This document shows, in pieces, positions 1 to 40,908 of a stretch of DNA of 40,908 nucleotides. Both the position numbers and the translations under genes were made by a program. The notes under the pieces are model-generated. The model had not been told where the DNA came from and searched no databases. It was given only the letters and a program-made list of their open reading frames with translations. The stretch's first letter is position 1. Each line of letters opens with the position of its first letter. Source of the DNA: a virus; the IMG/VR virus record IMGVR_UViG_3300022842_000027, positions 1 through 40,908 of that record; one strand, given 5' to 3'.

Positions 1-1
1 T

Positions 2-1042
2 TTAGTTTCCACACCTGATAGACATTTACTTTTATTTGGAACACAGACGACGATTGGAGGAGTCAATCCTCAAGATGATTTACTCATTAGATTTTCTGAC
101 CAAGAAAATATTGAAACCTATGCACCGACCGCAGAAAACACTGCTGGTTCATTGAGAATTGCCGACGGCTCACGGATCATTGCCGCTACAAGATCAAGAG
201 GCGCTATTATGGTTTGGACAGATACAGCACTACATTCTTTACAATTTATTGGTCCTCCTTTTACTTTTGGTCTAAGACAATTAGGACAATCCTGTGGTAT
301 TATAGGACAACACGCTGCTATAGATATTAATGGTAATTCTTATTGGATGTCTCAAAGTTCTTTTTATGCTTTCGATGGTACTGTTAAAAAACTACCTTGC
401 ACAGTGGAACAGGCTGTCTTTGGTAATCTTAGTTTAACAGCTTCAGAAAATGCTTATGTAGGACACAATGATGAATTTAATGAAATTACATGGTTTTATG
501 CTACAAGTGGATCTGATCAAATTAATGCGCAAGTAACTTTTAATTATGAAGAGGGGACTTGGTGGACAGGAACTTTAGATAGAACCACTTGGATAGATAG
601 AGAGATTTATCAGATTCCTATTGCCACAGATTATTCCTCTACTGCTTATGGCAATGTATCTACAATTCAAGGACTTACAGATGGAGCAAGTATTGTGTAT
701 CAACACGAAACAGGTAACGATGCTGATGGAATAGCTATCACAGCTTTCTTAAAATCAGGAGCAGTAAGTATCACTGAAGGGGAAGATTTTTCTTTTGTAA
801 AAAGATATATCCCTGATGTTCAAAATCAAAGTGGAACACTTAATATGGATTTAAAATTTCTTACTTATCCTAATGATTCTAATGTTGTAACAAAAAGTTC
901 AAGTTTTACTTCTACAACAGATAAGATAGATTTAAGAGGACGTGGTAGACAATTCACAGCAAACATTGTTTCTAATACAACAGGTACAGCCTGGAGACTT
1001 GGAACAATTCGATTTGATATTCAACCTGATGGTAGAAGATAA
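2..1042 (+). CDS. Probable P22 gp10-like tail hub / DNA-stabilising protein (5' truncated)
   Basis: The frame is open from the left edge, so the start lies outside the window; the TTG at 152 is only an internal codon. About 346 residues are visible. The repeated aromatic/Gly blades (WTDTALHSL, YWMSQSSFYAFDG, then LPCTVEQAVFG) resemble the beta-propeller head-completion proteins of P22 gp10 type, which seal the portal after packaging and form the tail hub. It sits at the head of a run of virion genes, which fits. The family assignment comes from recognised motif style and not from alignment; a T7-like tail tubular protein B is the alternative. Confidence 0.6.
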   Translation, partial: LVSTPDRHLLLFGTQTTIGGVNPQDDLLIRFSDQENIETYAPTAENTAGSLRIADGSRIIAATRSRGAIMVWTDTALHSLQFIGPPFTFGLRQLGQSCGIIGQHAAIDINGNSYWMSQSSFYAFDGTVKKLPCTVEQAVFGNLSLTASENAYVGHNDEFNEITWFYATSGSDQINAQVTFNYEEGTWWTGTLDRTTWIDREIYQIPIATDYSSTAYGNVSTIQGLTDGASIVYQHETGNDADGIAITAFLKSGAVSITEGEDFSFVKRYIPDVQNQSGTLNMDLKFLTYPNDSNVVTKSSSFTSTTDKIDLRGRGRQFTANIVSNTTGTAWRLGTIRFDIQPDGRR

Positions 1043-1209
1043 TGGCAAAATTAACCTTACAAAGATTCCCTGATCCACCTCAAAGTTATGATCCACGTAA
1101 CTTTTATGAGTTAGTCAGACAGTTGGAACAGTTAATTCAATTATTAAATAGTTCTTATACTCAACAAACTCAAGAAGAAGCAACAAGAAGAACTTGGTTT
1201 TTAGCATGA
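1042..1209 (+). CDS. Small conserved phage protein, 55 aa
   Basis: The start overlaps the previous stop as TAATG, a classic coupling arrangement. The peptide begins MAKLTLQRFPDPPQSYDPRN and continues into an amphipathic, Leu/Gln-rich helix (FYELVRQLEQLIQLLN) likely to oligomerise, followed by a polar tail. No signal or membrane segment is seen. Its position directly behind the tail-hub gene suggests a minor virion or assembly peptide. The function is not recognised; it is supported as a gene by tight packing and coupled starts on both sides. Confidence 0.7.
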   Translation: MAKLTLQRFPDPPQSYDPRNFYELVRQLEQLIQLLNSSYTQQTQEEATRRTWFLA

Positions 1210-1310
1210 CCTTTTTAATTTGGCATTTATTAGCTATCTGTGTTGTGATAGGGTTATCTTTTATAATGGGATTTATTACAGGAAAAAAACATGGCAGACG
1301 CATTTATTAG
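1206..1310 (+). CDS. Single-TM membrane peptide, 34 aa
   Basis: It begins in an ATGA overlap with the preceding stop and ends 20 nt inside the next gene. The sequence is one hydrophobic helix (FLIWHLLAICVVIGLSFIMG) followed by a basic tail GKKHGRRIY, the arrangement expected for an N-out/C-in inner-membrane peptide. Such peptides in phages are often lysis accessories, small holins or spanin parts, but nothing here decides between these. The stop is a TAG lying within the start region of the next gene. Confidence 0.5.
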   Translation: MTFLIWHLLAICVVIGLSFIMGFITGKKHGRRIY

Positions 1311-1644
1311 ATTTTTACAAACAGCTCCTAACACAGCAGTCAATACACTTTTTACAGTTCCTGTGGTGGATCTTGCAGCGACTCCTCCTGTTCCTGTAAC
1401 AACTTATATTGTGAAAACTATTATTCTACATAACTCCGCTGGTTCAGGAACCGTTAATGTAAAATTAACACATAATGATGGCGCGGTAGATGTAGAGATA
1501 AATAATATAGATGTAGCTCACGGAACTACTCAACAACTTAATGGCCCTTATGTTTATCAAGCGGGTGACTCTTTGAAGTATGAAGCGGATGCTACTGATT
1601 TAAGTTTAGATGTTTCTGTTTTAGAAATTAAGAATCAGCTATAG
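1291..1644 (+). CDS. Probable minor virion protein, 117 aa
   Basis: Predicted all-beta from alternating hydrophobic stretches (TTYIVKTIILHNSAGSGTVN, VDVEINNIDVAHGTT), with N-terminal MADAFIRFLQTAPNTAVNTL. This small beta-sandwich style is common for phage head or tail accessory proteins that bind the virion surface. It has a modest RBS (AGGAAA). It converges on the minus-strand glycosyltransferase, overlapping its 3' end by 17 nt. No specific family is recognised. Confidence 0.65.
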   Translation: MADAFIRFLQTAPNTAVNTLFTVPVVDLAATPPVPVTTYIVKTIILHNSAGSGTVNVKLTHNDGAVDVEINNIDVAHGTTQQLNGPYVYQAGDSLKYEADATDLSLDVSVLEIKNQL

Positions 1645-2440
1645 CTACAAACATAGATCCAACGTGTCCTTTAAACTGCATGTTACCAAAATGAGCTAGA
1701 GGTTGAGATATATCCGCCCAAACTTCACCGCCTATTTCAGCCCATAATCTAGAAAAATAATAATCTTCAGAAAGATATCTTAGCTTACCAGATTTCTCTT
1801 TTGTGTCATAGACACCCACTGCAAAAAAATCATAACAATTATCGGAAGAGTAGCTTTTACCATTAACTATTTGATCCGAGTCATATTTTCTTTCAGGGAA
1901 AGCTTTTTGCATTTTAGAGATAACTTCTCTTTTGAGTAGCATCATACCTGTTGCTGCCTCTTGAACTTTTATAAGACCTTCTTGTACATTAACGTTTGAG
2001 TCATCGACATTTAAGTTATAACCTAAGCACTTGGCGTGAAGCTCGTCTGGCTTAATATCAGGATTTTTTTTCATTTCTTCAATAGCTTTATCCCAATAAA
2101 TATGTTTACGAGGGTAGATTCCACACACAACTTCTTTATCAGATAGAATTAATCTTTCAATATTTTTAGAAGAGAATCCTATATCCGCATCAATGAATAA
2201 AAGATGAGTAGGACAAAAATCTTTATCATCCATCATCATCGATACTAATGTATTTCTAGCTCTAGATATTAAAGACTCATTACCCATGGTCTGAACCCTT
2301 ACTTTAACCTGATGTTGAGCCGCCCAGGCATAAAACTGCATAATTCCATGAAAGGTTGCTTCACTTAACATCCCTCCGTACATAGGTAAACCTATAAGTA
2401 TTCTTACATCTTTATCTTTTAATTCTTCTAATTTTAACAT
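1628..2440 (-). CDS. GT-A fold glycosyltransferase-like protein
   Basis: 270 aa. After a Rossmann-type strand (VRILIGLPMYGG, residues 12-23) comes the helix-rich RARNTLVSMMM segment and then LLFIDADIGFS. The DAD at residues 84-86 is the metal- and nucleotide-sugar-binding DxD motif of GT-A enzymes. The C-terminus holds a His cluster (LAHFGNM, then FKGHVGSM) that could be the late metal ligand. It probably transfers a sugar from a nucleotide donor onto DNA, capsid or host surface; the acceptor is unknown. It is transcribed against a long + strand structural block, like a moron. The RBS AAGGA precedes the ATG. Confidence 0.75.
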   Translation of the reverse strand: MLKLEELKDKDVRILIGLPMYGGMLSEATFHGIMQFYAWAAQHQVKVRVQTMGNESLISRARNTLVSMMMDDKDFCPTHLLFIDADIGFSSKNIERLILSDKEVVCGIYPRKHIYWDKAIEEMKKNPDIKPDELHAKCLGYNLNVDDSNVNVQEGLIKVQEAATGMMLLKREVISKMQKAFPERKYDSDQIVNGKSYSSDNCYDFFAVGVYDTKEKSGKLRYLSEDYYFSRLWAEIGGEVWADISQPLAHFGNMQFKGHVGSMFVAIADS

Positions 2441-2546
2441 GGATATCCTTCTAATATAGTTTAGTTGGGATTATTTTACTTATTTGTAATAATTTAACAA
2501 CTCTAAATCTGTTGATTTATTTATAAATCAAGTTTAAAACTATACT
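2441..2546. promoter_or_regulatory. Divergent intergenic control region with 7-bp inverted repeat
   Basis: This 106-bp AT-rich gap separates the minus-strand glycosyltransferase from the + strand 89-aa gene. TGATTTA and TAAATCA (2513-2530, 4-nt loop) form a perfect inverted repeat suited to an operator. On the + strand TTGATT (2512-2517), a 17-bp spacer and TAAAAC (2535-2540) place a start at the ATG at 2547, which has no Shine-Dalgarno. On the minus strand a TATATT lies just upstream of the glycosyltransferase RBS. The -10 boxes are imperfect. Confidence 0.4.
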
Positions 2547-2816
2547 ATGGCTCATAAAATAGTAGACGAACCAATTATCCTTAGATATGACTATGATATT
2601 ACAGGTAGAAAAATACCTGTCTATAGTGCCAAAGTAGAAACAACATTAACTAACACATTAACAGGTAATACTTACGCAAGTGAAGAAGAGATGCAAGCAG
2701 ACATTAATGATTCAGGGACCGCTATTACAGAAGCAGAGGTTAGAAGAGATGTTCTTGTTATAGCACCTAAGCTACTTACAGGTGCGGATATCTTAGACGA
2801 GGATAAAAAGGATTAA
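2547..2816 (+). CDS. Hypothetical protein, 89 aa
   Basis: Acidic protein (MAHKIVDEPIILRYDYDITG) with a beta-rich first half and an Asp/Glu-rich second half ending DILDEDKKD. No family is recognised. The ATG has no Shine-Dalgarno and lies 6 nt after a possible -10 box, so it may be translated from a leaderless mRNA. It opens a run of + strand genes leading into the large virion proteins; a minor virion role is likely by position only. Confidence 0.6.
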   Translation: MAHKIVDEPIILRYDYDITGRKIPVYSAKVETTLTNTLTGNTYASEEEMQADINDSGTAITEAEVRRDVLVIAPKLLTGADILDEDKKD

Positions 2817-3084
2817 CATGGGTATATTTGGAATAGCAAAAAAAGGGTTTGGTCTTTTAGGTAAGAAAAAAAAGGTTAAAAAGGTTAAAAAGGAATATAA
2901 TTCTTTAAACAGTTTTGATTCAGGAAAAAAGAAAAGATTAAGAAAAGAAAATTTAAAAGTTGCTGGTGTAGGAGTGGCTACCACAGCGGGTGTAGGAGCT
3001 TATATAGAGCTAATGGCGTTAGACAATTTAAGAAAATATCCTAATACAGGTAAAAATTTAAAAAGGAAAAAGGATTAACATGGG
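2805..3084 (+). repeat. 18-bp direct repeats flanking a small gene
   Basis: AAAAAGGATTAACATGGG occurs perfectly at 2805-2822 and 3067-3084. Each copy carries the end of one gene (both upstream proteins end in -KKD and stop), the RBS AAGGA and the ATG of the next gene. The repeat pair brackets exactly the 2818-3078 gene, so recombination between copies would remove or insert that gene while keeping a functional start for the next one. Confidence 0.8.
2818..3078 (+). CDS. Small Lys-rich protein with FGxAKKGxGxLGK N-terminus
   Basis: 86 aa, very basic. The first 16 residues (MGIFGIAKKGFGLLGK) form an amphipathic segment nearly repeated at the start of the 122-aa protein at 10675 (IFGLAKKGLGMLGK). 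A polylysine block follows, then a hydrophobic stretch (VAGVGVATTAGVGAYIELMA, residues about 47-66) that could span a membrane, and a basic tail. A DNA-binding or membrane-active virion peptide is plausible. It lies between two perfect 18-bp direct repeats. The RBS AAGGA is well placed. Confidence 0.65.
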   Translation: MGIFGIAKKGFGLLGKKKKVKKVKKEYNSLNSFDSGKKKRLRKENLKVAGVGVATTAGVGAYIELMALDNLRKYPNTGKNLKRKKD

Positions 3085-4315
3085 AATAGAAGCCTTACAC
3101 GAAACAACAAAAGCCATAGCTCAACTAGGACGCTTTGAAGATGACTTCTTAGCTCACGTAGCTAAAGGTGAAATGGTCGTGCCAGGTGACGTTCTTAAAA
3201 ACAATCCTAAGCTTAAAAAAGCAATCTTTAACGAGTTAAAAAAATTAGGTGTTAAATCACCATCGACTTATATCGTGGGCTCAAAGTTCATGAGAATCAA
3301 TCCACTTACAGGACAACCTGAATTCTTCTTAAAGAAAATATTTCAAAGAGCAAAGAAAGCAGTAAGAGATATAGGCAGTGAGTTAAAAGATAATGACTTA
3401 CTAAGAACAGCTTTACCTTTTGCTCTACCTTATGCTGCACCTTTTTTAGGTATGTCAGGAGCAGTTCCTTTTCTATCCAGTAACATGGGTAGAAATTTAG
3501 TAGGGGCTGGTATCGGAGCTCTCTCAGGACAAAAAGTGGGTGACATTGGTAAAGATCTTTTAATACAAAATGCTATATCAGGGGGCCTTGGAGCTTTAAA
3601 CGCTGGTCAAGGAAATAGAATGACTGGCTTTACAGAAGGTTTTAATCCTTTTAGAGGTCCTAACGCAACTAGTGCGATAAATCGAGGTGCAACAGATCTG
3701 ATAGATGAAGTAGTTTATGACTCAGCAACAGGAAGGACTATAAATACTGGAAGAAAAGTTGCTCAAGGATTGACACAAGAAACACCTAGTCTTTTTAGTA
3801 GAGGTGTTGATGCAGTCAAAGACTTTATGGTCGATCCTGATAAAACAGGATTAAAAAAATATAGTGGATTAATCTCTACTGCTGGTGTTGCAGCAGCTAT
3901 ACTTGCAGCTCAACAAGCTGGTGATCAACTAGCTTTCGGTGATTATGTTTATGATCCAGCTCAAAACGTTTATTTAAGAGGGGGTGAGACAATTGATCAA
4001 AATACTTTTTATAACGCTCTTAGTGATTATTACAATAGTGGGGGTACATCTTACTCAGATGACACAACTTCCCCTGTAGGATATGCTCAAGGTGGTGGAA
4101 CTGAGTTCCCTAGACAAACAGGCAAGATCGACGGACCAGGGACAGGACAATCTGATAGTATACCAGCAATGTTAAGTGATGGAGAATTCGTTATGACAAA
4201 ACAAGCTGTAGTAGGTTTAGGTAATGGTAGCCGTGACAAAGGCACAAAAAAACTGTATTCTTTTATGGATCAAATGGAAGACAAAGCAAAAGATATGGGA
4301 ATAGGTAAATTATAA
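3080..4315 (+). CDS. Probable virion structural protein, 411 aa
   Basis: Two recognisable phage-structural signatures lie near the ends: FLAHVAKGEMVVPGDVL (about residues 24-40) and GPGTGQSDSIPAMLSDGEFV (about 352-371), the second being frequent in marine podovirus tail and internal proteins. Between them are Ala/Gly-rich hydrophobic stretches (LPFALPYAAPFLGMSGAVPF; GAGIGALSG) compatible with membrane insertion during ejection. It couples to the next gene through a TAATG overlap. I infer a tail or ejection component; the exact role is unknown. Confidence 0.65.
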   Translation: MGIEALHETTKAIAQLGRFEDDFLAHVAKGEMVVPGDVLKNNPKLKKAIFNELKKLGVKSPSTYIVGSKFMRINPLTGQPEFFLKKIFQRAKKAVRDIGSELKDNDLLRTALPFALPYAAPFLGMSGAVPFLSSNMGRNLVGAGIGALSGQKVGDIGKDLLIQNAISGGLGALNAGQGNRMTGFTEGFNPFRGPNATSAINRGATDLIDEVVYDSATGRTINTGRKVAQGLTQETPSLFSRGVDAVKDFMVDPDKTGLKKYSGLISTAGVAAAILAAQQAGDQLAFGDYVYDPAQNVYLRGGETIDQNTFYNALSDYYNSGGTSYSDDTTSPVGYAQGGGTEFPRQTGKIDGPGTGQSDSIPAMLSDGEFVMTKQAVVGLGNGSRDKGTKKLYSFMDQMEDKAKDMGIGKL

Positions 4316-5199
4316 TGGCAACTTTAGATGAAATCAGAGCTCAAGGGTTAGGAAACTTAATTAAAGCTGGTGAAGCTTTAACAGATCCTACTAAAGTAAA
4401 ACCTTTACCACTGGAGTCAGTAACTCCTATTAGTGCTGCTGAACAACAAGCCTCGAACCTCGCTCAATCTTCTATTTCAGGAATGCCTGATTATCTCGGT
4501 CAAGGAGTTGGAGCTTTAGGTCAAGCAGCCAATACTGCTCAACAAGCTATGACAACAAGTTTAGCTGGCTCTCAAATGTACGATCCAAACAGTTATCAAA
4601 ATTTTATGAATCCTTACCAACAAGACGTTATTGATGCTTATACATCTGAAATGAATCGTCAGTTTGGTATACAAGGACAAACAAGAAATGCCCAGGCACT
4701 TCAAGCGGGAGCTTTTGGTGGTAGTAGACAAGGTGTTTTTGATGCTGAAGCATCAAGAGGTTTCAATCAACAATTAGGTCAAGGTATTTCTCAGTTACTC
4801 AACACTGGTTATGGACAGGCTCAAACACAAGCTCAAAATGCTTTTCAACAACAGCAACAAAGAATGCAACAAGCCGGTCAAAACCAATTAGGCGCTGGAC
4901 AATTACAACAAGGTATAGGTCAGCTGTATGGTCAGTTCGCTCCAACAAGTGCACAAGCTTTAGGAACTAATGTAGAAACACTAGGTAAGATCGGAGCTCA
5001 AGAGAGAGGTATTGGACAACAAGAACAAGCAGTTCAATATGCAAATCTTATGAGACAGTATCAACAGCCTTATCAAAATTTAAGTTTCCAATCAGGACTC
5101 GTTGGTGGAGTTCCCTCTCAACAATATGATTCAGTTCAATCTAATCCTTTTATGACAGGTATTAGTGCATTATTAGGCAATCAAGGTTTATTTAATTAG
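4315..5199 (+). CDS. Gln/Ala-rich virion protein, likely internal/ejection protein
   Basis: 294 aa, very rich in Gln, Ala and Gly with long helical repeats (AQTQAQNAFQQQQQRMQQAG). A conserved-looking central block (NPYQQDVIDAYTSEMNRQF, then AGAFGGSRQGV) recurs in phage structural proteins of this gene position. The composition resembles small internal proteins that are ejected with the DNA, such as P22 gp7. It is translationally coupled to its upstream neighbour. Functional naming rests on composition and context. Confidence 0.65.
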   Translation: MATLDEIRAQGLGNLIKAGEALTDPTKVKPLPLESVTPISAAEQQASNLAQSSISGMPDYLGQGVGALGQAANTAQQAMTTSLAGSQMYDPNSYQNFMNPYQQDVIDAYTSEMNRQFGIQGQTRNAQALQAGAFGGSRQGVFDAEASRGFNQQLGQGISQLLNTGYGQAQTQAQNAFQQQQQRMQQAGQNQLGAGQLQQGIGQLYGQFAPTSAQALGTNVETLGKIGAQERGIGQQEQAVQYANLMRQYQQPYQNLSFQSGLVGGVPSQQYDSVQSNPFMTGISALLGNQGLFN

Positions 5200-5208
5200 G
5201 GGGTAATC

Positions 5209-7041
5209 ATGGCTGAAAATGAATCAGGCTTTGACACTTTAAAGGCTTTCTCTCAACCCGAAGGTACTTTTTCTTTTGAACCTTATGAAGGTTATGTAGA
5301 GGCTAATCAAGTCCTAAGAAATGATGCGAAGAGTCAAATTAATACTCAATTAGCTGAACAAGCTGTTAATGAAACATTTGATTATAATAAGATAGCTAAT
5401 CAATTTGCTGGTCAATATATTCCTGTAAGACAAGCTAGTGAAGAACAATCTGGTATTATTGTGAAACAATTAGGTTTAGGTCAAAGATACAGTGCTGAGG
5501 ACATGAAAGCTCAAATTGAAAAAACATTAGGTCCTCTCCCTGAAAGAAATCAAAAAAGAAGAGCGGTAAATTTTCTTGTTAATTCACTAAGAGCTAAGAC
5601 TCCATATAAAGGAGCAGCTGGTGTACTAGATGTTTTATTACAATCTTATTCAGTAGATATGACTCAAGAACAAGCTTTAGAAATAGAACAACTTAAACAT
5701 AAAATGTCTATTGGTGAGTTAGCAGTTAAACAAGCACAAGATGCAAACGAAGCAGTTCTTGCTAAAGAAGCGGAGTTTTATTTAAAAAAAATGAATCAGG
5801 ACGATGACTACTTACAAAAATATTTAAGTTTCACTGCTGATCTTAGTCTAAAAAATGCTGCCTTTGATATTGAGAAAGAACTTAACAGAATTAAAGGAGC
5901 TCAAGAACTAATTAATAATCCAGGTAGAATTGATCAAAATATAACTTACACAGTAGGAGACGACACCATTACAAGTGCTTCAAGAAGAGTTTACAATGAA
6001 GAAGAAGGTCAATATCAATATATGTTAATGGATGAGAATGGACTTTTTACAAGATCTGTCCCTATCGATCCTAAAACAGGTTTACCTAATTTTTATTTAT
6101 CACCAAAAGACTTACCTATTACCGAAGCACAAAAGGCAGCAAATACAGGGATTTCAGGTATTAGCGGAGCTAAACAGGCTGAATTAACAGGTGACATGTT
6201 TGCTCTTGATAGAGCTGCTGTCACACTTCAAGATATTTTAACTGCTGATTATAATGCTTTACAAAATGGAACCTCTTACTTAGGTATTCAAGGTGTAATA
6301 GCTAATTTAAAACAAGAAACTTTTTACACTTTTGAAGATATTTTAAATGGTGTAAAAGGCGGATCAGGAACAGCTTTATATGACGAAGGTCAGGTTTTAT
6401 TTAATAAAGACCAAGCTTCCACTAACGAAGAAAGAGTTCCTGATAATAGCATTTATCAAATGACCTCCTTTGAGGTTCCTACTAGTGGTAAATTAGACTC
6501 AATTAAGTCTTTTGGTAAAACGAAAACAGTGAGTAAAGATGTAAATTTAGCTATGTTAATGGACCCTATGTTTTATACCGGTTTGGGATATGATCCTACT
6601 TATGCACAAAATAAAGTAAGAGAAAATATCATTGTATATGCTTTAGCTAGAGCTCAAAAACCAACAGGAAGATTAAACGTAGACGATGTTAAGCGTGCTT
6701 CTACTTCAGTGAATATTTCAGGTATGCAGTCTGATGAACGTGTAAGAGCTCAATTACAAGAAGTTTTAAAGTTTATCAATAGAGGTATTGAAAGTATTTA
6801 TAATCAAGGTTATCAACAAAATTATGAAGGTAAGAATACAAATATATTTGATAGTAACCCAGCTGTAACTGATGTAAGAAAAAGATATGAGCAATATTTA
6901 GGTATTATACCATCCAATCAAGAACCTAACCAAAACCAGAAAAAACCTACTGTAGAAGAAGATGTAATTATAACTGATCCAGGTGGAGAAGAATCTATAA
7001 GTTTATCCAATGAACAGATATTTAATGTAGGGGATTTGTAA
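5209..7041 (+). CDS. Large virion / internal core protein, 610 aa
   Basis: Mostly helical, charged and soluble, without signal peptide or clear membrane span. The N-terminus (MAENESGFDTLKAFSQPEG) leads into a helical region around residues 140-230 (EQALEIEQLKHKMSIGELAV). A Pro/Asn/Gln-rich linker (PSNQEPNQNQKKPT) precedes the acidic C-terminus. Size, order and coupling (AATG overlap with the 908-aa gene) match the medium-sized internal virion protein of podovirus ejection modules. No enzyme motif is seen. RBS GGGG at 5199-5202. Confidence 0.6.
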   Translation: MAENESGFDTLKAFSQPEGTFSFEPYEGYVEANQVLRNDAKSQINTQLAEQAVNETFDYNKIANQFAGQYIPVRQASEEQSGIIVKQLGLGQRYSAEDMKAQIEKTLGPLPERNQKRRAVNFLVNSLRAKTPYKGAAGVLDVLLQSYSVDMTQEQALEIEQLKHKMSIGELAVKQAQDANEAVLAKEAEFYLKKMNQDDDYLQKYLSFTADLSLKNAAFDIEKELNRIKGAQELINNPGRIDQNITYTVGDDTITSASRRVYNEEEGQYQYMLMDENGLFTRSVPIDPKTGLPNFYLSPKDLPITEAQKAANTGISGISGAKQAELTGDMFALDRAAVTLQDILTADYNALQNGTSYLGIQGVIANLKQETFYTFEDILNGVKGGSGTALYDEGQVLFNKDQASTNEERVPDNSIYQMTSFEVPTSGKLDSIKSFGKTKTVSKDVNLAMLMDPMFYTGLGYDPTYAQNKVRENIIVYALARAQKPTGRLNVDDVKRASTSVNISGMQSDERVRAQLQEVLKFINRGIESIYNQGYQQNYEGKNTNIFDSNPAVTDVRKRYEQYLGIIPSNQEPNQNQKKPTVEEDVIITDPGGEESISLSNEQIFNVGDL

Positions 7042-9767
7042 TGGTAGCTAAAAATAAATTAGTGAAAATTTTAGAAGGTACTGCTAATGAAAAAACTTTT
7101 AGATTAGAAAATCCTACCAGCCCTACTGAAGCTGATATATTAAAAATTAAACAGGCTTATGGTATCCCTGTTGAATATTCAGCGCAAGAAGCGACCGCCG
7201 CTCTAAATCAATTAGCTCAGCAAGAAGTTGCTGGTGTATTAGAAAATATTCCTTATGAGCCTGGTTCAAAACAATATAATAATGAAATTATGGCTAAGAT
7301 TGCCGATGTTCAAGAGCGTAAAACGTTAATTGAAGACCCGGCTAATTATTTATTTAAAAATTTTCAACAAAAAATCCTTGGAGGTAAATTAGATAGATTT
7401 ATCCCTGACGAATTAGTTTCAAAACCTACCTTTGAAGCAGCTGGTTCTCTTACCGCTATGGGAGCAGCGGGACTTGCAACAAGGTCCTTATCAGGAGCTG
7501 CCGCTGCAAAGGTTGCTGGTGCGGATGTTCTTGGAGCACAAGGTGGTGGTCAAATTTATGAATTTACTAATCAAGTTTTAAGATACTTAAATGATCTTCC
7601 AGAAGAAGATAAAGAAACTCAACAAGCTAAGTTTTTAGAGGATGCTTATATGAATCTGGCTTTCACTGGAGGAGCCGCGAGCCTCGGACCAATATTCAAA
7701 GCTTTTAAGCCTATGATAGGTAGAAACATTTTTGGTGTAGGTAAAACAAAAGATCAACAAAGAATGATGGAATTAGCTGAAACTTATGGTGTCCCTCTTG
7801 GTATTATTCAGGCTACTGATAATAAATTTTGGAAGTCTTACTCACAGATAATAGGTGTATTCCCTTATATAGGAACTCCTTTTACACGTTCAGGTGAAGC
7901 TACTAATGAAGCTGTAAGACAATATGTAAAAAGAATGAGTGATGGTTTTGCACCACTTCAAACTATGTCTGCTATGGGTATGGATTTTAATAAAATGCTT
8001 GGTGATGCTTATTCAGATACAAGAGTAATACAAGAAATTCTTTATGATGATTTTGGAGAGTATGCAACAAAACTAGGTGGTAAAAAAGTTATTAATATAG
8101 GAAGAACAAAAAAATTAGCTAAGGAATTTGCAGATCAATTTGTAGCCAACACTCCCTTAACTAGTGGTGGTAGACTTTTAAAATTCCCAGGAGATGGTTC
8201 TCAAAAAGCTTTCGGTCAATTTTATGAAACAATGTCTAAAATTGATGCAGACATAACTATAGATCAAGCAAAAACTATGCAAACAATGTTTTCGGATTTT
8301 ATGGCTAATTTTAAAACAGAGTTCAAAGGAAGTATACCTAAAGAACAAGCTGCTAATTTAAGTAAGATGAGACAAATGTTTGAAAAAGAATTAAACACTT
8401 TAACAAATTTAGACGGAGATGTAGATAAAGTTATTTTTGATACAGCCGTTAAAAAATTAACTACAGCTAATGATTATTTTGCTATGACCTCACCACAATT
8501 TAAAGGGGGAGTGGCTGATAATTTTAAACAAGTCAATGCTAACATATTCGGCCCTGGTCCTACCTTGGAAAGAGGTGTGATGTATCCAGGAGAAGTTATG
8601 GAGATTGTAGTTGGAAGAGCTAGAAAAGATCCAAAAGTTATGGAACATTTATTAGATTTATCTAGACCAACAAGAGCTCAAATGGAAGCTTATCAAAAAG
8701 CTGGATTTAAAGAAGGTGTTCCTGTTGAAAATATTACAGTCATGGTAAGAGATATAGACCCCGACAGTGCTACTTTTGGTAAGATGTTACCTGAAAAACA
8801 AACAGTAGTTTCAGTAGCTCCTGAAGCGGGCCGTCAAAAAATTATGAGATACTTAATGGATGATGCTTTTAAAAAATCCTTAATAGGTGTGCCTCCGTCT
8901 AGAACAGCAGAAGAGTTTTTAAACTTACGTAATGTAGATACTTTTGACATCCAGCAAAAAGGATTTCAAAAAACAGCTAATAAATCAGGTAATACACAAG
9001 CAGCACAATTTAAAGAAGTTGTTATGGATCCGACTGCTTTTTCTAGAGAACTAGGATTAGATACAGCTGAAGGTAGACAAGTTTTAGAAGAAGTTCTTCA
9101 AGGTACTGGAACAAAAATTACAGACATTGACGATTTCATTCGTGTAGCAGATGCAGCTGGAAGTTTTACAATTAGAGATCCTTCTAAGTTTGTAGAACGT
9201 CGTGTAACTCTAAGTGGTTTTAAAGGAGCTATGTTCTTTAGTGGTGCTACAGCTGGTGCTGGCGCTTTTAGTGCATCAACTCTCATGATACCTTTGTTGT
9301 TACGTTATGGTTCTAATATTTTAACAGATCCAAAAGTTTTAAAAGCTTTTACAGCGAAACTTTCCGATAAAGGTTTTGATGTAGCTAAAAGAAAAATTTT
9401 AATGGACTGGGCTGCAAGAACTTTACCATCGGATGAAGAAGTTGAGCAAGAAAAATTTGAACAAGACATCAATCAAGCTATTTTTAATTTACAAATGAAT
9501 CCTCAATTAGAAGGGGAAGCTAAAAGAGGTAGACAAAATCAAATGAATATGATGGAAAAAGGAATAAACCAAGAACAATTAAATATAGGTGAAAATATAG
9601 TTGACCGATTAGATACCGGTTTAACGGCCCAAGGACCAAGATTTACAGAAACTCCAAGTGTAGCTTCTACTCAATACCAAGACTTATCTAACGCGGCAAG
9701 GAATAGTTTAGCTTTTGGCACGATAGATGATGCTATGGCAGCAGAAAGAGGAATAGCGGGATTATGA
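7041..9767 (+). CDS. Large internal virion / DNA-ejection protein candidate, 908 aa
   Basis: The longest protein of the left half. Features: an Ala/Gly-rich hydrophobic segment at about residues 135-160 (AAGSLTAMGAAGLATRSLSG), another near 730-760 (GAMFFSGATAGAGAF and STLMIPLLLRYG) that could cross a membrane, and a Gln/Asn/Glu-rich C-terminus. Membrane segments inside a very large hydrophilic protein are typical of ejection proteins that extend the tail across the envelope. No lytic transglycosylase motif was found. The gene is coupled at both ends (ATG at 7041, next ATG at 9764). Confidence 0.6.
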   Translation: MVAKNKLVKILEGTANEKTFRLENPTSPTEADILKIKQAYGIPVEYSAQEATAALNQLAQQEVAGVLENIPYEPGSKQYNNEIMAKIADVQERKTLIEDPANYLFKNFQQKILGGKLDRFIPDELVSKPTFEAAGSLTAMGAAGLATRSLSGAAAAKVAGADVLGAQGGGQIYEFTNQVLRYLNDLPEEDKETQQAKFLEDAYMNLAFTGGAASLGPIFKAFKPMIGRNIFGVGKTKDQQRMMELAETYGVPLGIIQATDNKFWKSYSQIIGVFPYIGTPFTRSGEATNEAVRQYVKRMSDGFAPLQTMSAMGMDFNKMLGDAYSDTRVIQEILYDDFGEYATKLGGKKVINIGRTKKLAKEFADQFVANTPLTSGGRLLKFPGDGSQKAFGQFYETMSKIDADITIDQAKTMQTMFSDFMANFKTEFKGSIPKEQAANLSKMRQMFEKELNTLTNLDGDVDKVIFDTAVKKLTTANDYFAMTSPQFKGGVADNFKQVNANIFGPGPTLERGVMYPGEVMEIVVGRARKDPKVMEHLLDLSRPTRAQMEAYQKAGFKEGVPVENITVMVRDIDPDSATFGKMLPEKQTVVSVAPEAGRQKIMRYLMDDAFKKSLIGVPPSRTAEEFLNLRNVDTFDIQQKGFQKTANKSGNTQAAQFKEVVMDPTAFSRELGLDTAEGRQVLEEVLQGTGTKITDIDDFIRVADAAGSFTIRDPSKFVERRVTLSGFKGAMFFSGATAGAGAFSASTLMIPLLLRYGSNILTDPKVLKAFTAKLSDKGFDVAKRKILMDWAARTLPSDEEVEQEKFEQDINQAIFNLQMNPQLEGEAKRGRQNQMNMMEKGINQEQLNIGENIVDRLDTGLTAQGPRFTETPSVASTQYQDLSNAARNSLAFGTIDDAMAAERGIAGL

Positions 9768-10210
9768 GTAACACAGGAGGAATTAGTTCAGTAAGATATA
9801 TTACAGATCCTGTTTTTAAAAGAGTAGTTAAAATGGCAAAGGGTGGAGATTTGTCTGCACCACCACCAACTAAGGCACCTCCTATGCCTCAACCAAGATT
9901 TTATGAACAAGCTACTATGGAAGAAACAGTTATTCCAAGTGAACCAAGAGTTAATCCAACTTATGATACAGGAGCTATATTTCCAATGCCAAATATTCAA
10001 GGACCAATTTCCTCGGAGCCAGGTTTTATGGAAATACCACAAATGGACAGAGCTCCTGAAGGTACTGTTATGCAAGATATGATAATGAAGGGAAGAGTTT
10101 TAGATCCTAGAGATATATATCCTCAAGATCCTGATCCTAGTTTTGTATTACCTCCAGGTGTTCGACCTAAAACAGGAATTTTACAAATAACAAAAGAATA
10201 CGACATATGA
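9764..10210 (+). CDS. Pro-rich small virion-associated protein, 148 aa
   Basis: Low-complexity, Pro/Met-rich and probably disordered (KAPPMPQPRFYEQATMEETV; PQDPDPSFVLPPGVRPKTG). The start overlaps the stop of the 908-aa gene (ATGA) and its own stop overlaps the lysozyme start, so it is part of the same transcript. Several overlapping open frames on both strands in this Pro-rich segment are compositional shadows. A linker or scaffold role in the virion is possible but unproven. Confidence 0.65.
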   Translation: MSNTGGISSVRYITDPVFKRVVKMAKGGDLSAPPPTKAPPMPQPRFYEQATMEETVIPSEPRVNPTYDTGAIFPMPNIQGPISSEPGFMEIPQMDRAPEGTVMQDMIMKGRVLDPRDIYPQDPDPSFVLPPGVRPKTGILQITKEYDI

Positions 10211-10653
10211 TCGAAATAACCGATGAACTAATTGACAGAGTTAAGACTCATGAAGGCTATAGGAATACTGTCTATTTAGACAGGCTTGGCAAGAAAACTG
10301 TGGGGGTAGGACATCTTTGCGTAGAAGATCATTGGGAAGAAGATAGAGAATATGAAGAAGGTTATCTCATGAACATTTTTGAAGGTGATTTGAAAGAAGC
10401 TTGTGTTAATGCAGAGAGTTTAATTAATAAGAATATTACGTCAGAGGTTATCTTAGATGAATCTATAATACACGTCTTAGTAGAAATGGTATTTCAACTT
10501 GGTATTGGAGGCGTTGGAAAGTTCCAGAAGATGTGGAAAGCCTTAAACGAAGGTAATAATGAAGAAGCTGCGAATCAAATGCTTGATTCTAGGTGGCATT
10601 CTCAAACGCCCGCAAGGGCAGAATATCTTGCAGAAATAGTTGCAAGCGCATAA
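10207..10653 (+). CDS. T4-type lysozyme (GH24 endolysin)
   Basis: 148 aa, close to the size of T4 lysozyme (164 aa). The catalytic triad is in register: Glu16 in THEGYR, Asp25 in YLDRLG and Thr31 in KKTVGVGH give the same E-9-D-6-T spacing as T4 Glu11/Asp20/Thr26. It hydrolyses the MurNAc-GlcNAc bond of peptidoglycan. There is no signal peptide, so release needs a holin; the only clear holin gene is about 25 kb away at 35814. The start overlaps the previous gene as ATGA. Confidence 0.93.
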   Translation: MIEITDELIDRVKTHEGYRNTVYLDRLGKKTVGVGHLCVEDHWEEDREYEEGYLMNIFEGDLKEACVNAESLINKNITSEVILDESIIHVLVEMVFQLGIGGVGKFQKMWKALNEGNNEEAANQMLDSRWHSQTPARAEYLAEIVASA

Positions 10654-10674
10654 AGAAAGTAGTAGGATAAACAC

Positions 10675-11043
10675 ATGGCAAGTATATTTGGATTAGCGAA
10701 AAAAGGCTTAGGAATGTTAGGTAAAGGTAAAACTGTTGTCAAAGACACTTCTCCTCCTATGATTAAAATTAAACCTAAACCAAAGGGATCTACCCCTAAA
10801 AATCTTAATGATCAAAAAAAAGTTTACGTTTCAGATAAGCCCGCTGTTTTAGGTAAAGAAACATATAATTATGAGGGTTTAAAAAATGTAAAAAAAGGTA
10901 CTTCTATGAAAAAGAAGTCAGAACCAATTAAACTTCCTCCAAAAAAAGATTCACCTAAAAAAGATTATACTACTTTATCGGGTATCAAAAAAGGCAATCC
11001 AGGTTTATATAAAAAATATATGGAAAGTTTAGGTAAAAAATGA
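10675..11043 (+). CDS. Lys/Pro-rich basic protein, 122 aa
   Basis: Roughly a quarter Lys, with little hydrophobic content after the N-terminus. The first residues (MASIFGLAKKGLGMLGKGK) repeat the N-terminal signature of the 86-aa protein at 2818, suggesting a shared targeting or DNA/membrane-binding peptide. The rest is disordered and Pro-rich (PPMIKIKPKPKGSTPKN; LPPKKDSPKKD). It may be a packaged basic protein. It overlaps the next gene by 4 nt (ATGA). Confidence 0.6.
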   Translation: MASIFGLAKKGLGMLGKGKTVVKDTSPPMIKIKPKPKGSTPKNLNDQKKVYVSDKPAVLGKETYNYEGLKNVKKGTSMKKKSEPIKLPPKKDSPKKDYTTLSGIKKGNPGLYKKYMESLGKK

Positions 11044-11255
11044 GAAAAGATTTAAGAAAAAGATTTGGTATCGTAGATACCTTCAAAGCACCTAAGATTC
11101 AAGACGATGGTGGTTCTCCAAAAGAGTACACGGACCACGGTGCATTTACCAACGAAGCTAAGCCAAGCCTACCTGAAGGTTACAAAAAAGGCGAAGCAAG
11201 AGGTATGGGAGCTGCTATCAAAGGCGGCAAATATATTATAGCTCCAGGAGAGTAA
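11040..11255 (+). CDS. Small conserved phage protein, 71 aa
   Basis: Begins MRKDLRKRFGIVDTFKAPK, then a polar middle, and ends with ARGMGAAIKGGKYIIAPGE. The R-G-x-G-A-A-x-x-G-G-x-x block is a recurring motif in tiny proteins of marine phages and may be a nucleic-acid or capsid contact loop, although no function is established. It is coupled by overlap to the preceding Lys-rich gene and followed after 1 nt by the next ATG. Confidence 0.6.
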   Translation: MRKDLRKRFGIVDTFKAPKIQDDGGSPKEYTDHGAFTNEAKPSLPEGYKKGEARGMGAAIKGGKYIIAPGE

Positions 11256-11256
11256 C

Positions 11257-11439
11257 ATGCCTTTTTCAAAATATTCAAATAAGCAAAAAAAGTTAGCACG
11301 AATTGCAGAACCACGAGATGCGATTACAGGAGCTGACTTTGCTGCTTTAAAAAAGAAACCTAAGAAGATGAATATAGGTGGAGAAGTCATGAACGATCAA
11401 GAATTTAAAGTTCAAGAAATTCCTACTCCTAAAATTTAA
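11257..11439 (+). CDS. Small basic protein, 60 aa
   Basis: Starts MPFSKYSNKQKKLARIAEPR, a style typical of tiny phage proteins with a short N-terminal basic helix. A GADFAALKKKPKK segment and an acidic tail follow. RBS GGAG (11249-11252). It ends convergently with the minus-strand SNF2-like gene, overlapping by 4 nt (the TTAA shared by both stops). Last gene of the left structural operon. Function unknown. Confidence 0.6.
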   Translation: MPFSKYSNKQKKLARIAEPRDAITGADFAALKKKPKKMNIGGEVMNDQEFKVQEIPTPKI

Positions 11440-12884
11440 GTAATCCACTCTTTCGCAGCATCACCCATAACCTGACCAGCAATGTTAACCTTGTTCTTTA
11501 AGGCAGTTAAGATTTTTTCATCTATCGTTCCTCTACAAACAAGATCAACATAAGTAACCTTGCATTTTTGTCCTATTCTATGAGCTCTGTCTTCAGATTG
11601 TAATCGGATTTCTAAGTCGTAATTATTTGAATAATACACAACAGTGTGAGCGGAGGTAAGAGTAATACCATAGCCTCCGGTTTTTGGGTTAGCGACCAAA
11701 TACGTAAGATCGTTCTCCACGTCTTGAAAATTCTTGACAAGATCCATCCGTGTCTGATTATCAGTATCACCATAAAAAGCTGCAGTCGAAGTATCACCAT
11801 ATTTCTCCTTTAATAATTTTGTTATAGTTTGAATATTATGTCTATAACTAGCCCAGATAATAACTTTACCTGTGGACTCATCTAGTACATGTAATAACTC
11901 ACTATAACGATTGCCAGGGACGTCGTGAGTCTCACCATCATCGTTGATAGTAAACTCACAACACACCTGGTGCAGTTTCACAATTTGTGAAAGTCTGTTA
12001 GCAGTCGTCGTCGTTTTGTCGTTAAAGATAAACATAGCGTTTCGCTTTAACGATTCATACGCTACGAGCTGTTCCTTGCTCATCGGTACAAATCTTTTCT
12101 GATAGATCTTTTCAGGGAGATCTAAACAATCTTCTTTTTTAACACGGTATGAATTAGACTTAATTAATAAGTCAAGCTCATCAAGTCTTTGATAGCCAAT
12201 GATAAGAGGAAAGGTTCTACCGCTTGATGTAGGTTTTGAAATAACTTTGGCGTATCTTGCACGGAAAGCATAATAATTATTTTGTCGAAGAATCTTTGTA
12301 TCTAAAAAAGCAAATTGAGCAAAAATATCTAAAGGACTTTTAGTAACAGGAGTCCCTGTTAAAATTCTTTTATATTTTATATCTTTAGCAACACGTAACA
12401 TATTTTTAGTTCGCATGGCCGCTGGAGTTTTAATAGTTGTACTCTCATCAACAATCATCATTGTTTTATTTTTATCTTGTTTAGAAATAAATTTGTCTAA
12501 AAACAAAAAACCTTTTTTACTAGAGATAGATTCTATGTTCATAAGAAAAACAAAAAGACCTTTTTCTTGTTTAACTAAAATCTGTGTTAAGTCTTCCTTT
12601 GTTTCAGCATCTTTTAAACTTGGGTCCCAAGTAACAATCTTCATTTCTTGATCTGTGTATTCTATTATTTCTTTATGCCAGTTACGATACACGGACTTCG
12701 GACCAAAGATGATGACAACATTAATTTTATTATCACTATATAAATCGAGCATGTCATGAATAGTAGTAATAGTTTTACCTGTCCCCATCTCCATAAGATA
12801 AGCGAAAACATAAGGGTTTTTTCTTCTACACTCGGACACGGCAGTGCGTTGATGATCAAAAAGATCTTTTTTATAGTTAGCCAT
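11436..12884 (-). CDS. SNF2-family (SF2) DNA-dependent ATPase/helicase
   Basis: 482 aa from MANYKKDLFDHQ. Helicase motifs in order: Q-like FDHQRTAV, Walker A MGTGKT (about residues 33-38), DEST (Walker B variant of DExH), LTGTPV (motif III), IIWASYRHN, and SEDRAHRIGQ (motif VI, diagnostic of SNF2). It is likely an ATP-driven translocase in recombination or replication restart. I chose the internal ATG at 12884 and not 12902 because a TTGAAA-16-TATATT promoter puts the transcript 5' end exactly there; neither start has a Shine-Dalgarno. It is the only minus-strand replication gene. Confidence 0.9.
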   Translation of the reverse strand: MANYKKDLFDHQRTAVSECRRKNPYVFAYLMEMGTGKTITTIHDMLDLYSDNKINVVIIFGPKSVYRNWHKEIIEYTDQEMKIVTWDPSLKDAETKEDLTQILVKQEKGLFVFLMNIESISSKKGFLFLDKFISKQDKNKTMMIVDESTTIKTPAAMRTKNMLRVAKDIKYKRILTGTPVTKSPLDIFAQFAFLDTKILRQNNYYAFRARYAKVISKPTSSGRTFPLIIGYQRLDELDLLIKSNSYRVKKEDCLDLPEKIYQKRFVPMSKEQLVAYESLKRNAMFIFNDKTTTTANRLSQIVKLHQVCCEFTINDDGETHDVPGNRYSELLHVLDESTGKVIIWASYRHNIQTITKLLKEKYGDTSTAAFYGDTDNQTRMDLVKNFQDVENDLTYLVANPKTGGYGITLTSAHTVVYYSNNYDLEIRLQSEDRAHRIGQKCKVTYVDLVCRGTIDEKILTALKNKVNIAGQVMGDAAKEWIT

Positions 12885-12890
12885 AAAAAT

Positions 12891-12918
12891 AATATATTGC
12901 ATTTTTCTAGGATTTCAA
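12891..12918 (-). promoter_or_regulatory. Sigma70-like promoter, leaderless SNF2-like gene
   Basis: On the minus strand TTGAAA (12918-12913), a 16-bp spacer and TATATT (12896-12891) precede ATG by 6 nt. The predicted +1 is the A of the ATG. The 16-bp spacing matches five other promoters in the window. Confidence 0.55.
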
Positions 12919-12955
12919 GTATAAGATTATTAATAACAACACTAGGAGGTGTTAT

Positions 12956-13531
12956 ATGGCTAACGAAATAAGCTTCGAGGAATTGAAGCATGACTCGGGA
13001 GATCTCAAAAAGCTTGATGATTCAAGCTTAGAGAGTCTTTCAGTTCTAATTCAAAAACTATTAGATAAACAAATTATAGTTGAAGAAATAGAATTAACTT
13101 TAAAAGAACAGAAGAGGGAAGTTGAAATATTATCCTCTGAGACAATACCACTTAAAATGCAAGAGATGGGTATCACATCTACTCAAATGGAAGACGGTAG
13201 TAAAGTAAGCTACAAAGATGAATTCTTTTGTCGTATTCCTAAAGATAGAGCTGAGGATGCTTTGAATTATTTAAGGGATAAAGGTCTTGGAGATATAATT
13301 AAAAATCAAGTTTCCACAAGTTTCGGATCGGGTGAAGATAATATGGCTGGTGATCTAGCTGGATATATTCAGCAGAATTACGGTGTCACCCCTGACGTGA
13401 AAGAATCAGTGCATCCTTCGACACTGAAGGCGTCTCTTAAAAGACGTCAAGAAGAAGGAATTTCGGACCCTGAGGATCTTTTCGGGATCTTCATACGTCC
13501 TATAACCAAAGTAACGAAAGGTAAAAAATGA
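12956..13531 (+). CDS. Conserved phage early protein, 191 aa
   Basis: Strong RBS (AGGAGG, 12944-12949). The N-terminal half is a Glu/Lys-rich coiled coil (LIQKLLDKQIIVEEIELTLK). A compact domain follows (MEDGSKVSYKDEFFCRIPKD), and the C-terminal block VHPSTLKASLKRRQEE, then EDLFGIFI, is seen in many phage early proteins next to ssDNA-binding genes. It is the first gene of the replication operon and overlaps the SSB-like gene by 4 nt. I infer a DNA-metabolism accessory; no activity is assigned. Confidence 0.7.
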   Translation: MANEISFEELKHDSGDLKKLDDSSLESLSVLIQKLLDKQIIVEEIELTLKEQKREVEILSSETIPLKMQEMGITSTQMEDGSKVSYKDEFFCRIPKDRAEDALNYLRDKGLGDIIKNQVSTSFGSGEDNMAGDLAGYIQQNYGVTPDVKESVHPSTLKASLKRRQEEGISDPEDLFGIFIRPITKVTKGKK

Positions 13532-14331
13532 ACGAACCAAAAGCAAAAAAAGAAGTAGCAACTAAATCAGAAAACACTGTTGCTGTTTCACAGCCTATGG
13601 ATCTTGCCACAGTAATGGCGGACCAAGGCGCTGGATTATCTAGTCATACAATGGATGACTTAGCTATTCCTTTTATCAAAATACTTAGTTCTATGTCTCC
13701 ACAGACAAAGAAAAATAAAACTGAGTATATTGAAGGAGCAACAGAAGGTATGATCTTTAATACTGTTAGTCAGGAATTGACTGATGGTACTAAAGGAATT
13801 TCAATCGTACCATGTCTCTTTGAACCTGTTCTACTTGAATGGACTGACAGAGGACAAGGATCTTCGGCTCCTGTTGTCCATCCTGTTCAATCAGATATTC
13901 TGAATCATGCAGTCAAGGATGCTGAGGGTAAACTTAGGTTGCCTTCAGGTACTTACTTAGAGAGGACTCACAATCATTATTGCCTCCTTATCGATAATGA
14001 AGGATTCACTTCTCAAGTGCTTCTTTCTATGAAAGTAAGTCAACTTTCTAAGTCAAAAAAGTGGAACACAGTAATCATGGGGGCTAAGGTTAGGAATGGT
14101 GACATAGTTATCAATCCTCCTAGTTGGTATTATACATATCACCTTCAAACCAAAGCTGAGTCAAATGACAAAGGTGATTGGTACGGCTGGAATATAACAA
14201 GGGGTGAGGTTGTTTCAGCGTCTGTGTATACCGAAGCGAAGGCTTTCCATGACTCTATTAAGAGGAAGGAAGTCAAAGTTAATTATACTGAGGACGATGG
14301 CACGGAAAAAAAGGATAATAATCCTTTTTAA
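13528..14331 (+). CDS. Probable ssDNA-binding protein
   Basis: 267 aa. A polar N-terminal arm leads to a beta-rich core with many exposed aromatics (INPPSWYYTYHLQT, GDWYGWNITRGE). The acidic C-terminus ends EKKDNNPF, closely like the SSB tip DDDIPF that recruits partner enzymes. Adjacent genes encode a primase and a helicase. ssDNA binding is inferred from the tip, composition and context; no classical OB-fold signature was aligned. It overlaps the preceding gene (ATGA). Confidence 0.6.
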   Translation: MNEPKAKKEVATKSENTVAVSQPMDLATVMADQGAGLSSHTMDDLAIPFIKILSSMSPQTKKNKTEYIEGATEGMIFNTVSQELTDGTKGISIVPCLFEPVLLEWTDRGQGSSAPVVHPVQSDILNHAVKDAEGKLRLPSGTYLERTHNHYCLLIDNEGFTSQVLLSMKVSQLSKSKKWNTVIMGAKVRNGDIVINPPSWYYTYHLQTKAESNDKGDWYGWNITRGEVVSASVYTEAKAFHDSIKRKEVKVNYTEDDGTEKKDNNPF

Positions 14332-14343
14332 TCATTGAATGTG

Positions 14344-14365
14344 GTGGGGTCTTAATAGGCCCCAC
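14344..14365 (+). terminator. GC-rich hairpin between SSB-like and primase genes
   Basis: GTGGGGTC (14344-14351), a 6-nt loop TTAATA and GGCCCCAC (14358-14365) form an 8-bp stem with one G-U pair, followed by only a short T-rich stretch (TCATTT). It may be a leaky terminator or an RNA-processing stem that lowers primase expression relative to the SSB-like gene. Confidence 0.45.
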
Positions 14366-14382
14366 TCATTTGAGTGAGTGTG

Positions 14383-15906
14383 ATGGCAGATCATATAAAA
14401 TTCAGAGATATATTTAGTGGCTTGACTAGAGCTCATGGTGTTTATCATAAGGGTGAAGTTAAGGAAAATGGTAAAGTTAGTGGTAAAGCTTTTATTTTAA
14501 AAGAAGACGTCACTGATATTCATTGGAAAAATCATATAGAAGGTATTGAGCCTTCATTAGGAATTGTTCCAATACGAGATGATAGCACTTGTAGTTGGTG
14601 TTGTATTGATGTTGATGACTACACTCTTGATATTTTTAAAACAATTACAAACATTAGAAAATTAAAAATTCCAATCGTTCCCTGTCGATCTAAATCAGGT
14701 GGATTACATTTATTTATTTTTATTAAAGGAAGTATCACAGCTTCTCTTGCCCGGAAGAAATTAAAAGAGATTGCTTCGGTCTTAGGTTTTGCTCACTGTG
14801 AGATCTTTCCAAAGCAAACTGAACTTGATTCAAAGCGTGGAGACACAGGTAATTTTTTAAATCTACCTTACTTCAAAGGAGATTTAAGCGGAAGATACTC
14901 AATTGATGATAAAGGTGAGTCAAGAACCATGGAACAGTTCTTCGAGGCTGTAAATCAATATGCAATCATACCAGAGGACTTTCAAAACATATCTGTACAG
15001 TCCTTAAAACCGAAAAAGACCTCTTTTGATGGTCCTCCTTGCATAGAAATCCTTCAAAACATAGGTATTTACGAGGGTGGACGCGATGATGCGGTATTTC
15101 ACTACTGTTGTTATGCTAAAAAAAAGTTTCCCACGGACCAATGGCAAAATGAAGTGTTTAATTTTAATACTGCTTACTGCAAACCTCCAATGGGTTATGA
15201 TCAAGTCAAGCAAAAAATAGATCAACACGAAAAAAAAGATTATGGATACAAATGTAAGGATCAACCAATGATGTCTCACTGTGATAGTTCTAAATGTAGA
15301 GTAAGAAAATTTGGTATAGGCAGAGATGATATGGATATGTCTATTGAAAACTTGACAAAGCTAGAGTCAGATGAATCTGTATGGCATTTAGATGTAGACG
15401 GTCATAGAATTACAGTTACCACTGATGAGCTGATGGATCAAAAGTTATTTAGGAAAAAAGTATTAGAAACAAAAACTACATTACCTGTTGAAATGACTAA
15501 GCGGGATTATGAAGCTCGTATTAGAGAACTATTAGATACAGTTGAAATAGTGAAGATGCCTTATGAAGTTACTAAAGAAGGTAGATTTAATGCTCACCTG
15601 GATGACTTTATTTTTAATCAAGCTATTGCAGATGATATTCAAGAAATTATGAACCACTGTATTTATAAAGAAGAAAATAAAGTTTTCTTTCAGCTATCCT
15701 CTTTGGAGAGATATTTAAGAAAGAATCAATTCAAAGAATTTAGCACAACTCAAATGGGTTCTATTATTAGAGATAGAGGTGGAGATAGTAAACGTACGAG
15801 ACTTAATTCCAACACAGTAAAGAATTTGTTTTGGATACCTGATCCTCAACCTCAAGAAGAAAAGAAATTAAAAGTACCTAAGGTAGATAATGATACCCCT
15901 TTCTAA
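14383..15906 (+). CDS. Archaeo-eukaryotic-type primase (TOTE-like AEP)
   Basis: 507 aa from the ATG; a GTG at 14374 in frame is an alternative start. The AEP catalytic core is visible: LGIVPIRDDS, CCIDVDDY (metal-binding Asp pair, IDVD), SKSGGLHLFIFI (SxH) and CEIFPKQ (third acidic). Such primases make primers for the phage polymerase. A Cys/His cluster follows (CKDQPMMSHCDSSKCR; possible zinc site), then a helical C-terminal region and a tail VDNDTPF resembling an SSB tip. It overlaps the UvrD-like gene by 17 nt. Confidence 0.85.
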   Translation: MADHIKFRDIFSGLTRAHGVYHKGEVKENGKVSGKAFILKEDVTDIHWKNHIEGIEPSLGIVPIRDDSTCSWCCIDVDDYTLDIFKTITNIRKLKIPIVPCRSKSGGLHLFIFIKGSITASLARKKLKEIASVLGFAHCEIFPKQTELDSKRGDTGNFLNLPYFKGDLSGRYSIDDKGESRTMEQFFEAVNQYAIIPEDFQNISVQSLKPKKTSFDGPPCIEILQNIGIYEGGRDDAVFHYCCYAKKKFPTDQWQNEVFNFNTAYCKPPMGYDQVKQKIDQHEKKDYGYKCKDQPMMSHCDSSKCRVRKFGIGRDDMDMSIENLTKLESDESVWHLDVDGHRITVTTDELMDQKLFRKKVLETKTTLPVEMTKRDYEARIRELLDTVEIVKMPYEVTKEGRFNAHLDDFIFNQAIADDIQEIMNHCIYKEENKVFFQLSSLERYLRKNQFKEFSTTQMGSIIRDRGGDSKRTRLNSNTVKNLFWIPDPQPQEEKKLKVPKVDNDTPF

Positions 15907-17416
15907 AGTAAAAAAGATTTACGGTCCCCCAGGCACTGGTAAAACTACTTATCTTTTAAAAATAGTTGAAGAAGAAATACAAAGAAAAGTTACCCCTGAT
16001 CAAATAGCTTTCCTTGCTTATACAAAAAAAGCTGCTACAGAAGCAGTTAATAGAGCTAGTCAAAAGTTTAAGCTTGACACTAAGGATTTTAAACATTTTA
16101 GAACCATACATAGTTTAGCTTTTCAAAGTTTAAGTTTATCTACTAACGATGTAATGAAGCCGAAACATTATATAGAAATATCAGAAGCTCTTAAAGTAGA
16201 TTTACAACCAAAAGATATTCACGATGATGATGGTAATTTTATTCAACAAGATCCTTATTTAAAAATCATTGACTTATCAAGAATAACAGGAATCGATTTA
16301 CACGATACTTTTGCAAAGTATGGACATATTATAGGTGGCTGGCGTAAGTTAGAACAAATTGCAGAATATCTAAAAGAATATAAAAAAGTTAGAGGTTTAT
16401 ATGACTTTACGGATATGTTAATAGAGTTTAACCTAAGACCTGAAATATGGCCAGATTTAGAGGTATTAATAGTTGACGAGGCGCAAGATCTATCGCTCGT
16501 CCAATGGCAAGTTATCACAAATCTCATTACTAAATGTAAAAGAGCCTATATCGCTGGAGATGATGACCAGGCTATTTTTAAATGGGCTGGTGCTGATGTT
16601 AATAGTTTTCAGTCTTATCCAGGTGATTCTATTGTCTTGGATAAGTCCTATCGTATACCAAGATCACATCACAACATTGCCAATAAAATTGTTAATAATA
16701 TCAAAGACCGAATTGAAAAAACTTGGGAAGCGAAAGATGAAGAAGGAAAGGTCATTACAGTATATTCACATGAAGCTATACCCTACAAAGATAAAAACTG
16801 GCTTGTACTCGCAAGGACTAAATACATACTTAATAAAGTTGAAAGGTTCTTCCTGGAACAGGGTTACTACTACTCACGGTTTGGAAGCAGTAGCATAAGT
16901 GATAGATTAAAACACGCTATAGCATCCTGGAAAAAAATAGCTGAAGGACAATCTATTGGGTTAGAGGGTTTAAAAGCTATGTATGAATTTATGAGTTCAG
17001 GCAGAGGAGTACAAAGAAATTTTAAAAAACTTACAGAAATAGATGATCGAGAAACTTTTGATTATGAAAAACTTATGTTTAGTCACGGTCTTTTAGTAGG
17101 AAAAGAAAGCACTTGGTATCAAGCTTTAGATAGGATACCGTATGGAAAGGTAATGTATATTCGCCAATTAATGAAACGAGGGGTAAACATTTGGCAACGC
17201 CCCCAAATAGAACTTTCCACTATCCACGGAGCAAAAGGCGGTGAAGCCGATAACGTTGTTTTGCTATTAGATCTATCTCGTAAATCAGAAGAAGCACTTC
17301 AAAATAATCCTGATGATGAGCATAGAGTTTTTTATGTTGGCGCAACAAGAGCTCGTAAAGAGTTATGGTTAGTTCGTTCTGAATCTGACCGAGAATATCT
17401 GGAGGCCATTCGATGA
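15890..17416 (+). CDS. UvrD/PcrA-like superfamily 1 DNA helicase
   Basis: 508 aa. Motifs: Walker A GPPGTGKT (12-19), Ia FLAYTKKAA, Walker B LIVDEAQD (193-200), III GDDDQAIFKWAGA (223-235), IV region LDKSYRIP, V STIHGAKGGEADNVVLL, VI FYVGATRARKELWLV. It is a 3'-5' ssDNA translocase/helicase of UvrD type and probably serves as the replicative or recombination helicase, since no DnaB-like gene is present. It is shorter than bacterial UvrD (about 720 aa), with reduced 1B/2B domains. It overlaps the primase at its 5' end and the next gene at its 3' end. Confidence 0.93.
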   Translation: MIPLSKVKKIYGPPGTGKTTYLLKIVEEEIQRKVTPDQIAFLAYTKKAATEAVNRASQKFKLDTKDFKHFRTIHSLAFQSLSLSTNDVMKPKHYIEISEALKVDLQPKDIHDDDGNFIQQDPYLKIIDLSRITGIDLHDTFAKYGHIIGGWRKLEQIAEYLKEYKKVRGLYDFTDMLIEFNLRPEIWPDLEVLIVDEAQDLSLVQWQVITNLITKCKRAYIAGDDDQAIFKWAGADVNSFQSYPGDSIVLDKSYRIPRSHHNIANKIVNNIKDRIEKTWEAKDEEGKVITVYSHEAIPYKDKNWLVLARTKYILNKVERFFLEQGYYYSRFGSSSISDRLKHAIASWKKIAEGQSIGLEGLKAMYEFMSSGRGVQRNFKKLTEIDDRETFDYEKLMFSHGLLVGKESTWYQALDRIPYGKVMYIRQLMKRGVNIWQRPQIELSTIHGAKGGEADNVVLLLDLSRKSEEALQNNPDDEHRVFYVGATRARKELWLVRSESDREYLEAIR

Positions 17417-17643
17417 AAAAATATATACATATTAATCAACACATCATTAGAAGTAATAAAAAAAATAATGAAAATGAACCTGTTATTACTATTAAAGAAG
17501 GTAGAAAAAATACTTATTGTCATGAAGTAATTATCAACGGTCCTTCTCGTGTAAGATATGGAGGTAATGATAAAGCTATACTATCTTGTGGAGCTCGTGT
17601 TGTTATTGAAACTGAAGCAGAATTGGAAATGAGATATCTATGA
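17413..17643 (+). CDS. Small conserved protein, 76 aa
   Basis: Starts MKKYIHINQHIIRSNKKNNE in an ATGA overlap with the helicase stop. The second half (HEVIINGPSRVRYGGNDKAI, then SCGARVVIETEAE) is beta-rich and reads like a compact domain shared by small marine-phage proteins between helicase and polymerase genes. It is embedded in the replication operon by 4-nt overlaps at both ends. The function is not recognised. Confidence 0.7.
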   Translation: MKKYIHINQHIIRSNKKNNENEPVITIKEGRKNTYCHEVIINGPSRVRYGGNDKAILSCGARVVIETEAELEMRYL

Positions 17644-17852
17644 GAATAGTTTATCAAAGCGGTAAGTTATATTTAAGTTTACGTGAAGAAGAAAAAAAAG
17701 ATATTGTTGAGTCTTACCCTAAACCTTGTGAAATAGATTTATCTTTAATACCTGTTTTAAGTAAAGATCTATCTAATATTAATGAACAGATTTGGAAAGA
17801 TACCACGGCAAAAGAATACCAAGAACTTGTAGGAACAATCTCTAAAAAATGA
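17640..17852 (+). CDS. Small protein, 70 aa
   Basis: MRIVYQSGKLYLSLREEEKK followed by an acidic, mixed region ending ELVGTISKK. It is coupled by 4-nt overlaps (ATGA) to both the 76-aa gene and DNA polymerase, so it is certainly transcribed with the replication genes. No domain is recognised; an accessory to the polymerase is possible from position only. Confidence 0.65.
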   Translation: MRIVYQSGKLYLSLREEEKKDIVESYPKPCEIDLSLIPVLSKDLSNINEQIWKDTTAKEYQELVGTISKK

Positions 17853-19711
17853 GTGCTTTACAAAATCCTTTGTTCGCTCCTCCGAGTGAATGGGTATGTC
17901 CTGAAAGTATTGACTACAAAGGACAATCACCTGTTGCTATTGATTTAGAAACTCACGATCCAGGCATCAAGGACCACGGGCCAGGATGGGCTACAGGTCA
18001 TGGTAAAGTTGTTGGAGTTGCGATTGCCTGGGAAGGCTTCAAAGGTTATTTTCCTATCGATCATGATGCACCAGGCAACTATGATAAAAAAGTTTTTATG
18101 AGACAGTTTCAAGATCTACTAGACAGATGCCCTGAAATTGTTTGTCACAACGCTATGTATGATGTTGGCTGGATGAAACGTATGGGTCTAAAAATTACTT
18201 CTAAGATTTGGGATACAATGCTTATGGCTCCTATCCTTGATGAAAATAGAATGCGTTACAGTTTAAATGAATTATCAAAAGATTATCTTGGAGAAAAGAA
18301 ATCAGAAGCTCTTCTTTATGAAGCTGCTAAAGAATGGGGTGTGGATGCTAAAGCTGACATGTGGAGACTGCCACCACTTTATGTAGGTCCTTATGCAGAG
18401 CAAGATGCAGAGCTTGCCTTAAAGCTCTATCATATTTTTCAAAGAGAAATTATTGCACAAGATTTAACTTATATAAATGAGTTAGAGCACGAAGTCCTTC
18501 CTGTCTTAATCGATATGAAATGGAATGGTGTTAAAGTTGACGTAGACCAGGCAGAACAAACAAAGAAAACTTTATCTATTAAAGAGAATAGTTTTTTAAA
18601 AAACATTAAAGACAAAACAGGAGTCACTGTGAATGTTTGGGAAGCTAAGTCTATTGCAAAGATGTTCGATCAACTCGATCTGCCCTATGATCGAACTGAA
18701 TTAACGGGAGCTCCAAAGTTCGATAAGTTATTCCTCCGTACTCATGAGCACCCGTTGGTTCAACAAGTGGCAGAAGCCAGGGAACTTAATAAAGCAAGAA
18801 CAACATTTATAGATACAATTTTAAAGCATTCTGTGAATGGTCGTATTCATGCAGAGATTAACCAGCTACGAGGTGATGGAGGCGGAACAGTAACAGGAAG
18901 ATTGAGTTACAATACTCCGAACTTACAACAAGTCCCTTCCTCTAAGATTCTCGGACCACTGATCAGATCTTTATTTAAGCCAGAAGAAGGCGCTCAATGG
19001 GGTTCTTTTGACTATTCGCAACAGGAACCAAGACTTGTAGTACACTTAGCTAGTTTAACTGCTGGTGGACTTAAAGGCGCTGATGATTTCGTTAAAGCCT
19101 ATCAGCAAGATCCTAATACAGACTTCCACACGATGGTATCGGAAATGGCTAAGATAGATCGTAAGAAGGCTAAAACAATTAATTTAGGTTTATTTTATGG
19201 TATGGGTAAAAACAAATTAGCTAGTCAGCTAGGTGTTACACTTGGTGAAGCTGAAGATCTATTTGATAAATATCATAATCGTGTTCCTTTTGTAAAAGAA
19301 ATGATCGAACGAACTATGAAGAAAGCAGCAGATGTAGGTCAGGTAAGAACTTTACTTGGTCGTAAGTGTCGATTTGATAAGTGGGAACCAGCCAGGTATG
19401 GAATTCATAAACCACTGACCAGGGACGATGCTGAACGAGAGCATGGCAAACAAATTAAAAGAGCTTTTACTTACAAAGCATTAAATAAAATTATTCAAGG
19501 TTCAGCTGCGGACATGACTAAAAAGGCTATGGTAGATTTGCACAAAGAAGGTATTATTCCTCACATTCAAGTTCATGATGAGTTGAACTGTTCTTTTTAT
19601 AGTGAAGCAGAGAAAAATAAAATATTAGAAATAATGAAGAATGCAGTAGAGCTTCAAGTACCTATCAAGCTTGACGCGGAAGTGGGGCCATCATGGGGCG
19701 AAGCAAAGTAG
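17849..19711 (+). CDS. polA: DNA polymerase I (family A) with 3'-5' exonuclease
   Basis: 620 aa. Exonuclease motifs: ExoI AIDLETH (Asp32, Glu34), ExoII VCHNAMYDVGW (Asp105), ExoIII YAEQD (Tyr182, Asp186). Polymerase motifs: A SFDYSQQEPR (Asp388), B KTINLGLFYGMG (Lys442, Tyr450), C QVHDEL (Asp577). No 5'-3' exonuclease domain is present, as usual for phage enzymes. The position equivalent to E. coli Phe762 is Leu446; in viral-ecology literature this variant is linked to slower or temperate-like lifestyles. It replicates the phage genome with the adjacent primase, SSB-like protein and helicase. Confidence 0.96.
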   Translation: MSALQNPLFAPPSEWVCPESIDYKGQSPVAIDLETHDPGIKDHGPGWATGHGKVVGVAIAWEGFKGYFPIDHDAPGNYDKKVFMRQFQDLLDRCPEIVCHNAMYDVGWMKRMGLKITSKIWDTMLMAPILDENRMRYSLNELSKDYLGEKKSEALLYEAAKEWGVDAKADMWRLPPLYVGPYAEQDAELALKLYHIFQREIIAQDLTYINELEHEVLPVLIDMKWNGVKVDVDQAEQTKKTLSIKENSFLKNIKDKTGVTVNVWEAKSIAKMFDQLDLPYDRTELTGAPKFDKLFLRTHEHPLVQQVAEARELNKARTTFIDTILKHSVNGRIHAEINQLRGDGGGTVTGRLSYNTPNLQQVPSSKILGPLIRSLFKPEEGAQWGSFDYSQQEPRLVVHLASLTAGGLKGADDFVKAYQQDPNTDFHTMVSEMAKIDRKKAKTINLGLFYGMGKNKLASQLGVTLGEAEDLFDKYHNRVPFVKEMIERTMKKAADVGQVRTLLGRKCRFDKWEPARYGIHKPLTRDDAEREHGKQIKRAFTYKALNKIIQGSAADMTKKAMVDLHKEGIIPHIQVHDELNCSFYSEAEKNKILEIMKNAVELQVPIKLDAEVGPSWGEAK

Positions 19712-19905
19712 TTGAAAAGATAGAAGCCTCTATCTGTCCTGACTGTAGCTACGAACATATAGTTGTACCTATGTTTAAAGTACAAAAAGATTTCTTTCAT
19801 TGTATTGTTTGTAGACAAACTTTTTTAAAGAAAGTAAATGGAAAAACTATATTTATGCCTGTTGCAGATGTAGACATAGAATTCACAGCAGACTTCGAAT
19901 TATAG
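19693..19905 (+). CDS. Zinc-ribbon-like small protein, 70 aa
   Basis: Two CxxC knuckles, CPDC (residues 15-18) and CIVC (about 37-40), are spaced like a zinc ribbon, with beta strands around them. It overlaps the 3' end of polA by 19 nt in another frame, so it is co-transcribed. Zinc ribbons of this size often bind nucleic acid or modulate polymerases. The metal ligands are directly visible; the role is inference. Confidence 0.7.
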   Translation: MGRSKVVEKIEASICPDCSYEHIVVPMFKVQKDFFHCIVCRQTFLKKVNGKTIFMPVADVDIEFTADFEL

Positions 19906-19924
19906 CACAACTCTTTTTTATTTT

Positions 19925-20131
19925 ATGATTTATAACATGGTTATGATGAATCTAACAGACAGTGCTAAGAACCACTTCCTAAACTTCTTTAACGGGTTTT
20001 TTAAACAAAAAGAATTTAATGATGCGGGAATAAAAGAATATTGCCGAACTGAATATAAAAAAGATTGGGAGTACGCTTATCTTTGCTACATAGAAGATAA
20101 ACGCTTCCCTAATTCTTTAAATATTCGTTAA
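19925..20131 (+). CDS. Hypothetical protein, 68 aa
   Basis: Aromatic- and charge-rich protein (DSAKNHFLNFFNGFFKQKEF; CRTEYKKDWEYAYLCYIED), mostly helical. Three in-frame Met codons (19925, 19937, 19943 onward) are possible starts and none has a clear Shine-Dalgarno. It ends convergently with the exported Cys peptide, overlapping by 15 nt. Function unknown. Confidence 0.55.
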   Translation: MIYNMVMMNLTDSAKNHFLNFFNGFFKQKEFNDAGIKEYCRTEYKKDWEYAYLCYIEDKRFPNSLNIR

Positions 20132-20311
20132 TTCTAAACAACTTATTTTTATATTTGTAACATCAGTGAGATCTGAACTAAGCTGTATTCCTTTAATCAT
20201 ACATTCAGAAACTGTTGAAAAAGCTTGTGTATCCTTAATTTCTACACACTTATTTAAGTCACCGGTTACTTGTTGAGAGCAAAAAACCATTACGAGATAA
20301 TACTTTAACAT
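20117..20311 (-). CDS. Small exported Cys-containing protein, 64 aa
   Basis: A strong RBS (AGGAGG, 20319-20324 on the minus strand) precedes ATG, which makes this a convincing gene despite its size and inverted orientation. The N-terminus (MLKYYLVMVFCSQQVTG) looks like a short signal or anchor segment; the remainder has spaced Cys residues (NKCVEIKDTQ, SECMIKG, ISCLEL) able to form disulfides in the periplasm. No strict lipobox is seen. It may be a superinfection-exclusion or lysis-related peptide, but that is speculative. Confidence 0.65.
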   Translation of the reverse strand: MLKYYLVMVFCSQQVTGDLNKCVEIKDTQAFSTVSECMIKGIQLSSDLTDVTNIKISCLELTNI

Positions 20312-20330
20312 TTTAAATCCTCCTAATTAC

Positions 20331-20358
20331 TTGACATTTTATACTAAATCCTTATATT
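20331..20358 (+). promoter_or_regulatory. Consensus sigma70 promoter for the small-gene operon
   Basis: TTGACA (20331-20336), a 16-bp spacer and TATATT (20353-20358). The predicted start lies near 20365, giving a short leader to the ATG at 20379, with TTAGGAC as RBS. It lies back-to-back with the exported Cys peptide gene. Confidence 0.75.
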
Positions 20359-20378
20359 AATCTATAAGAAATTAGGAC

Positions 20379-20498
20379 ATGTTAGTATATTTAACTATAA
20401 CAATAATATTACTTGTGATCGCCATTTTCAACTGGAGATGGCTAATGTGTCTTGGTTTCTTACTTTATATATTATCAATAATAACAGGAGTTACATAA
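20379..20498 (+). CDS. Two-helix membrane peptide, 39 aa
   Basis: Two hydrophobic helices (VYLTITIILLVIAIFN and LMCLGFLLYILSIITG) separated by a basic-aromatic turn WRW, with almost nothing else, so it should sit in the inner membrane as a hairpin. It lies directly behind the consensus promoter at 20331 and its stop abuts the next ATG (TAAATG). It could be a small holin-like, antiholin or exclusion peptide. Confidence 0.55.
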   Translation: MLVYLTITIILLVIAIFNWRWLMCLGFLLYILSIITGVT

Positions 20499-20660
20499 AT
20501 GGATGCCGCAAAATACAAATCAGTTGCACTGAAAATAGCAGTGTACGAAAAAGCGAAACCAATGGCAGAGGCAGATTACTCTACGATGGGTGGATTTTTA
20601 AAAAGATTAATAGATGAGGAGTACGAGAGAAGAAATGGAAAAGCTAGTAAAAAAAAATAG
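20499..20660 (+). CDS. Ribbon-helix-helix (Arc/CopG-like) DNA-binding protein
   Basis: 53 aa with the classic RHH layout: a short strand YKSVALKIA, helix A VYEKAKPMAEAD, a turn, and helix B MGGFLKRLIDEEYERRNG, then a basic tail. RHH dimers insert the paired strands into the DNA major groove and usually autoregulate. It is the only recognised transcription factor in the window and sits second in the operon from the 20331 promoter. Its ATG follows the previous stop without a gap. Confidence 0.75.
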   Translation: MDAAKYKSVALKIAVYEKAKPMAEADYSTMGGFLKRLIDEEYERRNGKASKKK

Positions 20661-20937
20661 TCCAGCGTTGACTTACAAAGAAGCCTTAACAAAGTTGATT
20701 GACTACGTAACCACAGACAATGTTGATGATCTACCGACCATAGTTTTAAGATCTAAACAATTGGTAGATAAAATAGGACAGATTGAATGGGAATTACAAC
20801 AGTGGAATGAAATGTTAGTTCACAGTGACTTTACAGTAAGTAGTCAATGGGCTGTTGATAGACTCTATGAGATTCTAAAAGAAACCTCTTTGAAAAGTTC
20901 CGATGACGGCGCCACGTCGGATAAGGCAGATATATAA
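20635..20937 (+). CDS. Hypothetical protein, 100 aa
   Basis: Helical, acidic protein (ALTYKEALTKLIDYVTTDN, then LVDKIGQIEWELQQWNEM). I chose ATG 20635, which reduces overlap with the RHH gene to 26 nt and has a purine-rich AGAGAAG upstream; ATG 20614 in the same frame is the alternative. The Ser/Asp-rich C-terminus ends near a hairpin. Function unknown; co-transcribed with the RHH protein. Confidence 0.6.
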   Translation: MEKLVKKNSPALTYKEALTKLIDYVTTDNVDDLPTIVLRSKQLVDKIGQIEWELQQWNEMLVHSDFTVSSQWAVDRLYEILKETSLKSSDDGATSDKADI

Positions 20938-20956
20938 GGAGCAATCCTGAAAAGCT

Positions 20957-21002
20957 GTTGGTTTACATTTCCCGCGAAGTGTCAACCAGGCGCCAACTTT
21001 TT
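20957..21002 (+). terminator. Strong hairpin, terminator with alternative fold
   Basis: Fold 1: TGGTT (20959-20963) plus ACATTTC (20965-20971) pair with GAAGTGT and AACCA (20976-20988) around a CCGC loop, 12 base pairs with one mismatch. Fold 2: GTTGG (20957-20961) pairs with CCAAC (20993-20997) directly before TTTTT (20998-21002), a canonical intrinsic-terminator end. The two share bases, so they exclude each other at the base of the stem. It ends the RHH operon before the gene at 21026. Confidence 0.6.
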
Positions 21003-21025
21003 AACCCTTACCTGAAGGAGGTAAT

Positions 21026-21274
21026 ATGACTATATTCGAAAAAAATAAACTGATGCACCACACGATAGATAAAAAAGAAATATTGAAAGATATTTTTCAT
21101 ACTCAATTAGATCACCTTTTCACTGAAAAAACAGTTGCAGAGATATGTTTTATGATTGAACAAGTAGCTGATGAAGCTTGGAGAAAAGGTTTCGCAGAAG
21201 GTAATGATTTATGGAAAGACGTTATGAAAGATATGGGTAAAGAAAAAAAAGTAAATAATATTAATAAAATATAG
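21026..21274 (+). CDS. Hypothetical protein, 82 aa
   Basis: Strong RBS GAAGGAGG just upstream. Helical and charged (KKEILKDIFHTQLDHLF; CFMIEQVADEAWRKGFAEG), similar in style to tiny marine-phage early proteins. It follows the hairpin at 20957-21002, so it may be read through or attenuated by it. No domain is recognised. Confidence 0.65.
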   Translation: MTIFEKNKLMHHTIDKKEILKDIFHTQLDHLFTEKTVAEICFMIEQVADEAWRKGFAEGNDLWKDVMKDMGKEKKVNNINKI

Positions 21275-21288
21275 GTATACTATTGAAT

Positions 21289-21540
21289 ATGAATATAACT
21301 GTACTTACACAAGATCTTGAAACTTTAACAAGTAGACGTATGCTTTTAGATCTTATTGAGATGGATAAAGACTTCTTTAATAATAAAAGAGAAAAGGTCG
21401 AAGCTCTCAGAGCGTGTACTGACATATGGAAACATGAGTTAGTCAACGATTCCCCTGAAGTAGCTGAGGCTACAAGAAGATTGATATATCAAAAACTTTC
21501 TAGATTAAAAGATCGTAATGTGTTAGCATTTCCTGGATAA
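21289..21540 (+). CDS. Hypothetical protein, 83 aa
   Basis: MNITVLTQDLETLTSRRMLL starts a mostly helical protein ending LKDRNVLAFPG. The upstream TTG at 21283 is in frame, but the ATG is preferred. A TATACT lies 7 nt before this ATG without a recognisable -35 and without a good Shine-Dalgarno. The stop overlaps the next start (TAATG). Function unknown. Confidence 0.6.
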   Translation: MNITVLTQDLETLTSRRMLLDLIEMDKDFFNNKREKVEALRACTDIWKHELVNDSPEVAEATRRLIYQKLSRLKDRNVLAFPG

Positions 21541-21755
21541 TGTTACATGGAGTTGTTAAAACTGTGGAAATTGTCCCAACTGTGGGAGATCCACCACATT
21601 TAAAAGAGACTATTGTTTATCAAGTTACTTATCGTAATGGGGTAAAAGAGATATTTTCTCATTATGAATGGAATGAGATTGTAACACAGGGTCAAGAGGC
21701 ACTAGAACGTATTAGCGCCAAACCATTTACCCATAAAGAATATAAAGAGTCCTAA
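21540..21755 (+). CDS. Hypothetical protein, 71 aa
   Basis: MLHGVVKTVEIVPTVGDPPH then YQVTYRNGVKEIFSHYEWNE, a small beta-rich domain. It is coupled to its upstream neighbour by a TAATG overlap and converges with the minus-strand Cys-rich peptide, overlapping that gene by 4 nt at 21752-21755. No family is recognised. Confidence 0.6.
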   Translation: MLHGVVKTVEIVPTVGDPPHLKETIVYQVTYRNGVKEIFSHYEWNEIVTQGQEALERISAKPFTHKEYKES

Positions 21756-21823
21756 GCCCCACAACTTTCGCAGTTATCCTCACAAATACATTTATCAGAA
21801 CCACAAACAGAACAATTACTCAT
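21752..21823 (-). CDS. Cys-rich metallothionein-like micropeptide, 23 aa
   Basis: MSNCSVCGSDKCICEDNCES then CGA: six Cys in 23 residues (CxxC, CxC, CxxC), a composition suited to zinc or copper binding. Its ATG overlaps the stop of the upstream minus-strand gene as TAATG, so it should be translated by coupling. Its neighbour also ends in a CxC-rich tail, which argues for a genuine related pair and not chance. The function is inferred from the Cys pattern only. Confidence 0.55.
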   Translation of the reverse strand: MSNCSVCGSDKCICEDNCESCGA

Positions 21824-21957
21824 TAATTAGCCTCGTGACAAACACAATTACCATCGCAACCACATTCTACATCTAAAGCTATTTTTTCATTCTGAAGGTA
21901 TGCTATGACTAAATAAGCATCCTGTAATTCTTGTTTTAATATTTGATTTTCGTCCAT
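21823..21957 (-). CDS. Coiled-coil protein with Cys-rich tail, 44 aa
   Basis: The start at 21957 is fixed by a perfect AAAGGAGGT seven bases upstream; a longer open frame to 22059 lacks a site. The first 30 residues form a helix (MDENQILKQELQDAYLVIAY), followed by the tail ECGCDGNCVCHEAN with C-x-C-x3-C-x-C-H, a likely metal site. It forms a two-gene minus-strand operon with the 23-aa Cys peptide. A metal-buffering or redox role is possible. Confidence 0.65.
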   Translation of the reverse strand: MDENQILKQELQDAYLVIAYLQNEKIALDVECGCDGNCVCHEAN

Positions 21958-21984
21958 AATTACCTCCTTTGAAACGTATCGATG

Positions 21985-22050
21985 AACATATATTTCCTTG
22001 GATTTATAGTCAATAAATCTTTGATCTTGACAAATAAAAATTGTATGCTC
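21985..22050. promoter_or_regulatory. Back-to-back divergent promoters
   Basis: Minus strand: TTGACT (22013-22008) with TATGTT 17 bp downstream, driving the Cys-rich pair. Plus strand: TTGATC (22021-22026), 17 bp and TATGCT (22044-22049), driving the gene at 22084. The -35 boxes lie only 7 bp apart, so polymerases should compete. Confidence 0.45.
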
Positions 22051-22083
22051 CAAACACAAAAAGTTTAATTAAGGAGATAAATT

Positions 22084-22545
22084 ATGGTAACAAGAATATC
22101 AAAAGGACCTACAAATGCTAATAGACCAGGGGGCCTCAAGGGTATGCTGCCTAGAAGAAAACCTATGTCAGAGTCGGATTATATGGAAAAAATTAAAGGA
22201 CTAGAAGAGAAAGTTCGAATGTTAACGGATAGAGCTCGACCTACCCTAGGTGCGGATAGAGCTCGACCTATGCTTGGTAAAAGACCAAGGGTTCAGCCAC
22301 GCAAAGCTCAACCAAATATACCAGGCGGAATGGGAATGGGAACTAAAAGTAAATCAAATACACCAGGCGGAATGGGAGTTCCGAATAAAAGAGTTCTACA
22401 AAAGGCTCTTACATCAGCTAACATTAATAGAGGTAAAATAGGAGAACGTGAAAAGTTAATGCTTGAAAGACGTAAAAAATTAAAAGATGAAGGATATTAC
22501 ACTGTTACAGATAAAGATGGAAATAAAAGAGTCAAAAGGAAATAA
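22084..22545 (+). CDS. Basic repeat-containing protein, 153 aa
   Basis: RBS AAGGAG at 22072-22077. Strongly basic with two internal repeat pairs, DRARPTLGA/DRARPMLGK and IPGGMGMG/TPGGMGVP, joined by disordered linkers, then a Lys/Arg-rich helical C-terminus (KRVLQKALTSANINRGKIG; LERRKKLKDEG). Nucleic-acid binding or a packaged basic protein is plausible. It heads a TAATG-coupled chain of four more genes. An overlapping 63-aa frame in the repeat region is a by-product. Confidence 0.6.
   Translation: MVTRISKGPTNANRPGGLKGMLPRRKPMSESDYMEKIKGLEEKVRMLTDRARPTLGADRARPMLGKRPRVQPRKAQPNIPGGMGMGTKSKSNTPGGMGVPNKRVLQKALTSANINRGKIGEREKLMLERRKKLKDEGYYTVTDKDGNKRVKRK
22226..22377 (+). repeat. Short in-frame tandem repeats inside the 153-aa gene
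   Basis: CGGATAGAGCTCGACCTA occurs at 22226-22243 and 22253-22270 (27-nt period, nine codons). A second 22-bp pair containing ACCAGGCGGAATGGGA lies at 22314-22335 and 22356-22377 (42-nt period). Both keep the reading frame, so copy number can change without disrupting the protein. Confidence 0.75.
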
Positions 22546-22655
22546 TGAAAAAGAAAAAACAAGTCGTTAAAAAAGTAATTAAGGGTTTGGAGAAAGCATC
22601 TAAATCACATGCTAAGCAAGCAAGAACATTGAAGAAAGTCATAGGTAAAAAATAA
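22545..22655 (+). CDS. Lys-rich micropeptide, 36 aa
   Basis: MKKKKQVVKKVIKGLEKASK followed by a second basic helix: about 40 percent Lys/Arg, with hydrophobic positions spaced for an amphipathic helix, like a histone-tail or antimicrobial-type peptide. It starts in TAATG with the previous stop and ends in TAATG with the next start, so it is translated by coupling. It probably binds nucleic acid or membranes. Confidence 0.55.
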   Translation: MKKKKQVVKKVIKGLEKASKSHAKQARTLKKVIGKK

Positions 22656-22777
22656 TGAAACACAAATCACTGACCACGGACTCCGAAAAGAAACTTTTAG
22701 ATGAGTTTCGTAGAGTAGCTAAAGACGATCAATTATTTAAAGAGTATTTAAAACAATTTAAAAAAGACAAAGAATAA
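22655..22777 (+). CDS. Charged helical micropeptide, 40 aa
   Basis: MKHKSLTTDSEKKLLDEFRR then a Lys-rich helix FKEYLKQFKKDKE. No hydrophobic segment or Cys. Both ends are TAATG overlaps within the chain 22084-23589. The function is unknown; it is supported as a gene by the exact coupling arrangement. Confidence 0.55.
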   Translation: MKHKSLTTDSEKKLLDEFRRVAKDDQLFKEYLKQFKKDKE

Positions 22778-23589
22778 TGCCTCATAGAGCTGGACATAGT
22801 AGTGCTAGAAGATACGCTCCTTCTCCAAGCGAAAGAAAAGCTCAATCGGGTTCCCCGAACCAAATGCAAAGGGATAGAAATAGACCTTCACCACAAAGGC
22901 CTCAACAGCCTGAACCAATAGATCTACCAAGGTACGGAAGAGCTCCTACTGATCCAGGTGGAAACAATTCCATCCAATATAATATTGATTTTACCAATCC
23001 TAATAGATTAGTTGAAGCTAGAAATAATTCTTTTAATGCCATAGCTGGAGTGCCTGGCATAAAATTTCAAAATACAAATAGTCCTTTTAGTGTTGCAGCT
23101 GGAAAAGGGTTTGGTCAAAATCAAGATTTTTTAAGACTCGGTTATGGAGCTCCAGTTGGCGGAGGTATTGGTAATTTCAACGCAGAGTATGATGTACTTA
23201 ATAACCAAGGAGGCATTGGATTCTCTACTCCGATAGGAAGTTATACTCCTACTGAGGGAGGAGATTTTCTTCCAGGCACATTAAGTGTTAACTCAGGTTA
23301 TGGACAAAATGGATTTAGAGAGCCTACTGTTAATTATAATCGAAGTTTTAATCCAGGGGGAACAATGGGTGATTTAATCAGTTCTATTAATGGTGGGGCT
23401 AGTATAGGATTAGGTGCTAATCAAAGCCCTTCCTTCAATGCTAATATGAGAGTGAATCCCGTGGGAGGAATTTTGTCTATGTTAGGTTATGATCCTTCTA
23501 AAAGAGGTTTCGATATTCCTTTGGATGTAGGGATGAATTATAATTTAGGTGACAATTCACCTCGGTTTAATATAGGATTAGGATTCTAA
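22777..23589 (+). CDS. Gly/Asn-rich beta-repeat protein, 270 aa
   Basis: A disordered Ser/Pro/Arg-rich N-terminus (MPHRAGHSSARRYAPSPSER) precedes about 200 residues of alternating beta-strand-like segments rich in Gly, Asn and aromatics (FLRLGYGAPVGGGIGNFNAE; FDIPLDVGMNYNLGD), ending in Phe (FNIGLGF). The pattern resembles an outer-membrane beta-barrel with its C-terminal Phe, but no signal peptide is present. Alternatives are a phage fibre or virion surface protein. Not recognised by family. Confidence 0.6.
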   Translation: MPHRAGHSSARRYAPSPSERKAQSGSPNQMQRDRNRPSPQRPQQPEPIDLPRYGRAPTDPGGNNSIQYNIDFTNPNRLVEARNNSFNAIAGVPGIKFQNTNSPFSVAAGKGFGQNQDFLRLGYGAPVGGGIGNFNAEYDVLNNQGGIGFSTPIGSYTPTEGGDFLPGTLSVNSGYGQNGFREPTVNYNRSFNPGGTMGDLISSINGGASIGLGANQSPSFNANMRVNPVGGILSMLGYDPSKRGFDIPLDVGMNYNLGDNSPRFNIGLGF

Positions 23590-24458
23590 TGGCTGAAGAA
23601 ACTAAAAAACAAAAACAAGCGCGTATGCGTGATAGTTTTAATTCTAAATATCGCGGCGGTATGGGTTCCACGAACCAAGCCCAAAATATGGGTATTAATG
23701 TAAATCAAGCCAGGGACGCTGGAATGAGTATTCCTGATCTTAATCAACAAGTGATGAAAATGAATGCCACTGATTATGGCAGACCTATGAATGTAAGTGG
23801 TTTTAACGATAAGCTTGCTCTCTACAATCAATTTCAAAATCGTGGTGATCAAGTTATTAAAGATAGTCAAGGTAGAAGTATCCTTGGAATGCAAATGCCT
23901 AATCTTACTATGCAACAGCCGACAGGCTCGCAAGTAATGGGTGATATTCGTAGAAGACTTGGACAAGACGCACAAAATTATGGTGGTGGTGTTATGAGTA
24001 TGCTAGCTAACGCAGTATTGCCTGGCGCCGGAACTTTAATGAACCTTTATCAAGGAGCTCGTAATGGTATGCAAAATGGTAGAGATATGATGCAAGGCGG
24101 AATGCAAAATTTAATTGACTACAGACCTCAGATGAATCAGCCGCGCGATGGAATGATGGGTGGAATCGATAAACTATTTAATCTAGGTAAGGGAATGATT
24201 GGTGGTACACCATATCAACCTATAATGGAAGAAGATCCAGGAGCCACGAACTACGGACTTAATCCTATGATGATTAATAACGCTCCACAAAATACTTATA
24301 TGGCTGGACTAACTGATGAACAAAAAATGCTATTAAATAAAAGACGTGGTAATTATGATATGGGTATATTTGGTATACAAGAAATGCTTGATCAACTACC
24401 TGATGGTGATCCAAATGATCCAGCGACTTATCAAGACGTAGAAACGTATTTAACCTAA
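23589..24458 (+). CDS. Met/Gln/Asn-rich virion-like protein, 289 aa
   Basis: Very rich in Met, Gln, Asn and Gly, with basic N-terminus MAEETKKQKQARMRDSFNSK. A short hydrophobic Gly-rich stretch (MSMLANAVLPGAGTLMNLYQ, about residues 137-156) resembles segments of ejection proteins; the C-terminus contains MGIFGIQEML, echoing the MGIFGIAKKG start at 2818. It is coupled to the 270-aa gene (TAATG). Probably a virion-associated protein. Ends 4 bp before the convergent metallopeptidase. Confidence 0.55.
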   Translation: MAEETKKQKQARMRDSFNSKYRGGMGSTNQAQNMGINVNQARDAGMSIPDLNQQVMKMNATDYGRPMNVSGFNDKLALYNQFQNRGDQVIKDSQGRSILGMQMPNLTMQQPTGSQVMGDIRRRLGQDAQNYGGGVMSMLANAVLPGAGTLMNLYQGARNGMQNGRDMMQGGMQNLIDYRPQMNQPRDGMMGGIDKLFNLGKGMIGGTPYQPIMEEDPGATNYGLNPMMINNAPQNTYMAGLTDEQKMLLNKRRGNYDMGIFGIQEMLDQLPDGDPNDPATYQDVETYLT

Positions 24459-24462
24459 TAAA

Positions 24463-24786
24463 TTACATATTAGCTTTAATCCATTTACCTATTTTAGAAT
24501 GACACAATAACTCTGTGATAAAATTACCGTAAGAATTAACAACAGTTTCTTCTTCTTTATCTTTTAAATGATATTGATAATAACCTACGTGTAAAAACTC
24601 ATGTATTAAAACATTAACAGCATCTGGACCGCCTGTTTCCATCATTTCTTTATCTAGATATATTTTATAAGGTGGTTTAACTACAAAAGTACCTTGAGCT
24701 TCAGATACCTCATACATAATGTCATGAGGACACAGAACTAACTCAACAGTAAAAGGCCCTATAGTTACAAACTGAGGCAACTTCAT
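24463..24786 (-). CDS. Small zinc metallopeptidase-like protein (HExxH)
   Basis: 107 aa. IHEFLHVGYYQYH holds the zinc-binding HExxH (His62, Glu63, His66), with a Glu cluster downstream (KDKEEETVVNSYG, 76-88) able to provide the third ligand, as in short phage metallopeptidases and ImmA-like proteins. It is the minimal catalytic core. The substrate is unknown; it might cleave a host or phage regulator. RBS GGGAG precedes the ATG. It is read away from the divergent control region. Confidence 0.7.
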   Translation of the reverse strand: MKLPQFVTIGPFTVELVLCPHDIMYEVSEAQGTFVVKPPYKIYLDKEMMETGGPDAVNVLIHEFLHVGYYQYHLKDKEEETVVNSYGNFITELLCHSKIGKWIKANM

Positions 24787-25025
24787 TTCTTGTTTCTCCC
24801 TATAACATTATTCTACAGAAATATAATCTAAACTCTACCCAAATTCCCAAAAAGCGTTTACATATTTACAAGATTGCTAGAATATAACTATATAGCGGGT
24901 TCTAGCTGTAAATAAGTTGTTCCCTAGGATAATGTGGGATATTTACAGTTTACAACTTTTTATTGAAAACATTAGCTTTTTTGTTGTTAATAAGTATAAT
25001 TTAGACAAATATTAAGTAAAAAAAC
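24787..25025. promoter_or_regulatory. Divergent control region with nested inverted repeats
   Basis: A 239-bp gap between the minus-strand metallopeptidase and terS. GCTAGAA/TTCTAGC (24876-24882 and 24900-24906) and CTGTAAATA/TATTTACAG (24906-24914 and 24940-24948, with inner TCCC/GGGA) are perfect inverted repeats sharing one base. TTTACA recurs at 24857, 24865, 24942 and 24949 and inverted at 24907, suggesting a multi-site operator. TATAAT (24995-25000) with a weak -35 precedes terS. Confidence 0.55.
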
Positions 25026-25577
25026 ATGGCAAATGTACCTCATATAACAGAAAAACAACGCAAATTTGTGGAAATTTTGATCACAAAGGGCACTTTTCAG
25101 AGTGGAAAAGATTGTGCTACTGAAGCTGGGTACGAAGAAAGCTGTGCTACTGTGATGGCAAGTAAATTACAGAACCCTAAATATTATCCTCTAGTAGTGA
25201 CTGAAATAGAAGCAAGACGTAACGAGTTATCTAGAAGATATTCCATTAATTATAAATCTCATTTAGCTGCTTTAGGTAAATTACGTGACGAAGCCGTAGC
25301 TGCTGGTAATTTTACCGGGGCGATTGCAGCAGAGAAATATCGTGGTATGGCTGCTGGTTTATACATTGACAGAAAAGAAATTCTTCATGGAAGTATTGAC
25401 CAGATGACTGCCAAGGATGTAGAGGAGAAGCTTAGTGAATTACGAAAAAAATTGCAAGAAAACGGAGACAATGCCAAAATTATTGAATCCGACTCATTAC
25501 AAGGGGAACCTGTCGGAAGCGATAGCTCTGACGTGGTTGCTCAAGAAGGGCAACTTAGTATTCAAGACCATTCATGA
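25026..25577 (+). CDS. terS: Terminase small subunit-like protein
   Basis: 183 aa. An N-terminal helix-turn-helix like that of TerS (TEKQRKFVEILITKGTFQSG, then CATEAGYEE) recognises the packaging site; the central AAEKYRGMAAGLYIDRKEIL segment, then QMTAKDVEEKLSEL, is typical of small terminase oligomerisation regions. The Ser/Asp-rich tail is overlapped by the next gene for 107 nt. It recruits phage DNA to TerL, whose gene is 3.4 kb downstream beyond accessory genes, a larger separation than usual. Confidence 0.85.
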   Translation: MANVPHITEKQRKFVEILITKGTFQSGKDCATEAGYEESCATVMASKLQNPKYYPLVVTEIEARRNELSRRYSINYKSHLAALGKLRDEAVAAGNFTGAIAAEKYRGMAAGLYIDRKEILHGSIDQMTAKDVEEKLSELRKKLQENGDNAKIIESDSLQGEPVGSDSSDVVAQEGQLSIQDHS

Positions 25578-25785
25578 CACAGGATGTATTGATATAGTCA
25601 CCGTTGATCCAAACGGTATAATTCATTTATACGATGTGAAGACGGTTAGCTTTAGACTAACAGGTAAGCTAAAAGGATTTAGAATAGATCGTCCCACTAC
25701 AAAACTTCAAAAAAAATTAGGAGTAGAAATACTCAATGTGGATTTAACAACAGAGAAATGTTACATAACAAAACATGAAACCTGA
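25471..25785 (+). CDS. PD-(D/E)XK nuclease-fold protein (resolvase-like)
   Basis: 104 aa from ATG 25471, chosen because GGAG lies just upstream; a longer frame from 25435 is less likely. Motifs: GNLSEA (Glu16), TGCIDIV (Asp41), YDVKT (Asp55, Lys57), the E-D-DxK signature of small Holliday-junction-resolvase or restriction-like nucleases. Its first 107 nt lie inside terS in a different frame. It may resolve branched DNA before packaging or cut concatemers with terminase. Confidence 0.75.
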   Translation: MPKLLNPTHYKGNLSEAIALTWLLKKGNLVFKTIHDTGCIDIVTVDPNGIIHLYDVKTVSFRLTGKLKGFRIDRPTTKLQKKLGVEILNVDLTTEKCYITKHET

Positions 25786-26185
25786 GCATAATTTATGGAA
25801 ACAAGTTAAGAACAATACAAAAGGTGTTGTGTGGACAAGAATTGAATCAAATACTGGACTTGGAATACCTGATTTGTTTGGTTTTTATAGAAGACCTTTT
25901 TGGGTTGAATTAAAGATAATAAGAAATAACAAGCTCCTGTTCAGTCCTCATCAAATTGCGTGGCTACATAAGCATTATAACATTGGGTGTCCAGTGTTCG
26001 TACTGGCCAAGGACCCTCTTACAGGGTCTACCCGATTATATCCAGGGGCCATAGTCCGTGATCCATCCTCCATTGCTGATAAACCTCCATTATGGAATTC
26101 TAAGCAAGGCACCTGGCCAGAGCTTCTGGAACTGCTGGGTACCTGGCGAGCTCCTAGTCCCGTGAAGTCTACCGATCTCCATTAG
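25775..26185 (+). CDS. VRR-NUC-like PD-(D/E)XK nuclease
   Basis: 136 aa. WTRIESNTGLGIPDLFG (Glu24, Pro32-Asp33) followed by WVELK (Glu45, Lys47) and SPHQIAWL is the VRR-NUC pattern of phage junction-processing or DNA-repair nucleases. It overlaps the previous nuclease gene by 11 nt, so two nuclease folds are made from one transcript. The C-terminus becomes Pro/Trp-rich and its DNA carries the first CTCCATT repeats, giving a local GC rise. Confidence 0.8.
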   Translation: MKPEHNLWKQVKNNTKGVVWTRIESNTGLGIPDLFGFYRRPFWVELKIIRNNKLLFSPHQIAWLHKHYNIGCPVFVLAKDPLTGSTRLYPGAIVRDPSSIADKPPLWNSKQGTWPELLELLGTWRAPSPVKSTDLH

Positions 26186-26370
26186 TCCATTCCTCCATTA
26201 CCTAGTTCCTCCCTTATACTATACCAGGTCCATGTACCTGGCTGGTTCAGCCTGGCTGGTAGCTCAGTGCTGGTTGACAGCCAAGCCTGATTCGTGTAAT
26301 GATGAATCTCCTTCTTTGTTTTAGTTAGCCAACGAACATAGAATCGAGCCTCGATGTCCTCGGGGCTCAC
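26182..26370 (-). CDS. Doubtful small ORF, 62 aa
   Basis: MSPEDIEARFYVRWLTKTKK, then a Ser/Thr/Trp-rich tail; the first codon is GTG. No Shine-Dalgarno; the start lies inside a hairpin (26346-26368) and the ORF covers repeat elements and small inverted repeats (CCAGG/CCTGG, 26225-26242). It may simply reflect the higher GC content here. If real, it converges with the VRR-NUC gene. Confidence 0.25.
   Translation of the reverse strand: MSPEDIEARFYVRWLTKTKKEIHHYTNQAWLSTSTELPARLNQPGTWTWYSIREELGNGGMD
26346..26368 (+). terminator. GC-rich hairpin downstream of nuclease genes
   Basis: GAGCCTCGA and TCGGGGCTC pair over 9 bp (one G-U) around the loop TGTCC, followed at 26378 by the CTCCATT repeat. 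There is no U-tract, so it may be an RNA-stability or repeat-associated hairpin and not a strict terminator. Confidence 0.4.
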
Positions 26371-26503
26371 CCCAACTCTCCATTGTCCATTGCCAATGAA
26401 CTTCTTATACTATGTGTTAAAGATAACTTTTTTACTCTGGTTTTCTCCGGTGTGGACTCAGCTGGAAACAAATAATGACGATGAACTTTTTTTGCTTTAA
26501 CTC

Positions 26504-26531
26504 TTGACATCCTAATTTATCCCACTATATT
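26504..26531 (+). promoter_or_regulatory. Consensus promoter, copy 1 of a repeated element
   Basis: TTGACA (26504-26509), 16 bp, TATATT (26526-26531). TTGACATCCTA and ATCCCACTATATTA are shared with the promoter at 27308. It drives the 51-aa gene at 26553 through an AAGGAG site. Confidence 0.8.
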
Positions 26532-26552
26532 ATTAGTAAGGAGAAACAAAAA

Positions 26553-26708
26553 ATGAAAAAAAGACTAATTGACGACCTATCATGTGAGATCGCTTACCTG
26601 TTAGACAATCCAACAAATGGCTCTGTCTACATGGTAGAGGGGGAAGTGATTGCAAACATTCAAGACTTAGTTACAAAGCTGGAAAAGGAAATCTACAATG
26701 AACATTAA
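26553..26708 (+). CDS. Small acidic protein, 51 aa
   Basis: MKKRLIDDLSCEIAYLLDNP then a second helix with Glu/Lys pairs. The RBS AAGGAG and the consensus promoter at 26504 support a real, well-expressed gene. It overlaps the next gene by 11 nt. No family is recognised; the small size and early-type promoter suggest a host-takeover peptide. Confidence 0.7.
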   Translation: MKKRLIDDLSCEIAYLLDNPTNGSVYMVEGEVIANIQDLVTKLEKEIYNEH

Positions 26709-27021
26709 AGACTGGATCAAAAGAAACTTAGACAAAGACCAAATCAAGGAAGTCGTTGAGCATGGTTGCATAAACGGAACAGTGAGCGAACTTATATCTT
26801 ACGCTGATACTTCTGCATTTCATGATGCACACGAAGAGGAAATATGGGAGATGGTCTATGAATCTGCAGAGGGTCAAGGTCTAACTATCCTAGAATTTCT
26901 TGCTACATTACGAGGAGGACTTGTTGGCTCGATGTATCAACTAAAAAACCTTTTGGCGTGGTTCGCTGTTGAAGAACATTGTTATCATATGGTAGAAGCT
27001 GAAGACGAAGACGTCGCCTAA
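26698..27021 (+). CDS. Conserved small acidic phage protein, 107 aa
   Basis: Helical and very acidic (MNIKDWIKRNLDKDQIKEVV; VEHGCINGTVSELISYADTS; SAFHDAHEEEIWEMVYESA). The EHGC-x-G-x-V-S-x-LI-x-YADT block looks like a conserved domain of small proteins found in many phages, of unknown function. It is co-transcribed with the 51-aa gene and its TAA is followed at once by the GTG of the membrane peptide. Confidence 0.75.
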   Translation: MNIKDWIKRNLDKDQIKEVVEHGCINGTVSELISYADTSAFHDAHEEEIWEMVYESAEGQGLTILEFLATLRGGLVGSMYQLKNLLAWFAVEEHCYHMVEAEDEDVA

Positions 27022-27174
27022 GTGCCTGTTTTTATTATTTGGTTTGTGTGGGCTATACTCCTCACTTCCATTGCTATTAAGATCATTAGCTCTGTGCCCT
27101 TTGGCGTTGGTTTGCTTTTCGGTGAGCTTCTGATCTTGCTGGCGATTGTTTGGTTTGTTGCTCTCTTCTTCTGA
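27022..27174 (+). CDS. Two-helix membrane peptide, holin-like, 50 aa
   Basis: The GTG start directly follows the previous stop. Two strong hydrophobic helices (FIIWFVWAILLTSIAIKIIS and GLLFGELLILLAIVWFVALF) joined by SVPFGV: a helical-hairpin membrane peptide of class II holin shape but smaller. It could be an antiholin partner to the 3-TM holin at 35814 or an exclusion factor. One TTCCATT repeat lies inside the gene. Confidence 0.55.
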   Translation: MPVFIIWFVWAILLTSIAIKIISSVPFGVGLLFGELLILLAIVWFVALFF

Positions 27175-27307
27175 CCCTTTTTTCCATTCTCCATTGCTTC
27201 TTTACCTTTTTAACTTACCTATATCCCTTATATATTATCCGAGCTGGGAGCTGGTTTGTGGAGGAAGAAGCATACAAAAGTTTTTTTATTTTATTTTACT
27301 TTTCCTC

Positions 27308-27335
27308 TTGACATCCTAGAGAATCCCACTATATT
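27308..27335 (+). promoter_or_regulatory. Consensus promoter, copy 2, for the 27342 transcript
   Basis: TTGACA (27308-27313), 16 bp, TATATT (27330-27335), nearly identical to 26504-26531. The predicted +1 is 27342. It fires into a stretch without convincing protein-coding signals. Confidence 0.8.
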
Positions 27336-27341
27336 ACTATT

Positions 27342-27623
27342 ATGCGAATGTATCATAAACAACAAGAGTCCAATTTAGGAGCTATTTGTTTATTTTCTCC
27401 CGTAGCAGAAGCTAGGGATTCGCTGAGGAAGTTAGACGCCTCTAAAGATAAGGGAAGAGTTTTAGGAGGTGTAAGCCATTTTGTTCTTAGGGTTCGTTAC
27501 CTATCTAGCTTAATCTCTTATCTTGGAAACGCAACGCTAAGAACATTGGGGAAGGGTATTTTTATTATAAAGGTTGACACTTCGTCCTTCCCCTCCAAAC
27601 TTGGGCAGAGGTTCGCTCTGTAA
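27342..27623 (+). CDS. Alternative reading of the same transcript: 93-aa ORF
   Basis: MRMYHKQQESNLGAICLFSP then a Ser/Leu/Arg-rich sequence with no recognised domain. Its ATG would be exactly at the transcript 5' end (leaderless), as for the gene at 28547, which is the main argument in favour. Against it: no Shine-Dalgarno, unusual composition, and the ORF DNA folds into at least five stems. Listed as the competing interpretation of the ncRNA. Confidence 0.3.
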   Translation: MRMYHKQQESNLGAICLFSPVAEARDSLRKLDASKDKGRVLGGVSHFVLRVRYLSSLISYLGNATLRTLGKGIFIIKVDTSSFPSKLGQRFAL

Positions 27624-27761
27624 TATGGTTAACACCCTCTGTCCATTACAACGAGGTATTTGTAGACCTATCCACATTGCCAACAGGCAAGAGGTACATC
27701 AATTAATCTTTGTCACAAGTGGAGTATGTGCAAAGTTCCTCGGCTAATGGTAAAGCCTTTT
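27342..27761 (+). ncRNA. Candidate structured non-coding RNA, about 420 nt
   Basis: It starts at the predicted +1 of a consensus promoter. Stems that can form: CCC-G-TAGC/GCTAGGG (27399-27417, GNRA-like AGAA loop); CCTCTAAA/TTTAGGAGG (27439-27469); TGTTCTTAG/CTAAGAACA extended inward by GTT/AAC and CGTT/AACG (27482-27545, 16 pairs); GGGGAAGG/CCTTCCCC (27548-27593); CAGAG/CTCTG (27606-27620); TTGCC/GGCAA (27677-27690); GGCT/AGCC with TTTT (27742-27761) as a weak end. The stems follow one another in order, as in large ornate phage RNAs. No match to tmRNA, RNase P or a group I intron was seen. Confidence 0.5.
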
Positions 27762-27864
27762 CTCCATTCTCCATTACCCTTCTACCCTTTATACAATGGC
27801 TACTATAATTATATTATTCCGCCGGTCACAGCTCAGCGTTGCACGATCGCTATCCTCTAAAAAG

Positions 27865-27873
27865 TTATCCACA
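27865..27873 (+). promoter_or_regulatory. DnaA box 1
   Basis: TTATCCACA, a perfect consensus DnaA box, lies in a 16-bp block AAAGTTATCCACAACT that is repeated at 28491. It sits 20 bp upstream of a promoter, so DnaA could regulate transcription or mark an origin. Confidence 0.65.
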
Positions 27874-27892
27874 ACTTAATTAACATAATAAC

Positions 27893-27920
27893 TTGTAATT
27901 AGTTAGGACATAACTATATT
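27893..27920 (+). promoter_or_regulatory. Promoter for the 115-aa gene
   Basis: TTGTAA (27893-27898), 16 bp, TATATT (27915-27920). The block TTGTAATTAGTTAGGACAT is nearly repeated at the promoter at 28513. The following AGGAGG serves ATG 27949. Confidence 0.65.
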
Positions 27921-27948
27921 AATAGTATACCGATAGGAGGTAATAACT

Positions 27949-28296
27949 ATGAACAAAAAGAAAGAAGTAGATAAGTTGGTTAGACTAACTGTATTACATA
28001 ATTTCATTAGTAAGCAGTTAACAGAACAGAAAGATCTTATTAAGACTATCATTTCGGATGACGATAAAGTTATCAAAGGTGAAGTACATAAGATTAACAT
28101 TCTTCATAGATCTTACATGAAGTTTGATAGTGCGTTGTTAAGAGAACATCAACCTGAACTCTACGCATCTTATAAAACTAAAGCCATTCATTCTATTGAA
28201 CTAAAACCTTTAATAGATCAGGATGAGGAGGAGCAGTTAGTTGCTCCTATGTCTGCTATCATGGGTCGTAAGCCGATAGCCTTCAAAGCCGATTAA
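27949..28296 (+). CDS. Small phage protein, 115 aa
   Basis: Strong RBS AGGAGG. Basic helical N-terminus (MNKKKEVDKLVRLTVLHNFI), then a central block KFDSALLREHQPELYASYKT typical of small phage proteins often found near recombination genes, and an acidic C-terminal segment (LIDQDEEEQ). No catalytic motif. Own promoter at 27893 preceded by a DnaA box. Function unknown. Confidence 0.7.
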   Translation: MNKKKEVDKLVRLTVLHNFISKQLTEQKDLIKTIISDDDKVIKGEVHKINILHRSYMKFDSALLREHQPELYASYKTKAIHSIELKPLIDQDEEEQLVAPMSAIMGRKPIAFKAD

Positions 28297-28313
28297 AAGT
28301 TTAGGCACACTTT

Positions 28314-28340
28314 TGCATGGCGTATTTGCGCCATGCATTT
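28314..28340 (+). terminator. Hairpin terminator after the 115-aa gene
   Basis: TGCATGGCG (28314-28322) and CGCCATGCA (28329-28337) form a perfect 9-bp stem with loop TATTTG, followed by TTTCT and then the CTCCATT tandem repeat. Confidence 0.75.
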
Positions 28341-28494
28341 CTCCATTCTCCATTGCCTTTTTAGCTATTAGCTATGTACACTATATATACTATTACACGC
28401 GGGACGGCTCCAGGCTGATTTTGGTTTCGTTGCTGGTAAGCCGATGAGGTGTGTAGGTAATATGTGGTGATGAGTGCTTGAAAAGAAAATAAAG

Positions 28495-28503
28495 TTATCC
28501 ACA
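28495..28503 (+). promoter_or_regulatory. DnaA box 2
   Basis: A second perfect TTATCCACA in the same AAAGTTATCCACAACT context as box 1, 630 bp away, again just upstream of a promoter. Confidence 0.65.
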
Positions 28504-28512
28504 ACTAATTAG

Positions 28513-28540
28513 TTGCAATTAGTTAGGACTTCTATAATAT
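28513..28540 (+). promoter_or_regulatory. Promoter for the leaderless 80-aa gene
   Basis: TTGCAA (28513-28518), 16 bp, TAATAT (28535-28540); an overlapping TATAAT lies at 28533. The ATG at 28547 is 6 nt beyond the -10 box, so +1 coincides with the start codon. Confidence 0.6.
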
Positions 28541-28546
28541 ACTTAT

Positions 28547-28789
28547 ATGCCTAACGATAACAATCTCACGCTAAGACCTTTTGCCGATGTGGAAGAGCGT
28601 CTTGATGATACAACTCGTATCACGCGTGAGAACAAAACAAGAAGAGAGGTAGACTATCGTGCTATTGCTGATCTCCTTAGTAGTGAAATTTATAATCTTA
28701 TTGCTACTACTGATGACGCTCAGGTAAAGCAATGGGGTCGTAACCTACTATCAAAGCTACAAGGAAGAATTAATCCTTTAGACTTTTAA
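28547..28789 (+). CDS. Small protein, 80 aa, probably leaderless
   Basis: MPNDNNLTLRPFADVEERLD followed by a helical domain (REVDYRAIADLLSSEIYNLI; KQWGRNLLSKLQGR). There is no Shine-Dalgarno; the ATG lies at the predicted transcription start. It is followed by a very strong intrinsic terminator, so it forms its own transcription unit just before terL. Function unknown; it may be a packaging accessory by position. Confidence 0.65.
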   Translation: MPNDNNLTLRPFADVEERLDDTTRITRENKTRREVDYRAIADLLSSEIYNLIATTDDAQVKQWGRNLLSKLQGRINPLDF

Positions 28790-28795
28790 TTGATT

Positions 28796-28826
28796 GGGGC
28801 GGGATAATCTCCCGCCCCTTCTTTCT
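28796..28826 (+). terminator. Strong intrinsic terminator
   Basis: GGGGCGGGA (28796-28804), loop TAATC, TCCCGCCCC (28810-28818): a perfect 9-bp GC stem followed by TTCTTTCT. It isolates the terL operon from upstream reading. Confidence 0.93.
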
Positions 28827-28966
28827 CGCTCCATTTTCCCCGCTCTCAAAAAATCCTACTACTTAATAAGGTTCCTAGACCGCTTTTCCACCGATCAAGG
28901 TCTGTGGCTGACCCCCGCCCCCCTATTTGGCCCCTAGCTTCTATGAGAAGGGCACCTAGGTTGTGA
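28827..28966 (+). other. Non-coding leader of terL with C-rich tract and hairpin
   Basis: It holds the last CTCCATT (28829), an unusual pyrimidine tract around 28912-28934 (CCCCCGCCCCCC, then GGCCCCT), which puts three G-runs on the minus strand, and a hairpin CCTAGCTTCT/AGAAG...CTAGG (28933-28960) just before the terL start. No clear promoter boxes. It is a candidate packaging (pac/cos) signal by position between the two terminase genes. Confidence 0.4.
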
Positions 28967-30472
28967 TTGCCACAAATAATTCCATCTGATATAAGTCTGA
29001 GTATGAGATTAGACGTTGATGTCGAATCAATGACGCATGAAGAAGCAAGAGAAGCAATGCTTAAACTTGAACTTCGTAAAGCGCAATTAGATTTAAGTAG
29101 TAAGTCAAGAGACTCCTTTATAACGTTCGTTAAAGCAGTGTGGCCAGGGTTCGTGGAATCTGATCATCATAGAATGATCGCGGAGAAGTTTGAGAAGGTC
29201 TTGTCAGGTGAAATAAAACGATTAATCGTGAACATGCCACCGAGACATACAAAATCAGAATTTGCGTCCTACCTCTTTCCAGCTTGGCTCTTGGGCCACA
29301 AACCACAGACCAAGATTATACAAACAACTCACACGGCTGAACTGTCTTACAGATTTGGTCGTAAGGTAAGGAACCTTATTGACTCTAATGATTATGCAAA
29401 AGTTTTTCCAGATGTTAAACTCTCAGAAGATTCTAAAGCTGCGGGACGTTGGGAAACGAATCATGGCGGTGAATATTTCGGCGCGGGTGTGGGTGGTGCT
29501 ATTACTGGTCGTGGTGCTGATCTACTTATTATTGATGATCCCCATTCTGAACAAGACGCCTTGTCTTCGACAGCAATGGATAATACATGGGAATGGTATA
29601 CATCGGGTCCTCGTCAACGTTTGCAACCTGGAGGTTCGATCGTTGTAGTTATGACGCGTTGGTCTGAAAAAGACATCACAGGACAATTACAAAAAGCCAT
29701 GGGTGAACCTAAAGCGGATCAATGGGATGTTATAGAATTTCCAGCTATTCTTCCTTCAGGGACCCCGGTCTGGCCTAATTATTGGAAACTCGAAGAACTA
29801 GAAGCTGTCAAAGCATCTTTAACAGAACAAAAATGGCAAGCGCAGTGGCAACAAAATCCTACAGGTGAAGAAGGAGCTCTCATCAAAAGGGACTGGTGGA
29901 GAATTTGGGATAGAAAAGATATCCCTATGTTGAAGCATGTTATACAAAGTTATGATACAGCGTTTACAAAAAAGGAAACAGGGGATTATAGTGCTATTAC
30001 AACGTGGGGTGTATTCTATCCTGACGAAGTAACCCCTAATATTTTATTATTAGATTCAATCAAGGAACGTTATGAGTTCCCTGAACTCAAGAAAGCAGCT
30101 ATAGAACAATATAAATACTGGGAACCGGAGACCGTGATCGTTGAAGCGAAAGCATCAGGACTGCCCTTGATCCAAGAACTACGAGCCTTAGGTATTCCTG
30201 TAATTAACTTTACCCCTAGTAAAGGGAATGATAAAGTATCAAGGGTACACGCAGTTGCCCCGTTGTTCGAAAGTGGAGTAGTGTGGATACCTGACGAAAG
30301 ATGGGCTGAAGAAATGGTCGAAGAGTGTGCACAGTTCCCGTTTGGTGAACATGACGACTTAGTAGATTCTATGACTCAAGCCTTAATGAGATTTAGACAA
30401 GGCAATTTTGTGCGGTTATTCGATGATGAAGAAGAAGAGCCCACGGACCACGGAGAGACAGAGTATTACTAA
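28967..30472 (+). CDS. terL: Terminase large subunit
   Basis: 501 aa. ATPase: Walker A-like NMPPRHTKSE (about 89-98), Walker B LLIIDDPH (Asp190/Asp191), coupling motif VVVMTRW. Nuclease: SYDTAFTKKETGDYSAI (Asp330), VIVEAKASG (Glu393), GEHDDLVDS (Asp463/Asp464), the RNase H-fold catalytic acids. It powers DNA translocation through the portal and cuts the concatemer. The TTG at 28967 follows an in-frame stop directly; ATG 29003 is the alternative start. Neither has a clear RBS. The acidic tail ends TEYY. Confidence 0.97.
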   Translation: MPQIIPSDISLSMRLDVDVESMTHEEAREAMLKLELRKAQLDLSSKSRDSFITFVKAVWPGFVESDHHRMIAEKFEKVLSGEIKRLIVNMPPRHTKSEFASYLFPAWLLGHKPQTKIIQTTHTAELSYRFGRKVRNLIDSNDYAKVFPDVKLSEDSKAAGRWETNHGGEYFGAGVGGAITGRGADLLIIDDPHSEQDALSSTAMDNTWEWYTSGPRQRLQPGGSIVVVMTRWSEKDITGQLQKAMGEPKADQWDVIEFPAILPSGTPVWPNYWKLEELEAVKASLTEQKWQAQWQQNPTGEEGALIKRDWWRIWDRKDIPMLKHVIQSYDTAFTKKETGDYSAITTWGVFYPDEVTPNILLLDSIKERYEFPELKKAAIEQYKYWEPETVIVEAKASGLPLIQELRALGIPVINFTPSKGNDKVSRVHAVAPLFESGVVWIPDERWAEEMVEECAQFPFGEHDDLVDSMTQALMRFRQGNFVRLFDDEEEEPTDHGETEYY

Positions 30473-33327
30473 TGGTAGATTATAGAAACATAGATATGCT
30501 TATCGATGAAGATCCGGCCTATAGTCAAGATGAAAATATTGATCGTAGAATAGCAGAAAACGAAAGACAGTATGAAAAATTAAAAAATTTTTTTACAGAT
30601 TTAAATACAGGTTTAAAGCCTATGATTGGTGAAGGGACCCCCATAGGAGTAGCTAGTGATTTTTCAAGAGATCTTTTATTACAAGCGGGTAAACGAATAG
30701 CACAACCTATTGATTATGTAGCAAAAAAAATATCTAGTCCTGATGTACCTGTAGGAGAACTTCAGAAAATAGCTCGAACAAATACGGGAATGAAAGGACT
30801 AAAATCTCAGATTCAAGTTCCTTTTGAAATGCTTGGAGAAACAGCTCAGTTTTTATTTGATCCAAAATATTATAGTGATTTACAAGAAAAAATCAAAGCT
30901 GGAACTTCAACTCAGATGGAAGAAAATATGGGAGTAATAGCTGGAGCTTTTGAAGTTGTAGGAGGTGCCGATTTAGTAAAATATATTTATAAAAAATTTG
31001 GTCCTGAGGTAGCTCAGATGATTACAAAAACACTCGGTAATAATTCAAGAGAACTAATTCAAAATTTAGATATACCTCTTGAACAAAAAAAAATAATTGT
31101 AGCTGACCTTATAGGTGAACTTGTAGACAAAAATCTTTTTAAATTTAGTGATAAAACTAGATTAGGTGGTAAAAAACCTAAAGGTTTTGCATTGGGTGGA
31201 ACAGCAGAAGATTTTACACAGAACGTAGATTTTATGTCCGATCGTTTTATGAAAGATCCAGCTTTTGAACAAGAAGATGCTTTTGAAAAATCACTAGAAG
31301 GAGCCACAGCTTTTAATCCGTTTAAACTCCATAAACTTTTTAAAACATCTCCAGGTGTAGCCACTCCTAAAAATCTTAGGGAAGTAGGTCTATACAATGA
31401 ATTAGTTGATACACAAAATATGGGTGGAGCAGACGTAGGAATTGAAACATTACTTCCAACTGTAAAATCAATTAGTGATAATGATTTTGCTTTTAAATCT
31501 TTTACAGTTGATAAATTAAATTCTGCTAACGCTCCTAAGAACGCAACACCTGAATCATGGAGACAGTTTTTAAAAGGAGGAGAACTTAAAGCTCCTGAAA
31601 CAGAACTTCTTGATTCTGGTATGGAAGATTTTTTTATAGATAGCGATAAGATGTATCCTGGAAAAAAAATATCTAGAGAGCAATTGATTGATATTTATAA
31701 TGAATCTCCAGTTGGTAATATAGAAATAAAAGTTAAAGATAAACCAAAATATGAAGAAGATTTAGGAACACTTCGAGATCAAAGAGAGTATACTGACTAC
31801 GTAGGTAGACCAAGACACGAAAATTTTGGAAGTGCTCCAATTGATAATTTTGGAGAGAATTATCGTGAAATTGTAATTCAGTCAGGACCTATTCCAAATG
31901 ACAGAAGTCCTTATGTTCAAAGTTCTCACTTTGAAGAACCGAATGTTATAGGCTTTACTCGTGTTGCTGATTATCAAAACACAAATGGTCAAACTGTATC
32001 CGTGATTCAAGAACTTCAAACAGATCTGTTAACAACAGTAAATAATGAACAACAAAGACTTAATGCAATGGTCAAAAGAGCAAAAAAACAATCTGAAGAG
32101 CTGAATGAAATTTATAATAACCCTCTATCAGACGCAAACGATCGTGATATTGCTCAGAGAAAACTTCAAGAAATAAAAAAAAATATGGGAGGAAGAACTA
32201 TAGAAGAATTAGAAAATATGAGTGTTACTAAACCTTTTCCAACTAATGTTGGTCGTGAGAGAATATCCTCACTTCAAACAGATCTTATAAGTCTTCAAGA
32301 TGAAATCGATGGATTATTGTTTAAGGATAGACAAAATCTATCACCTCTACAAACAACGAGACTAGAAGATTCTATTTCTGGTATTCAAAATAAACAAATA
32401 AAAATTTTTGATGATTTAGCTTCAATGAATCGTGAACATACATATGAGCAAAAATTACAAGGAGTTCGTGTTCCTAATGTATCAGATACTGATATTACAA
32501 AAGAATTAGCCGATTACGTAGAATCAGGTGGTGGCAGAGCCTTCTCCATAGGTACTAAAGAGCTTAACACTTTTCCTCCTGTTCCTTTTTCTAGACCAGG
32601 GGATTATATCGATCTTCTTTTAAAAGCTACAATCAAAGATGCTCAAAATAAAGGTATAAAGAAAATTGCTATTATGCCAGCTGACGTGGGAGCCAATAAA
32701 AGATGGGGTAAGACAGGAGATGCTGCAAAACGATTTAGAGATTTGTATGACAAAAAGATGATTCAAGAATTAAAAAATATTAAAAAGAAATATCCAGGAT
32801 CAGAACTTAGACTAGAAAATATTCAAGATCCCTCCAAGCCTGAAGCTAGTTTTTTTGGTAAAAGACTTCAAGCTGATGGAACCTTTGAGGAATTATCTGG
32901 TGAAATAATAGAGGAAGTACCACAAATTAATTTTAAAAAAAGTATGGATGATGAGGATGTACTACGACAAATTAAGGCTTTTGATGATAGCTATGGCTTA
33001 GAAAATACAAAAGCTTTTGTTTCATTTAAACAAGAGGATGGTTCTGAAATTATACAAAGAATTGTCAAGGGTAGAGTTCCTGAAGGTAGAGTCATGCAAG
33101 ATAGTTCTTTTAAACTAAGTGATGATTATACAACACAGGATCTTAAAGAGGCTCAATTTATGTTTGACGAATTTAACCCTCAATCGGTTCCTATGTACGT
33201 TTTAGATATATCCACGAGTTCAGCTCAGACTGGACCTATGTATTTATATAGGAAAAAAGAAGGTGGAACTATTGACAAAGATAGGTTAGTTTCTATAACA
33301 GATATATACGGATCATATGGTAGATAA
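30472..33327 (+). CDS. 951-aa polyvalent-type phage protein between TerL and portal
   Basis: The first 330 residues are helical with hydrophobic stretches (ENMGVIAGAFEVVGGADLVK). Then comes a pattern known from large polyvalent proteins of phages and conjugative elements: W363-RQFLKGGELKAPETELLD, SSHFEEPNVIGFTRVADY (from 484), VIQELQTDLLT (Gln513-Asp518) and FRDLYDKKMI (Tyr759). These proteins are thought to be delivered with DNA and to act on the host, but no activity is established. The order terL-this-portal is unusual. It overlaps the portal start by 11 nt. Confidence 0.65.
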   Translation: MVDYRNIDMLIDEDPAYSQDENIDRRIAENERQYEKLKNFFTDLNTGLKPMIGEGTPIGVASDFSRDLLLQAGKRIAQPIDYVAKKISSPDVPVGELQKIARTNTGMKGLKSQIQVPFEMLGETAQFLFDPKYYSDLQEKIKAGTSTQMEENMGVIAGAFEVVGGADLVKYIYKKFGPEVAQMITKTLGNNSRELIQNLDIPLEQKKIIVADLIGELVDKNLFKFSDKTRLGGKKPKGFALGGTAEDFTQNVDFMSDRFMKDPAFEQEDAFEKSLEGATAFNPFKLHKLFKTSPGVATPKNLREVGLYNELVDTQNMGGADVGIETLLPTVKSISDNDFAFKSFTVDKLNSANAPKNATPESWRQFLKGGELKAPETELLDSGMEDFFIDSDKMYPGKKISREQLIDIYNESPVGNIEIKVKDKPKYEEDLGTLRDQREYTDYVGRPRHENFGSAPIDNFGENYREIVIQSGPIPNDRSPYVQSSHFEEPNVIGFTRVADYQNTNGQTVSVIQELQTDLLTTVNNEQQRLNAMVKRAKKQSEELNEIYNNPLSDANDRDIAQRKLQEIKKNMGGRTIEELENMSVTKPFPTNVGRERISSLQTDLISLQDEIDGLLFKDRQNLSPLQTTRLEDSISGIQNKQIKIFDDLASMNREHTYEQKLQGVRVPNVSDTDITKELADYVESGGGRAFSIGTKELNTFPPVPFSRPGDYIDLLLKATIKDAQNKGIKKIAIMPADVGANKRWGKTGDAAKRFRDLYDKKMIQELKNIKKKYPGSELRLENIQDPSKPEASFFGKRLQADGTFEELSGEIIEEVPQINFKKSMDDEDVLRQIKAFDDSYGLENTKAFVSFKQEDGSEIIQRIVKGRVPEGRVMQDSSFKLSDDYTTQDLKEAQFMFDEFNPQSVPMYVLDISTSSAQTGPMYLYRKKEGGTIDKDRLVSITDIYGSYGR

Positions 33328-35812
33328 ATTTAACAGTACAGCAGAAACTCCTTACTTAGCCCAAGACGCTAAAACCGTTGGGGCTGGTGGACCTGATGTT
33401 ATTGAAGTAATTGATGTAGGTGCAGAAATTCAATTAGGAACTGACAACGAAGAAATCAATGTAGAAATTATAGAAGATGGTTCTGCTATTATTGGAGAAC
33501 AAGAAGAAGAACTTGTTGAAGATTTTAATTCCAACCTAGCAGAAATATTAGATGATGATCTTCAATCGGAAATTTCTAGTGATCTTCTAGAAAAATTTGA
33601 AAATGATAAAAGCACTCGTTCGGACTGGGAATTAACTTATAGAAATGGTTTAGACCTTTTAGGATTTAAATATACCGAACGTACAAGACCTTTCAGAGGA
33701 GCGGCTTCTGTAACACACCCAATGCTAGCTCAAGCTGTTACACAATTTCAAGCAATGGCTTATGTAGAATTATTACCAAGTGATGGACCAGTTAGAACAC
33801 AAGTAGTTGGAGCCAACACGATAGAATTACAACAAGCAGCTGAAAGAGTAAAAGAATATATGAACTATGAAATTGTTCATGTAATGGAAGATTATAATCC
33901 AGAGATGGATCAACTTTTATTTCATTTACCTTTAGCTGGAAGTGCCTTTAAAAAAGTTTATTACGATACAACTCTTGGAAGAGCAACTGCACAGTTTGTT
34001 CAAGCTGATGATGTTGTTATTAATTATGGAGCATCAGATATAAATACATGTGGAAGACTTACACAAATTGTTACAATGCCCTACAACGATCTTCGCAAAC
34101 AACAAGTTTCTGGTTTCTACAAAGATATAGAAATAACACCTACTTCAACTCCCGATAGCCAAGACAGTGGACTTCAAGAAAAAATGGATGAATTAGAAGG
34201 AGTATCTTCTGGAAATTATGCCATGAACGATATGGTAGAACTTTTAGAAATGCACGTTGATTTAGATATCGAAGGTTATGAAGATATTAATCCTAAAACA
34301 GGGGAACCTTCAGGAATTAAACTTCCTTACGTTGTTACTATTGATAAAGGATCAAGTACGGTTTTAAGTATCTATAGAAACTACAATGAAGAAGATCCTT
34401 TAAAAAAAAGAAATCATTATTTTGTTCATTACAAATTTATGCCTGGTCTAGGATTTTATGGCTTTGGTTTAATCCATATGATTGGTGGCTTATCAAGAAC
34501 AGCTACCACTGCTTTAAGACAACTACTAGATGCTGGAACATTATCTAATTTACCGGCTGGCTTTAAAGCTAGAGGTATAAGAATACGTGATGATGCACAA
34601 CCATTACAGCCTGGAGAATTCAGAGACATAGATGCACCTAACGGAAATATCCGTGAAGGATTGATGCCCCTCCCTTACAAGGGACCTGATCAAGTTCTAT
34701 TTCAACTTCTAGGTTTCTGTGTACAAGCGGGGCAACAATTCGCAGCGGTTGCTGATATACAACTATCTGAAATAGGAGCTTCTCAAACTCCTGTAGGTAC
34801 AACAATGGCATTAATGGAACGTGGCACAAAAGTTATGTCAGCGATTCATAAAAGATTACACTATGCTCAGAAAAAAGAATTTAAATTACTAGCTAAAATA
34901 TTTAAAACTGTTTTACCACCTGTATATCCTTTTGATGTAAGTGGTGGTCCAAGAGACATTAAAGTTAAAGATTTCCAAGACAACATAGATATACTACCTG
35001 TATCTGATCCAAACATTTTCTCTATGTCACAAAGAGTTACTCTTGCTCAAAGTGAATTACAATTAGCACAAAGCAATCCACAAATGCACAATTTATATGA
35101 AGCTTATAGAAGAATGTATTTAGCCTTAGGTGTAAAAGATATTGAACAAATTTTACCAATTCCTCCACAACCACAAGCAATGAATCCAGCTCAAGAACAT
35201 AGTATTGTTTTACTTGGTAAGCCTCTTAGAGTTTTCCCTGATCAAAGCCATGAGTTACATATTAAAGCACATAGATTGTTTTTATCTTCTCCTGTTGTTA
35301 GACAAAACCCAATGGTAGTTACAATGTTAATCTCTCATATTAATGATCACGTTTCTTATCTAGCACAAAAAACAGTGGATGAAGCAATGTTAGCTGAAGC
35401 ACAAAAATTAAAAGAACAATATGGTGAACAGATACCACCTGAAATGATTCAACAACTAGAAGCACAAAGAGCAGTAGCTATTGATAGTGAAATTGTAAAA
35501 ATTACAGAACAAATGGTTGCGGAAGAAGCTGAAGCTATGGCGGATACTAATATGGATCCTCTTGTTATGTTAAAACAACAAGAACTAGCACTTAAAGCAC
35601 AAGATCTAGAACAGAATGCAGCAGAATCTGGTGAACAAATGGCTTTAAGAGAAAATCAATTTGATCAAAAAGTAAAAATGGATGCTTTAAAACTTGATGC
35701 ACAATATGACATTGCAAATTTAAGAGCTGGAGTAGCTCAAGATAGAAATGCTATAAATGAGCAGAAGATAATCTTAGATGCTCAAAAAAATAATAATGAG
35801 AATGTAGGTTAA
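33317..35812 (+). CDS. Portal protein (P22-like, long)
   Basis: 831 aa. After an acidic N-terminal region come the typical portal segments: STRSDWELTYRNGLDLLGFK, RPFRGAASVTHPMLAQAVTQ, PLAGSAFKKVYYDTTLGR, and HYFVHYKFMPGLGFYGFG, then LIHMIGGLSRTATTALRQLL. The C-terminal 200 residues form a helical barrel-like region rich in Gln/Glu/Ala (KQQELALKAQDLEQNAAESG). The dodecamer forms the DNA channel at one capsid vertex and binds TerL. Length is like P22 gp1 (about 725 aa). Confidence 0.92.
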   Translation: MVDKFNSTAETPYLAQDAKTVGAGGPDVIEVIDVGAEIQLGTDNEEINVEIIEDGSAIIGEQEEELVEDFNSNLAEILDDDLQSEISSDLLEKFENDKSTRSDWELTYRNGLDLLGFKYTERTRPFRGAASVTHPMLAQAVTQFQAMAYVELLPSDGPVRTQVVGANTIELQQAAERVKEYMNYEIVHVMEDYNPEMDQLLFHLPLAGSAFKKVYYDTTLGRATAQFVQADDVVINYGASDINTCGRLTQIVTMPYNDLRKQQVSGFYKDIEITPTSTPDSQDSGLQEKMDELEGVSSGNYAMNDMVELLEMHVDLDIEGYEDINPKTGEPSGIKLPYVVTIDKGSSTVLSIYRNYNEEDPLKKRNHYFVHYKFMPGLGFYGFGLIHMIGGLSRTATTALRQLLDAGTLSNLPAGFKARGIRIRDDAQPLQPGEFRDIDAPNGNIREGLMPLPYKGPDQVLFQLLGFCVQAGQQFAAVADIQLSEIGASQTPVGTTMALMERGTKVMSAIHKRLHYAQKKEFKLLAKIFKTVLPPVYPFDVSGGPRDIKVKDFQDNIDILPVSDPNIFSMSQRVTLAQSELQLAQSNPQMHNLYEAYRRMYLALGVKDIEQILPIPPQPQAMNPAQEHSIVLLGKPLRVFPDQSHELHIKAHRLFLSSPVVRQNPMVVTMLISHINDHVSYLAQKTVDEAMLAEAQKLKEQYGEQIPPEMIQQLEAQRAVAIDSEIVKITEQMVAEEAEAMADTNMDPLVMLKQQELALKAQDLEQNAAESGEQMALRENQFDQKVKMDALKLDAQYDIANLRAGVAQDRNAINEQKIILDAQKNNNENVG

Positions 35813-35813
35813 A

Positions 35814-36233
35814 ATGCTTAATCAATTATTAGGCGGAGGCTTAGTTAAAACTGTAGGAGCAATAATAGATTCCGTTCACACAAGTGAAGAAGAAAAAAAC
35901 AATGCTAAGATTAAACTCAAAGAAATTGAAGCAAGTCTTAATCAAGCACAAACTCAAATTAATTTAGCGGACGCTAAATCCACTGCTACAGGCATTGGTG
36001 GTATTATGCAGCGGTCGTGGCGCCCCCTCATCGGGATGAGTTGTGCGTTAGCAATATTGTGGGAGTACGTATTAAAACAATTTATAATTTTTATATTGGC
36101 AGCATTTAGTATTGAACATGCACCTTTACCTGAGCTTGACATGGCAACTTTATTCCCTCTTGTCATGGCTTTATTAGGCATGGCGGGAATAAGATCCTTC
36201 GACAAGGTCAAGAAAGTTAATTCAGATAAATAG
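35814..36233 (+). CDS. Holin (3-TM superfamily)
   Basis: 139 aa. An N-terminal region with amphipathic helix and coil (SVHTSEEEKNNAKIKLKEIE), then GGIMQRSWRPLIGMSCALA, the signature of 3-TM holins, followed by WEYVLKQFIIFILAAF and DMATLFPLVMALLGMAGIRS. It opens the inner membrane so that the cytoplasmic lysozyme of 10207 reaches peptidoglycan. It lies among head genes and not beside the endolysin. Confidence 0.88.
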   Translation: MLNQLLGGGLVKTVGAIIDSVHTSEEEKNNAKIKLKEIEASLNQAQTQINLADAKSTATGIGGIMQRSWRPLIGMSCALAILWEYVLKQFIIFILAAFSIEHAPLPELDMATLFPLVMALLGMAGIRSFDKVKKVNSDK

Positions 36234-36373
36234 TGATTCAAGATTCAACAAAAAATAGTAAAAGACTTACTTTAACTATCCCTCCTAAAAAAGGCCCTGT
36301 ATCTCAAGGGTTGAAAATTAGTTATAATAATATAAAAATAATTAAGACAACAAAAAAAGGAACATCAAAATGA
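36233..36373 (+). CDS. Small protein, 46 aa
   Basis: The GTG start overlaps the holin stop (TAGTG) and the stop overlaps the methyltransferase start (ATGA), so it is fully coupled. The sequence MIQDSTKNSKRLTLTIPPKK, then GPVSQGLKISYNNIKIIKTT, has the PPKKGPxxQGL pattern recurring in tiny marine-phage proteins of head modules. Basic and beta-prone. Function unknown. Confidence 0.6.
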   Translation: MIQDSTKNSKRLTLTIPPKKGPVSQGLKISYNNIKIIKTTKKGTSK

Positions 36374-36996
36374 TGCATGACTATTATAAGATACCTGGTT
36401 GGTTTAATTATCACGAGGCTTACGATAAACTAGCAACCGAACTACCCGACGAATCAACGATTGTAGAAATAGGATCATTCATGGGTAGATCTACAAAGTA
36501 TTTAGCAACTAATTTTTGGAATGCAGAAAAAATGAAAGTTAGAATTCATTCTGTAGATACTTTTAAAGGTTCAAGCGAACATTCTTCTCTTAAAACAGGT
36601 AATGATTTTTCTTCTGTTTTTAAAGATAACTTACAGTTCTTTTTAAATAGAGAAATGGTTATACAACACAAAGGAAGATCCGATGATAAAGATATACTAG
36701 ATTATTTTAAAGATGAATCTATTGATGCTTTAATGATTGACGGAGCTCATGAGTTAGAAGCTGTTAAAGAAGATATTATAAATTGGTATCCTAAAGTTAA
36801 AAAAGGTGGAGTAATTTTCGGGGATGATTTTTATTTAAAAAGTGTTCAAGAAGGAATGAAACAAGGGCTTAACCATGTAAAAGAACCTGAATATACAACT
36901 TATTCAAGTCAAGAGTCTGTATGGTTTATTAGCAAAGGTATTAACAGTGATACTACCTATCAAAAATTAGTACCTGGAATTAATTGCCTTGTCTGA
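36370..36996 (+). CDS. Class I SAM-dependent methyltransferase
   Basis: 208 aa. Motif I IVEIGSFMGRST (31-42) binds SAM, motif II HSVDTFKGS ends in the acidic residue of the second strand, then IDALMIDGAHELEAV and GGVIFGDDF complete the Rossmann core; the HELEAVKEDI segment is typical of the Methyltransf_24 group (small molecules or sugars). Without an NPPY motif, a DNA methylase role is unlikely. It may modify virion or surface glycans, fitting with the glycosyltransferase at 1628. Confidence 0.82.
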   Translation: MMHDYYKIPGWFNYHEAYDKLATELPDESTIVEIGSFMGRSTKYLATNFWNAEKMKVRIHSVDTFKGSSEHSSLKTGNDFSSVFKDNLQFFLNREMVIQHKGRSDDKDILDYFKDESIDALMIDGAHELEAVKEDIINWYPKVKKGGVIFGDDFYLKSVQEGMKQGLNHVKEPEYTTYSSQESVWFISKGINSDTTYQKLVPGINCLV

Positions 36997-37180
36997 TCAC
37001 ACTATTTATTATGTTCAAAAAGAACTAAAGCTTTTAAAGGGAGATTTAATGAATTCCTTGACACAAGGGGTTGAAAAAATTGAAGATTACAAGTATATTC
37101 TAGGAAAGATACATATGCTTGACATATGCCAACAGGAAATTTCTCGACTGCTGGAAAAAGAGGAGACATTTGATGATTAA
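36989..37180 (+). CDS. Small helical protein, 63 aa
   Basis: Helical hairpin protein: TIYYVQKELKLLKGDLMNSL, turn, EKIEDYKYILGKIHMLDICQ, then a Glu-rich tail. I keep the TTG start that overlaps the methyltransferase by 8 nt because the first helix looks like part of the fold; ATG 37049 has a strong GGGAG site and would give 43 aa. It overlaps the GroES start by 8 nt. It resembles a small conserved head-module protein; function unknown. Confidence 0.65.
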   Translation: MSDHTIYYVQKELKLLKGDLMNSLTQGVEKIEDYKYILGKIHMLDICQQEISRLLEKEETFDD

Positions 37181-37628
37181 TACTACTGATACTATAACTA
37201 CTACTACTGACACTAAATCCTTTACAATACCTAAAGAAGTAAAGGAAAAGTTCGAAAATCCCGAACAATTTCTAAGAACTAATTTAACAGAAATGCAGAA
37301 ATTACCTCAACCAACTGGTTGGAGGATTCTTGTTTTACCTTTTAAAGCAAAGCAGAAAACTAAAGGAGGGATTCTATTGACTGATAAAGCAGTAGAAGAC
37401 TCACAACTAACTACAACTGTTGCTATGGTTTTAGCGACAGGTCCTGATGCTTATAAAGATGAAAATAAATTCCCAAGTGGCTCTTGGTGTAAGCAAGGCG
37501 ACTGGGTCGTCTTTGGAAGATATTCAGGTTCAAGACTAAGAATAGAAGGTGGGGAAGTAAGGATATTAAATGATGACGAAATACTAGGCACCATTGAAAA
37601 TCCAGAGGATATTTTATCAACCGTATAA
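37173..37628 (+). CDS. Phage co-chaperonin GroES (Cpn10)-like
   Basis: 151 aa from ATG 37173, with RBS AGAGGAG; an upstream frame to 37119 is rejected. Cpn10 fold: PTGWRILVLPFKAKQKTKGG, LLTDKAVEDSQ (mobile loop region), AMVLATGPDAY, GDWVVFGRYSGSRL and VRILNDDEILGTI. It probably caps host GroEL to fold the capsid protein, like T4 gp31. An N-terminal Thr-rich extension of about 40 residues is unlike bacterial GroES. Located just before scaffold and capsid genes. Confidence 0.88.
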   Translation: MINTTDTITTTTDTKSFTIPKEVKEKFENPEQFLRTNLTEMQKLPQPTGWRILVLPFKAKQKTKGGILLTDKAVEDSQLTTTVAMVLATGPDAYKDENKFPSGSWCKQGDWVVFGRYSGSRLRIEGGEVRILNDDEILGTIENPEDILSTV

Positions 37629-37644
37629 CATGGGAGGTTAAACC

Positions 37645-38604
37645 ATGCAACAGGCACAAATAAACACTGCCAGAGACGAAAAAATGGTAGAGATGGATAC
37701 TTCAGGTGATGATGTTGAAATAATATTAGATTCAAAAGAAAATAATGTTATTCAATCAGATCCTTATGAAGCTGTCAAAACAAACGAAGTAGAACCTTTA
37801 TCACCTAGGGTAGAAGAGGAACCAGCTCAACAAAAAGAAGAGCTAGAAGACTATTCAACTGGTGTTAAAAAAAGAATTGATAAGCTAACTTTTAAATTAA
37901 GAGAAGCCGAAAGAGAAAGACAGGCTGCTCTTGATTATGCAACAAATGTGCAAAGGGAATTATCAGATAGCAAAAGAAAATACATTGACGTAGACAAAGG
38001 TTATATGTCTGAAAGTGAAGTTAGAAACAAAATGGCTTCTGATTTGGCTAGACAAAATCTTATTCAAGCTAGAGAAAATGGAGACTTCAATAAAGAAGAA
38101 GAGGCTCGTCAATCTTTAACAAAATTAGATTTAGAATCTGAAAGAATCAGAGTTACTAAAACTAAAAAAGAACGTGAATACGAGGAAACTTCAAAAGAAC
38201 TTGATATGCAACAAGCGCAATATCAAGCTGCTATGCAACAGCAACAGCAACAACCTCGTCCTTCACAAAAAGCTATCTCATGGGCTGAAAGGAACTCTTG
38301 GTTCAATTCTGACCCTGATAAGACCGATTTAGCCAAAAGAGTACATCGTGGTTTAGTAGCAGAAGGATTTGACACTGAATCAGATGAGTACTATGATGAA
38401 TTAACTAAAAGAGTTAGTGATAAGTTTCCGTCAGCAATAGCTGAGGATCAGGCGACTAGAAGAGGCACTTACGTCCAACCCGTTTCTTCTGCAACAAGGT
38501 CTGCAACCACTGGACGCAACAAATCTGTCAGGTTATCTCCTAGTCAGGTAAAAATAGCGAAAAAGCTAGGGGTTCCCTTAACTGAGTACGCTAAATATGT
38601 ATAG
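37645..38604 (+). CDS. Scaffolding protein
   Basis: 319 aa, acidic N-terminus then long coiled coil (GVKKRIDKLTFKLREAERER; then KTKKEREYEETSKELDMQQA), a polyglutamine run near residue 200 and a C-terminal basic region (SPSQVKIAKKLGVPLTEYAK). The all-helical, charged composition and position before the capsid gene identify it as a procapsid scaffold. It is lost during maturation. Strong RBS GGGAGG. Confidence 0.8.
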   Translation: MQQAQINTARDEKMVEMDTSGDDVEIILDSKENNVIQSDPYEAVKTNEVEPLSPRVEEEPAQQKEELEDYSTGVKKRIDKLTFKLREAERERQAALDYATNVQRELSDSKRKYIDVDKGYMSESEVRNKMASDLARQNLIQARENGDFNKEEEARQSLTKLDLESERIRVTKTKKEREYEETSKELDMQQAQYQAAMQQQQQQPRPSQKAISWAERNSWFNSDPDKTDLAKRVHRGLVAEGFDTESDEYYDELTKRVSDKFPSAIAEDQATRRGTYVQPVSSATRSATTGRNKSVRLSPSQVKIAKKLGVPLTEYAKYV

Positions 38605-38613
38605 GAGTGAAAA

Positions 38614-39096
38614 ATGACAGAAGATAGTAAAATGAAAACACCAAGAAGTGCACAAACAAGGGAAACTGAAGCTTCACTGAAGCCTTGGTCTCCACCATCA
38701 CAATTAGATGCTCCGCCGTGCCCTAATGGATTTAGGCAACGTTGGATAAGGGAACGTATTAATGGAATCGATGATTCTAAAAATATTAATGCGAAATTAC
38801 GTGAAGGATGGGAATTAGTGAGAGCAGATGCTTACCCTGATTCCGCATACAGCGTATACACCGGATCCAGCCCAACCTTTAAGGGTGTCATTAGTGTAGG
38901 CGACTTGCTATTAGCAAGAATGCCCGAAGTAACTGCAAAGCAAAGAGATGCTTATTTTAAGAAAAAGACTTCAGATCAAACTGAGGCTTGGGAAACAGAT
39001 GCTTTGAGAGATCAACACCCATCAATGCCTATGAATGTCGATAGGCAGAACAATGTGACTTTAGGCGGCAACAGAAATAAAAAATCTGATAACTAA
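38614..39096 (+). CDS. Conserved head-module protein, 160 aa
   Basis: Central block W-x-PPSQLDAPPCPNGFRQRW, then IRERINGIDDSKNI and KLREGWELVRADAYPD, recognised as recurring between scaffold and capsid genes in marine phages. A middle hydrophobic stretch (FKGVISVGDLLLARMPEV) precedes a polar C-terminus. It may be a head assembly or scaffold partner. RBS AGGAG. No enzyme motif. Confidence 0.7.
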   Translation: MTEDSKMKTPRSAQTRETEASLKPWSPPSQLDAPPCPNGFRQRWIRERINGIDDSKNINAKLREGWELVRADAYPDSAYSVYTGSSPTFKGVISVGDLLLARMPEVTAKQRDAYFKKKTSDQTEAWETDALRDQHPSMPMNVDRQNNVTLGGNRNKKSDN

Positions 39097-39120
39097 AGTT
39101 TAAACTAAAGGAGTAAGAAC

Positions 39121-39699
39121 ATGGCAAATATGAGTGGAAACTTCGGTCTTCGCGCTATTCAGCAAATGGGTTCTGCGTACAATTCAAGTGGTACAAATGA
39201 ATACGCAATTGCTAATGGCGAAGGCTCTGCTTTATTTCAAGGCGATCCCGTTACCCTAGTGGCTAACGGTAATATCGATATTGGTTCTACTGCTGGTGCA
39301 GAACTTATTGGCGTTTTTAATGGTTGTTTTTATACTGATCCAACTACACAAAAGCCGACTTGGATGAATTATTATCCAGGTAGCATCGCAGCAGATGATA
39401 TCATTGCATACGTCTTTGATGACCCAAACAAGCAGTTTGAGGTCAAAATTGACGATACAAATGGCGGTCAAGCACAAGTAGGATCTAATGCTAACATTGC
39501 AACATATTCAGCGGGAAGTACCATTAATGGTATCTCGAATGTTGCTTTAGATGGTGGTAGTTTTACTACAGATGCAGCCGCTAATTTAAGGGTTGTAAGA
39601 CTTTCCAAGGATGTTGAAAATAGCGACTACACAGCCGCTAATGCAAGCATTGTTGTTAAGATTAACTTACATGCCTTATCAGATACAACAGGAATATAG
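39121..39699 (+). CDS. Probable capsid decoration / virion protein, 192 aa
   Basis: Beta-rich and acidic (MANMSGNFGLRAIQQMGSAY; FQGDPVTLVANGNIDIG), with Ser/Asn/Gly-rich loops and no charged coiled coils, directly before the major capsid gene. It resembles small phage head-decoration or adaptor proteins that bind the capsid after expansion. RBS AAAGGAG. Identification is by position and composition. Confidence 0.65.
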   Translation: MANMSGNFGLRAIQQMGSAYNSSGTNEYAIANGEGSALFQGDPVTLVANGNIDIGSTAGAELIGVFNGCFYTDPTTQKPTWMNYYPGSIAADDIIAYVFDDPNKQFEVKIDDTNGGQAQVGSNANIATYSAGSTINGISNVALDGGSFTTDAAANLRVVRLSKDVENSDYTAANASIVVKINLHALSDTTGI

Positions 39700-39710
39700 G
39701 AGGTTAAACT

Positions 39711-40619
39711 ATGGCTATATCAAGAAGTCAACTCGTTAAAGAGTTAGAGCCCGGTTTGAATGCACTATTCGGCCTGGAGTACGCACGTTATGACAACCAA
39801 GCAGCACAAATTTTTGAAACAGAATCTTCTGATCGTGCATTCGAAGAAGAAGTAATGTTATCAGGATTTGCTAATGCTAGAGTAAAGCCTGAAGGTAGCT
39901 CAATCGTTTACGATTCAGCAAATGAAACCTTCACTGCTCGTTACACACATGAAACAATCGCACTTGCATTTGCAGTAACAGAAGAAGCTGTCGAAGATAA
40001 TCTTTATGACAGAATCTCAGCTCGTTACACAAAAGCACTTGCTCGTTCCATGGCAAACACCAAACAGGTGAAAGGCGCAAACGTTTTAAACAACGGTTTT
40101 GACAACGCTTTCGCTGGTGGTGACGGTGTGGCTTTATTATCAGACGCCCATCCAACAGTTGGTGGAGGACCGCTTAGAAATGAGCTATCAACTCCAGCTG
40201 ACTTGAATGAAGTATCTTTAGAGCAATCATTGATTGATATCTCAGCTTTCATCGACGAAAGAGGACTATTAATTGCTGCTCAAGGAAGAAAACTTATTAT
40301 TCCACCAGCATTACAGTTTGTCGCTGACAGATTAATGGAATCAGCTTTAAGAGTTGGTACCGCTGACAATGACATTAATGCTATTAAGAATATGGGTATG
40401 ATTCCTGAAGGTTATGTAGTGAATAACTACTTAACTGACACAGATGCTTTCTTCATCAAAACAGACGTTCCTAACGGTTTCAAACACTTTGTAAGAAGCC
40501 CAATTAGAACTTCTATGGAAGGTGATTTTGACACTGGAAACGTTAGATATAAAGCGAGAGAGAGATATTCTTTTGGATTCTCAGATCCTCGTTGTGTATT
40601 TGGCTCACCAGGTGCATAA
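39711..40619 (+). CDS. Major capsid protein
   Basis: 302 aa, RBS AGGAGG. The start MAISRSQLVKELEPGLNALF resembles Mu-gpT/HK97-type capsid proteins; the middle TARYTHETIALAFAVTEEAV and the P-domain-like ANTKQVKGANVLNNGFDNAF support it. Its own downstream terminator, strong RBS and position after scaffold and decoration genes fit a highly expressed coat protein. The HK97 fold is inferred from family style. Confidence 0.85.
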   Translation: MAISRSQLVKELEPGLNALFGLEYARYDNQAAQIFETESSDRAFEEEVMLSGFANARVKPEGSSIVYDSANETFTARYTHETIALAFAVTEEAVEDNLYDRISARYTKALARSMANTKQVKGANVLNNGFDNAFAGGDGVALLSDAHPTVGGGPLRNELSTPADLNEVSLEQSLIDISAFIDERGLLIAAQGRKLIIPPALQFVADRLMESALRVGTADNDINAIKNMGMIPEGYVVNNYLTDTDAFFIKTDVPNGFKHFVRSPIRTSMEGDFDTGNVRYKARERYSFGFSDPRCVFGSPGA

Positions 40620-40641
40620 GCGTAATCATAAATAATCTTTT

Positions 40642-40669
40642 AAAGGGCGCTTTACTGCGCCCTTTTTTT
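40642..40669 (+). terminator. Strong intrinsic terminator after the capsid gene
   Basis: AAAGGGCGC and GCGCCCTTT form a perfect stem around TTTACT, with a run of seven T (40663-40669). It ends the head operon. Confidence 0.95.
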
Positions 40670-40707
40670 ATTCTATAACTTAAACTACAAGCATTAATTA
40701 ACACTTA

Positions 40708-40765
40708 GATACATACGACTGAGCTTGTCAGACGGTATAGAGACTATGTATCGAAAGGTCTATAC
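40708..40765 (+). promoter_or_regulatory. Interleaved inverted repeats in the 5' region of the next virion gene
   Basis: GATACATA (40708-40715) pairs with TATGTATC (40745-40752), and GTATAGA (40735-40741) pairs with TCTATAC (40759-40765). The arms interleave A-B-A'-B', the topology of an H-type pseudoknot or of two mutually exclusive hairpins. The strong RBS AAGGAGG follows. It may be a structured leader or an overlapping operator. Confidence 0.5.
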
Positions 40766-40782
40766 AACCAAGGAGGTTTACT

Positions 40783-40908
40783 ATGGCAAATACTACATTC
40801 TCAGGACCAGTCCGATCGGAAAATGGTTTTGAATCAATAACAACAAATACAACAACAGGTACTGTAACAACTAACGCTACTTACGGAACAAGTATCACAG
40901 GTGGTGTT
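40783..40908 (+). CDS. Virion structural protein, 3' truncated
   Basis: The first 42 codons of a gene with RBS AAGGAGG: MANTTFSGPVRSENGFESIT then a Thr-rich stretch. The MANTTFSGPVRS-NGF start is familiar from virion proteins following the capsid gene in marine podovirus-like genomes. It continues past the window edge; if the genome is circularly permuted it leads toward the tail genes and the left edge. Confidence 0.7.
   Translation, partial: MANTTFSGPVRSENGFESITTNTTTGTVTTNATYGTSITGGV

Follow-up and report, generated by a model that had tools for sequence, protein, structure and literature searches.

The window, a stretch of 40,908 nucleotides spanning positions 1 to 40,908 of the metagenomic record IMGVR_UViG_3300022842_000027, comes from an uncultured, probably marine phage. 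An RNA locus lies between its terminase genes TerS (25026-25577) and TerL (28967-30472), which were identified by PHROGs and Pfam, and comprises the following features.

27178 to 27195, + strand: left copy of the intergenic repeat TTTTYTCCATTCTCCATT, which has 3 copies in the window (0.1 expected)
27200 to 27780, + strand: RNA cassette (promoter, RNA and end), an all-or-none block between repeats
27308 to 27335, + strand: sigma-70-type promoter, with TTGACA at 27308-27313, 16 nt, and TATATT at 27330-27335
27342 to 27647, + strand: lineage-specific 5′ domain of the RNA (fold z of −3.0; alignment of the window, L006, L086 and L087)
27342 to 27623, + strand: 93-amino-acid open reading frame (ORF), with its ATG at the inferred +1 and no Shine-Dalgarno sequence
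27482 to 27545, + strand: interrupted stem, predicted, in the minimum-energy fold and invariant in all four homologues
27548 to 27593, + strand: GGGGAA..TTCCCC stem, in the minimum-energy fold, its base kept and its tip replaced in L087
27648 to 27747, + strand: alpha domain, which belongs to a conserved RNA family with a pseudoknot (103 bits with model R1)
27742 to 27761, + strand: weak hairpin plus TTTT at the RNA end (GGCT..AGCC, −5.2 kcal/mol)
27758 to 27775, + strand: right copy of the same repeat as TTTTYTCCATTCTCCATT

The promoter matches the consensus at 11 of 12 positions, and its whole 29 bases are duplicated at 26504-26532 (0 expected by chance). Both the start of the RNA near 27342 and the transcription of 27342-27761 from its own phage promoter are inferred. 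In the window the 200 nt 3′ of the RNA contain no gene, and the gene that follows comes with a promoter-like site of its own. One relative (L007) has a degraded T-run, so that 27742-27761 is at best a poor terminator. No tRNA or tmRNA was detected in the window with ARAGORN. The 445 nt from 27336 fold at −129.2 kcal/mol, compared with −108.6 ± 5.7 kcal/mol for shuffled sequences (z of −3.6; 0 of 100 shuffles), but the opposite strand is likewise low in folding energy (z of −4.05), indicating that folding energy alone proves little and that comparative evidence is needed. The proof of structure is covariation in homologues, not folding energy.

An earlier note, made from the sequence alone, had proposed a consensus promoter, a 16-pair interrupted stem, an 8-bp GC-rich stem, a weak terminal hairpin followed by TTTT, and an ORF of odd composition without a Shine-Dalgarno sequence. 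All of these held: the promoter stands at its exact position, both stems are in the minimum-energy fold, the hairpin is present, and the codon score of the ORF is at the floor of that of genes. The decisive evidence lies not in those stems but in the 3′ end of the RNA, alpha.

Two stretches of the window, 27860-27925 and 28495-28545, contain a repeated AAAGTTATCCACAA plus TTAGTTAGGAC before the promoter-like sites of g115 and g80; AAAGTTATCCACAA matches the DnaA-box consensus TTATCCACA. Most of the closest TerL relatives share the stretch 27858-27928 at 79-93% identity.

The RNA family is defined by 27648-27747, and the unit gained or lost as a block extends from about 27200 to 27780. The core of alpha is compact and pseudoknotted, and many of its unpaired bases are invariant; P1 closes two arms (P1b-P2-P3 and P4) and the P4 loop GUGGA pairs with the J2/3 strand UCCAC.

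27652 to 27656, + strand: P1, 5′ strand CGAGG, pairing with 27738-27742; 7 of the 9 P1 pairs are compensated across the family
27660 to 27662, + strand: P1b, 5′ strand, pairing with 27700-27702
27666 to 27669, + strand: P2, 5′ strand ACCT, pairing with AGGT at 27692-27695
27671 to 27675, + strand: pseudoknot strand TCCAC, pairing with GTGGA at 27719-27723 in the P4 loop (100% paired)
27677 to 27690, + strand: P3 hairpin, variable in length and sequence, with double changes in 5 of 5 pairs
27708 to 27735, + strand: P4 hairpin CTTTG..CAAAG (99.5% of cells paired)

Covariation was evaluated in an alignment (A1) of 24 distinct alpha sequences, which was built by MAFFT on sequence only and fitted to no structure. 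P1, P2, P3, P4 and the pseudoknot were named by eye on A1; RNAalifold independently gave P1, P2 and P4, and added P1b. The proposed pairs are held in 93.0% of cells in A1, as opposed to 82.8% in shuffled alignments and 36-47% in slid controls, and 115 cells are double-changed, compared with 40 in shuffles, with compensatory change in 20 pairs. An APC-corrected G-test with sequence weighting was used to rank all 4,950 column pairs, and proposed pairs take the top 7 places and 10 of the top 12. With an effective number of only about 10 sequences, support is weak for individual pairs toward the bottom of the ranking.

Compensation is also visible in individual helices. Other copies have CCCT/AGGG, CCCG/CGGG or TCCT/AGGA at P2, and the window lineage carries a double change in P1b, with U-A for the G-C of other copies, such that two oddities of the window (GTATTTGT for GTATGTGT and ATCAATT for ATCACTT) amount to a single compensated P1b pair. 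The pseudoknot has one compensatory change, in L109 (TCTAC/GTAGA). Core pairs include 11 G-U versus 5 A-C, which weakly favors the + strand. Alpha is a real structured RNA whose P1, P1b, P2, P3, P4 and pseudoknot are supported by covariation.

By comparison, no carrier of the 5′ domain is known beyond the window, its kin, L086 and L087. The aligned copies of the window, L006, L086 and L087 share an invariant block of about 165 nt, and insertions and deletions are limited to hairpin tips and the junction with alpha. At the ATAAAC/GTTTAT hairpin tip, 21 nt are lost in L006 and 9 are gained in L087, and an 86-nt insertion at the junction in L086 is similar (79% over 68 nt) to what immediately precedes alpha in L110/L111. 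Since the interrupted stem at 27482-27545 is inside the invariant block, it is not testable by covariation. The codon score of the ORF within this domain is −0.06 per codon, the floor of 193 gene windows (median, 0.45), and the ORF has no PHROG or Pfam match. Between the window and L087 there are 5 synonymous and 14 nonsynonymous differences, none within the invariant block, where synonymous sites are frozen along with the remaining sites. The ORF shows no sign of protein-level selection, and it is unlikely to encode a functional protein.

Alpha occurs in 42 virus records, including the window, as recovered with DNA patterns and model R1, and each of the 21 records checked has a single copy. 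A large-terminase search of viral contigs returned seven kin with at least 99% protein identity; the element at 27342-27761 is intact in L002, L004, L006 and L007, and L003 begins inside the right-hand repeat. With two overlapping frames as DNA probes, L086, L087 and L090 were found, the last having only the 3′ end in common, and this shared 3′ end supplied the DNA patterns for the wider search. A correctly spaced final pattern yielded no new members, suggesting that the IMG/VR set is nearly exhausted for close relatives, and none of the 29 viral contigs retrieved by a mis-spaced pattern, which served as a negative control, had an alpha score. (L093, a viral contig that a pattern matched by chance, has a permuted tmRNA, RF04321, at 7037-7237.) DNA searches of the INPHARED phage collection and of plasmids with the element or alpha gave short chance matches only; pattern scans of 84,980 prokaryote genomes gave none, and then five chance matches that were rejected by the model; and alpha was not found in the four closest named phages. 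All alpha records are metagenomic and mostly incomplete, their hosts are unknown, and there are no expression data for any alpha carrier.

Rfam 15 (4,227 families), a search that the earlier note had proposed, has no match in the window or in about 40 alpha or related loci, and the searched literature on pelagiphage genomes and transcriptomes makes no mention of a noncoding RNA at this locus. Alpha is a previously uncatalogued RNA family with no relative in Rfam 15, although motifs published only outside Rfam are not excluded. The newness sits at the level of the RNA family; its function may prove familiar, for instance that of a leader switch, an antiterminator or a decoy.

Near-identical phages differ in whether they carry the RNA. 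The cassette is present in L002, L004, L006 and L007 and absent from L001 and L005, whose left flank follows the window as far as about 27206 and whose right flank rejoins it at about 27783, and which keep one copy of TTTTYTCCATTCTCCATT. This empty site with a single repeat indicates that the promoter-RNA unit is present or absent as a block. Gain and loss of the cassette are consistent with recombination between the repeats, which remains a possibility, and alpha is carried on exchangeable cassettes among phages.

In most relatives, alpha has the position of a 5′ leader. At least 12 loci (L019, L107, L108, L020, L117, L137, L138, L086, L087, L105, L114 and L123) have alpha ending 12-21 nt before an ATG that bears a Shine-Dalgarno sequence. 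P1 starts directly after the −10 box in L019-type phages, and in L086, close kin of the window, the same RNA is directly before a Shine-Dalgarno sequence and gene. Relatives with the same gene order have two intergenic slots between TerS and TerL that hold either alpha or unrelated RNA modules, which usually sit directly between promoter and Shine-Dalgarno sequence.

DUF7222 slot, alpha: L019, L018, L020, L138, L107, L108, L113, L117, L137
DUF7222 slot, mB: L008, L011, L016, L017, L022
DUF7222 slot, mB in combination: mB+mH in L021, mB+mD in L014, mB+alpha+mI in L120
DUF7222 slot, mD: L012, L023
DUF7222 slot, W5+alpha: L087
g115 slot: mE in L018, L009 and L022; mC in L008 and L015; W5+alpha in the window

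Other phages (L102, L114 and L119) have these modules beside alpha, and the slot loci have no Rfam match. The variety of modules in the two slots indicates that the RNA in the window occupies a habitual structured-RNA site of this phage group.

Several other noncoding elements were observed in these genomes. Module mB (L120, 1285-1384) is a conserved leader RNA with GRTYCAGGTAGTTGCCGTAATGACTCGAGATCCTGRATCG after a hairpin whose arms are seemingly compensated; it has no Rfam match and occurs also in L008, L011, L014, L016, L017, L021 and L022 as a DUF7222 leader. Module mE is conserved, noncoding and just before g115 (L018, 4845-4975; L009, 3820-3948; L022, 2863-2991), and appears again in the unrelated alpha phage L119 (2085-2215). 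Module M2 is a probable H-type pseudoknot (GGCUNRGGUAGUGCC...AAAACUACC) found at L112 3253, at L118 2154 and 2204 as a tandem pair, and at L100 10749, and on the − strand at L099 9668, L043 2237 and L077 1872. Noncoding blocks M3 (ATGAGTAGRAAAGGC..., downstream of alpha in L110/L111/L119) and M4 (GTAGACATAGAG...GTGGGTGATAAAATAATCCCAC, upstream of alpha in L099/L104/L109) are 84-97% identical between otherwise different phages.

Among known RNAs, GOLLD resembles the present case in being phage-borne, of unknown function, and composed of a conserved 3′ region and a far less conserved 5′ region (PMC12286853), but the conserved part of alpha is much smaller (about 100 nt), the window has no tRNA, and alpha is usually a leader before a gene. 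ROOL is likewise a phage-borne structured RNA with pseudoknots, roughly 660 nt long and frequently located close to tRNA islands (PMC12286853), from which alpha differs in its placement and in lacking an Rfam match. The GOLLD and ROOL covariance models gave no gathering-score match in the window or in the alpha loci searched. The marine phage motifs manA and wcaG are also 5′-leader RNAs (Weinberg 2010, PMC2864571), but alpha has no Rfam match and its downstream genes encode unrelated hypothetical proteins. The same architecture as that of alpha leaders occurs in a cultured relative, the SAR11 phage Pelagibacter phage HTVC027P (MN698241; L162), where a Flavobacterium-1 RNA (RF02976; 5184-5304, − strand) in the TerS-TerL gap ends a noncoding leader of about 400 nt just before a gene. 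The two RNAs differ in sequence and structure: RF02976 was found only in L162 and at no alpha locus, and R1 has no match in HTVC027P. Flavobacterium-1 is not named in the literature searched. The put antiterminator of HK022 is a phage leader RNA near a promoter that acts in cis on whatever follows. It consists of two simple stem-loops, unlike the pseudoknotted two-arm fold of alpha; by analogy, put-like antitermination is a conceivable mode of action for alpha, possibly through suppression of terminators such as that of L124.

The earlier note's broader proposal, an undescribed class of structured RNA between terminase genes, is supported by the strong covariation and the lack of an Rfam 15 match. 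Its large RNA of about 420 nt held in part, the family being a pseudoknotted domain of about 100 nt joined to a lineage-specific 5′ domain. The RNA is neither GOLLD nor ROOL, the large phage RNAs that the note cited as known, and most relatives have it as a 5′ leader and not free-standing. The proposal would have been refuted by homologues conserving the 93-aa protein with synonymous bias and lacking covariation, but differences run 5 synonymous to 14 nonsynonymous and alpha covaries.

The most likely reading, to which we assign a probability of roughly 0.5, is that alpha is an exchangeable 5′-leader module acting in cis, its mechanism being inferred. The region 27342-27761 would be transcribed into a two-part RNA, the lineage-only 5′ domain plus alpha, and alpha would fold at or near the 5′ end of an RNA and act on the transcript that carries it. 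Its invariant loops would be recognized by a ligand, protein, ribosome or RNA polymerase, and this recognition would affect how the downstream gene is expressed. In one version, a switch offered only as a proposal, the P1 3′ strand (CCUU/CCUC) may pair with either the P1 5′ strand or the downstream Shine-Dalgarno sequence (AAGGAG), so that formation of alpha would expose the ribosome site. In leader-type loci the P1 3′ strand is complementary to the Shine-Dalgarno sequence, which is an observation on sequence without a statistical test and reflects in part purine/pyrimidine richness. The gene next to the leader is missing in the window, so the copy there resembles a leader left without its gene, or else an independent RNA.

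Action in cis is favored by the exact placement between promoter and Shine-Dalgarno sequence in most relatives and by the replacement of alpha with other modules at that place. Against it stand the lack of a nearby gene after the RNA in the window, the free-RNA-like arrangement of promoter, alpha and strong terminator (−18.9 kcal/mol) in L124, the position of alpha just downstream of a long ORF in L112/L118, and the many kinds of genes downstream of alpha, unlike most riboswitches, together with its never occurring twice per record. DUF7222 was found in 4 of 22 records searched. Alpha thus lacks one hallmark of a riboswitch, a consistent class of downstream gene, as downstream genes differ widely.

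The main rival, which remains possible, is that alpha forms the central part of an accessory RNA acting in trans, one that binds a protein or ribosome or serves as a decoy against host defense; its genomic neighbors would then be irrelevant, and leaders would merely be a convenient source of transcription. Such a role is in keeping with the single copy per record, the unrelated neighbors and positions, the free-standing promoter-RNA-end units in the window and L124, and the presence or absence of the RNA between near-identical phages, which fits an accessory function. It is countered by the exact leader placement in most relatives and by the unrelated RNA modules that take the same place. In the window, the RNA has no adjacent gene.

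Three further explanations are very unlikely. A packaging RNA with a role like that of phi29 pRNA is suggested by the location between terminase genes and by the finding of a TerS homologue, often no more than about 5 kb away, in 25 of 31 alpha records, but the cassette is missing from L001 and L005 despite an almost identical terminase region, and such loss in near-identical phages argues against an essential role. In addition, the same slots are filled by other RNA modules, there is no Rfam match, and no terminase was found in the L099/L104 and L112/L118 records. A self-cleaving ribozyme or remnant of a mobile intron-like RNA would account for the compact pseudoknotted core, the many invariant unpaired bases and the mobile behavior of the cassette, but no Rfam intron or ribozyme matches at gathering score, and placement in an untranslated leader leaves nothing for an intron to restore. 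The sole intron match was to a group II model, upstream of the RNA and below threshold (16.3 bits; cutoff, 40). The 5′ part could instead be a leaderless gene for the 93-aa protein, leaving only alpha as RNA: an open frame of 93 codons occurs in just 0.7% of shuffles, its ATG is at the inferred +1, and L006 and L087 differ in length at three places, each time by a multiple of three. The excess of nonsynonymous differences is not the pattern of a conserved protein, however, and the codon score, the lack of PHROG and Pfam matches, the confinement of indels to hairpin tips and the absence of the ORF from other alpha carriers also speak against it.

That both strands fold well would suit a fortuitous fold in AT-rich intergenic DNA, or a repeat at the DNA level, but this explanation is all but excluded: compensatory changes in P1, P1b, P2, P3, P4 and the pseudoknot refute it for alpha, and it stays possible only for individual stems of the 5′ domain.

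Beyond alpha as a cis-acting leader, a bolder reading, offered tentatively as one a little more apt to be wrong than right, is that a pool of unrelated, independently evolved RNA modules (alpha, mB, mC, mD, mE, the M2 pseudoknot and others) is swapped as cassettes into fixed leader slots beside terminase genes. Alpha adds a new RNA family, with a covariation-supported structure that includes a pseudoknot, in relatives of the phages of SAR11 bacteria, and in this phage group exchangeable structured RNA modules fill the noncoding TerS-TerL gaps. Model R1 and compensatory mutants make the function of alpha directly testable. If the bolder reading is true, these modules would constitute an undescribed combinatorial RNA layer of phage gene control or counter-defense.
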